Below, in pieces: positions 1-64,000 of a DNA stretch of 64,000 nucleotides. The notes under the pieces were generated by a model. It saw only the letters and a program-made list of their open reading frames with translations, did not search any database and had not been told where the DNA came from. Numbering within the stretch: the stretch's first letter is position 1; each line of letters opens with the position of its first letter. The translations under genes and the position numbers were made by a program. Source of the stretch: Afipia sp. (lineage in GTDB: Bacteria; Pseudomonadota; Alphaproteobacteria; Rhizobiales; Xanthobacteraceae); contig JANQAK010000003.1 in assembly GCA_024707075.1 (NCBI GenBank), positions 1,674,001 to 1,738,000 on the forward strand. Reading direction: 5' to 3'.

Positions 1-15
1 AGAATTCTTTTGAAT

Positions 16-43
16 GGCATGATCCCCCGTGAGGGATCATGCC
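16..43. repeat. Perfect 11-bp inverted repeat (hairpin)
   Basis: GGCATGATCCC and its exact reverse complement flank a 6-nt loop. There is no T-tract on either strand, so a Rho-independent terminator is not supported. It may be a small intergenic repeat or the end of an element lying upstream of the window. Confidence 0.6.
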
Positions 44-194
44 AAGGCAACCTCCCGGCAAACTTGTCGCCGCCCTCTCCTGCATGGAGTCGGCGGCGAT
101 ATTTATTCTGCCCGAGAGATGAACCTGTTCGCCACTGAGACGACCAAGAACTGATCCGGCTCATCTTTGCCGGACGTTTCAGTGGGATATATTT

Positions 195-332
195 ATGAAA
201 AGCGTCCGGCCCGGCCACTCCGAGCCACTCGCGGGCGGCGATCCGCCGCCGCAACTGGCAACCATCCTCGTGCGGTTTCTCGCGCTGTTCGTGGTCGCAG
301 TCACAATTCTCATGATTGCGTGGCGGGCTTGA
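195..332 (+). CDS. Small single-pass membrane protein (45 aa), hypothetical
   Basis: This ORF is below the length cutoff of the supplied track. It encodes a proline-rich polar N-terminus followed by one strongly hydrophobic segment (about residues 23-43, LATILVRFLALFVVAVTILM) and ends in WRA. The composition is that of a single-pass inner-membrane peptide with the N-terminus probably outside or partly disordered. The ribosome-binding site is weak (a GTGGGA stretch about 10 nt upstream). It is convergent with the MaoC pair. No family is recognised. The clear transmembrane segment is the main support, and chance occurrence cannot be excluded. Confidence 0.4.
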   Translation: MKSVRPGHSEPLAGGDPPPQLATILVRFLALFVVAVTILMIAWRA

Positions 333-356
333 GGCTTTGACCGCCGCTGGCGCGCA

Positions 357-836
357 TCAGGCAGCCGGCCGCCTCGGCACGAATGCCTTGCCCTTGAACG
401 AAAAGGCAAGTTCGCCGCGCTGGTTCACGCCGGTGTTGTAGAATTCCGCGAGGCCCCATTGCGGGCGCGTGTCCAGCGACCGCAACGACGACACCTGGGT
501 ATCATAGGTCAACGTATCGCCAGCGAGCACCGGCCTGATCCATTTCAGATCCTCGAATCCGGGCGACGGCCCTCCCAGAACCACCGGCTCGCCACGCGCC
601 GCGCGGGCCTCGGCCTCGCGCTTGAAACTCGCCACCGTCAACTTCATCCAGGCCGCGGCGACATGCCAGCCCGACGCGGCAAGCCCGCCGAACACCGATT
701 TCCGTCCCGCCTCCTCATCGAGGTGAAACGGCTGCGGATCGAACTTCACGGCGAAAGCCTTGATATTCTCCGGCGTGAACGTGAACGATCCGAGTTCGCG
801 GCGATCGCCGATCTTCATCTCTTCAAAATACGGCAT
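357..836 (-). CDS. MaoC-like (R)-hydratase/dehydratase fold protein
   Basis: A 159-residue single hot-dog domain of the MaoC family, which hydrates or dehydrates enoyl-CoA or related thioesters. The hydratase signature is visible as FDPQPFHLD (residues 32-40), with the catalytic Asp33 and His38, followed by the conserved SGWH (55-58). It lies 8 nt downstream of a second MaoC-like gene on the same strand, so the two probably form an operon and perhaps a heterodimer, as seen for two-subunit MaoC enzymes. The substrate cannot be read from sequence. The start ATG follows directly from the 5' end of the conserved domain (MPYFEEMKIGD). Confidence 0.85.
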   Translation of the reverse strand: MPYFEEMKIGDRRELGSFTFTPENIKAFAVKFDPQPFHLDEEAGRKSVFGGLAASGWHVAAAWMKLTVASFKREAEARAARGEPVVLGGPSPGFEDLKWIRPVLAGDTLTYDTQVSSLRSLDTRPQWGLAEFYNTGVNQRGELAFSFKGKAFVPRRPAA

Positions 837-844
837 CTCGATCC

Positions 845-1303
845 TCAGTTCGCACCGGCTGCGGCACGACGCAGCACCATAATGGGAAGTGTGGCGAGCA
901 TCAGCGTCTGCCCCGCCGCGTTGCGCATGTCGTTCTTGATGCGAACGAAACCGATGTCGGGGCGGCTCTTCGATTCACGGGTTTCGAGCACGTCGATCGA
1001 GACCGTGAGATCGTCGCCCGGCCGCAGCGGCGAAACCCATCGCACCTCGTCGACGCCGGGCGCGCCGGCCGATGCGATGTTGTGGATGAAGCCGTCCCAA
1101 CTGATCCGCATCAAGAGCGCGCACATATGCCAGCCCGAACCCGACAGGCCCTTGAGCAAGGAGCGGCTGGCGGCTTCATCGTCGAGATGCATCGGCTGGG
1201 GATCGAACTCGGAGGCGAACGAAATAATATCATCGCGCGACACATGGTGTGGGCCGAACGTGCCGAAATGGCCCGGCTTGAAGTCTTCGAATGTCAGTTT
1301 CAT
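845..1303 (-). CDS. MaoC-like (R)-hydratase/dehydratase fold protein, second copy
   Basis: A 152-residue MaoC-type hot-dog protein, paralogous to its downstream neighbour. It has FDPQPMHLD at residues 33-41 (Asp34/His39 as the likely catalytic pair) and SGWH at 56-59. The ORF track extends it to 212 aa, but the upstream 60 residues are polar, unlike the family and lack domain homology, so the ATG at 1303 (MKLTFEDFKPG) is chosen; a GAGAAA stretch lies just upstream. It is the first gene of a two-gene operon and is divergent from the DUF4282 gene. Confidence 0.85.
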   Translation of the reverse strand: MKLTFEDFKPGHFGTFGPHHVSRDDIISFASEFDPQPMHLDDEAASRSLLKGLSGSGWHMCALLMRISWDGFIHNIASAGAPGVDEVRWVSPLRPGDDLTVSIDVLETRESKSRPDIGFVRIKNDMRNAAGQTLMLATLPIMVLRRAAAGAN

Positions 1304-1497
1304 TTTCTCGATCGCATTGTGGATGGGCGCAGTTTGGCCGTTATTTGCAGACACCTCAAGCGCTCCGTTCCGCACTCGCCTTCCGTCCTTTTCGGCGATA
1401 TGCGACAAACCATCCATCCGGAGCGATTCAGTCCGTGGCTGATTCGCCATCGTTCGCCTGCCGTCGTCCGCACCGCGGCTCATCTGGAGAAAAACCC

Positions 1498-1803
1498 ATG
1501 TTTCAATTCCAGGATCTCTTCCAGTGGGACAGGTTCATCACGCCCACCATCATCAAGGCGTTCTACTGGCTGGTGATCGCGCTGATCATCCTGTTCGGCA
1601 TCTCCGGCATATTCTCGGCGCTGACGTTGATGGCGGTCAGCCCGTTCGGCGGCTTCGTCCTGCTGCTGTCGGCGCTGGCGGGCATCGTCGTCGGAATCAT
1701 CTTCTCGCGCATCAGCGCCGAACTGATCCTGATCGTGTTCCGGATCAACGAGCACCTCGGCGCGATCCGCGATCAGGGCCGCGAGCAAGGGCGGCAGTTT
1801 TGA
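1498..1803 (+). CDS. DUF4282 domain-containing membrane protein
   Basis: A 101-residue protein beginning MFQFQDLFQWDRFITP, characteristic of DUF4282 proteins, with two hydrophobic segments (about residues 21-45 and 50-75) joined by a short loop (SPFGGF) and a charged C-terminal tail. It is an inner-membrane protein of unknown function. The track starts this ORF at 1291, but the ATG at 1498 has a good Shine-Dalgarno (CTGGAGA) 7-10 nt upstream and begins the conserved domain. Divergent from the MaoC pair. Confidence 0.8.
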   Translation: MFQFQDLFQWDRFITPTIIKAFYWLVIALIILFGISGIFSALTLMAVSPFGGFVLLLSALAGIVVGIIFSRISAELILIVFRINEHLGAIRDQGREQGRQF

Positions 1804-1919
1804 ACCTTGCCTCCAGCTCATTGCATAGCTCAGGCGAAAGTTTGTATCGCCTGAGCTCGGACCAGCCCTGATCTGCGCGTTGCGAAACGGCACACTCCGG
1901 CAGATCTCCCCATTTTCAT

Positions 1920-1973
1920 TTGACTTATCCATAACCAAACGGTTATACGATGATACATAACCATAGAGTTATG
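1920..1973 (+). promoter_or_regulatory. Sigma70-type promoter with two palindromic operators upstream of arsR
   Basis: TTGACT (1920-1925) and TTATAC (1943-1948) are separated by 17 nt, a near-ideal housekeeping promoter. A perfect inverted repeat ATAACC-N4-GGTTAT (1931-1946) lies between and over these elements. A second, CATAAC-N6-GTTATG (1956-1973), reaches to within 2 nt of the start codon. The sites share the half-site ATAAC and are placed to block polymerase, so self-repression by the downstream ArsR-type protein is inferred. Confidence 0.75.
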
Positions 1974-1974
1974 A

Positions 1975-2298
1975 ATGTCGAAAGCCCAGGACACCCTGTT
2001 CCGTACCCTCGCCGACCCAACCCGGCGGGCGATCTTTGAGCGGCTTTGCCGGCAAGGCGAGCAAACCGTCGGCGCCCTGACGGCGCGGTCCGGCGTGTCA
2101 CAACCGGCGGTGTCAAAACATCTCGGGATTCTGAAGCAGGCGGGGCTGGTGCGCGACCGGCAGGACGGGCGGCAGACCCATTACAGCGCGCAGCTTCGCG
2201 CTCTGTCGCCCCTCATCGACTGGACCAGCCAGATGACCAGCTTCTGGGAGAAGCGCTTCGACGACCTCGAAGACTTGCTGAAAAGGATGGACCAATGA
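1975..2298 (+). CDS. ArsR-family winged-helix transcriptional regulator
   Basis: A 107-residue ArsR/SmtB-type repressor. LADPTRRAIFERL (residues 12-24) and the recognition-helix region SGVSQPAVSKHLGIL (39-53) are typical of the subgroup that pairs with SRPBCC/AHSA1 proteins, rather than metal sensors; no Cys/His metal-binding cluster is seen. The beta-wing is QDGRQTHY (62-69). Its stop overlaps the start of the SRPBCC gene (ATGA), so the pair is translationally coupled. Upstream lie a strong promoter and two palindromes suggesting autoregulation. The inducing signal is unknown. Confidence 0.9.
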   Translation: MSKAQDTLFRTLADPTRRAIFERLCRQGEQTVGALTARSGVSQPAVSKHLGILKQAGLVRDRQDGRQTHYSAQLRALSPLIDWTSQMTSFWEKRFDDLEDLLKRMDQ

Positions 2299-2726
2299 TC
2301 GAACCATCGGCCGACAGCCGCACCGTCGTTGTCGAGCGTGAATTCCTTCACCCGCCGGAGAAAATCTGGCGCGCGCTGACGCAGCCGCATCTGATCGAGG
2401 AATGGCTCATGAAGAACGACTTCAAGCCGGCGCTCGGCCATCGCTTCAATCTTCGCGGCGAATGGGGCGGCGTGCTGGATTGCGAGGTCCTAGCCATCGA
2501 GCCGAACAGAACACTCTCCTACACTTGGAATTTTGCACACGATGACGCAGCCTTCGATCTCAGGAGTGTCGTGACCTTCACGCTCACCCCTTCCGGCACA
2601 GGCACCCTGTTGCGTATGGAGCAGACCGGTTTCCGGCCCGATCAGAGACAGGCTTTTGGCGGCGCCAAAGCCGGCTGGCAGCAGTTCATCACAAAGCTGG
2701 AGCAGCTTCTGACACGACAAGACTGA
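2295..2726 (+). CDS. SRPBCC / AHSA1-domain protein
   Basis: A 143-residue START-like (Bet v1 fold) protein of the activator-of-Hsp90 homology family. Diagnostic features are VVEREFLHPPEKIWRALT near the N-terminus, LIEEWLM, and the C-terminal GWQQFITKLEQLL. These proteins have a hydrophobic ligand cavity, and the ArsR-SRPBCC pairing is widespread in bacteria, usually with unknown ligand. The start ATG overlaps the arsR stop by 4 nt. The longer ORF in the track runs out of frame through arsR and is rejected. Confidence 0.88.
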   Translation: MIEPSADSRTVVVEREFLHPPEKIWRALTQPHLIEEWLMKNDFKPALGHRFNLRGEWGGVLDCEVLAIEPNRTLSYTWNFAHDDAAFDLRSVVTFTLTPSGTGTLLRMEQTGFRPDQRQAFGGAKAGWQQFITKLEQLLTRQD

Positions 2727-2779
2727 CTACGCCGCGCTCGCTGCGCAATCCTCCCAACATCTCACCGCAAGGAGCCGTC

Positions 2780-2995
2780 ATGAGCGCGAATGCATGGATT
2801 CGTCAAACCCATCGCTGGCTGTCGATCATCTTCACGATCACCGTCGCCGCCAACTTTATCGCGATGGGATTCGGCCAGCCTCCCGCCGCGATCGTTTACG
2901 CCCCGCTGCCGCCGCTGTTCCTGTTGCTGTTCAGCGGGCTGTATCTGTTCGTTCTGCCCTACATCGCCGCCCGGCGCAGCAGCATGACCAACTGA
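2780..2995 (+). CDS. Small two-helix membrane protein, hypothetical
   Basis: A 71-residue protein with two hydrophobic stretches (about residues 13-31 and 42-63) separated by a short loop (GFGQPP), and a basic C-terminus (AARRSSMTN). Start chosen at 2780, where AAGGAG lies 7 nt upstream. It is 53 nt after the SRPBCC gene on the same strand, so probably the third gene of that operon. It converges on ychF. No named family recognised with confidence. Confidence 0.7.
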   Translation: MSANAWIRQTHRWLSIIFTITVAANFIAMGFGQPPAAIVYAPLPPLFLLLFSGLYLFVLPYIAARRSSMTN

Positions 2996-3001
2996 CGGCG
3001 A

Positions 3002-4098
3002 TCAGTTATTGAACCGGAAATGCATCACGTCGCCGTCGGCGACGACATATTCCTTGCCTTCCAGCCGCAGCTTGCCGGCATCGCGCGCGCCGGCCTCGCC
3101 ACCCAGTGACACGTAGTCATCATAAGCAATGGTCTCGGCGCGGATGAAGCCCTTCTCGAAATCGGTATGGATCACGCCCGCCGCCGCGGGCGCCTTGGTG
3201 CCCCTGGTGATGGTCCAGGCACGAGCCTCCTTGGGACCGACCGTGAAGTAGGTGATGAGATGCAGCAGCTCATAGCCGGCGCGGATCAGGCGATCGAGTC
3301 CGGCTTCTTCCAGCCCCAGAGTCTCAAGGAAATCGGCACGCTCCGCACGCGACAGCGTCGCGATCTCGGATTCGATCTTGGCGGAAATCACCACCGCGAC
3401 CGCGCCTTCCTTCTTGGCGTGTTCGAACACGGCCTGCGAGAACGCGTTGCCGGTGGCGGCGGAGCCTTCCTCGACGTTGCAGACATAGAGCACAGGCTTC
3501 GACGTCAGGAGGCCGAGCATGCGGAAGGCACGTTCTTCCTCGGGCTTGCGGTCGAGAAACCGCGCCGGCTTGCCATCGCGCAGCAGCTTCAGCGCGCGCT
3601 CGACGAGGTCGAGTTGCTCCTTTGAATCCTTGTCGCCGCCTTTCGCCTTCTTGGTCAGGTTATCGACGCGCTTCTCGAGACTGTCGAGGTCGGCCAGCAT
3701 CAGTTCGGTCTCGATGGTCTCGATGTCGGCGAGCGGCGCGATCTTGCCCTCGACATGGGTGATGTCGGAGTCCTCGAAACAGCGCACGACATGGGCGACC
3801 GCATCCACCTCGCGGATGGTGGCGAGAAACTGGTTGCCGAGCCCTTCCCCTTTGAAGCGCCGCGCACCAGCCCCGCGATGTCCACGAAGGTCAGTTGTGT
3901 CGGGATGATCGTCTGCGACTTGGCGATCTCGCACAGCTTCTCAAGGCGCGGGTCCGGCACCGCCACGGCGCCGACATTCGGCTCGATGGTGCAGAACGGA
4001 TAGTTCGCCGCCTGCGCCGCCGCCGTTTCCGTCAGCGCGTTGAACAGTGTGGACTTGCCGACATTGGGCAGTCCGACGATGCCGCATTTGAAACCCAT
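3002..4098 (-). CDS. ychF: Redox-regulated ribosome-associated ATPase YchF (reading frame interrupted by a 1-nt deletion)
   Basis: YchF/OLA1 is an Obg-family ATPase that binds ribosomes. The N-terminal part ([22 protein letters not shown], Walker A at about 8-16; [12 protein letters not shown]) reads in one frame. The rest ([17 protein letters not shown] ... C-terminal TGS domain ending MHFRFNN) reads in another. The frames join at the C4 run 3847-3850 on the plus strand. Restoring one base gives [11 protein letters not shown] and a 365-residue protein, the usual length (E. coli 363). The rest of the gene is undamaged, so a sequencing error or very recent mutation is more likely than an old pseudogene. 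It lies 33 nt downstream of pth. Confidence 0.9.
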
Positions 4099-4131
4099 GA
4101 CCTGTCCTGAATTTTCCGGACGATGCGCAAA

Positions 4132-4737
4132 CTAGCCTGCGCCGCCATCGTCCTTCGATGTGAATCCCTTTGCATCCATCGCAAGATGCACCTTGTTTGC
4201 AAACGATGCGTCCTGTCCGGTGACAATCAACGCTGCGTTGTCGGCAACCGCCTGGCACAGCGCGCTCACCCAAGGCATTTCGCTTTTGGCGAAATCGGAC
4301 AAGACGTGCTGATGCACCAGATCCTTGACGCCGGGATGCCCGACGCCGAGCCGGACGCGACGATAGTCGTTGCCGACGTGCGCGGAGATCGAACGCAACC
4401 CGTTGTGTCCCGCGATACCGCCGCCGATCTTGACGCGCAGCTTCGCGGGCGGCAGTTCGATCTCGTCGTGGAACACCGTGATATCGCCGACGCTCATCTT
4501 GAAGAACTTCGTGGCTTCGCCGACAGCGTTGCCCGACTCGTTCATATAGGTCGTGGGCTTCAGCAGAATGACGCGGCCGTTGCCGAGATGACCTTCGGAG
4601 GTCTCGCCCTGAAAACGACGGCGCCACGGACCAAATCCGTGACGCCGTGCGATCTCGTCGACGACCATGAACCCGATATTGTGCCGGTTGCCCTGATACT
4701 TCGCGCCGGGGTTTCCCAGTCCGACGAACAGGCGCAT
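4132..4737 (-). CDS. pth: Peptidyl-tRNA hydrolase
   Basis: A 201-residue Pth that cleaves the ester bond of peptidyl-tRNAs released from stalled ribosomes. Family signatures are [23 protein letters not shown] (Asn11 and His20 region), [31 protein letters not shown] and GHNGLRSI. The length and N-terminus match the family. It sits between rplY upstream and ychF downstream, the usual order in this bacterial group. The intergenic space to rplY is filled by two strong hairpins that may modulate readthrough. Confidence 0.96.
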
Positions 4738-4741
4738 GGCA

Positions 4742-4816
4742 CGAGTGTCCCGAATCCGAAGTTCGTATTACGTCGCAGCACCTTCCGAACGAACTTCGGA
4801 TTCGAAAGGACACTCG
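4742..4816. repeat. Long hairpin 1 of a mirror-image pair between pth and rplY
   Basis: Outer arms CGAGTGTCC / GGACACTCG (9 bp) and inner arms 4751-4766 / 4789-4804 (16 bp) pair perfectly, with a 3-nt bulge (AAA, 4805-4807) between them. The loop of about 22 nt begins ATTACGTCGC. It shares this architecture, in mirror image, with the next hairpin. Confidence 0.85.
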
Positions 4817-4830
4817 AAGACTGGAGATAT

Positions 4831-4907
4831 TGGTGGAGTTTCGGATTTGACATTCGCATTACGACGCTCACGCGAGCAGCATCGCGAATGTCAAATCCAC
4901 TCCACCA
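4831..4907. repeat. Long hairpin 2 of a mirror-image pair between pth and rplY
   Basis: Outer arms TGGTGGAGT / ACTCCACCA (9 bp) and inner arms 4843-4857 / 4884-4898 (15 bp, GGATTTGACATTCGC and complement) pair perfectly, with a 3-nt bulge (TTC, 4840-4842). The loop begins ATTACGACGC, like hairpin 1. It ends 5 nt from the rplY stop codon. Confidence 0.85.
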
Positions 4908-4912
4908 AGTTC

Positions 4913-5656
4913 TTACTTCTTCTTGTCGGCCGCGGGCTTCGCCGCAGCAGCGGCAGGAGCCTTGCCACCGGCCGCAGGCGCTTTCGCACCGGCCGCAGCA
5001 GCAGGAGCCGCAGCACCGGCCGCAGCAGCAGCACCAGCCGCAGGAGCCGCACCACCGGCAGCCGCAGCAGCGGCCTTCAGTTCTTCGTTGTAGCCCGACG
5101 GCGGAACGATGGTGACCAGCGTCGCATCGTCACGCGTCAACAGCTTGACGTTCGGCGGCAGCTTGATGTCGGTGATGTGCAACGAGCTTGCGATGTCGAG
5201 CTTGCCGACATCGGCTTCAAGATACTGCGGGATGTTGTCCGCGGGCACTTCGAGTTCGATCGTATGGGTCACGATGTTGACCGTGCCGCCCCGCTTCACG
5301 CCCGGAGCTGTTTCCGCGTTCAGCACATGCAGCGGAACGCTGACGCGGATCTTGGAGCCTTCACCGAGGCGAAGGAAATCCACATGCAGCGGGAAGTCGC
5401 GCACCGGATCGAGACTGAAGTCGCGCGGAATCACGCGGTGCTTCTTGCCGTCGAGTTCGATGTCGTGAACGGTGGTGAGAAAACGCCCGGCCTGAATGCG
5501 CAGACGCAGTTCAGCATCGTCGAGCGAGATGGTCAGCGGGGGCTGGTTGTTGCCATAGATCACTGCCGGGATACGGCCAGCGCGACGTTCAGCCCGGGCG
5601 GCCCCCTTGCCGGCCTTCGGACGAGCGGTCGCCTTCAATTCCTTGACGGTCGCCAT
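4913..5656 (-). CDS. rplY: 50S ribosomal protein L25/general stress protein Ctc
   Basis: A 247-residue long-form bL25 (TL5/CTC type) that binds 5S rRNA. The N-terminus MATVKELKATARPKAGKGAARAERR and RAGRIPAVIYGN mark the L25 domain (about 1-95). The C-terminal beta domain (TVNIVTHTIELEVPADNIPQ, about 120-190) follows. The last about 50 residues are an Ala/Pro/Lys low-complexity tail ending KKK, probably disordered. It heads the minus-strand series rplY-pth-ychF. Its promoter should lie in 5657-5900, shared with the divergent GTPase gene. Confidence 0.95.
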   Translation of the reverse strand: MATVKELKATARPKAGKGAARAERRAGRIPAVIYGNNQPPLTISLDDAELRLRIQAGRFLTTVHDIELDGKKHRVIPRDFSLDPVRDFPLHVDFLRLGEGSKIRVSVPLHVLNAETAPGVKRGGTVNIVTHTIELEVPADNIPQYLEADVGKLDIASSLHITDIKLPPNVKLLTRDDATLVTIVPPSGYNEELKAAAAAAGGAAPAAGAAAAAGAAAPAAAAGAKAPAAGGKAPAAAAAKPAADKKK

Positions 5657-5906
5657 TGTTCAGTTCCTTAAGATTTAAAAGTGAAGGGCCGCAAAGCGGC
5701 CCGGTTTCACGTCGCGGCAAGCCTCCAGGGGTGCGGGGGCCGCGGACGTGGCGGGTTCTTAGCCCCAAAGCACCCCAAACACAAGGAAATCGGGGGATTT
5801 TATCGACGGCTTTGACCTGCGCCGTGCGCCTCGCAACGCGCCTGACTGCGTTCTTTAATCGCGTTTTGTCCCATCGATGACTTTCCGCCTTGCCGTCTGG
5901 AGTTTT

Positions 5907-5934
5907 TTATTGTTATGTTATAACATAACAATAA
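5907..5934. promoter_or_regulatory. Perfect 28-bp palindrome, probable Zur (zinc uptake regulator) box
   Basis: The half-site TTATTGTTATGTTA is followed directly by its exact reverse complement. The core GTTATGTTATAACATAAC matches my recollection of proteobacterial Zur operators. It lies 66 nt before a COG0523 GTPase, a class often repressed by Zur. The rest of 5657-5999 holds no gene; it should also contain the rplY promoter, which I cannot place. Confidence 0.8.
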
Positions 5935-5999
5935 TAGCGAGCGCTCCATGCCGCCCCGCCGTCTCTCCCGCATCGCATTGAAAAGGCTGTTCGATTCCC

Positions 6000-7214
6000 A
6001 TGAAAAAACTGCCCGTCACCGTGCTCTCCGGCTTCCTTGGCTCTGGAAAGACGACCCTGATGAATCATGTGCTGAACAACCGGCAGGGCCTGAGAGTGGC
6101 CGTGATCGTGAACGACATGAGCGAAGTGAACATCGACGCGGACCTCATTCGCAATGGCGGTGCGGACCTGTCGCGGACGAATGAAACACTGGTCGAAATG
6201 ACCGACGGCTGCATCTGCTGCACGCTGCGCGACGATTTGCTCAAGGAGGTGAGCCGACTCGCCCACGACGGGCGCTTCGACTACCTGCTGATCGAATCCA
6301 CCGGCATCGCCGAGCCGCTGCCGGTCGCGGCCACCTTCGATTTCCGGGACGAGGACGGCGCAAGCCTCGGCGATGTCGCGCAACTCGACACCATGGTGAC
6401 GGTCGTGGACGCGGTGAACCTGCTGCGCGACTACGCGTCCCATGACTTTTTGCGCGACCGTGGCGAGTCGCTCGGCGACGATGACAAGCGCACGCTAGTC
6501 GACCTGCTGGTCGACCAGATCGAGTTCGCCGACGTCATCGTGCTCAACAAGATCGACGACGCGTCACCTGCGCAGCGCGAGGCCGCGCGGCAAATTCTAA
6601 AGGCGCTGAATCCCGACGCCGACATCATCGAGACCAGTTTTTCACGCGTGCCGCCGGAGAAAATCCTCAACACCGGCCGTTTTGATTTTGAAAAGGCACA
6701 GCAGCATCCGGTCTGGTTCAAGGAACTGTATGGCTTCGCCGACCATGTACCGGAAACGGAAGAATACGGCGTGACGAACTTCGTCTATCGCGCACGCCGG
6801 CCGTTCGACCCGCAGAAATTTCACGCCTTCATCGGATCAAGCTGGCCGGGCGTGATCCGCACCAAGGGCCACTACTGGCTGGCAACGCGGCCGCAATGGG
6901 TCGGCGAACTCAGCCAGGCCGGCGCCATCGTCCGCAACGAGGCGATGGGATTCTGGTGGGCTGCAATTCCAAAGGACCGCTGGCCCGATCATCCGGAATG
7001 GCGCGCGGCCATCGCAAAAAACTGGTCCGATGTCTGGGGCGATCGCCGACAGGAAATCGTTTTCATCGGCACAGGCATGGACACCGCGGAACTGACGCGG
7101 CGGCTCGATGCGTGCCTCGTTCCCGACACCGGCAAGGACGAGATGAACGTGGCGGCGTGGGCCAAGCTGCGCGATCCGTTTCCGCTGTGGCGGCGCGCCG
7201 ACGAAGCAGCATGA
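6000..7214 (+). CDS. COG0523 / CobW-type GTP-binding metallochaperone (probable zinc, ZigA/YeiR-like)
   Basis: A 404-residue G3E-family P-loop GTPase. Walker A is GFLGSGKTT (11-19). The metal-binding CxCC motif is CICC (71-74). ESTGIAEP (99-106) marks switch II and NKID (183-186) gives guanine specificity. The C-terminal CobW_C domain covers about 255-385. Such proteins are thought to deliver metal to target enzymes, and those under Zur act during zinc starvation. A perfect Zur-like palindrome precedes the gene. Start at 6000 gives the canonical [14 protein letters not shown]. It appears to be monocistronic. Zinc specificity is inferred from the operator, not from the protein. Confidence 0.9.
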
Positions 7215-7328
7215 ACAATTGCGAATATATTCTAAAGCGAGCGTTAACGATGCACGTTAAGGGTCGAGAACCGCCTTTTTGATACACCTCTGGGGTGCAT
7301 ATCTACCGAACGCCCCGCAGAGGACGAA

Positions 7329-8423
7329 ATGGCTGCCCTGGCAGAACTTCCGCAGACAACGAGACGTCTGCTGCTTGCATCGGATTGTGAGAACCAAAGC
7401 AACGATCTCGCGCGCATCCTGAAAAATGCGGGAAGCGTGGAAGCAATCTCGATTCAAGATCTGCCCGATCATCCTGCGAGCGATTTCGTCGGCGTCATCA
7501 TCGATATCGACCTCACATCCGCGGCCATCGTGCAGCATGTCCGCAGCAAGCTCATCGGCGAGGCTTATCAGTCATTGCCCCGGCTGTTCGTGTTGGCGGA
7601 TTCGCTTCATCACGGACCGACGCAGGCCTGGGCGCTCGGCGCCACCGATACGATCGAACGGCCGCTCGATCCGGAAAGCATCCTGCATCGCATCCGCCAG
7701 GTTTTTCCGGAGACCCCGGAGGACGAGCACACCACCGACGCGCGGATCCTCAGCAACGGCGTCACCGCAGCGCTGATCGTGATGTCCAAGATCTTTCGGC
7801 GGCTCCCCGCCGGAATCCCGCTGACCATCGAGGACGTGATGCAGGCGGAGACGCAGATCCTGCGCGCGCTGAAACGCTGCTCGCTGCGGCAATGGCTGGT
7901 CGCCATCAACAAGCACCACAACAGAAGCTATCGCCACACCCTGCACGTCACCGGCTACGCGGTCGCCTTCGCGCAGTATCTTTGCATGCGCGAGGAAGAT
8001 CAGCGCCGGCTGACGCGCGCCGCGTTGCTGCACGACGTGGGCAAGGCGTTCATTCCGGTGCCGATCCTCAACAAGGTTGGAAAATTCAGCGACGAAGAGG
8101 TCAATATTCTCGCCCAGCACACCCGGCTCGGTTTCAACGCGCTGAAGGAACAGCGCGGATTTCCCGGCGAAGTGCTCGACGTCGTGCTGCATCATCACGA
8201 AATGCTCGACGGCACCGGCTACCCCGACGGCCTTCACGGATCGCGCATCAGCGACATCGTCCGCATCATCACCCTGGTGGACACCTACGCCACATTGCTT
8301 GAACCCGACGCCGAAACGCTGGCGATGACGCCGGAGCAGGCCTTCGCGATCATGGAACTGATGGACGGCAAGCTCGACAGCGCGCTGCGGCAGGCGTTCC
8401 GTCCCGTAGCGCTGGGGCTGTAG
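7329..8423 (+). CDS. HD-GYP domain protein with N-terminal receiver-like region
   Basis: A 364-residue protein. Residues 12-125 resemble a REC domain (RRLLLASDC, VIIDIDL, RLFVLADS) but lack a clear phospho-acceptor context, so it is probably a degenerate receiver. Residues about 185-345 are an HD-GYP phosphodiesterase domain: RHTLHVTGYA, HDVGK (235-239), H264, HHHEMLDGTGYP (288-299) and VDTYATL (317-323). Class members hydrolyse cyclic-di-GMP. The GYP motif and HD pair are present, but several flanking positions differ from the strict consensus (HHEMLDGTGYP against HHERWDGSGYP), so activity is likely but not certain. Monocistronic. Confidence 0.88.
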   Translation: MAALAELPQTTRRLLLASDCENQSNDLARILKNAGSVEAISIQDLPDHPASDFVGVIIDIDLTSAAIVQHVRSKLIGEAYQSLPRLFVLADSLHHGPTQAWALGATDTIERPLDPESILHRIRQVFPETPEDEHTTDARILSNGVTAALIVMSKIFRRLPAGIPLTIEDVMQAETQILRALKRCSLRQWLVAINKHHNRSYRHTLHVTGYAVAFAQYLCMREEDQRRLTRAALLHDVGKAFIPVPILNKVGKFSDEEVNILAQHTRLGFNALKEQRGFPGEVLDVVLHHHEMLDGTGYPDGLHGSRISDIVRIITLVDTYATLLEPDAETLAMTPEQAFAIMELMDGKLDSALRQAFRPVALGL

Positions 8424-8451
8424 GCTACACCAATCCAATTGGCTCTTTGGA

Positions 8452-8570
8452 GTCGTCCCGGCGAACGCCGGGACCCATAAGCCCAGTCGATATAACTGAA
8501 GCGAGATGTCTACCACCTGTTGTCAACAGATGACTTGGTGGTGATGGGTCCCGGCGTTCGCCGGGACGAC
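8452..8570. repeat. Intergenic palindromic repeat, family A, copy 1
   Basis: Terminal 27-bp arms are exact reverse complements (start GTCGTCCCGGCG, end CGCCGGGACGAC), and each arm is itself a hairpin. The core ends in TTGGTGGTGATGGG, shared with other copies. It lies downstream of the HD-GYP gene. Confidence 0.85.
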
Positions 8571-8595
8571 CTGATGAAAGATCGTACGCTCTTCT

Positions 8596-8620
8596 CCCCT
8601 CTCCCCTTGTGGGAGAGGGG
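8596..8620. repeat. Intergenic repeat, family C, solo half-element
   Basis: CCCCTCTCCC-CTTGT-GGGAGAGGGG is the single-hairpin half of the family C element that appears in full at 17074, 36285 and 44002. Confidence 0.7.
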
Positions 8621-8741
8621 AAGGAAACATCTGCTCTTGATGCCCGCTGTTGATTTTGTCCGCCTCCCGCGATGAGATGCAACTATAATTCATCAAGACC
8701 AAGCGGCCGGCAATGCATCGGCCGCACCGGGAGGATTCGCA

Positions 8742-9734
8742 ATGCCATTCGACAGCATGCTGACGCGCCGTTCGCTGATGACAGCCGCCGCCGCGCTCGG
8801 TGCAAATCTGACTGCCCCGGCATGGGCGCAAGCCGCTTATCCCGCGCGGCCGGTCCATCTCATCGTTCCTTATGCGGCGGGCGGCGGCACTGATTTTTTC
8901 GCGCGACTGGTTGCGACATCGATGAGCACCACGCTCGGCCAGCAGATCGTGGTGGAGAATCGCCCCGGCGCCGGCACGCAGATCGGGGCCGAGGTCGTGG
9001 CCAAGGCCGATCCCGACGGCTACACATTCCTGCTCGGCGACACCTCGACCTATGCCTCGAACGAAAGCCTCTATCAGAAGCTGAGCTACGATCCGCAAAA
9101 GGACTTCGCGCCAATCTCGCTGACCGGCCGCTTCGCCATTGTGCTGCTGGTCAACACCGACAAACTCAACGTCAACTCGGTGAAGGAACTGATCGCTGCC
9201 GCGCAGAAGGCGCCAGGCACCATCGACTATGCGAGCGCGGGCGTCGGTTCGCCATTTCATCTGGCGGCGGAGCTGTTCGCGCAGTCGGCGGGCATCAAGC
9301 TCAACCATGTTCCCTACAAGGGCGCGGGACCGGCGTTGCAGGATCTCGCGGGCGGACAGATCGGCATGATGTTCGTGGACTTCGCCAGCGCGCGCTCGCA
9401 ACTCGGTTTGAAATCAATCAAGGCCATCGGTGTCTGCTCGCCGGACGAATTCTACGGGCTGCCCGGCGTGCCCGCGGTCGCGGTGGACGTCCCCGGGTTT
9501 GAAGGCTGGGCGTGGCAAGGCTTTTCAGCGCCCGCGAAAGTCTCGCCCGACATCATCGCAAAACTGCGCGACGCCTATCTGAAAGCGGTCAACGATCCGG
9601 AAATCAGGCAGAAGCTGATCGCCGCCGGCATCGATCCGCTGCAAAGCACGCCACAGGAGATGGCGGACTATATAGCCGCCGAGACGGCAAAGTGGGCGCA
9701 GGTCATCAAGACCGCCGGCATCAAGATGGACTAG
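8742..9734 (+). CDS. Tripartite tricarboxylate transporter substrate-binding protein (Bug/TctC family)
   Basis: A 330-residue periplasmic receptor. The N-terminus has a twin-arginine-like signal (TRRSLMTAAAALGA, cleavage near WAQA-AYPARP). The mature part begins YPARPVHLIVPYAAGGGTD, the hallmark of Bug proteins. ENRPGAGTQIGAEVVAKADPDGYT and HVPYKGAGPALQDLAGGQI are further family signatures. Such receptors bind carboxylates or other small acids; the ligand is unknown. No TctA/TctB membrane genes are nearby, so it is an orphan receptor, as is usual for Bug proteins. The Shine-Dalgarno GGGAGGA is well placed. Confidence 0.92.
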   Translation: MPFDSMLTRRSLMTAAAALGANLTAPAWAQAAYPARPVHLIVPYAAGGGTDFFARLVATSMSTTLGQQIVVENRPGAGTQIGAEVVAKADPDGYTFLLGDTSTYASNESLYQKLSYDPQKDFAPISLTGRFAIVLLVNTDKLNVNSVKELIAAAQKAPGTIDYASAGVGSPFHLAAELFAQSAGIKLNHVPYKGAGPALQDLAGGQIGMMFVDFASARSQLGLKSIKAIGVCSPDEFYGLPGVPAVAVDVPGFEGWAWQGFSAPAKVSPDIIAKLRDAYLKAVNDPEIRQKLIAAGIDPLQSTPQEMADYIAAETAKWAQVIKTAGIKMD

Positions 9735-9763
9735 CCCTTCCGCGATCAGCAACACGCTCTCTG

Positions 9764-9884
9764 GTCGTCCCGGTGCAGGCCGGGACCCATCATCCCTGTC
9801 AGTATATCTTGTAAAGAGATATTTGATCGACCTGCCCAAATCGATCAGCCGGTGGTTATGGGTCCCGGCCTGCGCCGGGACGAC
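9764..9884. repeat. Intergenic palindromic repeat, family A, copy 2
   Basis: Arms begin GTCGTCCCGGTGCAGGCC and end GGCCTGCGCCGGGACGAC. The core contains an inner hairpin (ATATCTT...AAGAGATAT) and the shared GGTGGTTATGGG. Just downstream (9917-9939) is a solo family C hairpin, CCCCTCCCCCTCGTGGGAGGGAG. Confidence 0.85.
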
Positions 9885-9947
9885 TCAATAACAGATAATG
9901 GATCGCTTACTTTCTTCCCCTCCCCCTCGTGGGAGGGAGAAAGAAAC

Positions 9948-10211
9948 TCACGTCTCCGCGACAGGGCCGATCTTCTTCTCCAGTGCCGCGATGCGCGTCT
10001 TCAGCGCCTCGTTTTCCTCGCGGGCGAGGCGAGCCATGTCCTTCACCGCCTCGAATTCCTCGCGCTTGACGAGATCGAGATCGCGCAGGACGCGCTCGGC
10101 CTGGCTGCGGATGACGGTTTCCACCTCGCGCTTGACGCCCTGAGCCGCGCCCGTGGCGTCGTTCATCAGGCGCGCGATTTCGTCAAAAAAACGGTTGCTG
10201 GTCTGGGTCAT
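9948..10211 (-). CDS. ubiK: Accessory factor UbiK family protein (BMFP domain)
   Basis: An 87-residue protein with a largely helical, coiled-coil composition (heptad-rich about 45-85: EENEALKTRIAALEKKIG). The N-terminal motif NRFFDEIARLMNDATGAAQGVKREVE is typical of UbiK/YqiC, a small membrane-associated protein that supports ubiquinone biosynthesis. The track starts at 10283, but the ATG at 10211 (MTQTSNRF) fits the family. Divergent from lgt, which is the usual neighbourhood in this bacterial group. Confidence 0.87.
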   Translation of the reverse strand: MTQTSNRFFDEIARLMNDATGAAQGVKREVETVIRSQAERVLRDLDLVKREEFEAVKDMARLAREENEALKTRIAALEKKIGPVAET

Positions 10212-10336
10212 CGTCAAAACTCCGAAGGGCGAGTACCGTATATCACCTCCCAAAACAATGGTGATAGCCATGCCGGGACGCAAGATGTAAGACCCCTCCT
10301 TAAGGCATTCGTCCGCCGCCGGAAATCGTCCTGCCC

Positions 10337-11182
10337 ATGCTGACCATCGCTTTTCCCGTGTTCGACCCCGTCGCCATCGCCATCGGACCGATCGCGATCC
10401 GCTGGTACGCGCTGGCCTATATCGGCGGCATCATGCTGGGCTGGATGTATGCGCGCAAGATCATCCGCAGCGAGCGGCTGTGGGGCGGCAAGGCTCCGTT
10501 CACGGTGGTGGATTTCGACGACTTCATCCTGTGGGTGACGCTCGGAATCATTCTGGGTGGCCGCACCGGCTACGTGCTGTTCTACAATCTCGGCTTCTTC
10601 ACACAGCATCCCGGCGAAATCTTCAAGCTGTGGACCGGCGGCATGTCGTTCCACGGCGGCTTCCTCGGCTGCGTGATCGCGGTGCTGCTGTTCGGCTGGA
10701 AGCGGAACATTTCGGTACTCTCGCTCGGCGACGTCACCTGCGCCGTCGGCCCCATCGGCCTGCTGCTCGGACGCCTGGCGAATTTCATCAACAGCGAGTT
10801 GTGGGGCCGTCACGCCGACGCCAGCGTGCCGTGGGCGATGGTATTCCCGAACGGCGGCCCGCTGCCGCGCCACCCGAGCCAGCTTTACGAAGCAGGCCTC
10901 GAAGGCATCGTGCTATTCATCCTGCTGGCGCTGCTGATTCAAGGCGGCGCGCTGAAGCGGCCCGGCCTCATCATCGGCGCCTTCGCAACGATTTACGGCG
11001 GGGCCCGCATCACCGGTGAGTTTTTCCGCGAACCCGATCCGCAACTCGGATTCCTGTGGGGCGGGCTGACGATGGGAATGCTATTGTCGGTTCCCATGAT
11101 CCTCGCCGGCCTCGCGTTCATGATCGCGGCATGGCGGCGGCGCGCGCAAACGCCGGATCAACAGGCGTCCAAGGCGTCATAA
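10337..11182 (+). CDS. lgt: Phosphatidylglycerol:prolipoprotein diacylglyceryl transferase
   Basis: A 281-residue integral membrane enzyme that attaches diacylglycerol to the lipobox cysteine of prolipoproteins. Visible landmarks are [10 protein letters not shown] (22-31), the essential HGGFLG (106-111) and the Lgt signature [14 protein letters not shown] (145-158). About seven hydrophobic segments span the sequence and the C-terminus is a short basic tail. The first gene of a likely lgt-midA-pgeF run (52-nt gap, then ATGA overlap). Lipoprotein targets are present in the window (13353 gene). Confidence 0.96.
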
Positions 11183-11233
11183 TATCGTAAGGTTATATTG
11201 CGCACTCGATTCTGATCTCTGTGAAAGATTGCC

Positions 11234-12358
11234 GTGTCCAATTATTCGCCGCTTGAAACCATCATCCGGAAGCAGATCGCCGCCACCGGCCCGATGCCGG
11301 TGTCGCGCTACATGCAGATTTGCCTGACGCATCCGGAGTATGGCTACTATCTCAAGCGCGATCCGCTCGGCCGCGACGGCGATTTCACCACCGCGCCCGA
11401 AATCAGCCAGATGTTCGGCGAACTGGTCGGGCTATGGGCGGCGTCGGTGTGGAATGCGATGGGCATGCCGCAGGAGGTCAAGTTCATCGAACTCGGACCG
11501 GGCCGCGGCACCATGATGGCGGACGCGCTGCGCGCAGTGCGGATTCTGCCGGCATTCCACGAGGCGATCAGCGTGCATCTGGTGGAGGCGAGTCCGACGC
11601 TGCGCGACAAGCAGCGCGAGAAGCTGGCCGAGACCGCGTATGTGGAATGGTATGACAGCATCGACGACGTTCCCGAGGGGCCAGCGATCATCCTCGCCAA
11701 CGAATTCTTCGATGCGCTGCCGATCCATCAGGCAATCAAGCAGGACGACGGCTGGCACGAGCGTGTCATCGAGATCGATGACGATATTCTCGCCTATGGC
11801 ATTGCTAGGGATCCGATGCCGCGCTTCGAGGTCTTGCTGCCGCCGGTGGTGCGCGCCGCGCCGAATGGCGCGATCTTCGAATGGCGGCCTGACAACCAGA
11901 TCATCACCATCGCGCGCCGCCTGCGCGATCAGGGCGGCGCGGCGCTGATCATCGACTACGGTCATCTGCGCAGCGACGCCGGCGACACCTTCCAGGCCAT
12001 AGCGCGGCATAATTACACCAATCCGCTGAAGAATGCGGGCCTCGCCGACGTCACCGCGCATGTGGATTTTCAGGCGCTCGCCCGCGCCGCTGAGGATGTC
12101 GGTGCGCGCGCGCATGGTCCGGTCGAGCAAGGCGCGTTCCTCAACCGGCTCGGCATCGAAACCCGCGCGCAGGCGCTGTCGAAGAACGCCTCGGAAGACG
12201 GTGCGAAGGCCATCGCCGCGGCGCTGAAGCGCCTCACCGGCCCGAGCCCCGAGGGCATGGGCTCGCTGTTCAAGGTGCTCGGCGTGTCGCATCCCGATAT
12301 TGAAACGCTGGCAGCCTTGTCCGATCAGGGCTCACCCGGCGGAGCATCGAAGTCATGA
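11234..12358 (+). CDS. Class I SAM-dependent methyltransferase, MidA/NDUFAF7 family
   Basis: A 374-residue member of the MidA family, whose mitochondrial counterpart NDUFAF7 dimethylates an arginine of complex I. GDFTTAPEISQMFGE (49-63) is the family hallmark and ELGPGRGTMMAD (86-97) is the SAM-binding loop. ANEFFDALPIHQ follows in the core. The start is GTG (11234). The stop overlaps the next start (ATGA), giving translational coupling with pgeF. Its role in complex I assembly in this bacterium is inferred from the family. Confidence 0.9.
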   Translation: MSNYSPLETIIRKQIAATGPMPVSRYMQICLTHPEYGYYLKRDPLGRDGDFTTAPEISQMFGELVGLWAASVWNAMGMPQEVKFIELGPGRGTMMADALRAVRILPAFHEAISVHLVEASPTLRDKQREKLAETAYVEWYDSIDDVPEGPAIILANEFFDALPIHQAIKQDDGWHERVIEIDDDILAYGIARDPMPRFEVLLPPVVRAAPNGAIFEWRPDNQIITIARRLRDQGGAALIIDYGHLRSDAGDTFQAIARHNYTNPLKNAGLADVTAHVDFQALARAAEDVGARAHGPVEQGAFLNRLGIETRAQALSKNASEDGAKAIAAALKRLTGPSPEGMGSLFKVLGVSHPDIETLAALSDQGSPGGASKS

Positions 12359-13122
12359 CGTTCGGATCGTCGCTACTGTCGGCCGTCCCCGGCCTGCGTC
12401 ACGCATTTTTCACGCGCGAAGGCGGCGTCTCCAGCGGCATCTATGCAAGCCTCAACGGCGGCGTCGGTTCGAACGACGATGCCGCGCATGTCACCGAGAA
12501 CCGCCGCCGCATGGCGGAGCATCTGGGTGTCGCACCGGCGCGGTTTCTCACCGTGTTCCAGATTCATTCGCCCGATGTCGCTATCGCCACCGCTCCGTGG
12601 GACACGGAATCGCGCCCGCGCGCCGATGCAATGGTGACGAAAATTCCCGGTCTCGCCATCGGCGTCACCGCCGCCGATTGCGGGCCGATCCTGTTCGCCG
12701 ATCCGATGGCCCGCGTGATCGGCGCGGCCCATGCCGGCTGGAAAGGTGCGTTCGGCGGCGTGCTCGAGAACACGATTGGGGCGATGGAAGAACTCGGCGC
12801 GTCGCGCGGCACGATCATCGCCGCGATCGGTCCGCTGATCCGCCAGCCGAGTTACGAGGTCGGCGCGGAATTCATCGCGCGCTTCGCGGAAGCCGACAAG
12901 GACAACGCACGCTTCTTCGTGCCGTCCTCCCGCACGGACCATGCGATGTTCGATCTCGCGAACTATATCCGGCAGCGGCTGGAGCGGGCAGGCATTCTGA
13001 TGATCGACGATACCGGCGTCGATACCTACGCGGACGAACGGCTGTTCAGCTATCGCCGCTCGGTTCACCGCAAGGAGCCGGACTATGGCCGCAACATCCA
13101 CGCCATCGTGCTGGAAAGCTGA
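12355..13122 (+). CDS. pgeF: Peptidoglycan editing factor PgeF (YfiH/laccase-domain family)
   Basis: A 255-residue DUF152 protein. The zinc/catalytic triad of the family is visible: His71 (FQIHS), Cys109 (TAADCGP) and His126 (AAHAGWKG). FTREGGVSSGIYASLN (19-34) is the N-terminal signature. In E. coli YfiH removes mis-incorporated L-Ser from muropeptides; related enzymes act on purine nucleosides. It overlaps the midA stop by 4 nt. A family E repeat lies immediately downstream. Confidence 0.92.
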   Translation: MTFGSSLLSAVPGLRHAFFTREGGVSSGIYASLNGGVGSNDDAAHVTENRRRMAEHLGVAPARFLTVFQIHSPDVAIATAPWDTESRPRADAMVTKIPGLAIGVTAADCGPILFADPMARVIGAAHAGWKGAFGGVLENTIGAMEELGASRGTIIAAIGPLIRQPSYEVGAEFIARFAEADKDNARFFVPSSRTDHAMFDLANYIRQRLERAGILMIDDTGVDTYADERLFSYRRSVHRKEPDYGRNIHAIVLES

Positions 13123-13141
13123 ACGATCAGACCTTCCTCGC

Positions 13142-13241
13142 CGTCACTCTGAGGAGCCGTAGCGAAGCGGAGGCCTCGAAGGGCGACGGCAATGAATCGT
13201 CATCCTTCGAGGCTCGCAAGAGCTCGCACCTCAGAATGACG
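13142..13241. repeat. Intergenic palindromic repeat, family E, copy 1
   Basis: Begins CGTCACTCTGAGGAGC and ends GCACCTCAGAATGACG, with inner CCTCGAAGG / CCTTCGAGG segments. It lies between pgeF and the lipoprotein gene and resembles the copies at 26702, 56591 and 58216. Confidence 0.8.
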
Positions 13242-13352
13242 AATCTTGTGATCGCGCCGCCACCGCTCCGCCCTAGACCTTAACGCATTTTAACGGTATC
13301 GCTCGATCCGGCCCAGCGGCGCGTCAGATGTCCGCGGGACAGGGATTTCGGG

Positions 13353-13979
13353 ATGGCGTCGCGTATGAATTCCGGACTGCGCGCAATACGCGGGATGTCG
13401 CTGCACCGTTTGCGGCTCCCTGCGCTGTTTGCCGTGCTGTGCATCACTTCAGGATGCGCAGGCGGCGGTGCGATGACGGTTTCGACCGGTCAATCCTTCG
13501 GCCCGACTGTCGCCTTCGAATCCGTGGATGGCCCGCCGCCACAGGTGTTCGACCGGCTGGTGCGCGCGCTGGAAGCCGAATCCACCGCCCGCAGTTTCAC
13601 CATCGTCTCGCGCGAGGCCCCCGCTTCATACCGCGTCCGCAGCTATCTGTCGGCGCAGGTCCGGCGCGGCCGGACAGTCATCGCCTGGGTCTGGGACGTC
13701 TACGACCGGGATCAGCAGCGCGCCGTCCGCCTCAGCGGCGAGGAACCCGGCGGCAAGGGCGGCCGCGACGCCTGGGCCACAGCGGACGATCAGTTGATGC
13801 GCCGAATCGCGCTCTCCGGACTAAACGGCCTCAACGGTCTTATCAACGGCACCGCCCCGGCGCAGGACGATCCCGCCCCCGCCGCGCCCCGTTCCGGCCC
13901 CGCCATCGCGCAGACGGACGAAAATCGGCCTGAATCGGTGTCCGGACAAATGCAGACGCTGGCTTTCAGCGCCCATTAA
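13353..13979 (+). CDS. Hypothetical lipoprotein
   Basis: A 208-residue protein with a signal sequence (hydrophobic RLPALFAVLCI) ending in a probable lipobox TSGC, with Cys35 as the lipidated residue. The middle (residues 60-150) is soluble alpha/beta in character (YRVRSYLSAQVRRGRTVIAWVWDVYDRDQQ), and the last 50 residues are Pro/Ala-rich and probably disordered. Conserved hypotheticals of this form occur in related genomes, but I know no function. Internal Mets at residue 5 or 15 are alternative starts. Monocistronic. Confidence 0.72.
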   Translation: MASRMNSGLRAIRGMSLHRLRLPALFAVLCITSGCAGGGAMTVSTGQSFGPTVAFESVDGPPPQVFDRLVRALEAESTARSFTIVSREAPASYRVRSYLSAQVRRGRTVIAWVWDVYDRDQQRAVRLSGEEPGGKGGRDAWATADDQLMRRIALSGLNGLNGLINGTAPAQDDPAPAAPRSGPAIAQTDENRPESVSGQMQTLAFSAH

Positions 13980-14118
13980 GGATGCAGAGGCGACCGGACG
14001 CCTGTTTTTGCAGGAAAACGTGCTCAAACCCTTGGCTTTGTATTGCCAGCCTTGTTCGGTCCTTGTTATCACGCGCCTGCGAAAGCGCAGGTAACCGGTT
14101 CCACAGGCAGTAGCTGAT

Positions 14119-15114
14119 ATGTTGAAAAGCGTTTCCCCCACGTCGCGAGGAGAGGCTGCGATTTCAGCTAAGAATGGCTCCATCAAGCTGGTCGCCGGCA
14201 ATTCGAACCCCGAATTGGCCGCCGAGATCGCGTCGTGGCTCAACCTGCCGATGACGAAGGCGAGCGTGCGCCGCTTCGCCGACATGGAAGTGTTCGTCGA
14301 GATTCAGGAAAACGTGCGCGGGTCGGATGTCTTCATCATCCAGTCGACCTCGTATCCCGCCAACGATCACCTGATGGAATTGCTGATCATCACCGACGCG
14401 CTGCGCCGCGCCTCCGCGCGCCGCATCACCGCCGTCATCCCTTACTTCGGCTACGCCCGGCAGGATCGCAAAGCCGGACCGCGCACGCCGATCTCCGCCA
14501 AGCTGGTCGCCAATCTCATTACCCATGCCGGTGCCGACCGCGTGATGACGCTGGATCTTCACGCCGGACAGATTCAGGGCTTCTTCGATATTCCCACCGA
14601 CAACCTCTACGCCTCGCCGGTGATGGTGCGCGACATCAAGGAGAAGTTCGACCTCGCCAACGTCATGGTGGTGTCGCCGGACGTCGGCGGCGTGGTCCGC
14701 GCCCGCGGCCTTGCCAAGCGCATCAACGCGCCGCTGGCCATCATCGACAAGCGGCGCGAGCGCGCCGGCGAGTCCGAAGTCATGAACGTGATCGGCGACG
14801 TCGCCGGATACACCTGCATTCTGGTCGACGACATCGTCGACTCCGGCGGCACTTTGGTGAATGCCGCCGACGCCCTTCTCGCCAATGGCGCGAAGGACGT
14901 CTACGCCTACATCACCCACGGCGTTCTCTCCGGCGGAGCGGTAGCCCGCATCACCTCGTCGCGGCTCAAGGAACTGGTCATCACCGACTCGATCCAGCCC
15001 ACCGACGCCATGCGCAAGGCCGGCAACATCCGCGTGTTGTCAATCGCCTCCCTGATCGGCGAAGCCATCGGCCGCACCGCATCCGAAGAATCAGTGTCGA
15101 GCCTGTTCGACTGA
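14119..15114 (+). CDS. prs: Ribose-phosphate pyrophosphokinase (start codon uncertain, possibly ATT at 14161)
   Basis: Makes PRPP from ribose-5-phosphate and ATP for nucleotide, His and Trp synthesis. [41 protein letters not shown] (ATP/metal loop) and the PRPP loop [13 protein letters not shown] are visible. The ATG-initiated ORF is 331 aa, about 15 longer than usual. The family N-terminus ([15 protein letters not shown]) begins at codon 15, where an ATT occupies the expected Met position, with a strong Shine-Dalgarno (AGGAGAGG) 6 nt upstream. The ATG at 14119 has no such site. Initiation at ATT 14161 (317 aa) is therefore plausible. Confidence 0.93.
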
Positions 15115-15549
15115 TTTCGTCGGCTTTCAAAATATTTTTGCTCTCCCTCTGCGCGCAACGCGCGCGCGCGACTCGTTTTCCGCGAATCCGATTCCGTTTT
15201 GTTCTCGCTCGCAGTGCCGCCGCAGCGCGCGCGATTGCCCGATAAGCACATGCGCTGACTCAGGAATTTGCCCGGCGCGATGCAAGACGGGACGGCATGT
15301 TTGCCGGCCGTGCTTAATCTGTTGAAGAGTCTGAAAATTAACCCATTGCCTGTGGACGGGATTCGCGGCGCCGTTGCGCGGATTCCGCAAATCACCGATC
15401 AATCTTGTTACAAGGTTGCCGTTGCGGCGCACGATCCGAAAGCCGGGCCGTCATGATCGTAAACGGAGAACTTGCAGCGACAGTCGTCGCTCGTTCTTTG
15501 CGTTTCGTTCGGCGTTTCACATCCCATGCTAACTCAGGGTGAAGGCAGC
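15115..15549. other. Gene-free stretch between prs and the YbjN gene
   Basis: 435 nt. It contains an alternating CG tract (near 15160-15175). No ORF with a convincing ribosome site or family resemblance is seen. The tail (15470-15549) should hold the promoter and leader of the YbjN gene, but I cannot place the elements. Confidence 0.4.
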
Positions 15550-16050
15550 ATGTCCCATCTGGACATCATTACGGATTCGCGAAGCAGCCCGCTTTCGGTT
15601 GTCGAGGAGATCGCCTCCTCCAACGACTGGTCATTCGAACGCTCGGGCCAGGACGAGATCACGATCCTGACGCAGGGACAGTGGACCGATTATCAACTGT
15701 CCTTCACCTGGATGGGCGATATCGACGCGCTGCATCTGGCCTGCGCCTTCGACATGAAGATTCCGGAAGCCCGGCGCAGCGAAGTGCAGCGCCTGATCGC
15801 CGCGATCAACGAGCAATTGTGGGTGGGACATTTCGATGTCTGGCTCGCCACCGGCTCGGTGATGTACCGGCAGGCGCTGATCCTGCCGGGCGGCATCACG
15901 GCGACGCCTGCGCAATGCGAAATGATGCTGGAAGGCGCGCTGCACGCCTGCGAGCGCTACTATCCGGCGCTGCAATTCGTGACCTGGGCCGGCAAGACCG
16001 CGTCCGAGGCCATGACCGCGGCGATGTTCGACACGGCGGGCGAGGCGTAG
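15550..16050 (+). CDS. YbjN domain-containing protein
   Basis: A 166-residue cytoplasmic protein of the YbjN (DUF1790) family, structurally related to type III secretion chaperones. Characteristic segments are LSVVEEIASSNDWSFERSGQDEI near the N-terminus, WTDYQLSFTWMGDIDALHLACAFDMKIP, and NEQLWVGHFDVWLATGSVMYR. The start at 15550 has an AGGGTGAAGG site upstream; the track's longer form adds 26 non-family residues. Probably co-transcribed with proC, although a family A repeat lies between them. Confidence 0.87.
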   Translation: MSHLDIITDSRSSPLSVVEEIASSNDWSFERSGQDEITILTQGQWTDYQLSFTWMGDIDALHLACAFDMKIPEARRSEVQRLIAAINEQLWVGHFDVWLATGSVMYRQALILPGGITATPAQCEMMLEGALHACERYYPALQFVTWAGKTASEAMTAAMFDTAGEA

Positions 16051-16100
16051 GTCTCGTTTATCGAACGAGAGCTCGTCCGGGCGCTTACCAAACATGCAAT

Positions 16101-16212
16101 GTCGTCCCCGCGAAAGCGGGGACCCATTCTTTGAATTGCGCGATAACTTGTTGCGCTCCCCCTCATTCAATAGAACTCTGTAGTTATGGGTCCCCGCTTT
16201 CGCGGGGACGAC
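16101..16212. repeat. Intergenic palindromic repeat, family A, copy 3 (variant arms)
   Basis: Arms begin GTCGTCCCCGCGAAAGCG and end CGCTTTCGCGGGGACGAC, exact reverse complements and each a hairpin. It lies between the YbjN gene and proC, and its right end is 17 nt before the proC start. Confidence 0.82.
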
Positions 16213-16228
16213 CTGGGTGAATTGAATC

Positions 16229-17062
16229 ATGGCAACATCAACCTCCTCCGACGCGCTGAAAAATTTTTCCGGCACCCTCGTGCTTGCGGGCGCGGGCAAG
16301 ATGGGCGGCGCGATGCTGTCCGGCTGGCTGGCGCAAGGTCTCGACCCCAAACGCGTGGTTGTCATCGAGCCGCATCCCTCCGACGAGACCCGCGGCTTCG
16401 CATCGCGCGGCGTGCGCCTCAATCCGGATGCGAAAGACATCCACGCCGACGTACTGGTGGTCGCGGTGAAGCCGCAGATGTTTCGCGACGCCGGGCCGCA
16501 GCTCAAAGCACTGGTCGGTCCTTCCACATTGGTGGTCTCCATCATGGCGGGCACCACCATCGCAGGCATCACTGACGTCTGCGGCGGCAAGGTGATCCGC
16601 GCCATGCCGAACACGCCCGCTGCCATCGGGCGCGGCATCACGGTGGCGGTGGCCGCGCAGGGCGTCGCGCCCGAACAACGTGCGATCGCCGACGCGCTGC
16701 TCCGCGCCACCGGCGGCGTCGAATGGGTCGATGATGAAGCGCTGATGGATGCGGTCACCGCCGTGTCCGGCTCAGGGCCTGCCTATGTGTTCCTGCTGGC
16801 GGAAGAACTGGCGCGCGCCGGCGTCGCGGCGGGATTACCGGAGGCTCTCGCGACCAAACTCGCGCGTGAAACCGTGGCCGGCTCCGGCGAACTGCTGCAT
16901 CGCTCGGAGCTCGACAGCGCGACCTTGCGCCAAAACGTCACATCGCCCGGCGGCACCACGGCTGCCGCGCTCGATGTGCTGATGGGCCTTGAGGGCTTTC
17001 ATCCGCTACTCACCCGCGCCGTTGCGGCGGCGACGAAGCGATCGAAGGAACTGGCGAAATAG
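16229..17062 (+). CDS. proC: Pyrroline-5-carboxylate reductase
   Basis: A 277-residue ProC catalysing the last step of proline synthesis, NAD(P)H-dependent reduction of P5C. The N-terminal Rossmann motif is AGAGKMGGAML (20-30). MPNTP (126-130), SGSGPAY (180-186) and TSPGGTT (238-244) are the ProC signatures of the substrate pocket and dimer domain. The start ATG directly follows the family A repeat, so the ribosome-binding region (GGTGAATTGAATC) is constrained by it. A family C repeat follows the stop. Confidence 0.95.
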   Translation: MATSTSSDALKNFSGTLVLAGAGKMGGAMLSGWLAQGLDPKRVVVIEPHPSDETRGFASRGVRLNPDAKDIHADVLVVAVKPQMFRDAGPQLKALVGPSTLVVSIMAGTTIAGITDVCGGKVIRAMPNTPAAIGRGITVAVAAQGVAPEQRAIADALLRATGGVEWVDDEALMDAVTAVSGSGPAYVFLLAEELARAGVAAGLPEALATKLARETVAGSGELLHRSELDSATLRQNVTSPGGTTAAALDVLMGLEGFHPLLTRAVAAATKRSKELAK

Positions 17063-17073
17063 TTTGGTTTCTT

Positions 17074-17214
17074 CCCTCTCCCCTTGTGGGAGAGGGTGGC
17101 GAAGTTGAGCGAAGCGAAACTGAGCCGGGTGAGGGGTCACGATTTTGAAGTGACATTCATACCCCTCACCCGCCCTCGCTATGCTCGGGCACCCTCTCCC
17201 ACAACGGGAGAGGG
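17074..17214. repeat. Intergenic palindromic repeat, family C, copy 2
   Basis: Full-length element: CCCTCTCCCCTTGTGGGAGAGGG at the left, a GAGCCGGGTGAGGGGT inner segment mirrored as ACCCCTCACCCG, and CCCTCTCCCACAACGGGAGAGGG at the right. It separates proC from the convergent sensor kinase. Confidence 0.85.
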
Positions 17215-17223
17215 AAGAAAGAG

Positions 17224-18612
17224 CTACACCGGCACGCGCACGGTCGCCCGCAGCCCACCCAAGGGACTATCGCCCAGCGTGATATCGCCGCCATGCGAGC
17301 GCGCGATATCGCGGGCGATGGCAAGACCCAATCCCGTGCCGCCCTCGTCCTGATTGCGCGCATCGTCGAGGCGGAGGAACGGCTTGAACACCTCCTCGCG
17401 CATGTCGGGAGGAATGCCGGGACCGTCGTCGTCGATCGTCACCGTCAGATAGCGGTGATCGCGATGGCCGGTGATCGAAATGGCATTGGCATGCCGCGCG
17501 GCGTTCGACACCAGATTGGCGAGGCAGCGCTTGAACGCCGCCGGCTTCACGGTCACCAGCGGCTGGCCGTGGAACACGACGGTGGCGGCGTGACCGTGGC
17601 GCTCGGCGTCGCTGCGCAATTCTTCCAGCGCCTGCTCCATGTCGGTCGGCTGCGCCTGCTCGCCGCTGTCGCCGCGCGCGAAGGCGAGATACGCCTCCAG
17701 CATGCCGCTCATCTCGTCGACGTCCTTGCGCATGCCCTCGACTTCCGGGCTGTCGCCGATCAGCGCCATCTCCAGCTTGAAGCGCGTCAGGATGGTGCGC
17801 AGGTCGTGGCTGACGCCTGCCAGCATCGCGGTGCGCTGCTCGATGCTGCGCTCGACGCGGGATTTCATTTCCATGAAGGCCAGCGCCGCGCGCCGGACCT
17901 CGCGCGCGCCGCGCGGCCGGAAGTCCGGCACCTCACGGCCCTTGCCGAAACTTTCCGCGGCGTCCGCAAGCCGCAGGATCGGCTTGATCTGGTTGCGCAG
18001 GAACAGCACCGCCACGATCAGCAGGATCGACGAGGTGCCCACCATCCAGAAGATGAAGATTTCCGAATTCGACGCATAGGCTGCGCTGCGCTGCGCGAAC
18101 ACCCGCATCACGGTGTCGTCGAGCTTGATGCGGATTTCCACCAGCGACGAGCGCCCGACGGTATCGATCCAGAACGGCCGTCCGATCTGGCGCGAGAGCT
18201 GCACGGACAAGGTCTGGTCGAGCAGCGAGAAGAACGGCTTCGGCCCCGGCGCCGGCATGTCGTTGACGGGGAGAAAATCCAGCACAAGGCCGAGACGCTG
18301 CTGCGCGATCCGCTTGATCTGCGTGCGATCCTTGTCCTGCGGATAGGTCTTGTAGATGTCCATCAGCGCGGCGACGTCCTGCACCACGGCGGCGGACAGA
18401 CGCCGCGTCACCGTGTTCCAGTGCCGCTCCATGAAGACGAAGGCGACCACCGATTGCAGCACCACCATCGGCACGATGATAATGAGCAGCGCGCGGGCAT
18501 AGAGCCCCTTCGGCATCAGTTCCTTGAACCAGCGACCCAGCCATCCGCTGGCGCTGGACATGCGCCGCGACGCTGTGCGGATGAAGGTGAGGCCGGTGTC
18601 CAGCGTGCTCAC
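17224..18612 (-). CDS. Sensor histidine kinase (EnvZ-like)
   Basis: A 462-residue membrane kinase. Two transmembrane helices (about 41-61 and 185-205) flank a periplasmic sensor of about 125 residues; a HAMP region follows (207-260). The phospho-acceptor is His269 in GVSHDLRT. N-box NLVSNAARHA (366-375), DDDGPGIP (394-401) and GTGLGLAIA (426-434) show an intact HATPase. The start is GTG and overlaps the response-regulator stop (GTGA), so the two are translationally coupled. The RIGRPFW/EIRIKLDD sensor resembles EnvZ-type kinases; the stimulus is unknown. Confidence 0.92.
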   Translation of the reverse strand: MSTLDTGLTFIRTASRRMSSASGWLGRWFKELMPKGLYARALLIIIVPMVVLQSVVAFVFMERHWNTVTRRLSAAVVQDVAALMDIYKTYPQDKDRTQIKRIAQQRLGLVLDFLPVNDMPAPGPKPFFSLLDQTLSVQLSRQIGRPFWIDTVGRSSLVEIRIKLDDTVMRVFAQRSAAYASNSEIFIFWMVGTSSILLIVAVLFLRNQIKPILRLADAAESFGKGREVPDFRPRGAREVRRAALAFMEMKSRVERSIEQRTAMLAGVSHDLRTILTRFKLEMALIGDSPEVEGMRKDVDEMSGMLEAYLAFARGDSGEQAQPTDMEQALEELRSDAERHGHAATVVFHGQPLVTVKPAAFKRCLANLVSNAARHANAISITGHRDHRYLTVTIDDDGPGIPPDMREEVFKPFLRLDDARNQDEGGTGLGLAIARDIARSHGGDITLGDSPLGGLRATVRVPV

Positions 18613-19333
18613 GGCGACGCCACGAGCCGATAGCCGATGCCGCGCACCGCTTGCAGGAACAGCGGATTGGCGGGATCGCGCTCGATTTTGCGTCGCAGCC
18701 GGTTGATCTGCACGTCCACCGCGCGCTCGTTCACCGAGCCGTCGCCGCCGGTGAGCGCGCCGCGCGGCACGGTCTCGCCCGGCGTCGATGAAAGAATGCG
18801 CAGCATGTCGCGCTCACGGTCGGTGAGATGGATGATCTTCTCGCCGTCGCGCAATTCGCCGCGCTCCAGATGATAGACGTATGGCCCGAACGCGACCGAC
18901 TCCACAGGCGGCGCGACGACCGGCGCCGCGCGCTTCAAAATGTTGGCGATGCGCAGCACAAGTTCGCGCGGCTCGAACGGCTTCGCCACATAGTCATCCG
19001 CGCCGATCTGCAATCCCTCGATCCGGCTTTCCGCTTCGTGCCGCGCGGTCAGCATGATGATCGGGACAGCGGAGGACGTGCGGATGAAACGCGCGAGATC
19101 GAATCCGGTCTCGCCCGGCATCATCACATCGAGGATCAGGAGATCGAAATGCAGCCCGAGCAGCTTGGCGCGCGCGTCGGCGGCACTTTTTGCGGTGGTG
19201 ACGCGATAGCCTTCGCCGGCGAGAAACCCGCGAGCAGATCGCGGATGCGGCGATCGTCATCGACCAGCAGAAGATGCGGCGCATCATCGGCCAGCTTCCG
19301 GCTGCTTCGCACCGATGTCACGGTCTCGCTCAC
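18609..19333 (-). CDS. OmpR-family response regulator (reading frame interrupted by a 1-nt deletion)
   Basis: An intact gene would encode about 241 residues: a receiver domain (HLLLVDDDRRIRDLL; LILDVMMPGETGFDLARFIR with the phospho-Asp; LTARHE; KPFEPRELVLRI) and a winged-helix output domain ending RGIGYRLVASP. The first 32 residues lie in one frame and the rest in another. The frames join at the CCC run 19227-19229 (plus strand), where one base is missing. GTG 19333 is the start, with GAAGGA 6 nt upstream. It is coupled to the kinase by a GTGA overlap. Integrity elsewhere suggests a sequencing error. Confidence 0.85.
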
Positions 19334-19885
19334 CTTGCGTCCTTCGCCTTGCGGCCAGTCCTGGAGAATCACGTCCAGCACCTTGTCGGGATCCTCGTGG
19401 TCGATCATGCCGAGCAGGAACTGGCGCGCGCCGTCCGCCGCCGCCGGACTCATGCCTTCCAGCGCGCGGGTGATGCGCGCGGTCTGCAAACCGGCCAGCT
19501 TCACCACCAGGGCCTCGCCCTTTGCCGTGGCGAAAAGAAGACGCTGCCGCCGGTCGGCGTCGCCAGCCTTCTGGACGATATAGCCCTCGTCGAGAAGCTG
19601 CTTCAGCACACGGCCGAGTGACTGCTTGGTGATCCGCAGCACATCGAGCAGGTCGGCGACCTTCAGCCCCGGATAGCGGGTGACGAAGTGCACCACGCGG
19701 TGGTGGGCGCGGCCGAACCCGAATTCCTCCAGCACATGGTCGGCATCACCGACGAAGTCACGATAGGCGAAAAACAGCAGTTCGATGATGTCCCAGCGCT
19801 GATCGCTGTGAGGCGCGGACGCCCCAGCCCCATCCCGTGCGGGACCCTGCCCTGCACCTTGCGCCTTGAAATTTATGTCAGCCAT
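19330..19885 (-). CDS. MarR-family transcriptional regulator (probable 1-nt insertion near the 3' end)
   Basis: About 184 residues. The winged-helix core is visible: WDIIELLFFAYRDFVGDADHVLEEFGFGRAHHRVVHFV, VADLLDVLRITKQSLGRVLKQLLDEGYI, and wing DADRRQRLLFAT. As sequenced, the frame runs without a stop into the response regulator. Removing one G from the GG at 19363-19364 (plus strand) gives a terminus ILRTGRKAKDAR and a TGA overlapping the regulator's GTG start (GTGA), which looks like the native arrangement. The start at 19885 lies within a TATGTCA-N7-TGACATA palindrome, suggesting autoregulation. It heads a marR-regulator-kinase operon. Confidence 0.82.
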
Positions 19886-19894
19886 ATTGACATA
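19874..19894. promoter_or_regulatory. Inverted repeat over the marR start, candidate MarR operator
   Basis: TATGTCA-N7-TGACATA is a perfect 7-bp inverted repeat covering the marR start codon, in the space between the divergent marR and ilvE genes. Its position fits self-repression by a dimeric winged-helix protein. Confidence 0.55.
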
Positions 19895-20131
19895 TCTTGG
19901 GTTCAAAGTTACAAAAAGGTCAGGCTTCACGAAATATTCGGATATTTCGCCGCCCGCAGTATCCTTCGACGATCCTCGAAACAGGAGCGTCCGGCCGGAT
20001 ACGAAGCGAATTTTTCCGCCGTGCGATTGTCGGTCGACATTCCACGAAACATACTGGACTTAACCGCTCACGACAAACGAACGAGCACCTGCCGGCTCCT
20101 GAGACTGGACCGGCCGATCTGGAGGATACCC

Positions 20132-21244
20132 ATGGGAGTTTCGTTCGAGAAAATCGACGGCACGATCCTGATCGATTTCGAAACGCGGCCTTCGCCCAAT
20201 CCGACGCCGGATGAGGAGCGCGCAGCGAAGCTGGTCGACCTCGGATTCGGCCGGATCTTCACCGACCACATGGCTGTCGTTCACTACAGTCAAGCGAAGG
20301 GATGGCATGACGCGCGCGTGGAATCCCGCGCGAGTTTCCTGCTCGATCCGGCCACGGCGGTCCTGCACTACGCTCAGGAGATTTTCGAAGGCCTCAAGGC
20401 CTACAAGCGCGACGACGGCGGCGTGAACCTGTTCCGCCCCGACGCCAATGCCAGGCGCTTCCGGAGTTCAGCCGAGCGGATGGCCATGGCGCCGCTGCCC
20501 GAGCATGTGTTCATCGAAGCGGTCGAGCAGGTCGTGCGCATCGACCGCGACTGGATCCCGGGTGGCGACGGCAGTCTCTACCTGCGGCCCTTCATGATCG
20601 CGACCGAGGTCTTCCTCGGCGTGAAGCCGTCCACGGATTACGTCTTCGCCGTCATCGCATCGCCGGTCGGCTCCTATTTCAAGGGCGGACCCGCGCCCGT
20701 GTCGATCTGGGTGTCGGAGCACTACACGCGCGCCGCGATCGGCGGCACCGGCGCTGTCAAATGCGGCGGCAACTACGCCGCGAGCCTGCGCGCGCAGGCC
20801 GAGGCCATCGATCACGGCTGCGATCAGGTGGTTTTCCTCGATGCGGTCGAACGCCGCTACATCGAGGAACTCGGCGGCATGAACATCTTCTTCGTGTTCG
20901 ACGACGGTTCGCTGCTGACGCCGCCGCTCGGCACGATCCTGCCGGGCATCACCCGGGATTCGATCATCACGCTGGCGAAAGACGCGGGCAAGCGCGTGCG
21001 CGAAGAGGCCTACACGATCGACCAGTGGCGCGCCGACGCCGCCAGCGGAAAACTGAAAGAGGCCTTCGCCTGCGGCACGGCGGCCGTCATCTCGCCGATC
21101 GGCAAGGTTCGATCCGCGAGCGGCGATTTTCTCATCAACGGCGGTGCCGCGGGTCCCGTCGCGATGGGGCTTCGCAAACAACTGGTCGACATCCAGTACG
21201 GTCGCGCGGCCGACCCGCACAACTGGATCCGAAAGGTTCTGTGA
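20132..21244 (+). CDS. ilvE: Branched-chain amino acid aminotransferase
   Basis: A 370-residue class IV PLP aminotransferase of the long (type II) BCAT form, the last step of Val/Ile/Leu synthesis. EIFEGLKAY (83-91) and GGTGAVKCGGNYAAS with the PLP-binding Lys210 are visible, as are EELGGMNIFFV and FACGTAAVISPIG. ATG 20132 has an excellent GGAGG 7 nt upstream; the track's 518-residue version runs back through marR. The 246-nt leader holds no Leu/Ile/Val-rich leader peptide, so classical attenuation is not supported. Confidence 0.95.
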   Translation: MGVSFEKIDGTILIDFETRPSPNPTPDEERAAKLVDLGFGRIFTDHMAVVHYSQAKGWHDARVESRASFLLDPATAVLHYAQEIFEGLKAYKRDDGGVNLFRPDANARRFRSSAERMAMAPLPEHVFIEAVEQVVRIDRDWIPGGDGSLYLRPFMIATEVFLGVKPSTDYVFAVIASPVGSYFKGGPAPVSIWVSEHYTRAAIGGTGAVKCGGNYAASLRAQAEAIDHGCDQVVFLDAVERRYIEELGGMNIFFVFDDGSLLTPPLGTILPGITRDSIITLAKDAGKRVREEAYTIDQWRADAASGKLKEAFACGTAAVISPIGKVRSASGDFLINGGAAGPVAMGLRKQLVDIQYGRAADPHNWIRKVL

Positions 21245-21271
21245 CCGGCGGCGGAATTATTCCATCGCCTC

Positions 21272-22295
21272 TTACAACGCCTCAGCCGGAATCCAGAACA
21301 CCTCGCCGTCGGAGTCCTCGGTATCGAGCCAGAGCAGCGGCAGGTTGGGATAGGCATCACCCAGCACATCGCGGCCGCGGCCGATCTCGCACAGCAGGCC
21401 GCCGTCCGGCGTGGAGATGATCCTTCGCCGCGTCGAGAATTCTGCGCACGATGTCGAGGCCGTCGTCGCCGCCGTCGAACGCGATCGACGGCTCGTGCAA
21501 ACATTCGCGCGGCAGGCCTTCCATCCCTTCGGCATCCACATAGGGCGGATTGGTGATGATGAGATCGTAATGCGCCTCGCCGACTGCATCGAACAGATCG
21601 CCCTGATACAGCGACACGCGGTCCTCAAGGCCGTAATCGGCGACATTGCGCGCGGCCACCGCCAGTGCGTCTTCTGAAATGTCCACCGCATCGACGGTGG
21701 CGTTGGGAAAACTTTGACACGCAAGGATCGCGAGACATCCCGAACCGGTGCAGAGATCCAGCACCCGCGTGACGTTGACCGGATCGTCGATCAGCGAGCC
21801 GCCTTCTTCTTCGATCACGCCGCCGAAATGCGAATCCAGCAATTCGCCGATGAAGGAGCGCGGCACGATCACCCGCTCGTCGACGTAGAACGGCAACCCG
21901 CGCATGTAGATCTTGTTGACGAGGTAGGCAGCCGGCTTCCGCGTGGCAATGCGCTTGTCAAACAGCGCGAGAATTCCGGACGCCTCGTGCGCCGTAACCC
22001 GTGCGTTCGCGAACATCTCGAACTGGTCGGGATGCAGATGCAGCGCCTCGCACACGAGAAACGCCGCTTCCGCCACCGGATCGGTGGTGCCGTGGGCGAA
22101 GGTCAGTTCCGCCTCGACGAAGCGGCTGACGCCATAGCGCACCAGATCGAGCAGCATCTTGAATTCGCCGGGCGCGACCTTGAGCGATTTCGCAGGCTTC
22201 AGGATCTTCCTTGATTTCGCGCTTGCAACGGTACGTTTTGGAGACGCTTTCTTCGCAGATACCTTCGCTGCAACCGACTTCGATGTCTTCGCCAT
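21272..22295 (-). CDS. prmB: 50S ribosomal protein L3 N(5)-glutamine methyltransferase, PrmB (reading frame interrupted by a 1-nt insertion)
   Basis: An HemK-type methyltransferase that methylates a Gln of ribosomal protein L3. VLDLCTGSGCLAI (178-190) binds SAM and NPPY (249-252) is the catalytic loop. The first 40 residues are a Lys/Ala-rich extension. The frame breaks after AAKDHL at GG 21413-21414 (plus strand). Removing one base gives LTPDGGLLCEIGRGRDVL ... VFWIPAEAL and about 340 residues. ATG 22295 overlaps the moaE stop (TAATG), indicating coupling. It is the last gene of pgsA-moaD-moaE-prmB. Confidence 0.9.
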
Positions 22296-22774
22296 TATTT
22301 TTTCCACCGCGCCGCTGCATTGTCGTCATGAGCCTGCGCATCGACCCATGTCTTCTTTAATGAGTCTTTGCCATCCGCGCGCTCCTCGGATTTCCAGAAC
22401 GGGGCGCTGGTCTTGAGATAGTCCATCAAAAATTCCGCCGCCTGGAACGCCGCCTCGCGGTGCACCGAGGCCGTCAGCACCAGCACGATATTGTCACCCG
22501 GCACCACGCGGCCATAACGATGGATCACCGTGACGCCAGTCAGCGGCCAGCGCGATGTCGCCTCAGACACGTGCCGCCCGATCTCGGCTTCCGCCATGCC
22601 GGGATAATGTTCGAGCGTCATCGCGGCGATGGCGTCCTGGCCCGCGCCGCCGCGGCAGATGCCCGAAAAGGACACCACCGCGCCGATGTCGGTGTTGCCC
22701 CTGGTCAGCGCGGCGATTTCCGCTGCGATGTCGAAATCGGCTGACTGGATGCGGATGGTGACGGGGATCGTCAT
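22295..22774 (-). CDS. moaE: Molybdopterin synthase catalytic subunit
   Basis: A 159-residue MoaE, which with MoaD converts precursor Z to molybdopterin. GAVVSFSGICRGG, LEHYPGMAEAEI, IHRYGRVVPGDNIVLVL and SVHREAAFQAAEFLMDYLKTSAPFWKSEE are the family segments; the final Lys/Glu region forms the active site with the MoaD tail. It begins 7 nt after moaD and its TAA overlaps the prmB ATG. No other moa genes are in the window. Confidence 0.94.
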   Translation of the reverse strand: MTIPVTIRIQSADFDIAAEIAALTRGNTDIGAVVSFSGICRGGAGQDAIAAMTLEHYPGMAEAEIGRHVSEATSRWPLTGVTVIHRYGRVVPGDNIVLVLTASVHREAAFQAAEFLMDYLKTSAPFWKSEERADGKDSLKKTWVDAQAHDDNAAARWKK

Positions 22775-22781
22775 AAAAAGA

Positions 22782-23033
22782 TCAGCCGCCGGTCATGGGC
22801 GGGAAGAATGCAATCTCGCGGGCACCCGCAATCGCGGTGTCTGCCTTCACATGGGTGTGGTCGATGGCGGCGCGGATCGTCTTCGGCGAGGCGAAGGCGC
22901 TGGCGTATTCCTCGCCGCGCGCCGTCAGCCACTGCATCAAGTCGGCGACCGTGCGCACGCTCGCCGGCGGCTCGACGGTTTCCTCGGTCTTGCCGACCCG
23001 CTCGCGCACCCATGCGAAATAAAGAACCTTCAC
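22782..23033 (-). CDS. moaD: Molybdopterin synthase sulfur carrier subunit
   Basis: An 83-residue ubiquitin-fold MoaD ending in the required Gly-Gly (FFPPMTGG), which is thiocarboxylated. It starts at GTG 23033 (VKVLYFAWVRERVG), overlapping the pgsA stop (GTGA). The track's upstream extension is non-homologous. It works as the partner of the adjacent moaE. Confidence 0.92.
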   Translation of the reverse strand: MKVLYFAWVRERVGKTEETVEPPASVRTVADLMQWLTARGEEYASAFASPKTIRAAIDHTHVKADTAIAGAREIAFFPPMTGG

Positions 23034-23644
23034 CGGTCTTCCTCGGTCAGATGATGGATTCCCGCGCGGAGGTAATCCCATCCGGTGTAGATGGTGAGAA
23101 TCGCCGAAATCCACAACAGCACGATGCCGATCAGGATGGTCGGCGGCAGGATCATTTCGCCCGCCTCACCCGCGATCAGGAAGCCGATGGCGACCAGTTG
23201 CACCGTGGTCTTCCACTTCGCCAGTTGCGACACCGGTACGCTGATGCGGATGACGGCGAGATATTCGCGCAGCCCCGACACCAGAATCTCGCGGCACAGG
23301 ATCACGATGGCCGCCCACAGCGACCAGCCGCGAATGGTTTCGTCCGCAGCCAGCATCAGCAGGCACGACGCCACCAGCAGCTTGTCGGCAATGGGGTCCA
23401 GCATCTTGCCCAGCGACGACTGCTGATCCCACATCCGCGCATAATAGCCGTCGAGAAAATCGGTGATGCCTGCCGCGATGAAAACGAACAGCGCCACCCA
23501 GCGCAGCCACAATGGGGCGCCGAGAATGGACTGCGCATACATGCAGCCGATGACCACCGGAATGGCGGCGATCCGGGAGTATGTAAGCAGATTCGGCAAA
23601 GACAGCGCGCGCTTCGCCGGCTTCGGGGTGACGAGACTGACCAT
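23030..23644 (-). CDS. pgsA: CDP-diacylglycerol--glycerol-3-phosphate 3-phosphatidyltransferase
   Basis: A 204-residue integral membrane enzyme committing CDP-DAG to phosphatidylglycerol. The CDP-alcohol phosphotransferase motif is intact (DGYYARMWDQQSSLG followed by KMLDPIADKLL). LSLPNLLTYSRIAAIPV is the usual N-terminus, and there are about five hydrophobic helices. It heads a tight operon with moaD (GTGA overlap), moaE and prmB, and lies downstream of uvrC with an 85-nt gap, an order common in rhizobia. PG is also the donor used by the Lgt enzyme encoded at 10337. Confidence 0.94.
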   Translation of the reverse strand: MVSLVTPKPAKRALSLPNLLTYSRIAAIPVVIGCMYAQSILGAPLWLRWVALFVFIAAGITDFLDGYYARMWDQQSSLGKMLDPIADKLLVASCLLMLAADETIRGWSLWAAIVILCREILVSGLREYLAVIRISVPVSQLAKWKTTVQLVAIGFLIAGEAGEMILPPTILIGIVLLWISAILTIYTGWDYLRAGIHHLTEEDR

Positions 23645-23729
23645 GCGGTTACCAATACTGCGAAAACGTCCGCGTCAACAGCCCGGCTGACGCATTTCGA
23701 GCAAGCCTAAAATCAGGGCGGCGGCGCTG

Positions 23730-25787
23730 CTAGCCGTTGCCCGGATGGAAGAAATCGAAAATTTTGCGCGCGCTTTCGGCGCTGACGCCCGGAACTTTGC
23801 CCAGATCGGCCACCGAGGCCCGCTCGATCTCCTTCAGGGTGCCGAAATGATGCAGCAACGCACGTTTGCGTGACGGCCCGATGCCTGGAATCTCCTGCAA
23901 TCCGGCCTCGCGGATGTCTTTTTTACGCAGCTTGCGATGCGAGCCGATGACAAATCGGTGCGCCTCGTCGCGCAGCCGCTGGATGAAATACAGCACCGGA
24001 TCGCGCGGTTCGAGCTTAATGGAGGGGCGGTCCGGCATGAACAGGGTTTCGCGCCCGGCGTCCCGGTCCGGCCCCTTGGCCACCGCGATCAGCGAGATCT
24101 GCGACAAGTTCAGCGACTCGAAGATTTCGCGCGCCGCGTTGAGCTGGCCCTGACCGCCGTCGATGATGACGAGATCGGGCCATTGCGGAACGCTGTCGTC
24201 CGCAGGCTTCTTGCCCTCCGCAGCGTCGTTGATCAGCCGCTTGAAGCGGCGCTCCAGCACCTCGCGCATCATGCCGTAGTCGTCGCCCGGCGCGAGGCCC
24301 TCCGACTTGATGTTGAACTTTCGGTACTGGTTCTTGAGGAAGCCTTCCGGCCCGGCGACGATCATCGCGCCGACCGCATTCGTCCCCTGGATGTGGCTGT
24401 TGTCGTAGACCTCAATCCGCTGCGGCACGCGCGGCAGGCCGAGCGCCGCCGACAGCCCCTGCAACAGGCGTGTCTGGGTCGCGGTATCGGCGAGCTTGCG
24501 GCCGAGCGCCTCGCGCGCATTGGTCAGCGCGTGCGCCACCAGTTCCTTCTTCTCACCGCGCTGAGGCGTCGCGACCTCGACCTTGTACCCCGCCTTCACG
24601 CCCAGCGCTTCGCCAAGCAGTTCCTGATCGTCGATGCGATGCGACAGCAGGATCAGTTTGGGCGGCGGCTTGTCGTCGTAGAATTGCGCGAGGAACGAGC
24701 CCAGCACCTCCTCCGGCGGCATTGCCTTGTCGGCGCGCGGGAAGTAGGCGCGATTGCCCCAGTTCTGGCCGGTGCGGAAGAAAAACACCTCGACGCAGGA
24801 ATAGCCGCCTTCCTGATGGATCGCGAACACGTCGGCTTCTTCTACCGTGCGCGGATTGATGCCCTGCTGCGACTGGATCGCGGACAATGCTGCAAGACGG
24901 TCGCGATATAGCGCCGCGCGCTCGAATTCGAGATCCTGCGACGCCTTCTCCATTTCACCCGCGAGTTCCTGCTTCACCAGCCGCGAGCGGCCGGAGAGAA
25001 AGTCGCTCGCTTCGCGCACCAGTTCGGTATAGCCGGGAAAATCGATCTCGCCGGTGCACGGACCGGCGCAGCGCTTGATCTGGTACAGCAGGCACGGCCG
25101 CGTGCGGCTTTCAAAAAACGCATCGGTGCAGGAGCGCACCAGAAACGCGCGCTGCAACGCCGTGATGGTGCGATTGACCGCGCCGACCGAGGCGAATGGC
25201 CCGAAGTAGCGGCCGGGTCTCGTTTGCGCGCCGCGATGCTTGAGAATCTGCGGCGCCCAGTGATCGCCGGTAATGAGAATATACGGAAACGATTTGTCGT
25301 CGCGCAGCAGCACATTGAAGCGCGGACGAAGCTGCTTGATGAGGTTCGCTTCCAGCAGCAGCGCTTCGGTCTCGGTCGCTGTGGAAATGATCTCGACATT
25401 GACCGTGGCCGCGATCATCCGCGCGATCCGCGCCACCTGGCCGGTCGGGCGCGCATAGGACGCCAGCCGCTTCTTCACGCTCTTGGCCTTGCCGACATAG
25501 AGCACGTCGTTGGCGGCATTGAGCATGCGATAGACGCCGGGTGAAGTCGGCGCGAGTTTCACAGCACGCTCGATGGCCGCGCGTCCGACTGCGAGGGTGC
25601 CTTCGGGCTCGAACTCGGACGAGTCGTCCACTGGTTCGGGCAGCCGAGCTTCCTCGTCCTCTTCGGCCGGGATCGAGGCTGGATCGACATCCTGCCCGCG
25701 CAGGTTCCGCGCGGACGGTTCCGGTACGGAGGCGTCCGGCGCCGCTGGATCCGGCTGCTGCGTCGGGTCGGAGGTGTCGTGAATCAT
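23730..25787 (-). CDS. uvrC: Excinuclease ABC subunit C
   Basis: A 685-residue UvrC making both incisions in nucleotide excision repair. After an acidic, proline-rich N-terminal extension of about 70 residues, it has a GIY-YIG nuclease domain ([27 protein letters not shown]), a Cys-rich region ([15 protein letters not shown]), a UVR/UvrB-binding segment, the RNase H-like C nuclease ([22 protein letters not shown]) and tandem HhH motifs ([20 protein letters not shown]). The track start is accepted, although the divergent extension leaves a later start possible. No convincing LexA box was found upstream. Confidence 0.95.
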
Positions 25788-25927
25788 GGTCAGAACTTAA
25801 GCGCTGCGAACCAATTCATCCAGCGATGGGGGCGCGGGGAATGTGGAGGATTCCCAATTCGCGAAAATCCCTCCATCGCCCGATTAGTAACACTTTCTTA
25901 ACGACGTGAATGGGGCGGCAAGCCGCC

Positions 25928-25943
25928 TTAACGAGTGTTTAAC
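25928..25943 (+). promoter_or_regulatory. CtrA-type box TTAA-N7-TTAAC upstream of an outer-membrane protein gene
   Basis: TTAA CGAGTGT TTAAC matches the consensus of the alphaproteobacterial cell-cycle regulator CtrA. In a DNA of about 36% A+T the two TTAA blocks at the right spacing are unlikely by chance (my estimate is well below one per window). It is 115 nt before the outer-membrane protein start. Confidence 0.55.
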
Positions 25944-26057
25944 GTAAAACTCTCGATAAATTTTATGCACAAAAGGTGGAATTCCGTAACCACGCGGAAC
26001 CGCCGCGCAGCTCAGGACTGGCAACCGGCGGCCGCGGTGCGCGTGAGGAGAGTTGAG

Positions 26058-26684
26058 ATGAGCAAGATCATTTTTGGCGCGATCGTCGCCGCCGCAACAT
26101 GCGTAACAGCCACGGCGCAGGCCGCTGACATGTATGGCCGGCGTCCCTATTCGCAGCCTTACACGGTCAATCAGCCGCTCGCCAACAGCTGGATGGGGCC
26201 GTATATCGGCGGCAATCTCGGCTATGGCTGGGGCGACGTCAGCAACAACGGAGCCCGGCCATCCGGCGTGCTCGGCGGCCTTCAGGCCGGCTACAATTAT
26301 CAGTCCGGCCAGTTGGTGCTCGGTATCGAGGGCGACCTGCAACTCAATTCGGCCGACGACACCTTCGCGGCGTGGAAATTCTCGAACCCGTGGTTCGGCA
26401 CCGTGCGCGGCCGCCTCGGCTACGCCTTCAACAACATCCTGCTTTACGGCACCGGCGGTCTCGCATTCGGCACGCTGAAGACCGAGATGGGCGGCTTCTC
26501 CGAGAGCCACACGTCGGCGGGCTGGACCGCGGGCGTCGGCGCGGAATATGCGATCAACCAGAACTGGTCGGCCAAGGTCGAATATCTCTATGTCGACCTG
26601 AGCGAGAAGACCTTCCTGATGACGGGCCTGCCGAACGGCTATCAGTTCAGCACGATTCGCGTCGGCGTGAACTACCGCTTCTGA
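26058..26684 (+). CDS. Outer membrane beta-barrel protein (Omp25/Omp31-like)
   Basis: A 208-residue protein with a signal peptide (MSKIIFGAIVAAATCVTATAQA, cleavage before ADMYG) and alternating beta strands, starting MGPYIGGNLGYGWGDVS and ending VGVNYRF with the C-terminal Phe of outer-membrane proteins. GVLGGLQAGYNYQSGQLVLGIEGDLQ and SAKVEYLYVDLSE are typical of the rhizobial Omp25/RopB-like porin-family barrels. The start at 26058 has GAGGAGAG upstream. A CtrA-like box lies in the promoter region. Confidence 0.88.
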   Translation: MSKIIFGAIVAAATCVTATAQAADMYGRRPYSQPYTVNQPLANSWMGPYIGGNLGYGWGDVSNNGARPSGVLGGLQAGYNYQSGQLVLGIEGDLQLNSADDTFAAWKFSNPWFGTVRGRLGYAFNNILLYGTGGLAFGTLKTEMGGFSESHTSAGWTAGVGAEYAINQNWSAKVEYLYVDLSEKTFLMTGLPNGYQFSTIRVGVNYRF

Positions 26685-26701
26685 TCGAAGCCGCCTGAAC
26701 C

Positions 26702-26803
26702 CCTCATCCTGAGGAGCGCGCTCTTGCGCGCGTCTCGAAGGATGAGGCTCACGGCACCTCATGGTTCGAGACGCGAAGCTGCGCTTCGCTCCTCACCATG
26801 AGG
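26702..26803. repeat. Intergenic palindromic repeat, family E, copy 2
   Basis: Begins CCTCATCCTGAGGAGCGCG and ends CTCCTCACCATGAGG, with inner CGTCTCGAAGG / GGTTCGAGACG. It lies between the convergent outer-membrane and cold-shock genes. Confidence 0.8.
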
Positions 26804-26815
26804 ATCAGCCTTCGT

Positions 26816-27031
26816 TCAGGACGAAATGACGAGATCGACCGCCTTCGGTCCCTTGCCCTTCTTGTCGGGCTCGACTTCGAACGTGATGCGCTGTCCTTCG
26901 GTCAGATCCTTCAGTCCCGCGCGCTCGACCGCGGTGATGTGGACAAACACATCGCGCCCACCATCGTCCGGCTTGATGAAACCGTAACCGCGCTCGGCGT
27001 TGAAGAACTTGACCGTACCCGTCATGGCCAT
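26816..27031 (-). CDS. Cold-shock protein (CspA family)
   Basis: A 71-residue single cold-shock domain (OB fold) RNA chaperone. RNP1-like KFFNAERGYGFIKPDDGG and RNP2-like DVFVHITAVE are present. ATG 27031 (MAMTGTVKFF) follows a GGGAGGGG Shine-Dalgarno. The upstream intergenic space (27032-27316, 285 nt) holds no other gene and could contain a long leader, as many cold-shock mRNAs have, but I see no recognised element. Confidence 0.92.
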   Translation of the reverse strand: MAMTGTVKFFNAERGYGFIKPDDGGRDVFVHITAVERAGLKDLTEGQRITFEVEPDKKGKGPKAVDLVISS

Positions 27032-27316
27032 CGGGAACCCCTCCCCGCAATGCTCTGCCGGTGCGCTAACACGCATCGGCCTGACCGGCATTCACTGCCG
27101 AAAAGCATTGGCCTTGAGAGCGGCCCGGAAAAACCGGGGGATCGCTCGGGGCCTCGTCATTCCGCCGCGACCATTCGCGACCGCGGGACGTAAAGCCAGC
27201 CTCACCGCGTCAGCATAATACGGTTCCCGGCAAATTGACCATGGTGCTTTTGGGTTTTTCGCAGGCGCGTCTCAATTCAGGGCAACACGACAACATCGAT
27301 CGTGTCCCGCAGTGCG

Positions 27317-28177
27317 TCAGGCCCTGACGGCCTCGACGCGGAAGCGCCCCGCGCCGCCCAGTCCGAGCGGCTTTTCGAGTTCGTGCAGGATCGCCTTCAA
27401 TTCCGCCGCCAGCGTCCAGGGCGGATTGACGATCAGAAGGCCCGCCGAGACCAGTCCTGCCTCCGGCGTCTGCGGCGCGACACTGAATTCGACACGCAGG
27501 CATTTGCTGTCGCCGCCGCCGGCATTCGCGACCTGCGCCACGTGATCCGCGAGCGTGTCGGTGGCGCGGCGCTCCTTCACCGGATACCAGAGCATGTAGA
27601 TGCCGGTCGGCCACCTGGCATGCGCGGCGCTGAAGCCTTCGGCGAGCCTGATGAATTCGTCGCGCTTCTCGAACGGCGGATCGATCAGCACCAGTCCGCG
27701 CCGTTCCTTTGGCGGCACGAAGGCCGTCAGCGCCGTCCAGCCGTCGAGATCGACGACGCGCGCCTGCTCGTCGCGGCGCAAGGCGGAGATCAGTTGCTTG
27801 CGCGCGGTGGGTTCGAGTTCGCAGGCGACCAGACTGTCCTGAGGCCGCAGCAGCGCGCGCGCCACCAGCGGCGATCCCGGATAGGCGGTGAGATCGCGCT
27901 GCGGATTGAACGCGCGCACGATGTCGAGATACGGCGCGACCAGCGCCATCACCGGCTCGGACAGCCGCGCCTGCATCAGCCGCGCGATGCCGGTGCGCCA
28001 TTCGCCGCCGCGCTCGGCTTCGCTGCCGGTGAGGTCATACAGCCCCGCGCCGGCATGGGTGTCGATCACGCGAAACGCGGCGGGCTTTTCGTGCAGATAG
28101 GTGAGGATGCGCGCCAGCACGATGTGCTTGATGACATCGGCGAAGTTTCCGGCGTGAAACGCGTGACGGTAATTCAT
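27317..28177 (-). CDS. rlmJ: 23S rRNA (adenine(2030)-N(6))-methyltransferase RlmJ
   Basis: A 286-residue RlmJ (formerly YhiR/ComJ). The N-terminal MNYRHAFHAGNFADVIKH is the family hallmark. VIDTHAGAGLYDL is the SAM-binding region and IDPPFEKRDEF the catalytic DPPF motif. It methylates A2030 of naked 23S rRNA. It is on the same strand as the RNase T2 gene upstream, with about 40 nt between. Confidence 0.94.
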   Translation of the reverse strand: MNYRHAFHAGNFADVIKHIVLARILTYLHEKPAAFRVIDTHAGAGLYDLTGSEAERGGEWRTGIARLMQARLSEPVMALVAPYLDIVRAFNPQRDLTAYPGSPLVARALLRPQDSLVACELEPTARKQLISALRRDEQARVVDLDGWTALTAFVPPKERRGLVLIDPPFEKRDEFIRLAEGFSAAHARWPTGIYMLWYPVKERRATDTLADHVAQVANAGGGDSKCLRVEFSVAPQTPEAGLVSAGLLIVNPPWTLAAELKAILHELEKPLGLGGAGRFRVEAVRA

Positions 28178-28219
28178 GCCGCAGGTGTTACGACATCGGG
28201 CGATGAAAGTAACCTGCGC

Positions 28220-28963
28220 TCATCCCCCGCGCACGGGCGGCATCACCACGTTGCCGCGGCGGCAGGCGCGGCGATCGATTTCCTCACAGGCGCGGAACTG
28301 CAAATCCTTGCTCATGCAGATGCGCACCTCGCTGAGCCGCTTGCTGTCGCAGGTGACGGCGATCGCCGAACTGGAAAGGCCCGGATTGGCCCTGATGAAA
28401 GCATCCTCGATCTCTGCCGGGGCCACGCTCTTCGGATCAGCCAGTTGGAGATAATCGGCGGGAATCTTCACTGCGGCGCGGGCCTTGCGGATGGCTTCGA
28501 AATAGCCGCGCGCGCCCAGCCCCGAACAAGTGCCATGCTTGTCCCACTCGCTGTAGATCAGCCCCGGCGCCGGCATCAGGTCAAGCATCGACGTCATGAT
28601 GTTGCGCGCGAGGCGCGGCGCGGGCCGCTGGCAGTAATTCGGAAAGCCGCGATCGTATTGCGGCCACAGCCCGTGCACGACGAAAGAGAATGGCCGTCCG
28701 GCGCATTGGGTCTGGATGCCGCGGCTGGAATTGCCGCGCTCGCTGGCGGCCTCGCAGAACGACGGCGACCATGACAGCGACAGGACGTAGAAATCGAATT
28801 CGCCCGGCGCATTCTGGCGATGGTCCTGCGCCGAAGCCGCGCCCGCGATCATGCCGGCCACCGCGAGGCCGAGCAGCGGAGCGATCAGGCGGCGGGACAA
28901 ATCAGCGAGAGAAAAACCAGCGGTCGTCGAACCGGACCTGAAACCAGCCGCGATACCCATCAT
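28220..28963 (-). CDS. Secreted ribonuclease T2 family protein
   Basis: About 247 residues with an N-terminal hydrophobic export signal ending near GAASAQD. Both conserved active-site segments are visible: CAS I VVHGLWPQY and CAS II EWDKHGTCSG, each supplying a catalytic His. Cysteines fit the T2 disulfides (FCEAAS, TQCAG, YCQR, CSGLG). It probably degrades RNA in the periplasm or outside the cell. ATG at 28963 or 28960 is preferred over the track's 29047, because the extra residues would precede the signal peptide. Confidence 0.88.
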   Translation of the reverse strand: MMGIAAGFRSGSTTAGFSLADLSRRLIAPLLGLAVAGMIAGAASAQDHRQNAPGEFDFYVLSLSWSPSFCEAASERGNSSRGIQTQCAGRPFSFVVHGLWPQYDRGFPNYCQRPAPRLARNIMTSMLDLMPAPGLIYSEWDKHGTCSGLGARGYFEAIRKARAAVKIPADYLQLADPKSVAPAEIEDAFIRANPGLSSSAIAVTCDSKRLSEVRICMSKDLQFRACEEIDRRACRRGNVVMPPVRGG

Positions 28964-29097
28964 GGCTACGCCCCCAAAACCTTGTGCCCTGCCCGGAAGC
29001 CTATTCAGGCAACGAGAACATTTCAAGAACAAAATCGCCGCACCCACAACCAGGCGGGCGCGACGTTATCATGTCACGGAAGAACGGTATGCGAAGC

Positions 29098-29568
29098 TCA
29101 GGGCTTCGCGGCCTTGCAGGACGGATTGTAGGCCCAGTTGCGGTCGAGGCCGACCACGCACCATTCGACGCCGGAATCGAATCCGGCGAAGCCGCCATCC
29201 TCGATGATCGAGTAATGCACCTGACGCGCGCGGCCGTCGGTCAGCATCGCGCTGGCGGTGCAGAAGCGGCGGGGAATGCTGTCATTTGCCCAGGCCCGGA
29301 AAGCCACTTCATGAACATCGGCGTAGCCGGTGATCTCAAGGCTGGAATTCCAGAACCTGCTCTCCTTTTCAGCGAACTGCTGGGAAATGGTGCCGAGCGC
29401 CTCGGCGCATCCGCGCATCTCGCCGTCGTAGCGCGGACCGGACAGCCAGATGCCGCGCTCCAGCAAGCCGGCGGCATTGGCCGCCGGGCTGAGCATCGTC
29501 AGCCCCGCCACGGCGCCGAGCGCCACGGCCAGAGTGATGTTTCGAACTGTCGAGAAAAGGTCGCGCAT
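29098..29568 (-). CDS. Hypothetical secreted protein
   Basis: A 156-residue protein with a signal peptide (NITLAVALGAVAGLTMLSPAANA). The mature part has three Cys (GCAEAL, RFCTAS, WCVVG) plus one near the C-terminus (SCKAAKP), suggesting two disulfides, and is rich in aromatic residues. No known domain is recognised. On the same strand as the RNase T2 gene, 134 nt upstream of it. Confidence 0.7.
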   Translation of the reverse strand: MRDLFSTVRNITLAVALGAVAGLTMLSPAANAAGLLERGIWLSGPRYDGEMRGCAEALGTISQQFAEKESRFWNSSLEITGYADVHEVAFRAWANDSIPRRFCTASAMLTDGRARQVHYSIIEDGGFAGFDSGVEWCVVGLDRNWAYNPSCKAAKP

Positions 29569-29744
29569 GGGAGCGGTCCGCCGGAATCCGGGATGTCATT
29601 GCGGCGGAAGGTGCCGCGAAGCCGCCAGCCGGTCAAGTGCAGCGCGGCAACACTTGGCCGCCATCCCCTCCGAAGCCGCACGCGCGTTCTTTCCATCACA
29701 GGCCGGGCGCTTTAAGGTGCGTTCACGATTCCATGGAGAGCACG

Positions 29745-30038
29745 ATGCGGACCACAGGATTGGCGATTTTGGCTGCGGCGTGCGCGCTCGCATTGTCGGC
29801 TCCGGCGCAGGCCACCTGGGTGCCACCGTTCAAGGGCAACGACACCGGCGGCATCATCGCCTATTCGCTCTACAAGGAAGGCGTGGACATCAAGGCGCTC
29901 GCCGTCAATCACTGCGCCAGCTACGGCAAGTCGGTGAAACTGACCGGCGTGGACGCGCAATACGGCGGCTACATTTCGTTCGCCTGCGTCTGGGTCCATC
30001 CCGGCCATCTCGATCGCCCGCTGCGGGCCGCCTACTGA
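29745..30038 (+). CDS. Small hypothetical secreted protein
   Basis: A 97-residue protein with a clear signal peptide (AILAAACALALSAPAQA, cleavage before TWVPP) and a mature domain of about 70 residues containing two Cys (NHCAS, FACVW). ATG 29745 has GGAGAG about 5 nt upstream. Divergent from the previous gene. No family recognised. The long repeat island follows its stop. Confidence 0.7.
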   Translation: MRTTGLAILAAACALALSAPAQATWVPPFKGNDTGGIIAYSLYKEGVDIKALAVNHCASYGKSVKLTGVDAQYGGYISFACVWVHPGHLDRPLRAAY

Positions 30039-30100
30039 TTGGTCTGCACGCAGACTCTCGGCGCGCGTGGCGCACACCTCGCCTGATTAAATTTCTCCAC

Positions 30101-30226
30101 GTCGTCCCGGCGCAGGCCGGGACCCATACTCCCTGAGCCATCAATGTTGTTGCGATAGCCGGATAACTCCTGCCTTCGCCACCATAATCTTTGGTGGTTA
30201 TGGGTCCCCGCCTGCGCCGGGACGAC
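30101..30226. repeat. Intergenic palindromic repeat, family A, copy 4
   Basis: Starts GTCGTCCCGGCGCAGGCC and ends GCGCCGGGACGAC. The core reads CCATACTCCCTGA at the left and CACCATAATCTTTGGTGG at the right, the same parts seen in reverse in copy 5. Confidence 0.85.
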
Positions 30227-30265
30227 GTTGTGGGTGTAGCGAGCGGCTCGCGTCATCACATCCAT

Positions 30266-30370
30266 CGTCATTCCGGGGCGCGAGCAGCTTTGCGAGCGAA
30301 CCCGGAATCCATAATCACAGACAGACTGGATTCCGGGCCCGCGTCTAAGGGGACGCGTCCCGGAATGACG
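30266..30370. repeat. Intergenic palindromic repeat, family B, copy 1
   Basis: Starts CGTCATTCCGGGGCGCGAGC, has inner GAACCCGGAATCCAT / GGATTCCGGG segments, and ends CGTCCCGGAATGACG. Confidence 0.85.
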
Positions 30371-30439
30371 GGGTGTGAGCTTGTGTCCTTGCGATGCGCC
30401 GGTTCCGATTCAATTATCAGACAGCCACTTTCATTCACG

Positions 30440-30860
30440 CATCCACTCACGCACGCGCAATCGTTCTCGCGCCATGCGCAAGGTGGGCTCTTAGTTTCGC
30501 CCTCGAAAACAATGAGGGGCATGGAGCGCCGCAAGGCGCACCTTGTCTTGTCTCGCTTCCGGCATCGCTTGCGAGGCGAATGGTGATCCGGAAGCGCATC
30601 GCCTTGCGGCGCTCCATTGCGGCGATTTTGGGCGTGAGGACCGTACTTCCGGGTCAGGACGGGCGCGGCGCGCCCTGATCCGGCGGGATTTCCCCGCCTT
30701 CATCCTGTCCTCGTCCAGCCGCGAACGGCAGAGCCACGTAGTTGGCCCGGACGGTGACCCCAGCCTCCCGGGCATGGTGTTTGCGAAACACACGCGCAGG
30801 CGCCGCATCCTGTTCCGCTTAACGAGCGCCCTCGAGAAGCGCCCCTCACGAACAGGACAT
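30440..30860. repeat. Structured intergenic element, family F (probable dispersed repeat or RNA)
   Basis: About 420 nt without a credible gene. It contains a nested hairpin: outer arms ATGGAGCGCCGCAAGGCG (30521-30538) and exact complement (30600-30617), inner arms CGCTTCCGG (30554-30562) / CCGGAAGCG (30588-30596). The minus-strand ORF 30491..30808 (MRRLRVCFANTMPGRLG...) resembles, from memory, a translation annotated at many loci in related genomes, which suggests a repeated element rather than a protein. Confidence 0.5.
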
Positions 30861-30932
30861 GCCGAACCTAAGCGCGGTTTTGGAAGCGGGGATTTGTATC
30901 CCCATCACGAAATGTTGCAGGAGTCGTCTCCC

Positions 30933-31055
30933 CGTCATTCCGGGGCGCGAGCGCCTTCGCGAGCGAACCCGGAATCCATCTTCGCGGTCGTGGCACCGAA
31001 TTTCTGTCGGATGGATTCCGGGTCCGCGTCCAAGGGGACGCGTCCCGGAATGACG
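30933..31055. repeat. Intergenic palindromic repeat, family B, copy 2
   Basis: Starts CGTCATTCCGGGGCGCGAGC and ends CGTCCCGGAATGACG; arms nearly identical to copy 1, with a longer core. Confidence 0.85.
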
Positions 31056-31134
31056 AACTCCCGGATGACGAACTCTCCACGATGACGAAGCGGAAATCAC
31101 TCTGGAGCGCAGGATGGACACGCCCGGACGGACG

Positions 31135-31353
31135 CTACTTCCCGATCTTCCAGGGATCGTATTTCTCTTTCGAATCCGGAACGTTCTTCATCGCGGCTTT
31201 GGCAGCGGCCTCTTCCCGCTCCATGCGCTTCTTCGGATCCTCGCCCTTTGGCGCGGAGGCTCCCGTGTCGCCGCTCGGACGCCCCTTCATCTGCGCATGG
31301 GCCTGCCCGGACAACAGGATGGCAGCCGCGGCAACAATCAACACGAGTCTCAT
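31135..31353 (-). CDS. Small hypothetical secreted protein
   Basis: A 72-residue product with a signal peptide (MRLVLIVAAAAILLSGQAHA) and a short, highly charged mature region (KGEDPKKRMEREEAAAKAAMKN) ending KYDPWKIGK. ATG 31353 is chosen because GGAG lies 6 nt upstream; an in-frame ATG 12 nt earlier is the alternative. The track's 134-residue version adds unlikely sequence before the signal. Function unknown. Confidence 0.65.
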   Translation of the reverse strand: MRLVLIVAAAAILLSGQAHAQMKGRPSGDTGASAPKGEDPKKRMEREEAAAKAAMKNVPDSKEKYDPWKIGK

Positions 31354-31554
31354 CGAAGTCTCCATTCGAGGCGCGCGGCCGGAAACCGGGGGCATGATCC
31401 CGAAAAGCACGCCCCGAACTTGATCCGAGGGTGGAAATCGGCTTTCGGAAAAGATCGCGCTCAAAAAGATAGCGCCATTCCAGCCCATTCCACAACGCAT
31501 GTCGGGCCGGAACGATCGGGAATCGTTCAAAAATATCATCGCACGCTGGCGCGA

Positions 31555-31950
31555 TCAGCCCGCGGCCAACCGTTTCTCGAAAGCGGCCAAGTTGACGACG
31601 CCGCGGCGGTGGGTGCCGTCGCCGATCTTGCGGTCGCCGTCCCAGGCCTCCACCGCGAACAGCACGCTCTTCGGATCGACCTCGATGACGCGCGACACCG
31701 TGCGAACCGTCCGGCCCACCGGCGTCGCCGCCAGATGACGGACATTCACCTCCATGCCGACGCTGACATAACCCTCCGGCAGGTGCGGCGAGATCGCATC
31801 GCCGGAGGCCTTTTCCATGTGGAGGATCATGATCGGCGTCGCATAGACCGCCGGCATGGCCGGCACGAAATGCGCCACCGTCTTGTCATGGGTGACGGCG
31901 ACGGTGTTGTCCGCCGACATCCCGACAGTGACTTTTTCGAGCGGGTTCAT
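31555..31950 (-). CDS. Hot-dog thioesterase related to fluoroacetyl-CoA thioesterase (FlK)
   Basis: A 131-residue thioesterase. Thr38, Glu46, Gly65 and His72 have exactly the spacing of FlK Thr42, Glu50, Gly69 and His76, so the catalytic machinery looks intact. The FlK gate residue Phe36 corresponds to Met32 here, so fluoroacetyl-CoA specificity is not implied. A general acyl-CoA hydrolase role is likely. On the minus strand, 16 nt downstream of the tautomerase gene and probably in one operon with it and the DUF2000 gene. Confidence 0.85.
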   Translation of the reverse strand: MNPLEKVTVGMSADNTVAVTHDKTVAHFVPAMPAVYATPIMILHMEKASGDAISPHLPEGYVSVGMEVNVRHLAATPVGRTVRTVSRVIEVDPKSVLFAVEAWDGDRKIGDGTHRRGVVNLAAFEKRLAAG

Positions 31951-31966
31951 GCGGACAGCCGTACGG

Positions 31967-32161
31967 TTATTTCTTCTGGCGCTCGACGAAGGTCTTGCCG
32001 CCCTTCATCTTGTGGGCCAGCGGCGCTTCGTTGATCTGGATGACGACGGCTTCGGCATCGACGCCGAGGTTCTTCACCAGCGCCTGAGTGATGTCGCGCA
32101 TCATGCCGGCCTTCTGTTCGTCGGTGCGGCCGGACGCCATGTTCACTGTGATCTCGGGCAT
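31967..32161 (-). CDS. 4-oxalocrotonate tautomerase family protein
   Basis: A 64-residue tautomerase. The catalytic N-terminal proline (Pro2, Pro1 after Met removal) heads MPEITVNMASGRTDEQK. VVIQINEAP is the usual core strand. These small proteins assemble into hexamers and catalyse keto-enol tautomerisation; substrate unknown. It sits in the middle of a likely three-gene operon (DUF2000, tautomerase, thioesterase). Confidence 0.87.
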   Translation of the reverse strand: MPEITVNMASGRTDEQKAGMMRDITQALVKNLGVDAEAVVIQINEAPLAHKMKGGKTFVERQKK

Positions 32162-32192
32162 TGGTCGTTTCCTTTTTCTTGCTGTGAGAATA

Positions 32193-32603
32193 TCAGGCGT
32201 GAAACTTCAATCCATCGACGATCTTGTCAACCACCTTGCGCTCGGCGCGGAACGCCAGCCCGACCAGATTGAGTTCGGCCCGAATGACGGCCTTCACCGC
32301 GGCGCGGTTGGCTTCGTCATGCGTGGTCCTGAACATATCCTCGGTATAGACGGCCGGCTTCACGTCGCGCGCCAGCGCGCGCTCAAGCGCGCGTGACAGC
32401 GCCGGACGGTCCGCGCCGTAGATCAGGATCGGCTGACCGATCAGCGCATGATAGCGCGTGCCCGAACCATCCTCGTAAGGTTCGCCGATGGATTCCGGAA
32501 ACGACGCCGCGATGCCGCTGGCGAGAAACGCCGCGACGTTCAGCTTCTGCCAGGGTTCAAGGTCGTTGCGGATGACGAGAGCGATCTTGGTGTCGAACTG
32601 CAT
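32193..32603 (-). CDS. DUF2000 family protein
   Basis: A 136-residue protein matching the DUF2000 pattern: MQFDTKIALVIRNDLEPWQKLNVAAFLASGIA at the N-terminus, HALIGQPILIYGAD in the centre, and VYTEDMFRTTHDEANRAAVKA towards the end. The fold is related to peptidyl-tRNA hydrolase Pth2-like proteins in some annotations; function unproven. First gene of the likely operon; a family B repeat lies just upstream. Confidence 0.82.
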   Translation of the reverse strand: MQFDTKIALVIRNDLEPWQKLNVAAFLASGIAASFPESIGEPYEDGSGTRYHALIGQPILIYGADRPALSRALERALARDVKPAVYTEDMFRTTHDEANRAAVKAVIRAELNLVGLAFRAERKVVDKIVDGLKFHA

Positions 32604-32621
32604 GGGAATGTCTCAGGACAA

Positions 32622-32725
32622 CGTCATTCCGGGGCGCGAGCAAAGCGAGCGAACCCGGAATCCATGGCCACCTTTGGGAGCATGAATTCCGGCTCCGCGC
32701 CAAAACAGGCGCGTCCCGGAATGAC
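32622..32725. repeat. Intergenic palindromic repeat, family B, copy 3
   Basis: Starts CGTCATTCCGGGGCGCGAGC, inner GAACCCGGAATCCATGG / CATGAATTCCGG, ends GCGTCCCGGAATGAC. It lies between the DUF2000 gene and the hisS stop. Confidence 0.83.
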
Positions 32726-32733
32726 AGGGTCAA

Positions 32734-34332
32734 TCATCTCCACGGCACATTGTGCCGCGCGAGCACTTCGCGAACTTTGGTGACAAGTTCTTCTTCCTTG
32801 CAGGCGAACTGCGCCTCGGCCTGCTTCGCAAGATAATCGTCGCGGTCGTCGCCGCTCGCATTGGCGATCTGCGCGCCGAGGATCAGGTCCTTGATCTGCA
32901 CTTCGTCGCGCGCCTTCTCATCGCCGCCCTGAAGGACAACGCAGGGCGAATTGCGCCGGTCGGCATATTTGAACTGCACGCCGAGATTGTTCTTCGGATT
33001 GCCGAGATAGAGTTCGGCGCGAATGCCCGCATTGCGCAGCGTGGCGACGAATTTCTGATATTGCGCGATCTCGTTGCGATCCATCACCACGACGACGACG
33101 GGACCAAACTCGGGTGTGGTGTCGATCTTGCCGAGCATGGTCAGCGCGGCCTGTAGCCGCGAGACGCCGATGGAGAAGCCGGTCGCAGGCACCGGCTCGC
33201 CGCGAAAGCGCGACACGAGTCCATCGTAGCGCCCGCCGCCGCCGACCGAGCCGAACCGCACCGGGCGGCCCTTCTCGTCCCTGGTCTCAAGCAACAGTTC
33301 AACTTCGTAGACCGGGCCGGTGTAGTATTCGAGGCCGCGCACGACGGAGGGGTCGATGCGAACGCGGCCATCGTCGTAATTCGATGACTTCAGTAAGTTC
33401 CATATTTCTTGCAACTCTGAAGCGCCGACTAGGCCACCCGCTGAACCAATAAGGTTGTGCAACAAGCCACCAAGAATTCCTTTCGCGCGGATTTCCTCTT
33501 CAACTCTCTTATCGATAATCCCGGATTGGATGCCAGCAACAAACTTCGGGTCTGTTTCTCTGGCGTCTCTCGCAAAATCTTCGAGCTTAAAGAGAACAAG
33601 AACCTTGTCTGCCTGTACGGAAGTTAATCCCGCCCCCTTCGTAAAGTCACCACTTTCATCTTTACGACCTTCGCCCAACAATTGACGGACACCTTCAGCA
33701 CCGAACTTATCGAATTTATCAATCGCCCTCAGCACCGTGAGCCTGCGTCCCGCATTCTCGTCGCCGCCAAGCCCGATGCTCTCCATCACGCCATCGAGCA
33801 CCTTGCGGTTGTTGACCTTCACCACATAGGAGCCGCGCGGAATTCCCAGCGCCTCCATGGTGTCCGCCGCCATCATGCACATCTCGGCATCGGCGGCCGG
33901 TGACGCCGAACCCACCGTATCCGCGTCGAACTGCATGAACTGGCGGAAGCGGCCGGGGCCCGGCTTCTCGTTGCGGTAAACGTAGCCGTGGCGGTAGCTG
34001 CGATACGGCTTCGGCAGCGTGTCGAAATTCTCCGCGACATAGCGCGCCAGCGGCGCGGTCAAATCGTAGCGCAGCGAGATCCACTGCTCGTCGTCGTCCT
34101 GAAACGAGAACACGCCCTCGTTGGGCCGGTCCTGATCGGGCAGGAATTTGCCGAGCGCGTCGGTGTATTCCATCGCCGGGGTTTCCACCGGCTCGAACCC
34201 GTAGCGCTCATAGACCTCGCGGATTTTCTCGACCATCACGCGCGTGGCGGCGATCTCGGCGGGCGTGCGATCCACCAGCCCGCGCGGCAAGCGGGCGCGG
34301 AGTTTCTGCGGCTTTTTGGGTTTGTCGGCCAT
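32734..34332 (-). CDS. hisS: Histidine--tRNA ligase
   Basis: A 532-residue class II aminoacyl-tRNA synthetase charging tRNA-His. Motif 2 is [22 protein letters not shown]; the histidine loops [11 protein letters not shown] and [13 protein letters not shown] and motif 3 GFSIGVSRL follow; the C-terminal anticodon domain begins near [10 protein letters not shown]. The insertion domain between motif 2 and the histidine loop (residues about 203-321, 33370-33725) is conspicuously AT-rich, about 46% G+C in two 60-nt lines counted, with A/T-ending codons unlike the flanks. The frame is intact throughout. Confidence 0.95.
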
Positions 34333-34475
34333 GGAGTCCGTGACATGCGGGAAGTGCTGACGGTTACGACACGCGGATTGTCAGCATTTCGAGGGATTAT
34401 CAGCCGAAACAGGGGCGAGCAAGCATCCCCATTGCCATGCCGGAGCAGGTCCGGGGTCGCAGACTATCACAAAAG

Positions 34476-34583
34476 TCAGGTCAACAGCACCACGCATGCG
34501 ATCACCAGCAGCACGACCACGGCCTGAATGATCGCGATGTCGCCGCGATCATCGGCGGCAAGGCGTCGAAGCAAGCGGTGCAT
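34476..34583 (-). CDS. 35-residue single-pass membrane peptide, hypothetical
   Basis: A short ORF not in the track: MHRLLRRLAADDRGDIAI followed by a hydrophobic helix (IIQAVVVLLVIACVVLLT). The Shine-Dalgarno GGGAG is 6 nt before the ATG, ideal spacing. A basic amphipathic head plus one helix is typical of real small inner-membrane proteins. Located 107 nt upstream of the hisS start on the same strand. Function unknown. Confidence 0.55.
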   Translation of the reverse strand: MHRLLRRLAADDRGDIAIIQAVVVLLVIACVVLLT

Positions 34584-34922
34584 GACAAGCTCCCTCACGT
34601 TCTTCCCTGATCCGCCGCCCGGATCATCGCCGTACCCGCCATCATGACGACAGCCCGCACGCGAACATTGCAGACCCCGCTTGCAGGACGTTTCCGGGGC
34701 GACACGCCGGACGCGTCTTCAGCACCTGGATTCGAGCATTAACTAGGCCATACAACTTTTAAGTGTATACTAATTCATACCAACACTATTGGTGGTATTT
34801 CAGTAGGCCCGCGCCTCGCCCCTTCACTTACAGGCGACCATGCATCGCGATGCGTTTCGCATGACCGGTGAAACTGATAGGCTTTCGCCCATCATCCTTG
34901 ATCCTTGCCGGAAGGACTCCTC
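34584..34922. other. Gene-free intergenic region upstream of the omega-transaminase gene
   Basis: About 340 nt. An AT-rich stretch at 34741-34805 contains TATACT and an imperfect inverted repeat (ATACCAACA...TTGGTGGTAT), a plausible promoter/operator for the transaminase gene, but no element can be assigned firmly. The remainder shows nothing recognisable. Confidence 0.4.
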
Positions 34923-36266
34923 GTGAATATTCAGCACCCTCGCCCGACCGTCGCGACGCCGAACGATCTCGACGCCTACTGGATGCCGTTTACGGCCAAC
35001 CGGGCGTTCAAGAGCAAGCCGCGCATGCTGGCCGGCGCCAAGGACATGCACTACTTCACCACCGACGGCCGCAGCATTCTCGACGGCGCGGCGGGCATGT
35101 GGTGCGCCAACGCCGGCCACGGCCGCACGCAGATTTCGGAAGCGATCGCCAGGCAGGCCGCGACGCTCGATTACGCGCCGCCATTCCAGTTCGGTCATCC
35201 GCAGGCGTTCGAGCTTGCCAGCCGCATCGCCGCGCTGGCGCCGCAGGGCCTCGAACACGTGTTCTTCTGCAATTCCGGCTCGGAAGCCGTCGACACCGCG
35301 CTGAAAATCGCGCTGGCCTATCACAACGGCCGTGGCGAAGCCGGCCGCACCCGCCTGATCGGCCGCGAGCGCGGCTATCACGGCGTCGGCTTCGGCGGCA
35401 TTTCCGTCGGCGGCATGGTCAACAACCGCAAGATGTTCGGCACGCTCCTGACCGGCGTCGATCATCTGCCGACCACCTATGATCGCGAGAAGACGGCCTT
35501 CACCAAGGGCGAGCCGGAATGGGGCGCGCATCTGGCCGACGAACTCGAGCGCATCGTCGGCATCCACGGCCCCGGCACGATCGCCGCCGTCATCGTCGAG
35601 CCGATGGCGGGCTCCACCGGCGTGATCGTCACGCCGAAGGGCTATCTCGAACGGCTGCGCGCGATCTGCGACAAGCACGGCATCCTGCTGATCTTCGACG
35701 AGGTCATCACCGGCTATGGCCGCCTCGGCTACGCCTTCGCGGCGGAGCGTTACGGCGTGCTGCCGGACATGATCACCTTCGCCAAGGGCATCACCAACGG
35801 CGCGGTGCCGATGGGCGGCGTGCTGATCCGCGACGCCATCCACGACTCCTTCATGAAGGGGCCGCAACACGTCGTCGAACTGTTCCACGGCTACACCTAT
35901 TCGGCGCATCCGCTGGCCTGCGCCGCCGGTCTCGCCACCCTCGACATCTATCGCGAGGAAGGCCTGTTCGAGCGTGCCCGCGCGCTGGAACCGACATGGG
36001 CCGACGCCGTGATGGGTCTGCGCAAGGAGCCGAATGTCGTGGACATCCGCACCGTCGGCATCACCGCCGGCATCGATCTTGCGCCGAACAAGGACGGCCC
36101 CGGCAAGCGCGGGTTCGAGGCGCTGGACTCAGCCTTCCACGACAACGACCTGATGATCCGCGTCGCCGGCGACACGGTCTGCCTGACCCCGCCGCTGATC
36201 GTCTCGGAAAGCCAGATCGGCGAGATCATCGACAAGACCGCCAGGGTGATCCGCGCGGTGGCGTAA
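34923..36266 (+). CDS. Class III aminotransferase (omega-amino acid--pyruvate transaminase type)
   Basis: A 447-residue fold-type I PLP enzyme close to beta-alanine/omega-amino acid:pyruvate aminotransferases. YWMPFTANRAFK, DGRSILDGAAGMWC, FFCNSGSEAVDTALKIA, LIFDEVITGYGRLG (PLP-ring Asp) and ITFAKGITNGAVPMGGV (Schiff-base Lys) are visible. GTG 34923 has GGAAGGA about 6-7 nt upstream and is preferred to the TTG at 34905 used by the track. The preferred amino donor cannot be told from sequence. Monocistronic. Confidence 0.9.
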   Translation: MNIQHPRPTVATPNDLDAYWMPFTANRAFKSKPRMLAGAKDMHYFTTDGRSILDGAAGMWCANAGHGRTQISEAIARQAATLDYAPPFQFGHPQAFELASRIAALAPQGLEHVFFCNSGSEAVDTALKIALAYHNGRGEAGRTRLIGRERGYHGVGFGGISVGGMVNNRKMFGTLLTGVDHLPTTYDREKTAFTKGEPEWGAHLADELERIVGIHGPGTIAAVIVEPMAGSTGVIVTPKGYLERLRAICDKHGILLIFDEVITGYGRLGYAFAAERYGVLPDMITFAKGITNGAVPMGGVLIRDAIHDSFMKGPQHVVELFHGYTYSAHPLACAAGLATLDIYREEGLFERARALEPTWADAVMGLRKEPNVVDIRTVGITAGIDLAPNKDGPGKRGFEALDSAFHDNDLMIRVAGDTVCLTPPLIVSESQIGEIIDKTARVIRAVA

Positions 36267-36284
36267 GCAAAACACGCTGCCTTT

Positions 36285-36428
36285 CCCCTCTCCCCTTGTG
36301 GGAGAGGGTGGCGAGATCGAACGTAGCGAGATCGAGCCGGGTGAGGGGTCTCTGCCTCACCGATAGAAACCCCTCACCCGGCTTCTCGCTCGCGCTCGAA
36401 ACCACCCTCTCCCACAAGGGGAGAGGGG
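36285..36428. repeat. Intergenic palindromic repeat, family C, copy 3
   Basis: Left CCCCTCTCCCCTTGTGGGAGAGGG, inner GAGCCGGGTGAGGGGT / ACCCCTCACCCGGC, right CCCTCTCCCACAAGGGGAGAGGGG. Between the transaminase and EAL genes; the rest of 36267-36561 shows no other feature. Confidence 0.87.
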
Positions 36429-36561
36429 AAGAGCAGAGATCGCTTCCCAGATGCATCGCGAAAGCACTGAACGTAGAGCTAGCTCCGTAGCCCGCACATA
36501 AGATTTCGCGCCGAATCAAACTTGATGCTAAGCTCGTTCTGTTCGGGGCTGGGCAGACATC

Positions 36562-38029
36562 ATGATCCGCATTTCGACGATTTTCATCGCCATCTGCATG
36601 GTGCTGATCGCAGCGTCGCTTGGCCTGCTGCTGTATTCGCTGGCGGGGCTGACGATTTCCGAATCCGCCATCGTCGCGCTGACGGCCCTGACCTTCCTGA
36701 TCCTCTACAACGCGGTGTCGATGCGCCTGCGCGACCGCACCGACGTCGGCGGCCAGATCGCCGATCTCTCGCGCGGCACCGCGGATCTCGCGCGCCAGGT
36801 CGCCGAGTTCGGACGCCGGATGGCCACCATCGAGGCGCGCCTGTCCATCACCGACGCCAACGGACAGGATCGCGTCCAGACGGTCGCCGGCGAAATCGGC
36901 GAGTTGGGATTGCTGGTCAAGCAACTGGCGGATTCCGTCGCCGCCCACGATGAAATTCTCTCCACCGCCGTCAGCGCTCTCGCCGCGCAGACTTCCGGCG
37001 AGCCGGCGGCCGGTGCGAACGCCGAAACGCCCTCGGCGGCGCCGGCCAATGCCGGTCCGTCCGCCTCCAATCCATCCGCCGACGCGCTGCCGAAACCGGC
37101 CAACATCAACAACGCCCAGCTTCTCGTGGCGGTGAAGAACGCCATCGAGGCCAGCCGCATCGATCTTTTCTTGCAGCCGATGGTGACACTGCCCCAGCGC
37201 AAGGTGCGGTTCTATGAAGCCGTGGCGCGCCTGCGCGACGACAAGGATCAGGTGCTGACCGCCGGTGATTTCGTCAGCACGGCGGAAGCCGCGGGCCTGA
37301 TGGGCCAGATCGACAACATGGTGATGTTCCGCTGCGTGCAGGTGCTGCGGCGGCTGATGGTGCGCAGCAAGGACGTCGGCGTGTTCTGCAACGTCGCGAG
37401 CGCGACCCTGAGCAACCCGGCGGCTTTCGGCCAGTGTCTCGATTTTCTCGAAGCCAACCGCGTGCTGGCGCCATCGCTGGTGCTCGAATTCAAGCAGAGC
37501 ACCTTCCGCCATCTCGGCCCGGTGGAAAGCGAACACCTCGCGGCCCTGCACCGGCTCGGCTACGGCTTTTCGATCGACAACGTCACCGACCTGCGGTTCG
37601 ACCCGCGCGAACTCGCCGACCGCGGCGTGAAGTTCGTCAAGGTTCCTGCGTCGATGCTGCTCGACCAGAAGCAACTGTCATCCGCCGACATTCACGCCGC
37701 CGACCTGTCGGACCTGCTTGGCCGGTTTGGCATCGATCTGGTGGCGGAGCGGATCGAGGGCGAACGCGCCGTGGTCGATCTGCTCGATTACGATGTCCGC
37801 TTCGGCCAGGGCTTCCTGTTCGCGCCGCCCCGGCCGCTGCGTCCGGAAGGCTCCGTCACCCAGGCGGCGGAACCCGCGACCGCGGCGAAAGCTACTTCTG
37901 CCGCCCCGACGGTTGACGCACCGGCCCGAAAAAGAAGAAAAAGCCGCCGCCAAGACCGCCCCGGAGCCGCTGCGCGCGACGGGCAATGCCGCGCTGGTGT
38001 CCCGTAGCCGCGCTTCCGCACAGAAGTGA
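36562..38029 (+). CDS. Membrane-anchored degenerate EAL-domain protein (1-nt insertion near the 3' end)
   Basis: About 488 residues after correction. Two N-terminal transmembrane helices (about 4-27 and 34-52), a coiled-coil linker (60-125), an Ala/Pro-rich spacer, then an EAL-like domain from about 185. The catalytic EALLR is EAVARLR, and the usual DDFGTG is replaced (DNVTDLRF), so phosphodiesterase activity is unlikely and a c-di-GMP-binding or protein-interaction role is more plausible. As sequenced the tail becomes Arg-rich (KRRKSRRQ). Removing one C from 37925-37927 restores AEKEEKAAAKTAPEPL ... ASAQK and a stop at 38029, 9 nt before the next gene. Confidence 0.82.
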
Positions 38030-38038
38030 TCCGTTTCC

Positions 38039-38914
38039 ATGAAACTGCCTGACGTCCCTGCGCTGCGATTCGCCGATCGTTTGCGCGATCTCACCGCTGG
38101 AGTGGATGTCATTCTCAGCGACGTCTGGGGCGTCGTTCACGACGGCGTGCATGGCTTTCCCGACGCATGGCAGGCGCTGCGATCGTTCCGCGAACAGGGC
38201 GGCACGGTGGTCATGATCACCAACGCGCCGCGCCCGGCGGATTCGGTGCAGCGGCAGTTGCGCAAGATGGACATCGCCGACGAGACCTATGACGCCATCG
38301 TGTCGTCGGGCGATCTCACGCGCAGCTTCGTGGCGTCGCGCCTCGATCAGCCGCTGCTGCAAATCGGACCCGAGCGCGACAATCCGATGTTTCGCGGCCT
38401 CGACGTCAAGTTCACCACGCTGGAGCAGGCCGAATACATTGTCTGCACCGGACCCTACGACGACGAGGTCGAGACCGAGGAAAACTATCGCGGCATGATG
38501 GAAGAAGCGCGCAAGCGCGATCTCACCTTCGTCTGCGCCAACCCGGACATGGTGGTCGAGCGCGGCCACCGGCTGATCACCTGCGCCGGCGCCATCGCCG
38601 AACTGTATCGCAGCCTCGGCGGCGAGGTGATTTTCTACGGCAAGCCGCACAAGCCGATCTACGACCGCGCGCTGGCGCTGGCCGCCGAAAAGCGCGGCAA
38701 GGTCACGCCACCGGAGCGCATCCTCGCCATCGGCGATTCCGTCCGCACCGATCTGATCGGCGCGAACACCGTTGGGCTGAACTGCTTGTTTCTCACGCGC
38801 GGCATCCATGCGGTGGACTTCGAGGGTCTCGACGTGGCCGATGAATTCGCGGTGCGGCGGCTGTTCGGCGACACCCGGCCGCCCCGCGCGCTGATGCGCG
38901 ATCTGAGGTGGTAG
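38039..38914 (+). CDS. HAD-superfamily hydrolase, TIGR01459 type (NagD/subclass IIA-like)
   Basis: A 291-residue hydrolase. Motif I is ILSDVWGVVHDG, with ITNAPRP as motif II, YGKPHKPIYDRAL (Lys, motif III) and LAIGDSVRTDLIGA as motif IV. The class IIA cap lies between motifs II and III. These enzymes dephosphorylate small metabolites; the substrate is unknown. It follows the EAL gene by 9 nt, so they are probably co-transcribed, and it is upstream of ribF in the usual local order. Confidence 0.86.
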   Translation: MKLPDVPALRFADRLRDLTAGVDVILSDVWGVVHDGVHGFPDAWQALRSFREQGGTVVMITNAPRPADSVQRQLRKMDIADETYDAIVSSGDLTRSFVASRLDQPLLQIGPERDNPMFRGLDVKFTTLEQAEYIVCTGPYDDEVETEENYRGMMEEARKRDLTFVCANPDMVVERGHRLITCAGAIAELYRSLGGEVIFYGKPHKPIYDRALALAAEKRGKVTPPERILAIGDSVRTDLIGANTVGLNCLFLTRGIHAVDFEGLDVADEFAVRRLFGDTRPPRALMRDLRW

Positions 38915-38937
38915 GCAGCCTCGAAATCTATCTCCGC

Positions 38938-39069
38938 GTCGTCCCGGCGCAGGCCGGGACCCATAACCACCAAATTCTCGTTCACCGCGATATTTCAGGC
39001 TGCCGTTTTCGGTGCTCCGTAGTTCACGACAACTCAGGGAGTATGGGTCCCGGCCTGCGCCGGGACGAC
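38938..39069. repeat. Intergenic palindromic repeat, family A, copy 5 (reverse orientation)
   Basis: Starts GTCGTCCCGGCGCAGGCC, ends GCGCCGGGACGAC. The core begins CCATAACCACCAAA and ends CTCAGGGAGTATGG, the reverse of copy 4, so the element is directional. Confidence 0.85.
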
Positions 39070-39104
39070 GTTATGTTTTTTTGCGCGCTTCATATTGAGC
39101 CCCC

Positions 39105-39137
39105 CAAAACGCAAAATGCCCGGCGTGAACCGGGCAT
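39105..39137 (-). terminator. Rho-independent terminator of the CheY-like gene
   Basis: On the minus strand ATGCCCGG-TTCACG-CCGGGCAT is followed by TTTGCGTTTT. It lies 29 nt beyond the stop codon of the response regulator. Confidence 0.75.
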
Positions 39138-39165
39138 CGAAACTCTGCGGATGTGACGGGCGCGG

Positions 39166-39561
39166 TTACGCCGGCACGTTGTCCGGGAACACCGCCTCGA
39201 TCTTGGTCTTGAGCGTCGCGGCGTTGAACGGCTTGACGATGTAGTTGTTCACGCCGGCCTTCTTGGCGGCGATGACGTTTTCCGTCTTCGATTCAGCCGT
39301 GATCATGATGAAAGGCGTGGTGGCGAGGTTGGGGTCGCTGCGCACTTCCTTGAGCAGGTCGTAACCGGTCATCGGCTCCATATTCCAGTCGGAAATCACG
39401 AGACCGTACTTCTTGCCGCGCATCTTGTTGAGCGCCGCCGAACCATCGCTGGCGTCGTCGATATTCTCGAAGCCGAGCTGCTTGAGAAGATTGCGGATGA
39501 TGCGGATCATGGTGTTGTAGTCATCCACAACCAGAACAGACATCGACAAATCCATAGCCAT
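39166..39561 (-). CDS. Single-domain CheY-like response regulator
   Basis: A 131-residue receiver only, with no output domain. SVLVVDDYNTMIRIIRNLL carries the acidic pair, LVISDWNMEPMTG the phospho-acceptor Asp, MITAES the switch Thr and NNYIVKPFNAATL the conserved Lys. It is very close to the CheY/CpdR-like regulators that precede chemotaxis or cell-cycle pathways in this group; no partner kinase is adjacent. ATG 39561 (MAMDLSMSV) is chosen with AGGGAG upstream. A terminator follows. Confidence 0.9.
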   Translation of the reverse strand: MAMDLSMSVLVVDDYNTMIRIIRNLLKQLGFENIDDASDGSAALNKMRGKKYGLVISDWNMEPMTGYDLLKEVRSDPNLATTPFIMITAESKTENVIAAKKAGVNNYIVKPFNAATLKTKIEAVFPDNVPA

Positions 39562-39783
39562 CGCTGTTTTTCTCCCTCGAACGCAGCAACCGGCATGCGT
39601 TATCAACATTTTGCGGAAGGCTTCTGCCCTCCGCAGTCCCGGGGAATCTAGCATCGGTGACTTAAACAGCCCGTTAATCGGGGCCGCCGGGGATTATCTT
39701 AAGTTGCGCCATTACCTTGACACCCAGGGCGGACCGGGGCCACGGTCCGGGCCAAATTCTTCAACGGATTCCTTCCGGTATTC

Positions 39784-40755
39784 ATGACGACACGCTTTTC
39801 AGTCATCCGCGACGCCACGCCCCCCGGCGACATCATCAGGGGCACGGTCGTGGCGATGGGTAATTTCGACGGCGTCCATCTCGGCCATCGTGCGGTGATT
39901 TCAGCGGCGATTGATATGGCGCGCACGCGCGGCAAGCCTGCATTTGCCGTAACATTCGAGCCGCATCCCCGCAGCTTTTTCAGTCCCCACACCCCGCAGT
40001 TCAGGCTGACCGACGAGGCCGCCAAGCTGCGGCTGCTGGCCGGCACCGGGCTCGACGGCGCTGTCGTCATGACATTCGACGGCCCCCGCGCCGGCACCAC
40101 GGCACAGGATTTCATTAACCACGATCTGATCGCGCGGCTCGGAGTCAGCGGCGTCGCGGTCGGTTACGATTTTCATTTCGGCAAGGGCCGCGCCGGCTCG
40201 CCCTCTCTGCTCGCCGCTGAGGCACCACGACTGGGCATCGAGGTTCACGTCCAGCCCCACGTCGATATTCTGGATCGCCCGGTCTCCTCCAGCGCCATCC
40301 GCATGGCGCTGGCCGAAGGCCAGGTCACGGAAGCGACCGCCATGCTGGGCGGGCCGTGGTTCATCACTGGCGAGGTCATTCACGGCGAAAAGCGCGGGCG
40401 CGATCTGGGCTATCCCACCGCCAATATCCGCCTCGACACGAATTGCGGGCTCAGGCACGGCATCTATGCGGTGCGTGCCGGGATCGGCGACAAACGCGTC
40501 GACGGCGTCGCCAGTTTCGGCCGCCGCCCGACCTTCGACAACGGCGCGCCGCTGCTGGAAGTGTTCCTGTTCGACTTCAAGAGCGATCTTTACGGCCGGC
40601 AGCTCGACGTCGCCTTCATCGGCTTCATCCGCGACGAACTGAAGTTCGACGGCATCGAGGGGCTGGTCCGCCAGATGGACGATGACAGCGCAAAAGCCCG
40701 CGCGATGCTGGCGGCCGCGCCCGATGCGTTTCCAAAGCTGGGCGAGGTGGGGTGA
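39784..40755 (+). CDS. ribF: Bifunctional riboflavin kinase/FAD synthetase
   Basis: A 323-residue RibF converting riboflavin to FMN and FAD. The N-terminal adenylyltransferase half has GNFDGVHLGHRAVI (nucleotidyl-transferase HxGH motif), TFEPHPRSFF and VGYDFHFGKGRAG. The C-terminal flavokinase half has GEVIHGEKRGRDLGYPTANI. ATG 39784 follows GGATTCCTTCC. The HAD gene lies upstream and ileS downstream, separated by a family C-like repeat. Confidence 0.95.
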   Translation: MTTRFSVIRDATPPGDIIRGTVVAMGNFDGVHLGHRAVISAAIDMARTRGKPAFAVTFEPHPRSFFSPHTPQFRLTDEAAKLRLLAGTGLDGAVVMTFDGPRAGTTAQDFINHDLIARLGVSGVAVGYDFHFGKGRAGSPSLLAAEAPRLGIEVHVQPHVDILDRPVSSSAIRMALAEGQVTEATAMLGGPWFITGEVIHGEKRGRDLGYPTANIRLDTNCGLRHGIYAVRAGIGDKRVDGVASFGRRPTFDNGAPLLEVFLFDFKSDLYGRQLDVAFIGFIRDELKFDGIEGLVRQMDDDSAKARAMLAAAPDAFPKLGEVG

Positions 40756-40766
40756 GACTAAGCGGT

Positions 40767-40887
40767 GGTCGGTCCCCTCTCCCGCTTGCGGGGGAGGGTC
40801 AGGGAGGGGGCCAAGCCGCATTGCTCGACCATCGAGAGGAGAACCCCCTCTCCACCTCTCCCCCGCGAGCGGGGGAGAGAGCCGACC
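40767..40887. repeat. Intergenic palindromic repeat, family C-like, copy 5 (variant)
   Basis: Starts GGTCGGTCCCCTCTCCCGC and ends GCGGGGGAGAGAGCCGACC, with inner GGAGGGGG / CCCCCTCTCC. Same plan as family C but with diverged arms; lies between ribF and ileS. Confidence 0.75.
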
Positions 40888-40988
40888 GCGAATTGCTGCA
40901 CACCCGTGCATAAATGTTGAGTTTTCTTCGCAGAAATCCCCACTGAACTCGTTTCCCCTTCTGCCCAAAACGCGCTATTCACCCCGCC

Positions 40989-43964
40989 ATGACCGAAAAG
41001 CCCAAATCCGACGCCGCCGATTATTCCAAAACCCTTTATCTGCCGCAGACGGACTTCCCGATGCGCGCGGGCCTGCCCCAGCGCGAGCCGGAAATTCTGG
41101 CGCGCTGGAACGAGATCGACCTTTACGGGAAGCTGCGCGAGACCGCGAAGGCGCGGCCTAAGTTCGTGCTGCACGACGGCCCGCCCTACGCCAACGGCAA
41201 CATCCATATCGGCCACGCGCTGAACAAGATCCTCAAGGACGTGGTGACGCGCAGCCAGCAGATGCTCGGCTTCGATTCCAACTACGTACCGGGCTGGGAT
41301 TGCCACGGCCTGCCGATCGAATGGAAGATCGAGGAAGAGTACCGTTCCAAGGGCAAGAACAAGGACGCGGTGCCGATCGTCGAATTCCGCAAGGAGTGCC
41401 GGGCCTTCGCGCAGAAGTGGGTCGACATCCAGCGCGAGGAATTCAAGCGGCTCGGCGTGGTCGGCGACTGGTCGCACCCCTACACCACGATGAGCTTCCC
41501 CGCCGAAGCGCAGATCGCTCGCGAGCTGATGAAGTTCGCCGCCAACGGCACGCTGTATCGCGGCTCCAAGCCGGTGATGTGGAGCGTGGTCGAGAAGACC
41601 GCGCTGGCCGAAGCGGAGGTCGAATACGAGGACTACACCTCGGATACAGTGTGGGTGAAGTTTCCGGTCAACGCCGCGCATGGCCGCCTCGCTAAAGCGT
41701 CAGTCGTGATCTGGACCACCACGCCGTGGACGCTGCCCGGCAACCGCGCCATCAGCTTCTCGCCGAAGATTTCCTACGGTCTTTACAAAATCACCGACGC
41801 GCCCGCCGACAACTGGGCGAAGACCGGCGATCTTCTGATCCTCGCCGACAAACTCGCGGAGGACGTGTTCAAGCAGGCGCGCGTCACGTCGTATGAAAAG
41901 ACCGGCGAGGTCTCCGCCGATATTCTCGACGCCATCGAATGCTCGCATCCGCTGAAGGGGCTCGCCGGCGGCTACGAATTTACCGTGCCGCTGCTCGCTG
42001 GCGATCACGTCACCGACGATACCGGCACCGGCTTCGTTCACACCGCGCCGGGTCATGGCCGCGAGGACTTCGACATCTGGACCGCGAATGCGCGCGAGCT
42101 TGAGGCGCGCGGCATCAGTTCGGTCATTCCCTACACCGTCGATGCAGACGGCGCACTGACCGAGCAGGCGCCCGGCTTCACCGGCAAGCGCGTGCTCACC
42201 GACAAGGGCGAAAAGGGAGACGCCAACGAGGCCGTCATCAAGGCGCTGGCCGAGCGCGGCATGCTGCTCGCGCGCGGCCGCCTGAAGCATCAGTATCCGC
42301 ATTCGTGGCGCTCGAAGAAACCTGTGATCTATCGCAACACGCCGCAATGGTTCATCGCGATGGACAAGGACATCGCGGACCACGGTAAGGCGAAGCCGGG
42401 CGACACGCTGCGCGCCCGCGCGTTGCAGGCCATCAGCGTCACGCGCTGGGTGCCGGAGCAGGGCCAGAACCGCATCACCGGCATGATCGCGGGCCGTCCC
42501 GACTGGGTGATCTCGCGCCAGCGTGCGTGGGGCGTGCCCATCACCGTGTTCGTGCGCGAAAAGGGCGACGGCTCCGCGGAGATCTTGCAGGACGAAGCCG
42601 TCAACAAACGCATCGCCGACGCATTCGAAAAAGAAGGCGCGGACGCCTGGTACAAGGACGGTGCGCGCGAGCGTTTCCTCGCATCGCGCGCGAATGAAGA
42701 GTGGAAGAAAGTCGACGACATCTGCGACGTCTGGTTCGATTCAGGCTCGACCCACGCCTTCGTGCTGGAAGACCCGGTGCATTTCCCGGGCCTCGCCGGC
42801 ATCAAGCGCAAGGTCGATGGCGGCAAGGATACGGTGATGTATCTTGAAGGCAGCGACCAGCATCGCGGCTGGTTTCACTCCTCGCTGCTGGAAAGCTGCG
42901 GCACGCGCGGTCGCGCGCCCTATGACGTGGTGCTGACCCACGGCTTCACGCTCGACGAGAACGGCCGCAAGATGTCGAAGTCGCTCGGCAACACGACCGA
43001 GCCGCAGAAGGTCATCGCGCAGTCCGGCGCGGACATCCTGCGGCTGTGGGTCTGCGCCACCGATTATGCCGACGATCAGCGCATCGGCCCCGAAATTCTC
43101 AAGAACACCATCGAGACCTATCGCAAGCTGCGCAACACCCTGCGCTGGATGCTCGGCACGCTGCATCACTTCCATCGCGCCGACGCCGTCTCCTTCAGCG
43201 AAATGCCGGAACTCGAACAACTGATGCTGCATCGCCTGTCCGAGGTCGATGCCATCGTGCGTCCGGCCTATGCGAATTTCGACTACAAGACGGTGATCGC
43301 GACGCTGGCCAATTTTATGAACACCGAACTGTCGGCGTTTTACTTCGACATCAGAAAAGACACCCTGTACTGCGATCCGCCGTCATCTATCGCCCGCAAG
43401 GCCGCACTCACCACCGTGGACATTCTCTGCGATGCGATCCTGAAGTGGCTCGCGCCCGCCATCAGCTTCACCGCCGACGAGGCGTGGGCGATGTATCGCC
43501 CCGACGCCGAACCGTCGGTGCATCTCACCACGTTCCGTGACGATCTCGACCGTTTCAGCAACGAAGCATTGGCGAAGAAGTGGGACACCATTCGCAACGT
43601 GCGGCGCGTCGTCACCGGCGCGCTGGAAGTCGAGCGCGCCGCCAAGCGGATCGGTTCGTCGCTGGAAGCCTCGCCACTGGTTTATGTGTCCGACAAGGCG
43701 CTGTTCGCGACGCTCTTTGATATTGATCTCGCGGAAGTGTGCATCACGTCGAATGCGATGGTCACCAACGAGGATGCGCCTGCTGGCGCGTTCACGCTGA
43801 GCGACGTGCCGGGCGTGGCCGTGGTGGTCGAGAAGGCGGTGGGCACCAAGTGCGCGCGGTCGTGGAAAATCCTGCCGACGGTCGGCGACGACCCGGACTA
43901 TCCCGACGTCTCGCCGCGCGACGCGCAGGCGCTGCGGGAATGGAAGGCGCTGGGACAAATTTAA
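40989..43964 (+). CDS. ileS: Isoleucine--tRNA ligase
   Basis: A 991-residue class I synthetase. HIGH motif [18 protein letters not shown]1 editing domain ([27 protein letters not shown]), and KMSKS motif [10 protein letters not shown] are intact. At the C-terminus the usual four-Cys zinc finger is degenerate: only [10 protein letters not shown] keeps one Cys of the first pair, and the second pair is replaced ([12 protein letters not shown]). I believe this is common in relatives. ATG 40989 begins MTEKPKSD. Mupirocin sensitivity or resistance cannot be inferred. Confidence 0.96.
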
Positions 43965-44001
43965 CGGCCCCGTATTGATGAGAGAACGCGCCACAACTCT
44001 T

Positions 44002-44145
44002 CCCCTCTCCCCTTGTGGGAGAGGGGGGCGAAATCGAGTGAAACGAGATTGAGCCGGGTGAGGGGTCAGCGGATCAGTTTGCGAAACAAGACCCCTCACC
44101 CGCCTTCGCTTCGCTCAGGCACCCTCTCCCACAAGGGGAGAGGGG
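44002..44145. repeat. Intergenic palindromic repeat, family C, copy 4
   Basis: Left CCCCTCTCCCCTTGTGGGAGAGGGG, inner GAGCCGGGTGAGGGGT / ACCCCTCACCCGCC, right CCCTCTCCCACAAGGGGAGAGGGG. Between ileS and lspA. Confidence 0.87.
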
Positions 44146-44195
44146 AAGAAGGCTGCAACTTTCTCCTGTTTCTTCTGAACGAAGGTTCGAGCTTG

Positions 44196-44695
44196 ATGCC
44201 CCCCCTGCTCCGCTCCGGACTGGTCGCCGCCGTCGCCGCCCTGGTGCTCGATCAGGCCTCAAAGCTCTGGCTATTGAACGTATTCGAACTCGGCCGCCGC
44301 GGCGCGGTGGCGGTAACGCCGTTCTTCGATCTGGTGCTCGCCTGGAATACCGGCATCAGCTATGGCTGGTTCCAGGACACCGGCCCGCTTGGCCAAACCA
44401 TCCTGCTCGCGGTCAAGGCCATCGCCGTCATCGTGCTGGGGGTCTGGATGGCCAAATCCGGCACCCGCCTTGCCGTGATCGGCCTGGGACTCATCATCGG
44501 GGGGCCATCGGCAACGCCATCGACCGGCTGGCCTACGGCGCGGTGGTCGATTTCGCCCTGTTTCACCTCCAGATCGGCGGAAAAACCTATAACTGGTACG
44601 TGTTTAACCTTGCGGACGTAGCCATCGTTGCTGGCGTCGCTGCCCTCCTGTATGACTCCCTTGTAACCCCCGGTGCCGCAAAAAGGCCCCGATAA
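44196..44695 (+). CDS. lspA: Lipoprotein signal peptidase LspA (reading frame interrupted by a 1-nt deletion)
   Basis: Signal peptidase II cleaves prolipoproteins after Lgt modification (lgt is at 10337). The 5' part reads [31 protein letters not shown] and GLGLIIGG. After the G6 run 44499-44504 the frame shifts by one. Restoring a base gives [20 protein letters not shown] and [15 protein letters not shown], carrying both catalytic aspartates, and a 166-residue protein with four helices. As an essential gene with otherwise perfect motifs, a sequencing error in the G run is the likely cause. Confidence 0.9.
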
Positions 44696-44774
44696 ACAGG
44701 GATATGCTTGGCTCCAGGAAAACTGGCGCGCGGCCACCGGATCGCGGAGGCAGGGCAGCGCCATCGGAAGCAAG

Positions 44775-45545
44775 ATGAACGGGATCAGGATGAACGCAAT
44801 GCGTGAGACCGGCAGCATCAGCGGTTCAGGTTTGCAACTTTCATCGCGCCTCGCGACGCGCGCGCTGCGGCTGGCAGCCATTCTTCTCGGCGTCGGTCTG
44901 GTACTCGGCGCCGGCCCGCTCCACGCGCAGACCGCGGACGAAGACGAGGGCGACAACGGCAAGACCTTCGAGCAGAAGCTCATGGACAACCTGATGAGCG
45001 GCCTCGGCGGCCGCAAGATCGACGACGGCACCATCGACTATCGCGAACGCTCGCCTCTGGTGGTGCCTTCCAAGATCGAGCTTCCTCCACCCGAGACCGG
45101 CAAGAAAAAGTTCGCGCCGAACTGGCCGAAGGATCCGGACCTGGCGGAACGTCAGGCGGCCCGTGAGGCAGCCAAGGGAAGGGCGTTGACGCCGGAAGAA
45201 TCCAGAATGCCGCTGATGCCGAGCGAGATGAACAAGAAACTTCCCCGCGGCGGCAGCCGCTCGACCGAGACGACGACCCCCGGCGGCAACAATTCGAACT
45301 CGCCGCTGATGATGCTGCCCTCGGAGCTCGGATATTCCGGCGGACTGTTCTCGAATCCGTTCGGCGGGAACACCAAGGCTGAAGCCGAGAAATTCACCGG
45401 TGAACCCGAACGCACGGATCTCACGCAGCCGCCGAGCGGCTATCAGACGCCGTCGCCCAATTTCGCTTATGGCACCGGCCCGCTCAAGGCACCAAAAGAA
45501 AAGTGCGATCGCGCCAGCGGCCAATGCGAGAAGACTTGGGATTGA
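44775..45545 (+). CDS. Hypothetical secreted protein
   Basis: A 256-residue product with a leading basic region and hydrophobic signal (LAAILLGVGLVLGAGPLHA, cleavage before QTADEDE). The mature part is Pro/Gly/Ser-rich and charged (KTFEQKLMDNLMSGLGGRKIDDG; GGSRSTETTTPGGNNSNS) and ends with two Cys (KCDRASGQCEKTWD). It looks largely disordered. ATG 44775 has GGAAG upstream; ATG 44790 is an alternative. In this group it precedes the M16 peptidase pair, a conserved order that hints at envelope function. No family named. Confidence 0.72.
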   Translation: MNGIRMNAMRETGSISGSGLQLSSRLATRALRLAAILLGVGLVLGAGPLHAQTADEDEGDNGKTFEQKLMDNLMSGLGGRKIDDGTIDYRERSPLVVPSKIELPPPETGKKKFAPNWPKDPDLAERQAAREAAKGRALTPEESRMPLMPSEMNKKLPRGGSRSTETTTPGGNNSNSPLMMLPSELGYSGGLFSNPFGGNTKAEAEKFTGEPERTDLTQPPSGYQTPSPNFAYGTGPLKAPKEKCDRASGQCEKTWD

Positions 45546-45705
45546 GCGATCCGGTTGTGACGTCACGCCGATTATAGCCCTCCCCAATGGTTGCGATCCG
45601 CCTCCCTTCGATCGTCCGCAGCACGATCACCTCAGATCCCGCAATCTCGCCTCTTGCGGATCTGGATATTTTCCCGGCGATCAACCCGCGGTCCGGTCCA
45701 ATCAC

Positions 45706-47103
45706 ATGACAATCTCCCGCCAGTTTATCGTCCGGGCCGTCGCGGCGCTGGGCATTCTATGCGCGCCAGCCGCCGCACAATCCGCGATGGCGCAGGCCAC
45801 GTCGCAGCGCCCGGACACTTTCACGCTCAGCAATGGCCTTCAGGTCGTGGTGATCCCCGACCGCCGCATACCGGTGGTCACGCAGATGATCTGGTACAAG
45901 GTCGGCTCCGCCGACGAGACACCGGGCAAATCCGGGCTCGCGCATTTTCTCGAGCACCTGATGTTCAAGGGCACCGCGGAACATCCGGCCGGCGAATTCT
46001 CCCAGCTCATCGCCCGCATCGGCGGCAACGAGAACGCTTTCACCTCCTCCGACTACACCGCCTATTACCAGCGCGTGCCGCGCGACCAGCTTGCGACCAT
46101 GATGGAATTCGAGGCCGACCGCATGACCGGCCTCGTTCTCAAGGACGAGAACGTGCTGCCCGAGCGCGACGTGGTGCTGGAAGAGTACAACATGCGCGTC
46201 GGCAACAACCCCGATGCCCGGCTGACCGAACAGATCATGGCGGCGCTGTACCTCAATCATCCCTATGGCCGTCCGACCATCGGCTGGCGCGGGGAAATCG
46301 AGAAGCTCAACCGTGAGGACGCCCTCGCCTTCTACAAGCGCTTCTATGCCCCGAACAACGCGACGCTGGTGATCGCCGGCGACGTCAGCGCCGACGAAGT
46401 CCGCCCGATGGTGGAAAAAACCTATGGCAAGATTCCGCCGCAGCCCGCCATTCCCGTTCAGCGCATCCGCCCGCAGGAGCCGCCGCCGGCCGCGCCGCGC
46501 ACCGTCACGCTGTCCGATCCGCGCGTCGAGCAGCCGAGCGTGCGCCGCTATTATCTCGTTCCGTCCTCGGTCACTGCCACCCAGACCGAAGGCTCGGCGC
46601 TCGAAGTGCTCGCGCAACTGATGGGAGCGGGCAGCAACTCGTATCTCTATCAGGCGCTGGTGGTGAACAGGCAACTCGCGGTCAGCGCAGGCTCTTGGTA
46701 TCAGGGCACGGCCATCGATCCGAGCCAGTTTGGAATCTCCGCCTCGCCGAAACCCGGCGTCGAATTTCCGCAGGTCGAGCAGGCGATCGACGAGGTCATC
46801 ACCAAACTCGCGACCGATCCGGTGCCGGCGGAAGACCTCGAACGCATCAAGACCCAGATGATCGCCGAGTCGGTTTATGCGCAGGACAGCCAGACCACGC
46901 TGGCGCGCTGGTACGGCGCCGCCATCACGGTCGGCCTCAGCGTCGACGACGTCCGGGCATGGCCGGACCGCATTCGTGCCGTCACCGCCGAGCAGGTCCG
47001 CGACGCGGCGCGGACATGGCTCGAGAAGAAGCGGTCGGTGACCGGCTATCTCATCAAGGACACCACCGCGACCACCGCCAATCGTGGGGAGAAGCGCTCG
47101 TGA
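45706..47103 (+). CDS. M16 family zinc metallopeptidase (catalytic subunit), periplasmic
   Basis: A 465-residue pitrilysin-type protease with a signal peptide (AVAALGILCAPAAAQSAMA). The inverted zinc motif HFLEH (80-84) and the downstream Glu (EERDVVLEEYNM region, about 160) are intact. It begins with the usual TLSNGLQVVVIPDRR and VGSADETPGKSGLAHFLEH. The stop overlaps the next gene's GTG (GTGA), so it is made with a non-catalytic M16 partner; such pairs form a heterodimeric clamshell. The track's earlier start runs out of homology; ATG 45706 is used. Confidence 0.93.
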   Translation: MTISRQFIVRAVAALGILCAPAAAQSAMAQATSQRPDTFTLSNGLQVVVIPDRRIPVVTQMIWYKVGSADETPGKSGLAHFLEHLMFKGTAEHPAGEFSQLIARIGGNENAFTSSDYTAYYQRVPRDQLATMMEFEADRMTGLVLKDENVLPERDVVLEEYNMRVGNNPDARLTEQIMAALYLNHPYGRPTIGWRGEIEKLNREDALAFYKRFYAPNNATLVIAGDVSADEVRPMVEKTYGKIPPQPAIPVQRIRPQEPPPAAPRTVTLSDPRVEQPSVRRYYLVPSSVTATQTEGSALEVLAQLMGAGSNSYLYQALVVNRQLAVSAGSWYQGTAIDPSQFGISASPKPGVEFPQVEQAIDEVITKLATDPVPAEDLERIKTQMIAESVYAQDSQTTLARWYGAAITVGLSVDDVRAWPDRIRAVTAEQVRDAARTWLEKKRSVTGYLIKDTTATTANRGEKRS

Positions 47104-48455
47104 GCATCACACGTCGTCATCTCCTTCAACTCGCTACGGCGCTTCCCTTTGCGGCGTCCGCGCTGTCGCTGCTGTCCGCGCCCGCTTTGGCTGCCGCGAA
47201 GATCCAGCGCGTGATTTCGCCGGGCGGCATCGAGGCGTGGCTGGTGCAGGACGCCACCGTGCCGCTGGTTGCGCTGGAATATGCCTTTGACGGCGGCTCG
47301 TCGCAGGACCCCGCCGACAAGCCCGGCACCGGCAGCTTCACCGCCAACATGCTCGACGAAGGCGCCGCCGATCTCGACTCCAAGGCGTTTCATGAACGCC
47401 TCGAGCGGCGCGCCATCGAGATGACTTTCACGGTGACTCGCGACTATCTCCGCGGCTCGATGCGGATGCTGAAGGAAAACCGCGACGAAGGCTTCGACCT
47501 TCTGAAACTGGCGCTGACATCCGCGCGGTTCGATGCCGAACCGCTTGAGCGCGTCCGCTCGCAGATGGTCTCGAACGCGCGCCGCGAAACCACCAATCCG
47601 GTCTCGATCGCGGGCCGCAAGTTCTGGGAGCAGGCCTTTGGCACGCATCCCTATGCCCGCGCCCCGAACGGCACGGTGGAAAGCCTTCCGGCGATTCAGG
47701 CCGCCGATCTCAAGGACTATGCAGGACGGGTGCTGGCGAAGGACACGCTGAAGGTCGCCGTGGTCGGCGACATCGATCCTGACACGCTCGGCAAGCTGCT
47801 CGACACCGCGTTCGGCGCATTGCCCGCGACAGCGAACCTGACGCCGGTGCCCGACGCCACCTTCGGCAAGCTGCCGCAGCATTCCTTCACGATGCTCGAC
47901 GTGCCGCAGACCTCGATCAACTTCGGCGCGCCCGCGATTGCGCGCAACGATCCGGATTTCATGGCGGCTTACATCGTCAACCACATCCTCGGCGGCGGCA
48001 CGCTGTCGACGCGGCTCTACAAAGAAGTGCGCGAAAAGCGCGGGCTGGTCTATTCGGTGTCGGAATCCCTGATCTGGATGAAGAAGGCGTCGATCTTCGC
48101 AGGCGCCACCGCCACCCGCGCCGACAAGGCCACCGAAACGCTCGACACCATTTCCGCGGAGATCGCGCGCATGGGCAATGAAGGCCCGACCCAGAAGGAA
48201 CTGGACGAGGCCAAATCCTTCCTCAAAGGCTCGCAGATGCTGGCGCTCGACACCTCGCCGAAATTCGCCACCGCCCTGTTGCAGTATCAGCTCGACAATC
48301 TCGGCATCGATTACATCGAGAAGCGCAACGCCATCGTCGATGCGGTCACGCTCGACGACGCCCGGCGCGTGGCGAAGCGGATCTGGGGCCAGGGCCTCTT
48401 GAGCGTCAGCGTCGGACGCGCGACGCAGGCTTCGGCGCAGCCGGCGGCGAAGTAA
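47100..48455 (+). CDS. M16 family peptidase-like protein (inactive partner subunit), periplasmic
   Basis: A 451-residue M16 homologue starting at GTG 47100 (VSITRRHLLQLATALPF) with a Tat- or Sec-like signal ending at SAPALAAA. The HxxEH zinc motif is missing: the corresponding segment reads GTGSFTANMLDEGAADL. It keeps the arginine/tyrosine substrate-binding region REKRGLVYSVSESLIW. Together this marks it as the regulatory half of a two-subunit M16 protease with the gene just upstream. Confidence 0.9.
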   Translation: MSITRRHLLQLATALPFAASALSLLSAPALAAAKIQRVISPGGIEAWLVQDATVPLVALEYAFDGGSSQDPADKPGTGSFTANMLDEGAADLDSKAFHERLERRAIEMTFTVTRDYLRGSMRMLKENRDEGFDLLKLALTSARFDAEPLERVRSQMVSNARRETTNPVSIAGRKFWEQAFGTHPYARAPNGTVESLPAIQAADLKDYAGRVLAKDTLKVAVVGDIDPDTLGKLLDTAFGALPATANLTPVPDATFGKLPQHSFTMLDVPQTSINFGAPAIARNDPDFMAAYIVNHILGGGTLSTRLYKEVREKRGLVYSVSESLIWMKKASIFAGATATRADKATETLDTISAEIARMGNEGPTQKELDEAKSFLKGSQMLALDTSPKFATALLQYQLDNLGIDYIEKRNAIVDAVTLDDARRVAKRIWGQGLLSVSVGRATQASAQPAAK

Positions 48456-48472
48456 GAGCGCGCCCTCTCCAC

Positions 48473-48559
48473 GTCATGGCAGGGCTTGTCCCGGTGATCC
48501 CGACAGATGAGGCACGGTGCCCACTTTATCGGGATGGCCGGGACAAGCCCGGCCATGAC
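48473..48559. repeat. Intergenic palindromic repeat, family D
   Basis: Begins GTCATGGCAGGGCTTGTCCC and ends GGGACAAGCCCGGCCATGAC, with inner ATCCCGACA / TCGGGAT. Single copy in this window, between the M16 pair and a convergent hydrolase gene. Confidence 0.78.
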
Positions 48560-48602
48560 GGTCTGATAAGGTTGAAGTGCCCGGGAAGTTACTATCTGCC
48601 CT

Positions 48603-49550
48603 TTACTTGAACAGCGGCGTGCCGGGCACGAAGGCGTCAAACGCCGCCCAGAACTGCTGGCGGTAGCGGTCCTGCTCCTGAAGGATTTCGTGCTTCGAGC
48701 CCGCGATCACCAAATGCGATCCGGCGCGCAGGTGATAGGCGAATTCCTCGATGGCCGGCGTCGACACCACGGTGTCGCTGCTCGCCGCCAGCATCAGCAG
48801 CGGCTGGCGGATGTGCGAGGGATAATCCATCTCGCGAAACTGCATCATCGCCTTGAACGCGGAGTCCGCCCAGCCGATCGTCGGCGAGGCGATGCCGAGC
48901 GTCGGATCTTCCTCGTAGATCGCGGCGTTGCGCGCGTAGCGCACCGGGTCCGACGTCACCTCATTGTTGACGAACGGCTCGGTGCCCGCGAGCGTGCTGT
49001 TGCCGCCGGGCACATAACGGCCGCCCATACCTAATAGCCGCAGCGACCGCACCAGGATGCGCGTCGGCAGTTTCGTGGCGAAGCCCGGCAGGTCGATCAT
49101 CGGCGCCGACAGCACCATGCGATCGAACCAGCGCTTGCCGGCATGGGCCACACGCAGCATCACCGCGCCGCCCATCGAATGCGCCAGCGCGTAATAAGGC
49201 GGCGGACAATCCGGCAGCATCACCTGCTGCACGAAGGTTTCGACGTCGATCTCGAAATCCGAAAACCGGCGCACATAGCCCTTGCGCGGATCGCGCAACT
49301 GCCGCGACGAGTGCCCCTGCCCGCGCCAGTCGATCATCGCCACCGCGAAGCCGCGTTCGCGCAGTTCGCGCACAACCTCGAAATATTTCTCGATGGATTC
49401 GCCGCGTCCGGTGAAGACGCAGACCGTCCCCTTGCGGCCAGCCGGCGGCTGCCAGCGTGCGAAGCGCAACTCCGCCCCGTCCGGCGTCTTGATGGTGCCG
49501 CTGACCACGTTGTCGGGAACCGGATTGGCGGGAATGGAAACGAGCGTCAT
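48603..49550 (-). CDS. Alpha/beta hydrolase (lysophospholipase/monoacylglycerol lipase-like)
   Basis: A 315-residue serine hydrolase of the Hydrolase_4 group. The nucleophile elbow is AHSMGG (123-128, Ser125), with DWRGQGHSSR (74-83) and a late His in SKHEILQE; an acid residue is expected near ASSDTVVS. The oxyanion region is FTGRGESIEKY. No signal peptide, so cytoplasmic. ATG 49550 is used, although its Shine-Dalgarno is poor; the track's start at 49634 is an alternative. The divergent hsp20 promoter overlaps this longer start, favouring 49550. Confidence 0.85.
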   Translation of the reverse strand: MTLVSIPANPVPDNVVSGTIKTPDGAELRFARWQPPAGRKGTVCVFTGRGESIEKYFEVVRELRERGFAVAMIDWRGQGHSSRQLRDPRKGYVRRFSDFEIDVETFVQQVMLPDCPPPYYALAHSMGGAVMLRVAHAGKRWFDRMVLSAPMIDLPGFATKLPTRILVRSLRLLGMGGRYVPGGNSTLAGTEPFVNNEVTSDPVRYARNAAIYEEDPTLGIASPTIGWADSAFKAMMQFREMDYPSHIRQPLLMLAASSDTVVSTPAIEEFAYHLRAGSHLVIAGSKHEILQEQDRYRQQFWAAFDAFVPGTPLFK

Positions 49551-49625
49551 GGGCGGGGGCCGATCGGCAAAGGAATCATGAAATTCGGAAGGATTGTGAG
49601 GACAAAAAGAGGGCCCGGAAACCCT

Positions 49626-49653
49626 CTTGAACACCCGAAGACCCCTCCCATAT
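49626..49653 (+). promoter_or_regulatory. RpoH (sigma32)-type heat-shock promoter of hsp20
   Basis: CTTGAA (49626-49631) and CCCATAT (49647-49653) are separated by 15 nt, matching the heat-shock promoter consensus. The transcript would start near 49660, giving a leader of about 190 nt that holds the ROSE element. Confidence 0.75.
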
Positions 49654-49734
49654 CAGTTTCGTGCAGGCCAGTTAAGGCTGCACGCAGAACGAAAACCCGG
49701 CCCAATGGCGGGTTGTCTGCTCTTTGCAAAAGAG

Positions 49735-49849
49735 TGGCGCGTTGTGCATGCGAGACGGTCTCCCCGGCATGGCTCATCCGAGCGCTGCCCAGCAATGTCC
49801 GTCCCGCCTGGAAAACGCGCTGGTCGCTCAAATTGGAGGACTAACCATG
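49735..49849 (+). promoter_or_regulatory. ROSE-type RNA thermometer in the hsp20 leader
   Basis: The final hairpin pairs GTCGCTC (49823-49829) with GAGGAC (49836-49841) around a six-base loop, sequestering the Shine-Dalgarno GGAGGA. The anti-SD UCGCU has the conserved bulged G (49826) opposite AGGA that defines ROSE (UYGCU). ATG 49847 follows by 6 nt. Upstream bases 49735-49820 can form further helices; the 5' boundary is approximate. Confidence 0.8.
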
Positions 49850-50308
49850 CGTACTTTCGATCTCACCCCCTTCTATCGCTCCACCGTCGGCTTCGACCGC
49901 CTGTTCTCGCTGCTCGACCAGACCGCCAGCGAAAGCTCGCCGGGCTATCCGCCCTACAACATCGAGCGCACCGGCGAGAACAACTTCCGGATTTCGGTCG
50001 CCGTCTCCGGTTTCTCGCAGAATGAAATCTCGATCGTCGCCAAGGAAAACACCCTGACGATCAAGGGCGAGAAAGCCGCCAACGAAAACGGAAAACAGGG
50101 CGAAGTGCTCTATCGCGGCATCGCGTCGCGGGCCTTTGAGCGTCAGTTCCAGCTTGCCGATTTCGTGCAGGTGAAGAACGCCTCGCTTGAGAACGGCCTG
50201 CTTCACGTCGATCTCGTCCGCGAGATTCCCGAAGCCGCCAAGCCGCGCCAGATTCCGATCACCACGTCGGCCGCCGCGCCGCAGGTGGCCGAGAAGGTCG
50301 CCGCCTGA
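49847..50308 (+). CDS. Small heat-shock protein, Hsp20/alpha-crystallin family
   Basis: A 153-residue holdase chaperone. The N-terminus MRTFDLTPFYRSTVGFDRLF is typical of bacterial class A sHsps such as IbpA. The alpha-crystallin domain spans about 35-128 (YNIERTGENNFRISVAVSGFSQNEI; LASLENGLLHVDL-like end) and the C-terminal IxI oligomerisation motif is Ile136-Pro-Ile138. Transcription is from an RpoH-type promoter and translation is gated by a ROSE element. A strong terminator follows 31 nt after the stop. The longer ORF starting at 49724 is not translated from a credible site. Confidence 0.93.
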   Translation: MRTFDLTPFYRSTVGFDRLFSLLDQTASESSPGYPPYNIERTGENNFRISVAVSGFSQNEISIVAKENTLTIKGEKAANENGKQGEVLYRGIASRAFERQFQLADFVQVKNASLENGLLHVDLVREIPEAAKPRQIPITTSAAAPQVAEKVAA

Positions 50309-50338
50309 CGCCGTCGGCTCTGCAACCTCCCCGACTGC

Positions 50339-50370
50339 AAAACGCCCCGGTGCCCCGGGGCGTTTTTTTT
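50339..50370 (+). terminator. Strong Rho-independent terminator after hsp20
   Basis: AAAACGCCCCGG-TGCC-CCGGGGCGTTTT, a 12-bp GC-rich stem with a 4-nt loop and a run of eight T (50363-50370). Confidence 0.93.
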
Positions 50371-50389
50371 CGTGCGTGATTTTTCTCTC

Positions 50390-50464
50390 GTCGTCCCCGC
50401 CCGCGGGGACGACACGTTGAGAAATTTCGCTTCTCTTTCCCCCTCCCCTCGTGGAGCGGGAGAA
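50390..50464. repeat. Solo family A hairpin and degenerate family C hairpin
   Basis: GTCGTCCCCGC / GCGGGGACGAC (50390-50413) is the arm of the family A element alone. It is followed by TTCCCCCTCCCCTCGTGGAGCGGGAG, a decayed family C arm. Both lie between the hsp20 terminator and the convergent gene. Confidence 0.6.
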
Positions 50465-50470
50465 TAAATT

Positions 50471-51382
50471 TCACTCCAGCGTCTGCACATCGGGCATCGC
50501 TTGCGTCGGCCACAGGTGCAGCGTGGCTGGCGTCGACGGTGACGTTGCCGAGGGCCGAGCCGCACCGACCGTGGTGGCCGCAGGCTTGTTGTCCGCCGTT
50601 GTCTGCGCCGGCTCAGGCTTCGCCGTCGCTGCGGATGCCGCGGAGGGGGTCGGGGCCGACGGCTGCGCGGGAACGGCGGCCTGTTGTGCCGGAGATCCGG
50701 CCGCGGGCTTGTTCGCAACCCTCGGCGCGGCGTGTTTTGCGGTCCGAGCAACGGAGGCTGGCGGACGCGGTATCCGCCGCAGGTCCAGCAGCGATCCGCG
50801 CCGGTTCTCGTAGCCGATCTCCGTCACCGGCGGCGGACCTGGCGGACCGTAGGCCATCGCCATCCGCGCGTTCAGCCGAGCATCGACCTCCATCGCTGGA
50901 ATGAACCGCATGATGCGTCCGGTACGTGCATCGATGATGAGGCGGCCGTCCTCGCCGTTCGGATCGAGGGCCGCGACTGTGTAGATCCAGCCGCGCTGGG
51001 TGACCTGCCCGAGCGGCGAATAGCCGGTCGAGCGCAGGATGGCCACGATCTGCGGCGGCGGAATCACCGGACGCGCGTCCAGCGCCGGCCGACTGTACCT
51101 GACCGAAGGAATCGCCGCATCAGGCCCCTGCCCGTAGGGGCCGGGCCGGTAGGGCCGCTGTTGCGAGTAAGGCCGCTCATAATAGGGCCTTTCATAACCG
51201 CGCGCGGGCGGGACACCGTCGTCCTCCTCCAGCACCCGCGGCATCGGAATCCGGATATCATCCACCATCGGCAGGTCGTCGGCGGCACGCGCCGGCGGCA
51301 CAACGGCCATGCTTGCGGCGAGAGTCGCTCCCACCGCGACCGCGCATCCAGTCAATCGCTTCCCCGAAAACAACGTCATCAT
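50471..51382 (-). CDS. Hypothetical secreted Pro/Ala-rich protein with a PepSY-like segment
   Basis: A 303-residue protein with a signal peptide (CAVAVGATLAASMAVVPPARA). A Tyr/Pro/Arg-rich stretch follows (ERPYYERPYSQQRPYRPGPY, about 65-85). The only folded-looking region (about 105-175) reads PPPQIVAILRSTGYSPLGQ and DGRLIIDARTGRIMRFIPA, reminiscent of a PepSY-type domain. The last 100 residues are Ala/Pro/Thr low complexity. Probably periplasmic or cell-surface; function unknown. Confidence 0.72.
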   Translation of the reverse strand: MMTLFSGKRLTGCAVAVGATLAASMAVVPPARAADDLPMVDDIRIPMPRVLEEDDGVPPARGYERPYYERPYSQQRPYRPGPYGQGPDAAIPSVRYSRPALDARPVIPPPQIVAILRSTGYSPLGQVTQRGWIYTVAALDPNGEDGRLIIDARTGRIMRFIPAMEVDARLNARMAMAYGPPGPPPVTEIGYENRRGSLLDLRRIPRPPASVARTAKHAAPRVANKPAAGSPAQQAAVPAQPSAPTPSAASAATAKPEPAQTTADNKPAATTVGAARPSATSPSTPATLHLWPTQAMPDVQTLE

Positions 51383-51856
51383 CTAATGCTCCCGTTACGC
51401 CCCCGGAACTTCGGCAACGCCCGCTTTGGCGGGTCTCAGCCGCCTTGAAGGTCGTTTCCGATTTCGGCAGAGCTAGGACCGGATGGCGGCGGCAATGCCT
51501 CAATCCTGCGGCGTGACGCGGTCGCGACGGTGCAACAGTCCTGCATCCCAGCGGGGACTCTCACGCGCTTGTGTGATAGGAAAAAGTTTGGCAGTCTGGG
51601 GGTTAGGACAGGATCACTGTCCCAATTTCCGGGTCAAACTCGGCACGGCGTTTGCAGCGCTGGTAATATCAGCAGGCCGCTCGGCAGCCGGAAACGGCCC
51701 GCGCGAGCTGCACCTTCTAAAGCGAGGCTCGTGGAACGCGAGCGGTGGCCCCAAGAATTTCCTGGAAGCGGAAATTTCCGAAGGGTGCCGCGAACGCCGG
51801 AGCTACGGCCAAAATGGGCTAAAATAGAGTGCCTCTAAAGAGGCGTGAGGATCAGA
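51383..51856. other. Gene-free leader region upstream of gltB
   Basis: 474 nt. Short inverted repeats are visible: GGACAG-GATCA-CTGTCC near 51610, AATTTCC-N7-GGAAATT near 51760, and GCCTCTAAAGAGGC (51831-51844), which ends 3 nt before the GAGG ribosome site of gltB. No ORF here has support. A nitrogen-responsive promoter would be expected, but no sigma54 GG-N10-GC element was recognised with confidence. Confidence 0.4.
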
Positions 51857-56576
<4,720 letters not shown>

Positions 56577-56590
56577 AGAAACAACGGGAC

Positions 56591-56695
56591 GTCGTCCTGA
56601 GGTGCCCGAGCGCAGCAAGGGCCTCGAAGGACGACGGAGCAAAACATTCATCCTTCGAGGCTCGCCGAAAACGGCTCGCACCTCAGGATGACGAC
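56591..56695. repeat. Intergenic palindromic repeat, family E, copy 3
   Basis: Starts GTCGTCCTGAGGTGCCCGAG and ends CTCAGGATGACGAC, with inner CCTCGAAGGA / TCCTTCGAGG. It separates gltB from gltD within what is probably one transcription unit. Confidence 0.83.
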
Positions 56696-56724
56696 AGGAC
56701 AAGTTGCAGGGGACTTCGGGTTAA

Positions 56725-58182
<1,458 letters not shown>

Positions 58183-58215
58183 AGCGTGATGATCCTAAAT
58201 TGATTGAGGATGCAC

Positions 58216-58319
58216 CGTCACCCTGAGGTGCCGAAGCGAAGCGGAGGCCTCGAAGGGTGACGGCATTTCATACTTCGTCATCCTTCGAGGCTCGCAAGGG
58301 CTCGCACCTCTGGATGACG
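58216..58319. repeat. Intergenic palindromic repeat, family E, copy 4
   Basis: Starts CGTCACCCTGAGGTGCC and ends GCACCTCTGGATGACG, with inner CCTCGAAGGGTGACG / CGTCATCCTTCGAGG. Between gltD and the YnfA gene. Confidence 0.83.
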
Positions 58320-58348
58320 AGTACTCTACTTTTCGGGATCATGCCCTC

Positions 58349-58672
58349 ATGACAGCCCTCATCTACATCGCAGCAGCCCTTGCCGAAATCGCGGGCTGCT
58401 TCGCGTTCTGGGCTTGGTTGCGGCTCGGCAAATCCGTTTGGTGGATTGTTCCCGGCACGGTGTCGCTGCTGCTATTCGCTTATCTTTTGACTCTCGTACC
58501 AAGCGACGCCGCTGGACGCGCCTTCGCGGCTTATGGCGGCGTTTACATTGTCGCATCGCTGGCGTGGCTGTGGGCGGTGGAAGGCGTGCGTCCCGACCGC
58601 TGGGATATTGCAGGCGCGGCACTCTGTCTCGCAGGCGCGGCGGTCATTCTGCTCGGCCCGCGCACGGTCTAA
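58349..58672 (+). CDS. YnfA family (UPF0060) membrane protein
   Basis: A 107-residue protein with four hydrophobic helices, starting [21 protein letters not shown] and containing [20 protein letters not shown] and [19 protein letters not shown], which define the UPF0060/YnfA family. The fold resembles small multidrug-resistance transporters; transport function is unproven. The start ATG is preceded by GGGATC. The following 218 nt (58673-58890) hold no supported gene. Confidence 0.9.
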
Positions 58673-58890
58673 AACAGCCGGATGCGTGATCTGAATCAAT
58701 CGTTTTTGAGGCGTGCGTATAGAATAGATAGGCCTGAAATCAGCATCGAGCGAGATGCTCGTGAGGCTTCTATCGCCGGACTGCAAACAGGCGTGTTCGT
58801 TTCCGTCCGCGAGGTGTGGGTCGCATTATCTTTGGCGACAAGCGAGCCGAGTTCACGGCGAGAATGGTAACGTGAAGCTGTCGAGTCCCG

Positions 58891-59994
58891 ATGACCGATC
58901 CTGACGTCATTCGTCCCGACCAGAGACATCTGCTGGCCCGCTTCTGGGCAAGCGCTTCGGGCTTCTGGAGCGGGCCTTCAGCATGGCGGGTTTGGCTGCT
59001 GTGCCTGACCGCCATAAGCATCGTGATCGCGCAGTTGGCCGTCCAGTATCAGTTGAACTACTGGAACAGACATTTCTTCGATGCGCTGGAGCTAAGAGAT
59101 CACGCCGCGCTTCGCTATACCATCCTGCTGTTTTTTCCCCTCGTCGCAGCGAGCACCCTGCTTGCGGTCGCGTCGGTATGGGCGCGAATGACGATCCAGC
59201 GCAGTTGGCGGGTGTATTTGACCAGGCGGTTGATCGTCAGCTGGCTCAGAGACCGCCATTACCGGTCGCTTGGACATCTCAACGGGACGGACCTGCCCCG
59301 CAACGCGGAACATCGGATTTCTGAAGATGCGCGGGTAGCGACGGATGCACCCGTCGACCTCTCGCTCTCGCTGGTCTCCTCGCTTCTCACCCTGATCGTC
59401 TTCTTCCAGGTTCTCGCAAATCTGGGCGGAACGATTGTCCTTGAGGGCGCAGGGCTGCGCATCGCAATTCCGGGCTATCTCGCCATCTCGGTCCTGATCT
59501 ATTCTGGCGTCGTCGTCACCGTGGTTCTGGTGATGGGACGCCGGCTGACAGCGGTGATTCAGGACCAGATACAGGCAGAAGCAGCCTTCCGCTCGTCAGC
59601 CAATCTGGTGCGGGAAAGCGGAGAAGGGATTTTGCTGCGGGACATTGAGAAAGAGGACCGCCATGAACTGTGGCTCGGCCTGCACAACGTCATCGAGCAC
59701 TGGCGCAGGCTATGCTGGCAGCTCATTCGGATCACATTCGTATCGCAAACCAACCTGCTGCTCGCGCCGGTCATAGGCCTGCTGCTTTGCGTTCCAAAAT
59801 ATCTGGCGGGGAACATGACGCTTGGAGAAGTAACCCAGGCCGCCGCCGCTTTCGCCACCGTGCAGGGCGCATTGAACTGGTTCGTGGACAATTTCCAGCG
59901 CATGGCCGACTGGCGATCGGCGGCCAGCCGGGTTGCGGCGCTGCTGCTGGCGATCGACGACTTGAAGGAGAATGTAAAATCCCACGGAAAATGA
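58891..59994 (+). CDS. SbmA/BacA-family transporter-like membrane protein (transmembrane domain only)
   Basis: A 367-residue protein matching the ABC_membrane_2/SbmA_BacA domain. It has about six hydrophobic segments; QYQLNYWNRHFFDALELRD, RSWRVYLTRRLI and AEAAFRSSANLVRESGEGI are typical of the family. No Walker A/B or ABC signature follows the membrane domain, and the gene ends at a normal stop and terminator, so it is a stand-alone domain like BacA/SbmA rather than a truncated YddA-type ABC exporter. Relatives import peptides or affect very-long-chain fatty acids. The substrate here is unknown. Confidence 0.83.
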   Translation: MTDPDVIRPDQRHLLARFWASASGFWSGPSAWRVWLLCLTAISIVIAQLAVQYQLNYWNRHFFDALELRDHAALRYTILLFFPLVAASTLLAVASVWARMTIQRSWRVYLTRRLIVSWLRDRHYRSLGHLNGTDLPRNAEHRISEDARVATDAPVDLSLSLVSSLLTLIVFFQVLANLGGTIVLEGAGLRIAIPGYLAISVLIYSGVVVTVVLVMGRRLTAVIQDQIQAEAAFRSSANLVRESGEGILLRDIEKEDRHELWLGLHNVIEHWRRLCWQLIRITFVSQTNLLLAPVIGLLLCVPKYLAGNMTLGEVTQAAAAFATVQGALNWFVDNFQRMADWRSAASRVAALLLAIDDLKENVKSHGK

Positions 59995-60024
59995 GCGCGT
60001 CCGACTCGGTCTCGGCGCAGGCGA

Positions 60025-60051
60025 AAAGCCCCGCCGCGCGGACGGGGCTTT
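60025..60051. terminator. Bidirectional terminator between the SbmA-like and DUF1236 genes
   Basis: AAAGCCCCG-N9-CGGGGCTTT, followed by TTTTC on the minus strand. It lies between two convergent stop codons. Confidence 0.8.
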
Positions 60052-60082
60052 CCTGATGGTTCAGTAAAGCGAACGCGTCCGC

Positions 60083-60469
60083 TTACTCGATCACACGAAT
60101 GACGCGACGGGTGCGCGGCTCGACGATCACGCGCCGGTCGTTCACGACCGCGTAGCGATACTCGGTATGCGACGGCACCGGACGCAGTTCGACGTACTCC
60201 GGCAGCGGCTCGCCGACCACCACGCGCTCCTTCACAACCACAGACGGCCCCGGCAGACCGGTGACCGACGAGATCACCGCCGCCGGAATATCGATAGCGG
60301 TGCCGACCGCGGCGCCCACCGTTCCGCCGACGGCGCCACCGACCGGACCGCCAATGGCATGACCCGTGGCCGCGCCGTCGCGCGCGCCCTCAACCGTGGC
60401 ACTCTGGGCGAAAGCGAAACCCGGCGTCAGCGCAATCGCCGCGGCCGCCATTGCCATGCGAATCTTCAT
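60083..60469 (-). CDS. DUF1236 domain-containing protein, secreted
   Basis: A 128-residue protein with a signal peptide (MAMAAAAIALTPGFAFA). After a glycine-rich, glycine-zipper-like stretch (GAATGHAIGGPVGGAVGGTVGAAVG) comes the DUF1236 unit: PLPEYVELRPVP and RYAVVNDRRVIVEPRTRRVIRVIE at the C-terminus. The family is common in Bradyrhizobium and relatives; function unknown. ATG 60469 has GGAGG 7 nt upstream; the track's longer form is rejected. Confidence 0.9.
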   Translation of the reverse strand: MKIRMAMAAAAIALTPGFAFAQSATVEGARDGAATGHAIGGPVGGAVGGTVGAAVGTAIDIPAAVISSVTGLPGPSVVVKERVVVGEPLPEYVELRPVPSHTEYRYAVVNDRRVIVEPRTRRVIRVIE

Positions 60470-60575
60470 GTCAACCTCCATCGTTGAGAGGGTGACCAAC
60501 GGCTCATGACAACGAGCGTTCCAAACATCGGGCGCGGAAACCCTACGAATTTTGTACAGGAATTCGGAACCAGAC

Positions 60576-62630
60576 TCAGTTTTTCTGAATCCAGAATTGA
60601 TACATCTGCGCGAAGGTCGCGGGGTTTTCAGCCTCGAACACTGCCCAGTTTGCGAGATCGGTCGCGGCCCTGTCGTCCGGAAACCGGCGCAGATAGCTGG
60701 TCCGCGCTGGCGTCTCAAATCCGAGAAACTTAAATCCGCTTTCCCCAAGGAACGCCGCGATCTGCGGAATGGTGAACTGGTGTTCCTGCACATGGAACAG
60801 CAGGTCGCGGCATTCGCTCATGCTGAAGAAATCGCTGAACTGCGTGATGTTGTGCAGCGGATCGCCGGACGGCCGGGCCACAATGTCCGCGCGCAGATGC
60901 CGGACGTCCTCGATTGAATAGTCCCGCCCCTGCTGCGCGAGATACGCGCGCGCCGTATTGATGTCCCGGCGCGCGGTCGCACTGTACAGCCCGATATGCA
61001 TCAGCCCGCCGGGGCGCACGAGGCCGGCCAGCCTGCGCCAGCCATCGAGCGGATTCTTGAGGTGATGCAGCACGCCGCTGGAATCGATGATGTCGAATGT
61101 CCGCTCATTGCCCAGCGCCAGAATGTCGGCCTGCGCATAGCGCAGGTTCGACAGCCCGAGTTCTATCGTCTTGCGGATCGCATAGCTGAGGCTGCTCAGG
61201 CTGAGATCGATCGCGAGCACATTGGCGGGCCTGAATTGCAGCGCGCGCTGGATCGCATGCATCCCGGTGCCGCAGCCCGCGATCAGAACCTCGGGCGCAT
61301 TGCCGCCGATCGCCTTGTAGGGGACGCCCGGAAACCGCATCCGGATGTAGTGATCGACCGGCAGAGGTTCGCTTTCAGCGAACAGTTTACTCCAGCGCGG
61401 ATACGGATTTTCCTCGTATTGCTGCCGGACCTTTTCGGAAACGTCGTCCTCGATCGCGGTCAGCCGCTCGATGGTGGGGCGGATCGCCTGCTCATAGCGG
61501 TGATTCACGATCTGCTGCGTGATGAGCGCGCGCAACGGTTCCGGTCCATCGAGCGACGCCAGACGCTCCGCGCCCGCAAGCGTGTGCAGCGACAGGTAGC
61601 CTGCCAGCGCCGCGACCTGAATCGGCGCGGCCGCTTCGCCCCGCGCCAATGAGGCATCCACGGCATCGCGAAGTTTCAGAGCCTGTACGTTCTCCTGATC
61701 GGAAACATCGAAGACATATTCGTTGAGGAAGCCCTGCTGTCCGATGGCGGAGGCCAGCGGCAGCCATGCGTCCGTCGTCTCGATCGCACCGGCATCGACC
61801 TCGTCCAGCAATGCACGCCGCACCGCCGTCAACACCCGCTCCACGTCAACTGTCGTGACCGGTGACGTAGCGAGCAGCGCATCCAGCAAGCGGTCGTCGG
61901 CGAGTGCGGCCAGATCGCCGGCGCTGAACAGCTCGTTCAATCGCATTGCGCCGCCTTGCGCGATGCGCACAACACAGCGCGCCATCGACGGACGGCGCAG
62001 CAGGATCGCACCCGCGGCGGCGGACAAGTCGCGCGGCCGGCACCACGGCTCGGTCAGGGCGCGTACCAGCAGCGCAATGAAATCCTGATCGATCTGGATC
62101 GTCGCAGGGTCCAGCGACCGCACCGCCATCACGAAGGTCGATTTCAGGCTGGCACTGTCCTCCCGACGCAATCCCCTGATCGCAACGGTCAATGCTTCGG
62201 CGGGACGTCCGTGCAGCAGCAGGAGTGCCGCGAGATTGTTATGTGCGCCGGGAAAGTCCGGCGCGAGTTCCAGCACCTTGCGGTTGTGAACGATCGCGTC
62301 GTCGTCACGGCCGCAATCGGACAGCACCCGCGCCAGATTGTAATGCGGCTCCGGATTGCGCTTGTCGGCGGCAATGGCTTTTCTGAGCAGATCGATGCCA
62401 GCGTCGCTGTGGCCCGATTGATGCGCGAGCAGGCCGAGATAGCCAAGCGCCCCGCCGTGGCGCGGATTGGCGGCGAGCACTTCGCGATAGCCGGCTTCCG
62501 CCTCACGCAACCGCCCGCCCTGATGATGGCCGATCGCCTGCCGGAACAGCGTCTCGACGAGAAAGTCCGAAGAGCGCGAGACCGTATCCTTGCCGGTCTT
62601 TCCTTCAGCCCGGCGTTGTTTTCTGTTCAC
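60576..62630 (-). CDS. TPR repeat protein with C-terminal class I methyltransferase domain
   Basis: A 684-residue fusion. The N-terminus MNRKQRRAEGK is a common start of rhizobial TPR glycosyl/methyltransferases. TPR units span about 30-180 (AGYREVLAANPRHGGALGYLG; AIAADKRNPEPHYNLARVL; KVLELAPDFPGAHNNLAALLL). A helical linker follows. From about 430 a SAM-dependent methyltransferase appears: VLIAGCGTGMHAIQRAL, VLAIDLSLSSLSYA and DIIDSSGVLHHLKNPLDGW. The substrate is unknown. Monocistronic, divergent from nothing in the window. Confidence 0.87.
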   Translation of the reverse strand: MNRKQRRAEGKTGKDTVSRSSDFLVETLFRQAIGHHQGGRLREAEAGYREVLAANPRHGGALGYLGLLAHQSGHSDAGIDLLRKAIAADKRNPEPHYNLARVLSDCGRDDDAIVHNRKVLELAPDFPGAHNNLAALLLLHGRPAEALTVAIRGLRREDSASLKSTFVMAVRSLDPATIQIDQDFIALLVRALTEPWCRPRDLSAAAGAILLRRPSMARCVVRIAQGGAMRLNELFSAGDLAALADDRLLDALLATSPVTTVDVERVLTAVRRALLDEVDAGAIETTDAWLPLASAIGQQGFLNEYVFDVSDQENVQALKLRDAVDASLARGEAAAPIQVAALAGYLSLHTLAGAERLASLDGPEPLRALITQQIVNHRYEQAIRPTIERLTAIEDDVSEKVRQQYEENPYPRWSKLFAESEPLPVDHYIRMRFPGVPYKAIGGNAPEVLIAGCGTGMHAIQRALQFRPANVLAIDLSLSSLSYAIRKTIELGLSNLRYAQADILALGNERTFDIIDSSGVLHHLKNPLDGWRRLAGLVRPGGLMHIGLYSATARRDINTARAYLAQQGRDYSIEDVRHLRADIVARPSGDPLHNITQFSDFFSMSECRDLLFHVQEHQFTIPQIAAFLGESGFKFLGFETPARTSYLRRFPDDRAATDLANWAVFEAENPATFAQMYQFWIQKN

Positions 62631-62742
62631 GATCTCAACCTGAAGAAGTTTCCCGGATCAGCCGCGGCGAAGCTACGTCATCGCTTTGATGCGATCCAGA
62701 TGGCGCATTCCAGGAATGTTTACAGCAGTGAGGATATTCGCG

Positions 62743-64000
62743 CTACCAGCGCCCGAACAGGCCGCCGAACCCGAAGCCCGGTGAGCCGCCGACATTCGCC
62801 GGAGGCCGTGGGAATCCGTCGCGGCCCACGGTCTGCTGACGCGGACGGATAGCGAAGCCCGGCGGAACGCGGCTGGTATCCTGCGCGATATATCCCTCCG
62901 GCGGTTGAGCAGGCCTTCTGGGTTTAGGTTTCGGCGCAGCGACAGTCCCGTCAGGCGAGACAACGGCAACTGCGGGATCGCTCGGCGGCGCGCTGAGCGC
63001 GCCCACTTCGCGGCGCGGCCATGAAAAATCGTCCGCGCGCCCGGCGGGCGGCGCAAGCGGCTCGCCCTTCACCAGCGTGCGCGCCGCAAGCGCATCCACC
63101 GACGCGGGCCGTGTGCCGACACCGCCGAGCAGTTCGTCGGTGCCGACCGATGACGCCACCAGCGGAATCACCGGGCCCATCAGCGGGCGCGGACCGGCTT
63201 CGCCCGGACGGATGTTGGAATCCGGCGAGAAGGATCTGCTCGGCAGCGCGATGGGGCCAGAGCGCGTCGCCAGCACACGGCGGATCTCCTGTTCGGTGTA
63301 ATGCGCGAGCTTGCGCGCGCCGGCCTTGGTGAAATAGACTCCGTCGTTGGAGCGCAGGCGGCGCTGTCTGGCCTTCGAAGTCAGGACCTTGCTGCGCGAA
63401 GCGCCCGGCCTCATCCACGAAGCCATCCCAGACGTCGACATAGGTGATGCCGGTCTTGCCGGCGACGTCGCGATAAAGCGCGTCGAGGAACAGCATGTCC
63501 GAGGTGGCCTTGGGGCCGCGTACCGCGGGCAGACCGACCCACAGCACCGGCACGCCCCTGGACTTCAGGACCGCGACCATCTCCTCGATCTTCTTGGTGT
63601 AGAGTTCGACCCACCGTTCCTCGCGAAAATCATAACTGCCGCTCGCCGAGCGCGCCTTCTCCGGTGCCATGATCTGCGGCGTGTCATCGTCATCATCGGG
63701 CGCGACATCGGTCTCCGCCGGCTTGTTGTCCGCGGTCTTGTTGTCTGCTCCGGCTTCAGCAGGCTTATCGCCGGGCTTCGCGGCATCAGCCTCGTTCGGC
63801 CTGGCGCCCTTCTTCGCGCCCTTCGTCCTGTCGCCGGGCTTTTCGCCCGGCTTGGCATCGGCCTTCTTCTCGACCGCGGGTTCGCGGATCGGAATGCGGT
63901 CGTTCAGACCGAGCATCACGACGATGACATCCGGCTTCTCGGTGGCGAGAATGCCCTTCGCCGCGGCGACCCAGTCGGAGGGTTCGCCCTTGGGCTGATA
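62743..64000 (-). CDS. DUF459/SGNH-hydrolase family protein (5' end beyond window; frame interrupted by a 1-nt insertion)
   Basis: The reading frame is open through the end of the window, so the N-terminus is missing. The visible part carries VIVVMLGLNDRIPIRE, a Lys/Ala/Pro-rich charged insert (about 70 residues), WVELYTKKIEEMVAVLKSRGVPVLWVGLPA, and TYVDVWDGFVDEAGRFAQQGPDFEGQ. After GPDFEGQ the frame changes (63364-63367, four bases where three are expected) and continues RRLRSNDGVYFTKAGARKLAHY with the catalytic Asp-x-x-His-like region, then a Pro-rich tail ending FGGLFGRW. Related proteins are periplasmic with an SGNH fold. Confidence 0.82.

Follow-up and report, generated by a model that had tools for sequence, protein, structure and literature searches.

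What occupies the spacer between rplY and pth, and why it folds so strongly, is the question raised by this locus. The spacer measures 175 nt (4738-4912 of the 64,000-nt stretch of Afipia DNA analysed here, hereafter the window). The original prediction described it as occupied by two long bulged hairpins in mirror orientation and offered two readings, a remnant resembling a miniature inverted-repeat element (MITE) or an RNA structure tuning rplY–pth expression. Folding, alignment and coordinates bear out the description, and the element leaves no more than 4 nt free at either end of the spacer (Table 1). Both loops begin with ATTACGNCGC, and alignment of hairpin 1 with the reverse complement of hairpin 2 confirmed that the mirror homology between the two hairpins is real. 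Folded as RNA, the doublet reaches -97 against -54 ± 4 kcal/mol (z -10.65), and folded as DNA it reaches -56.7 against -21.8 ± 2.8 (z -12.3); in each case 0 of 200 shuffles were as good. The two loops are inverted copies and look complementary, but a kissing interaction between them was rejected, as their own pairs were no better than swapped ones (p 0.16 overall).

Table 1. Twin-hairpin element and flanking genes, in window coordinates
Feature	Position	Strand	Description	Basis or remark
Whole twin-hairpin element	4742..4908	.	hairpin 1, spacer, hairpin 2	covariance model, genome search
Hairpin 1	4742..4816	+	9-bp outer stem, 16-bp inner stem, 22-nt loop	fold
Hairpin 1 outer stem	4742-4750/4808-4816		9 bp	
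Hairpin 1 bulge	4805-4807		AAA, on 3' arm	
Hairpin 1 inner stem	4751-4766/4789-4804		16 bp, 100% paired	
Spacer between hairpins	4817..4829		~13 nt; AT-rich in other copies, decayed here	alignment
Hairpin 2	4830..4908	+	mirror orientation; 10-bp outer stem, 15-bp inner stem, 26-nt loop	fold
Hairpin 2 outer stem	4830-4839/4899-4908		10 bp	
Hairpin 2 bulge	4840-4842		TTC, on 5' arm	
Hairpin 2 inner stem	4843-4857/4884-4898		15 bp, 100% paired	
Left outer foot	4742..4745		CGAG, pairs with inner foot CTCG (4813-4816)	CTAG in most copies
Right outer foot	4905..4908		CCAA, pairs with inner foot TTGG (4830-4833)	CTAG in most copies
pth	4132..4737	-	peptidyl-tRNA hydrolase; start codon 4 nt from element	PF01195, E 5.5e-62
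rplY	4913..5656	-	ribosomal protein L25 (TL5 type); gene end 4 nt before element	PF01386 and PF14693

The same structure recurs throughout the host genome. A plain DNA search yielded 47 matches, and 37 distinct copies align end to end at ~161-168 nt. A covariance model of the doublet, the kind of search suggested in the original prediction, recovered many copies in the host and its relatives, with at least 118 strand hits in the host genome, corresponding to at least 58 full copies; the window copy itself scores 144.6 bits with covariance model R1 (E 1.2e-33, + strand). What repeats is the doublet as a whole, from hairpin 1 through a short AT-rich spacer to hairpin 2, and not the single hairpin. 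The earlier view of two diverged copies placed head to head thus holds for the homology of the hairpins, but the mobile unit is the ~165-nt doublet, as the 37 aligned doublets indicate. Arms fall into three subtypes. Among the 37 copies, only that in the window combines hairpin 1 of type i/ii with hairpin 2 of type iii.

The family extends well beyond the host. At least 150 copies are present in a congener (Afipia, G124), and within the host family 88 of 150 genomes (33 of 47 genera) carry the element. Outside this family, it is present in 25 genomes from 14 other families among the 199 genomes of the order that were sampled. Unit length is steady, ~161-170 nt overall and 165-170 nt in the other families, where the anatomy is also retained: the four feet are CTAG or closely similar to it, the foot stem has 9-10 bp and the inner stem ~15 bp, and hairpin 1 has a bulge of 3-4 nt in its 3' arm, matched in nearly all cases by one in the 5' arm of hairpin 2. 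Spread on plasmids was rejected: the search returned a single partial match (77%), on a plasmid of Aminobacter, and nothing for the young type.

The twin-hairpin element is mobile. Using the joined flanks of host copies as queries, we found empty sites in relatives for 21 of the host-genome loci examined. At one of these (L011), the empty site reads ...GGTCCT-CTAG-ATGAG with flanks 98% identical, while the target at another (L014) is TTAG or TTAA. One genome (G056) carries six copies that are 97-100% identical, lie at six unrelated loci and have CTAG at both ends throughout. In several cases (L235, L240 and L249) a copy occupies precisely the CTAG foot of an older one, and these nested insertions duplicate CTAG; elsewhere, tandem copies have a common CTAG (L255), and one copy lies inside the loop of another hairpin (L107). 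Young copies have TG...CA ends with a terminal inverted repeat of 26/32; a mobilizing element would be expected to have ends matching TGTCCCGATTCCGAAG or TGTGGCGGTTCAGAAG. CTAG flanks both sides of young and nested copies, whereas the left and right feet of old copies agree no more often than by chance (13 cases against 11.5), so that old copies give no sign of an ordinary 4-bp target duplication. The many copies, empty sites, nested insertions and near-identical young copies support the reading as a MITE-like remnant.

Copies are intergenic, often abutting a stop codon. This placement is in part explained by strong avoidance of CTAG in the host genome: the window contains 12 CTAG against 216 expected from base composition and 41 from a Markov estimate. 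One of these 12, at 4132, takes in the pth stop codon. Separately, three nearly identical host copies with common flanks (L012, L013 and L017, at G000:C6:2081960, C1:192983 and C6:574856) multiplied within a larger duplicated segment and not by transposition, as their identical flanks indicate.

The stems covary strongly. Among the 37 host copies, 97.3% of stem cells are paired and double changes are seen at 36 of the 50 pairs, neither value being reached by any shuffle; across families, 99.1% of cells are paired, with double changes in 35 of 47 pairs. Such covariation, the strong RNA fold, the transcribed position between two operon genes and the occupation of the same site in seven species would all suit a cis-acting RNA tuning rplY–pth or its neighbours, be it an attenuator, a stability element or a processing site. 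The mismatches, however, are not those of RNA: G-T (25) and A-C (24) are equally rare, and counted in the sense of transcription there are 11 G-U against 16 A-C. The check for compensatory changes advanced in the original prediction is strongly positive, but G-U is no commoner than A-C. Copies occur in both orientations relative to transcription and in tandem (20), divergent (12) and convergent (2) gene contexts. The outer feet, which stand at the target, speak against RNA as well: those other than CTAG match their own inner partner 20 times against 2.5 expected, whereas left and right outer feet agree no more than chance allows. At the rplY–pth site, 7 Afipia species have the element, whereas in ~20 the spacer lacks it and measures 33 nt at most. 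The spacer revealed neither an intrinsic terminator nor a promoter signature, and the Rfam 15 covariance models gave no match for the element. The proposed tuning of rplY–pth by an RNA structure is not supported, and we regard this reading as highly improbable.

Covariation could instead reflect selection on a DNA hairpin, recognized as a single strand at transposition. The maintenance of pairing across families while the sequence changes and the constant position of the bulge agree with this. Evidence to the contrary comes from the orthologous rplY–pth copies, which are presumably immobile and yet show compensatory foot changes: their complementary feet read CGAG/CTCG, CTCG/CGAG, TTGG/CCAA and CTGG/CCAG, so both partners changed after insertion, and double changes affect 6 pairs in this small orthologous set. 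Copies that no longer move would be beyond the reach of selection on mobility, and we consider this explanation rather unlikely. Template switching creates and maintains perfect hairpins through apparent compensatory substitutions (PMC8794818), and we infer that, acting in DNA, it is the best explanation of the covariation, better than RNA function. After insertion, template switching while the DNA is replicated would copy each arm anew from its partner, which would render the stems near-perfect and covarying, down to the outer tetranucleotide situated in the target site. Stem covariation is accordingly not proof of RNA function: the compensatory changes here arose after insertion and without wobble preference, as expected from template switching. 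The rate of template switching could be measured from orthologous copies in different species.

Overall, we consider it very probable that the locus carries a non-autonomous mobile DNA element of ~165 nt, mobilized in trans by a separate enzyme, whose arms have been rewritten by template switching and whose rplY–pth copy is an old and nearly neutral insertion. The element inserts at CTAG-like tetranucleotides and has terminal inverted repeats, each end being folded into its own bulged hairpin.

Which enzyme might act in trans bears on two more specific possibilities. Searches with the Y1 and IS481 families and with the left end in G056 found neither an autonomous element nor a cognate transposase. 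One candidate is a MITE of a CTAG-targeting DDE insertion sequence, IS481-like or similar, which would be a more specific form of the explanation above. CTAG-targeting DDE elements of the IS481-like kind have TGT...ACA ends and duplicate their target. Their MITEs resemble the twin-hairpin element in TG...CA ends, a terminal inverted repeat, a CTAG target and the lack of coding capacity, and the young copies with their 26/32 repeat and CTAG on both sides, together with the duplication of CTAG by nested insertions, fit this origin. Unlike such MITEs, each end here is a separate bulged hairpin, and neither the IS481 loci nor the G056 left end led to a matching transposon. The IS481 transposase model had no match above cut-off in 8 Afipia genomes, with one weak broken match in G124, and none of the transposase loci fetched in this search has these hairpins at its ends; mobilization by IS481 was rejected for want of loci with matching ends. 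In G056, every match to the 39-nt left end with 3 or fewer mismatches belongs to a complete copy of 165 nt and none to a longer element, which speaks against an autonomous copy there. A DDE origin stands as a possible but tentative assignment.

The other candidate is mobilization of a REPIN/BIME-type element by a Y1 tyrosine transposase (RAYT, TnpA-REP) that reads inverted bulged palindromes as single-stranded hairpins. In IS608, guide sequences pair with cleavage sites, as do the guide sequences of IS200/IS605 elements. The pairing of outer and inner feet resembles these guide and cleavage-site pairs, but guide sequences alone cannot explain it, because feet have changed after insertion at a single site. 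The doublet of inverted bulged hairpins, intergenic, in high copy number and often clustered, is as in REPINs (PMC3116915), and bulged REPs are known to be read as single-stranded DNA (PMC8266576). Against this, no more than 3 of 29 Afipia genomes have PF01797 (Y1), whereas the other 26, the copy-rich G124 among them, lack it; an E. coli control was positive. The only Y1 region of the host (L052, G000:C5:178906-179265) is a broken IS200-like transposase without flanking hairpins or adjoining element copies. The element also carries no GTAG/CGTC tag, and its ~25-bp stems exceed those of GTAG (5-13 bp) and CGTC (8-9 bp) repeats (PMC3733652). The lack of Y1 in most of these genomes led us to reject RAYT/REP mobilization in Afipia, and we judge a REPIN-type origin to be very unlikely.

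Comparison with described systems places the element among palindromic mobile repeats. RIMEs of Rhizobium and Bru-RS of Brucella are shorter than the twin-hairpin element, at ~105-110 bp. As far as the citing papers describe them, both are likewise short, palindromic, intergenic and noncoding repeats of the same order (RIMEs, Osteras 1995, cited in PMC2573895; Bru-RS, Halling 1994, cited in PMC2677664). REPINs and BIMEs share the inverted pair of bulged palindromes with a short linker, the doublet as replicative unit, the intergenic location, the many copies and the tandem arrays (PMC3116915, PMC8266576). They differ from the present element in its ~25-bp stems, 165-nt unit, CTAG target and paired feet, and in its lack of both a GTAG tag and, in most host genomes, a Y1/RAYT gene. 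The GTAG/CGTC palindromic repeats of Bradyrhizobium and Rhodopseudomonas come from a related host family and form head-to-head dimers, and CGTC repeats also lack a transposase partner; however, their sequence is different, and CTAG feet and a fixed 165-nt unit are not described for them (PMC3733652). Br-REP1 and Br-REP2 of Bradyrhizobium are also intergenic palindromes in Nitrobacteraceae, but their published consensus sequences are different and shorter (PMC5082802). Br-REP2 is contained in a 'larger repetitive element', for which its authors did not show data (PMC5082802) and which may or may not be related to the twin-hairpin element.

No published counterpart was matched within the open-access literature. 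Set against the open-access descriptions, the element is a palindromic mobile repeat with features not matched in those described. A broader reading, which we hold to be doubtful, is that it represents a class of hairpin-ended mobile DNA found throughout the Hyphomicrobiales, with feet that pair with the target tetranucleotide as IS200/IS605 guide sequences do, moved by a non-Y1 enzyme new to palindromic repeats and with hairpins kept perfect by template switching. The element is in any case abundant and order-wide; if the broader reading is true, its hairpins would provide a natural record of template switching over hundreds of copies.

The history of the rplY–pth copy itself can be partly traced. 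The same two arm types occur in all 7 filled species, most likely reflecting one old insertion at this site. Several species of Afipia would have it in common, and other species would have lost or deleted it. One genome (L079, G165) has a 27-nt rplY–pth spacer in which only the last arm of hairpin 1 is left, a 3' remnant of a deletion. We attempted to count insertions and losses from an rplY–pth–ychF gene tree but claim no count: species with and without the element are intermingled on it, and recombination has probably disturbed the tree. Recombination at the rplY locus is also suggested by rplY identity, which swings from ~73% to 98% among Afipia species.

In the closest filled/empty pair, GAGAACC, found just upstream of the pth start, lies on the far side of the element, so that the element has parted pth from its old upstream sequence. 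An effect on pth is possible, and persistence at the same site in distant Afipia species could indicate some selective retention. The copy is probably largely neutral, with at most a mild effect on pth translation. On the other side of the element, the C-terminal tail of rplY (window 4913-5080) encodes a long low-complexity stretch rich in Ala, Pro and Lys.
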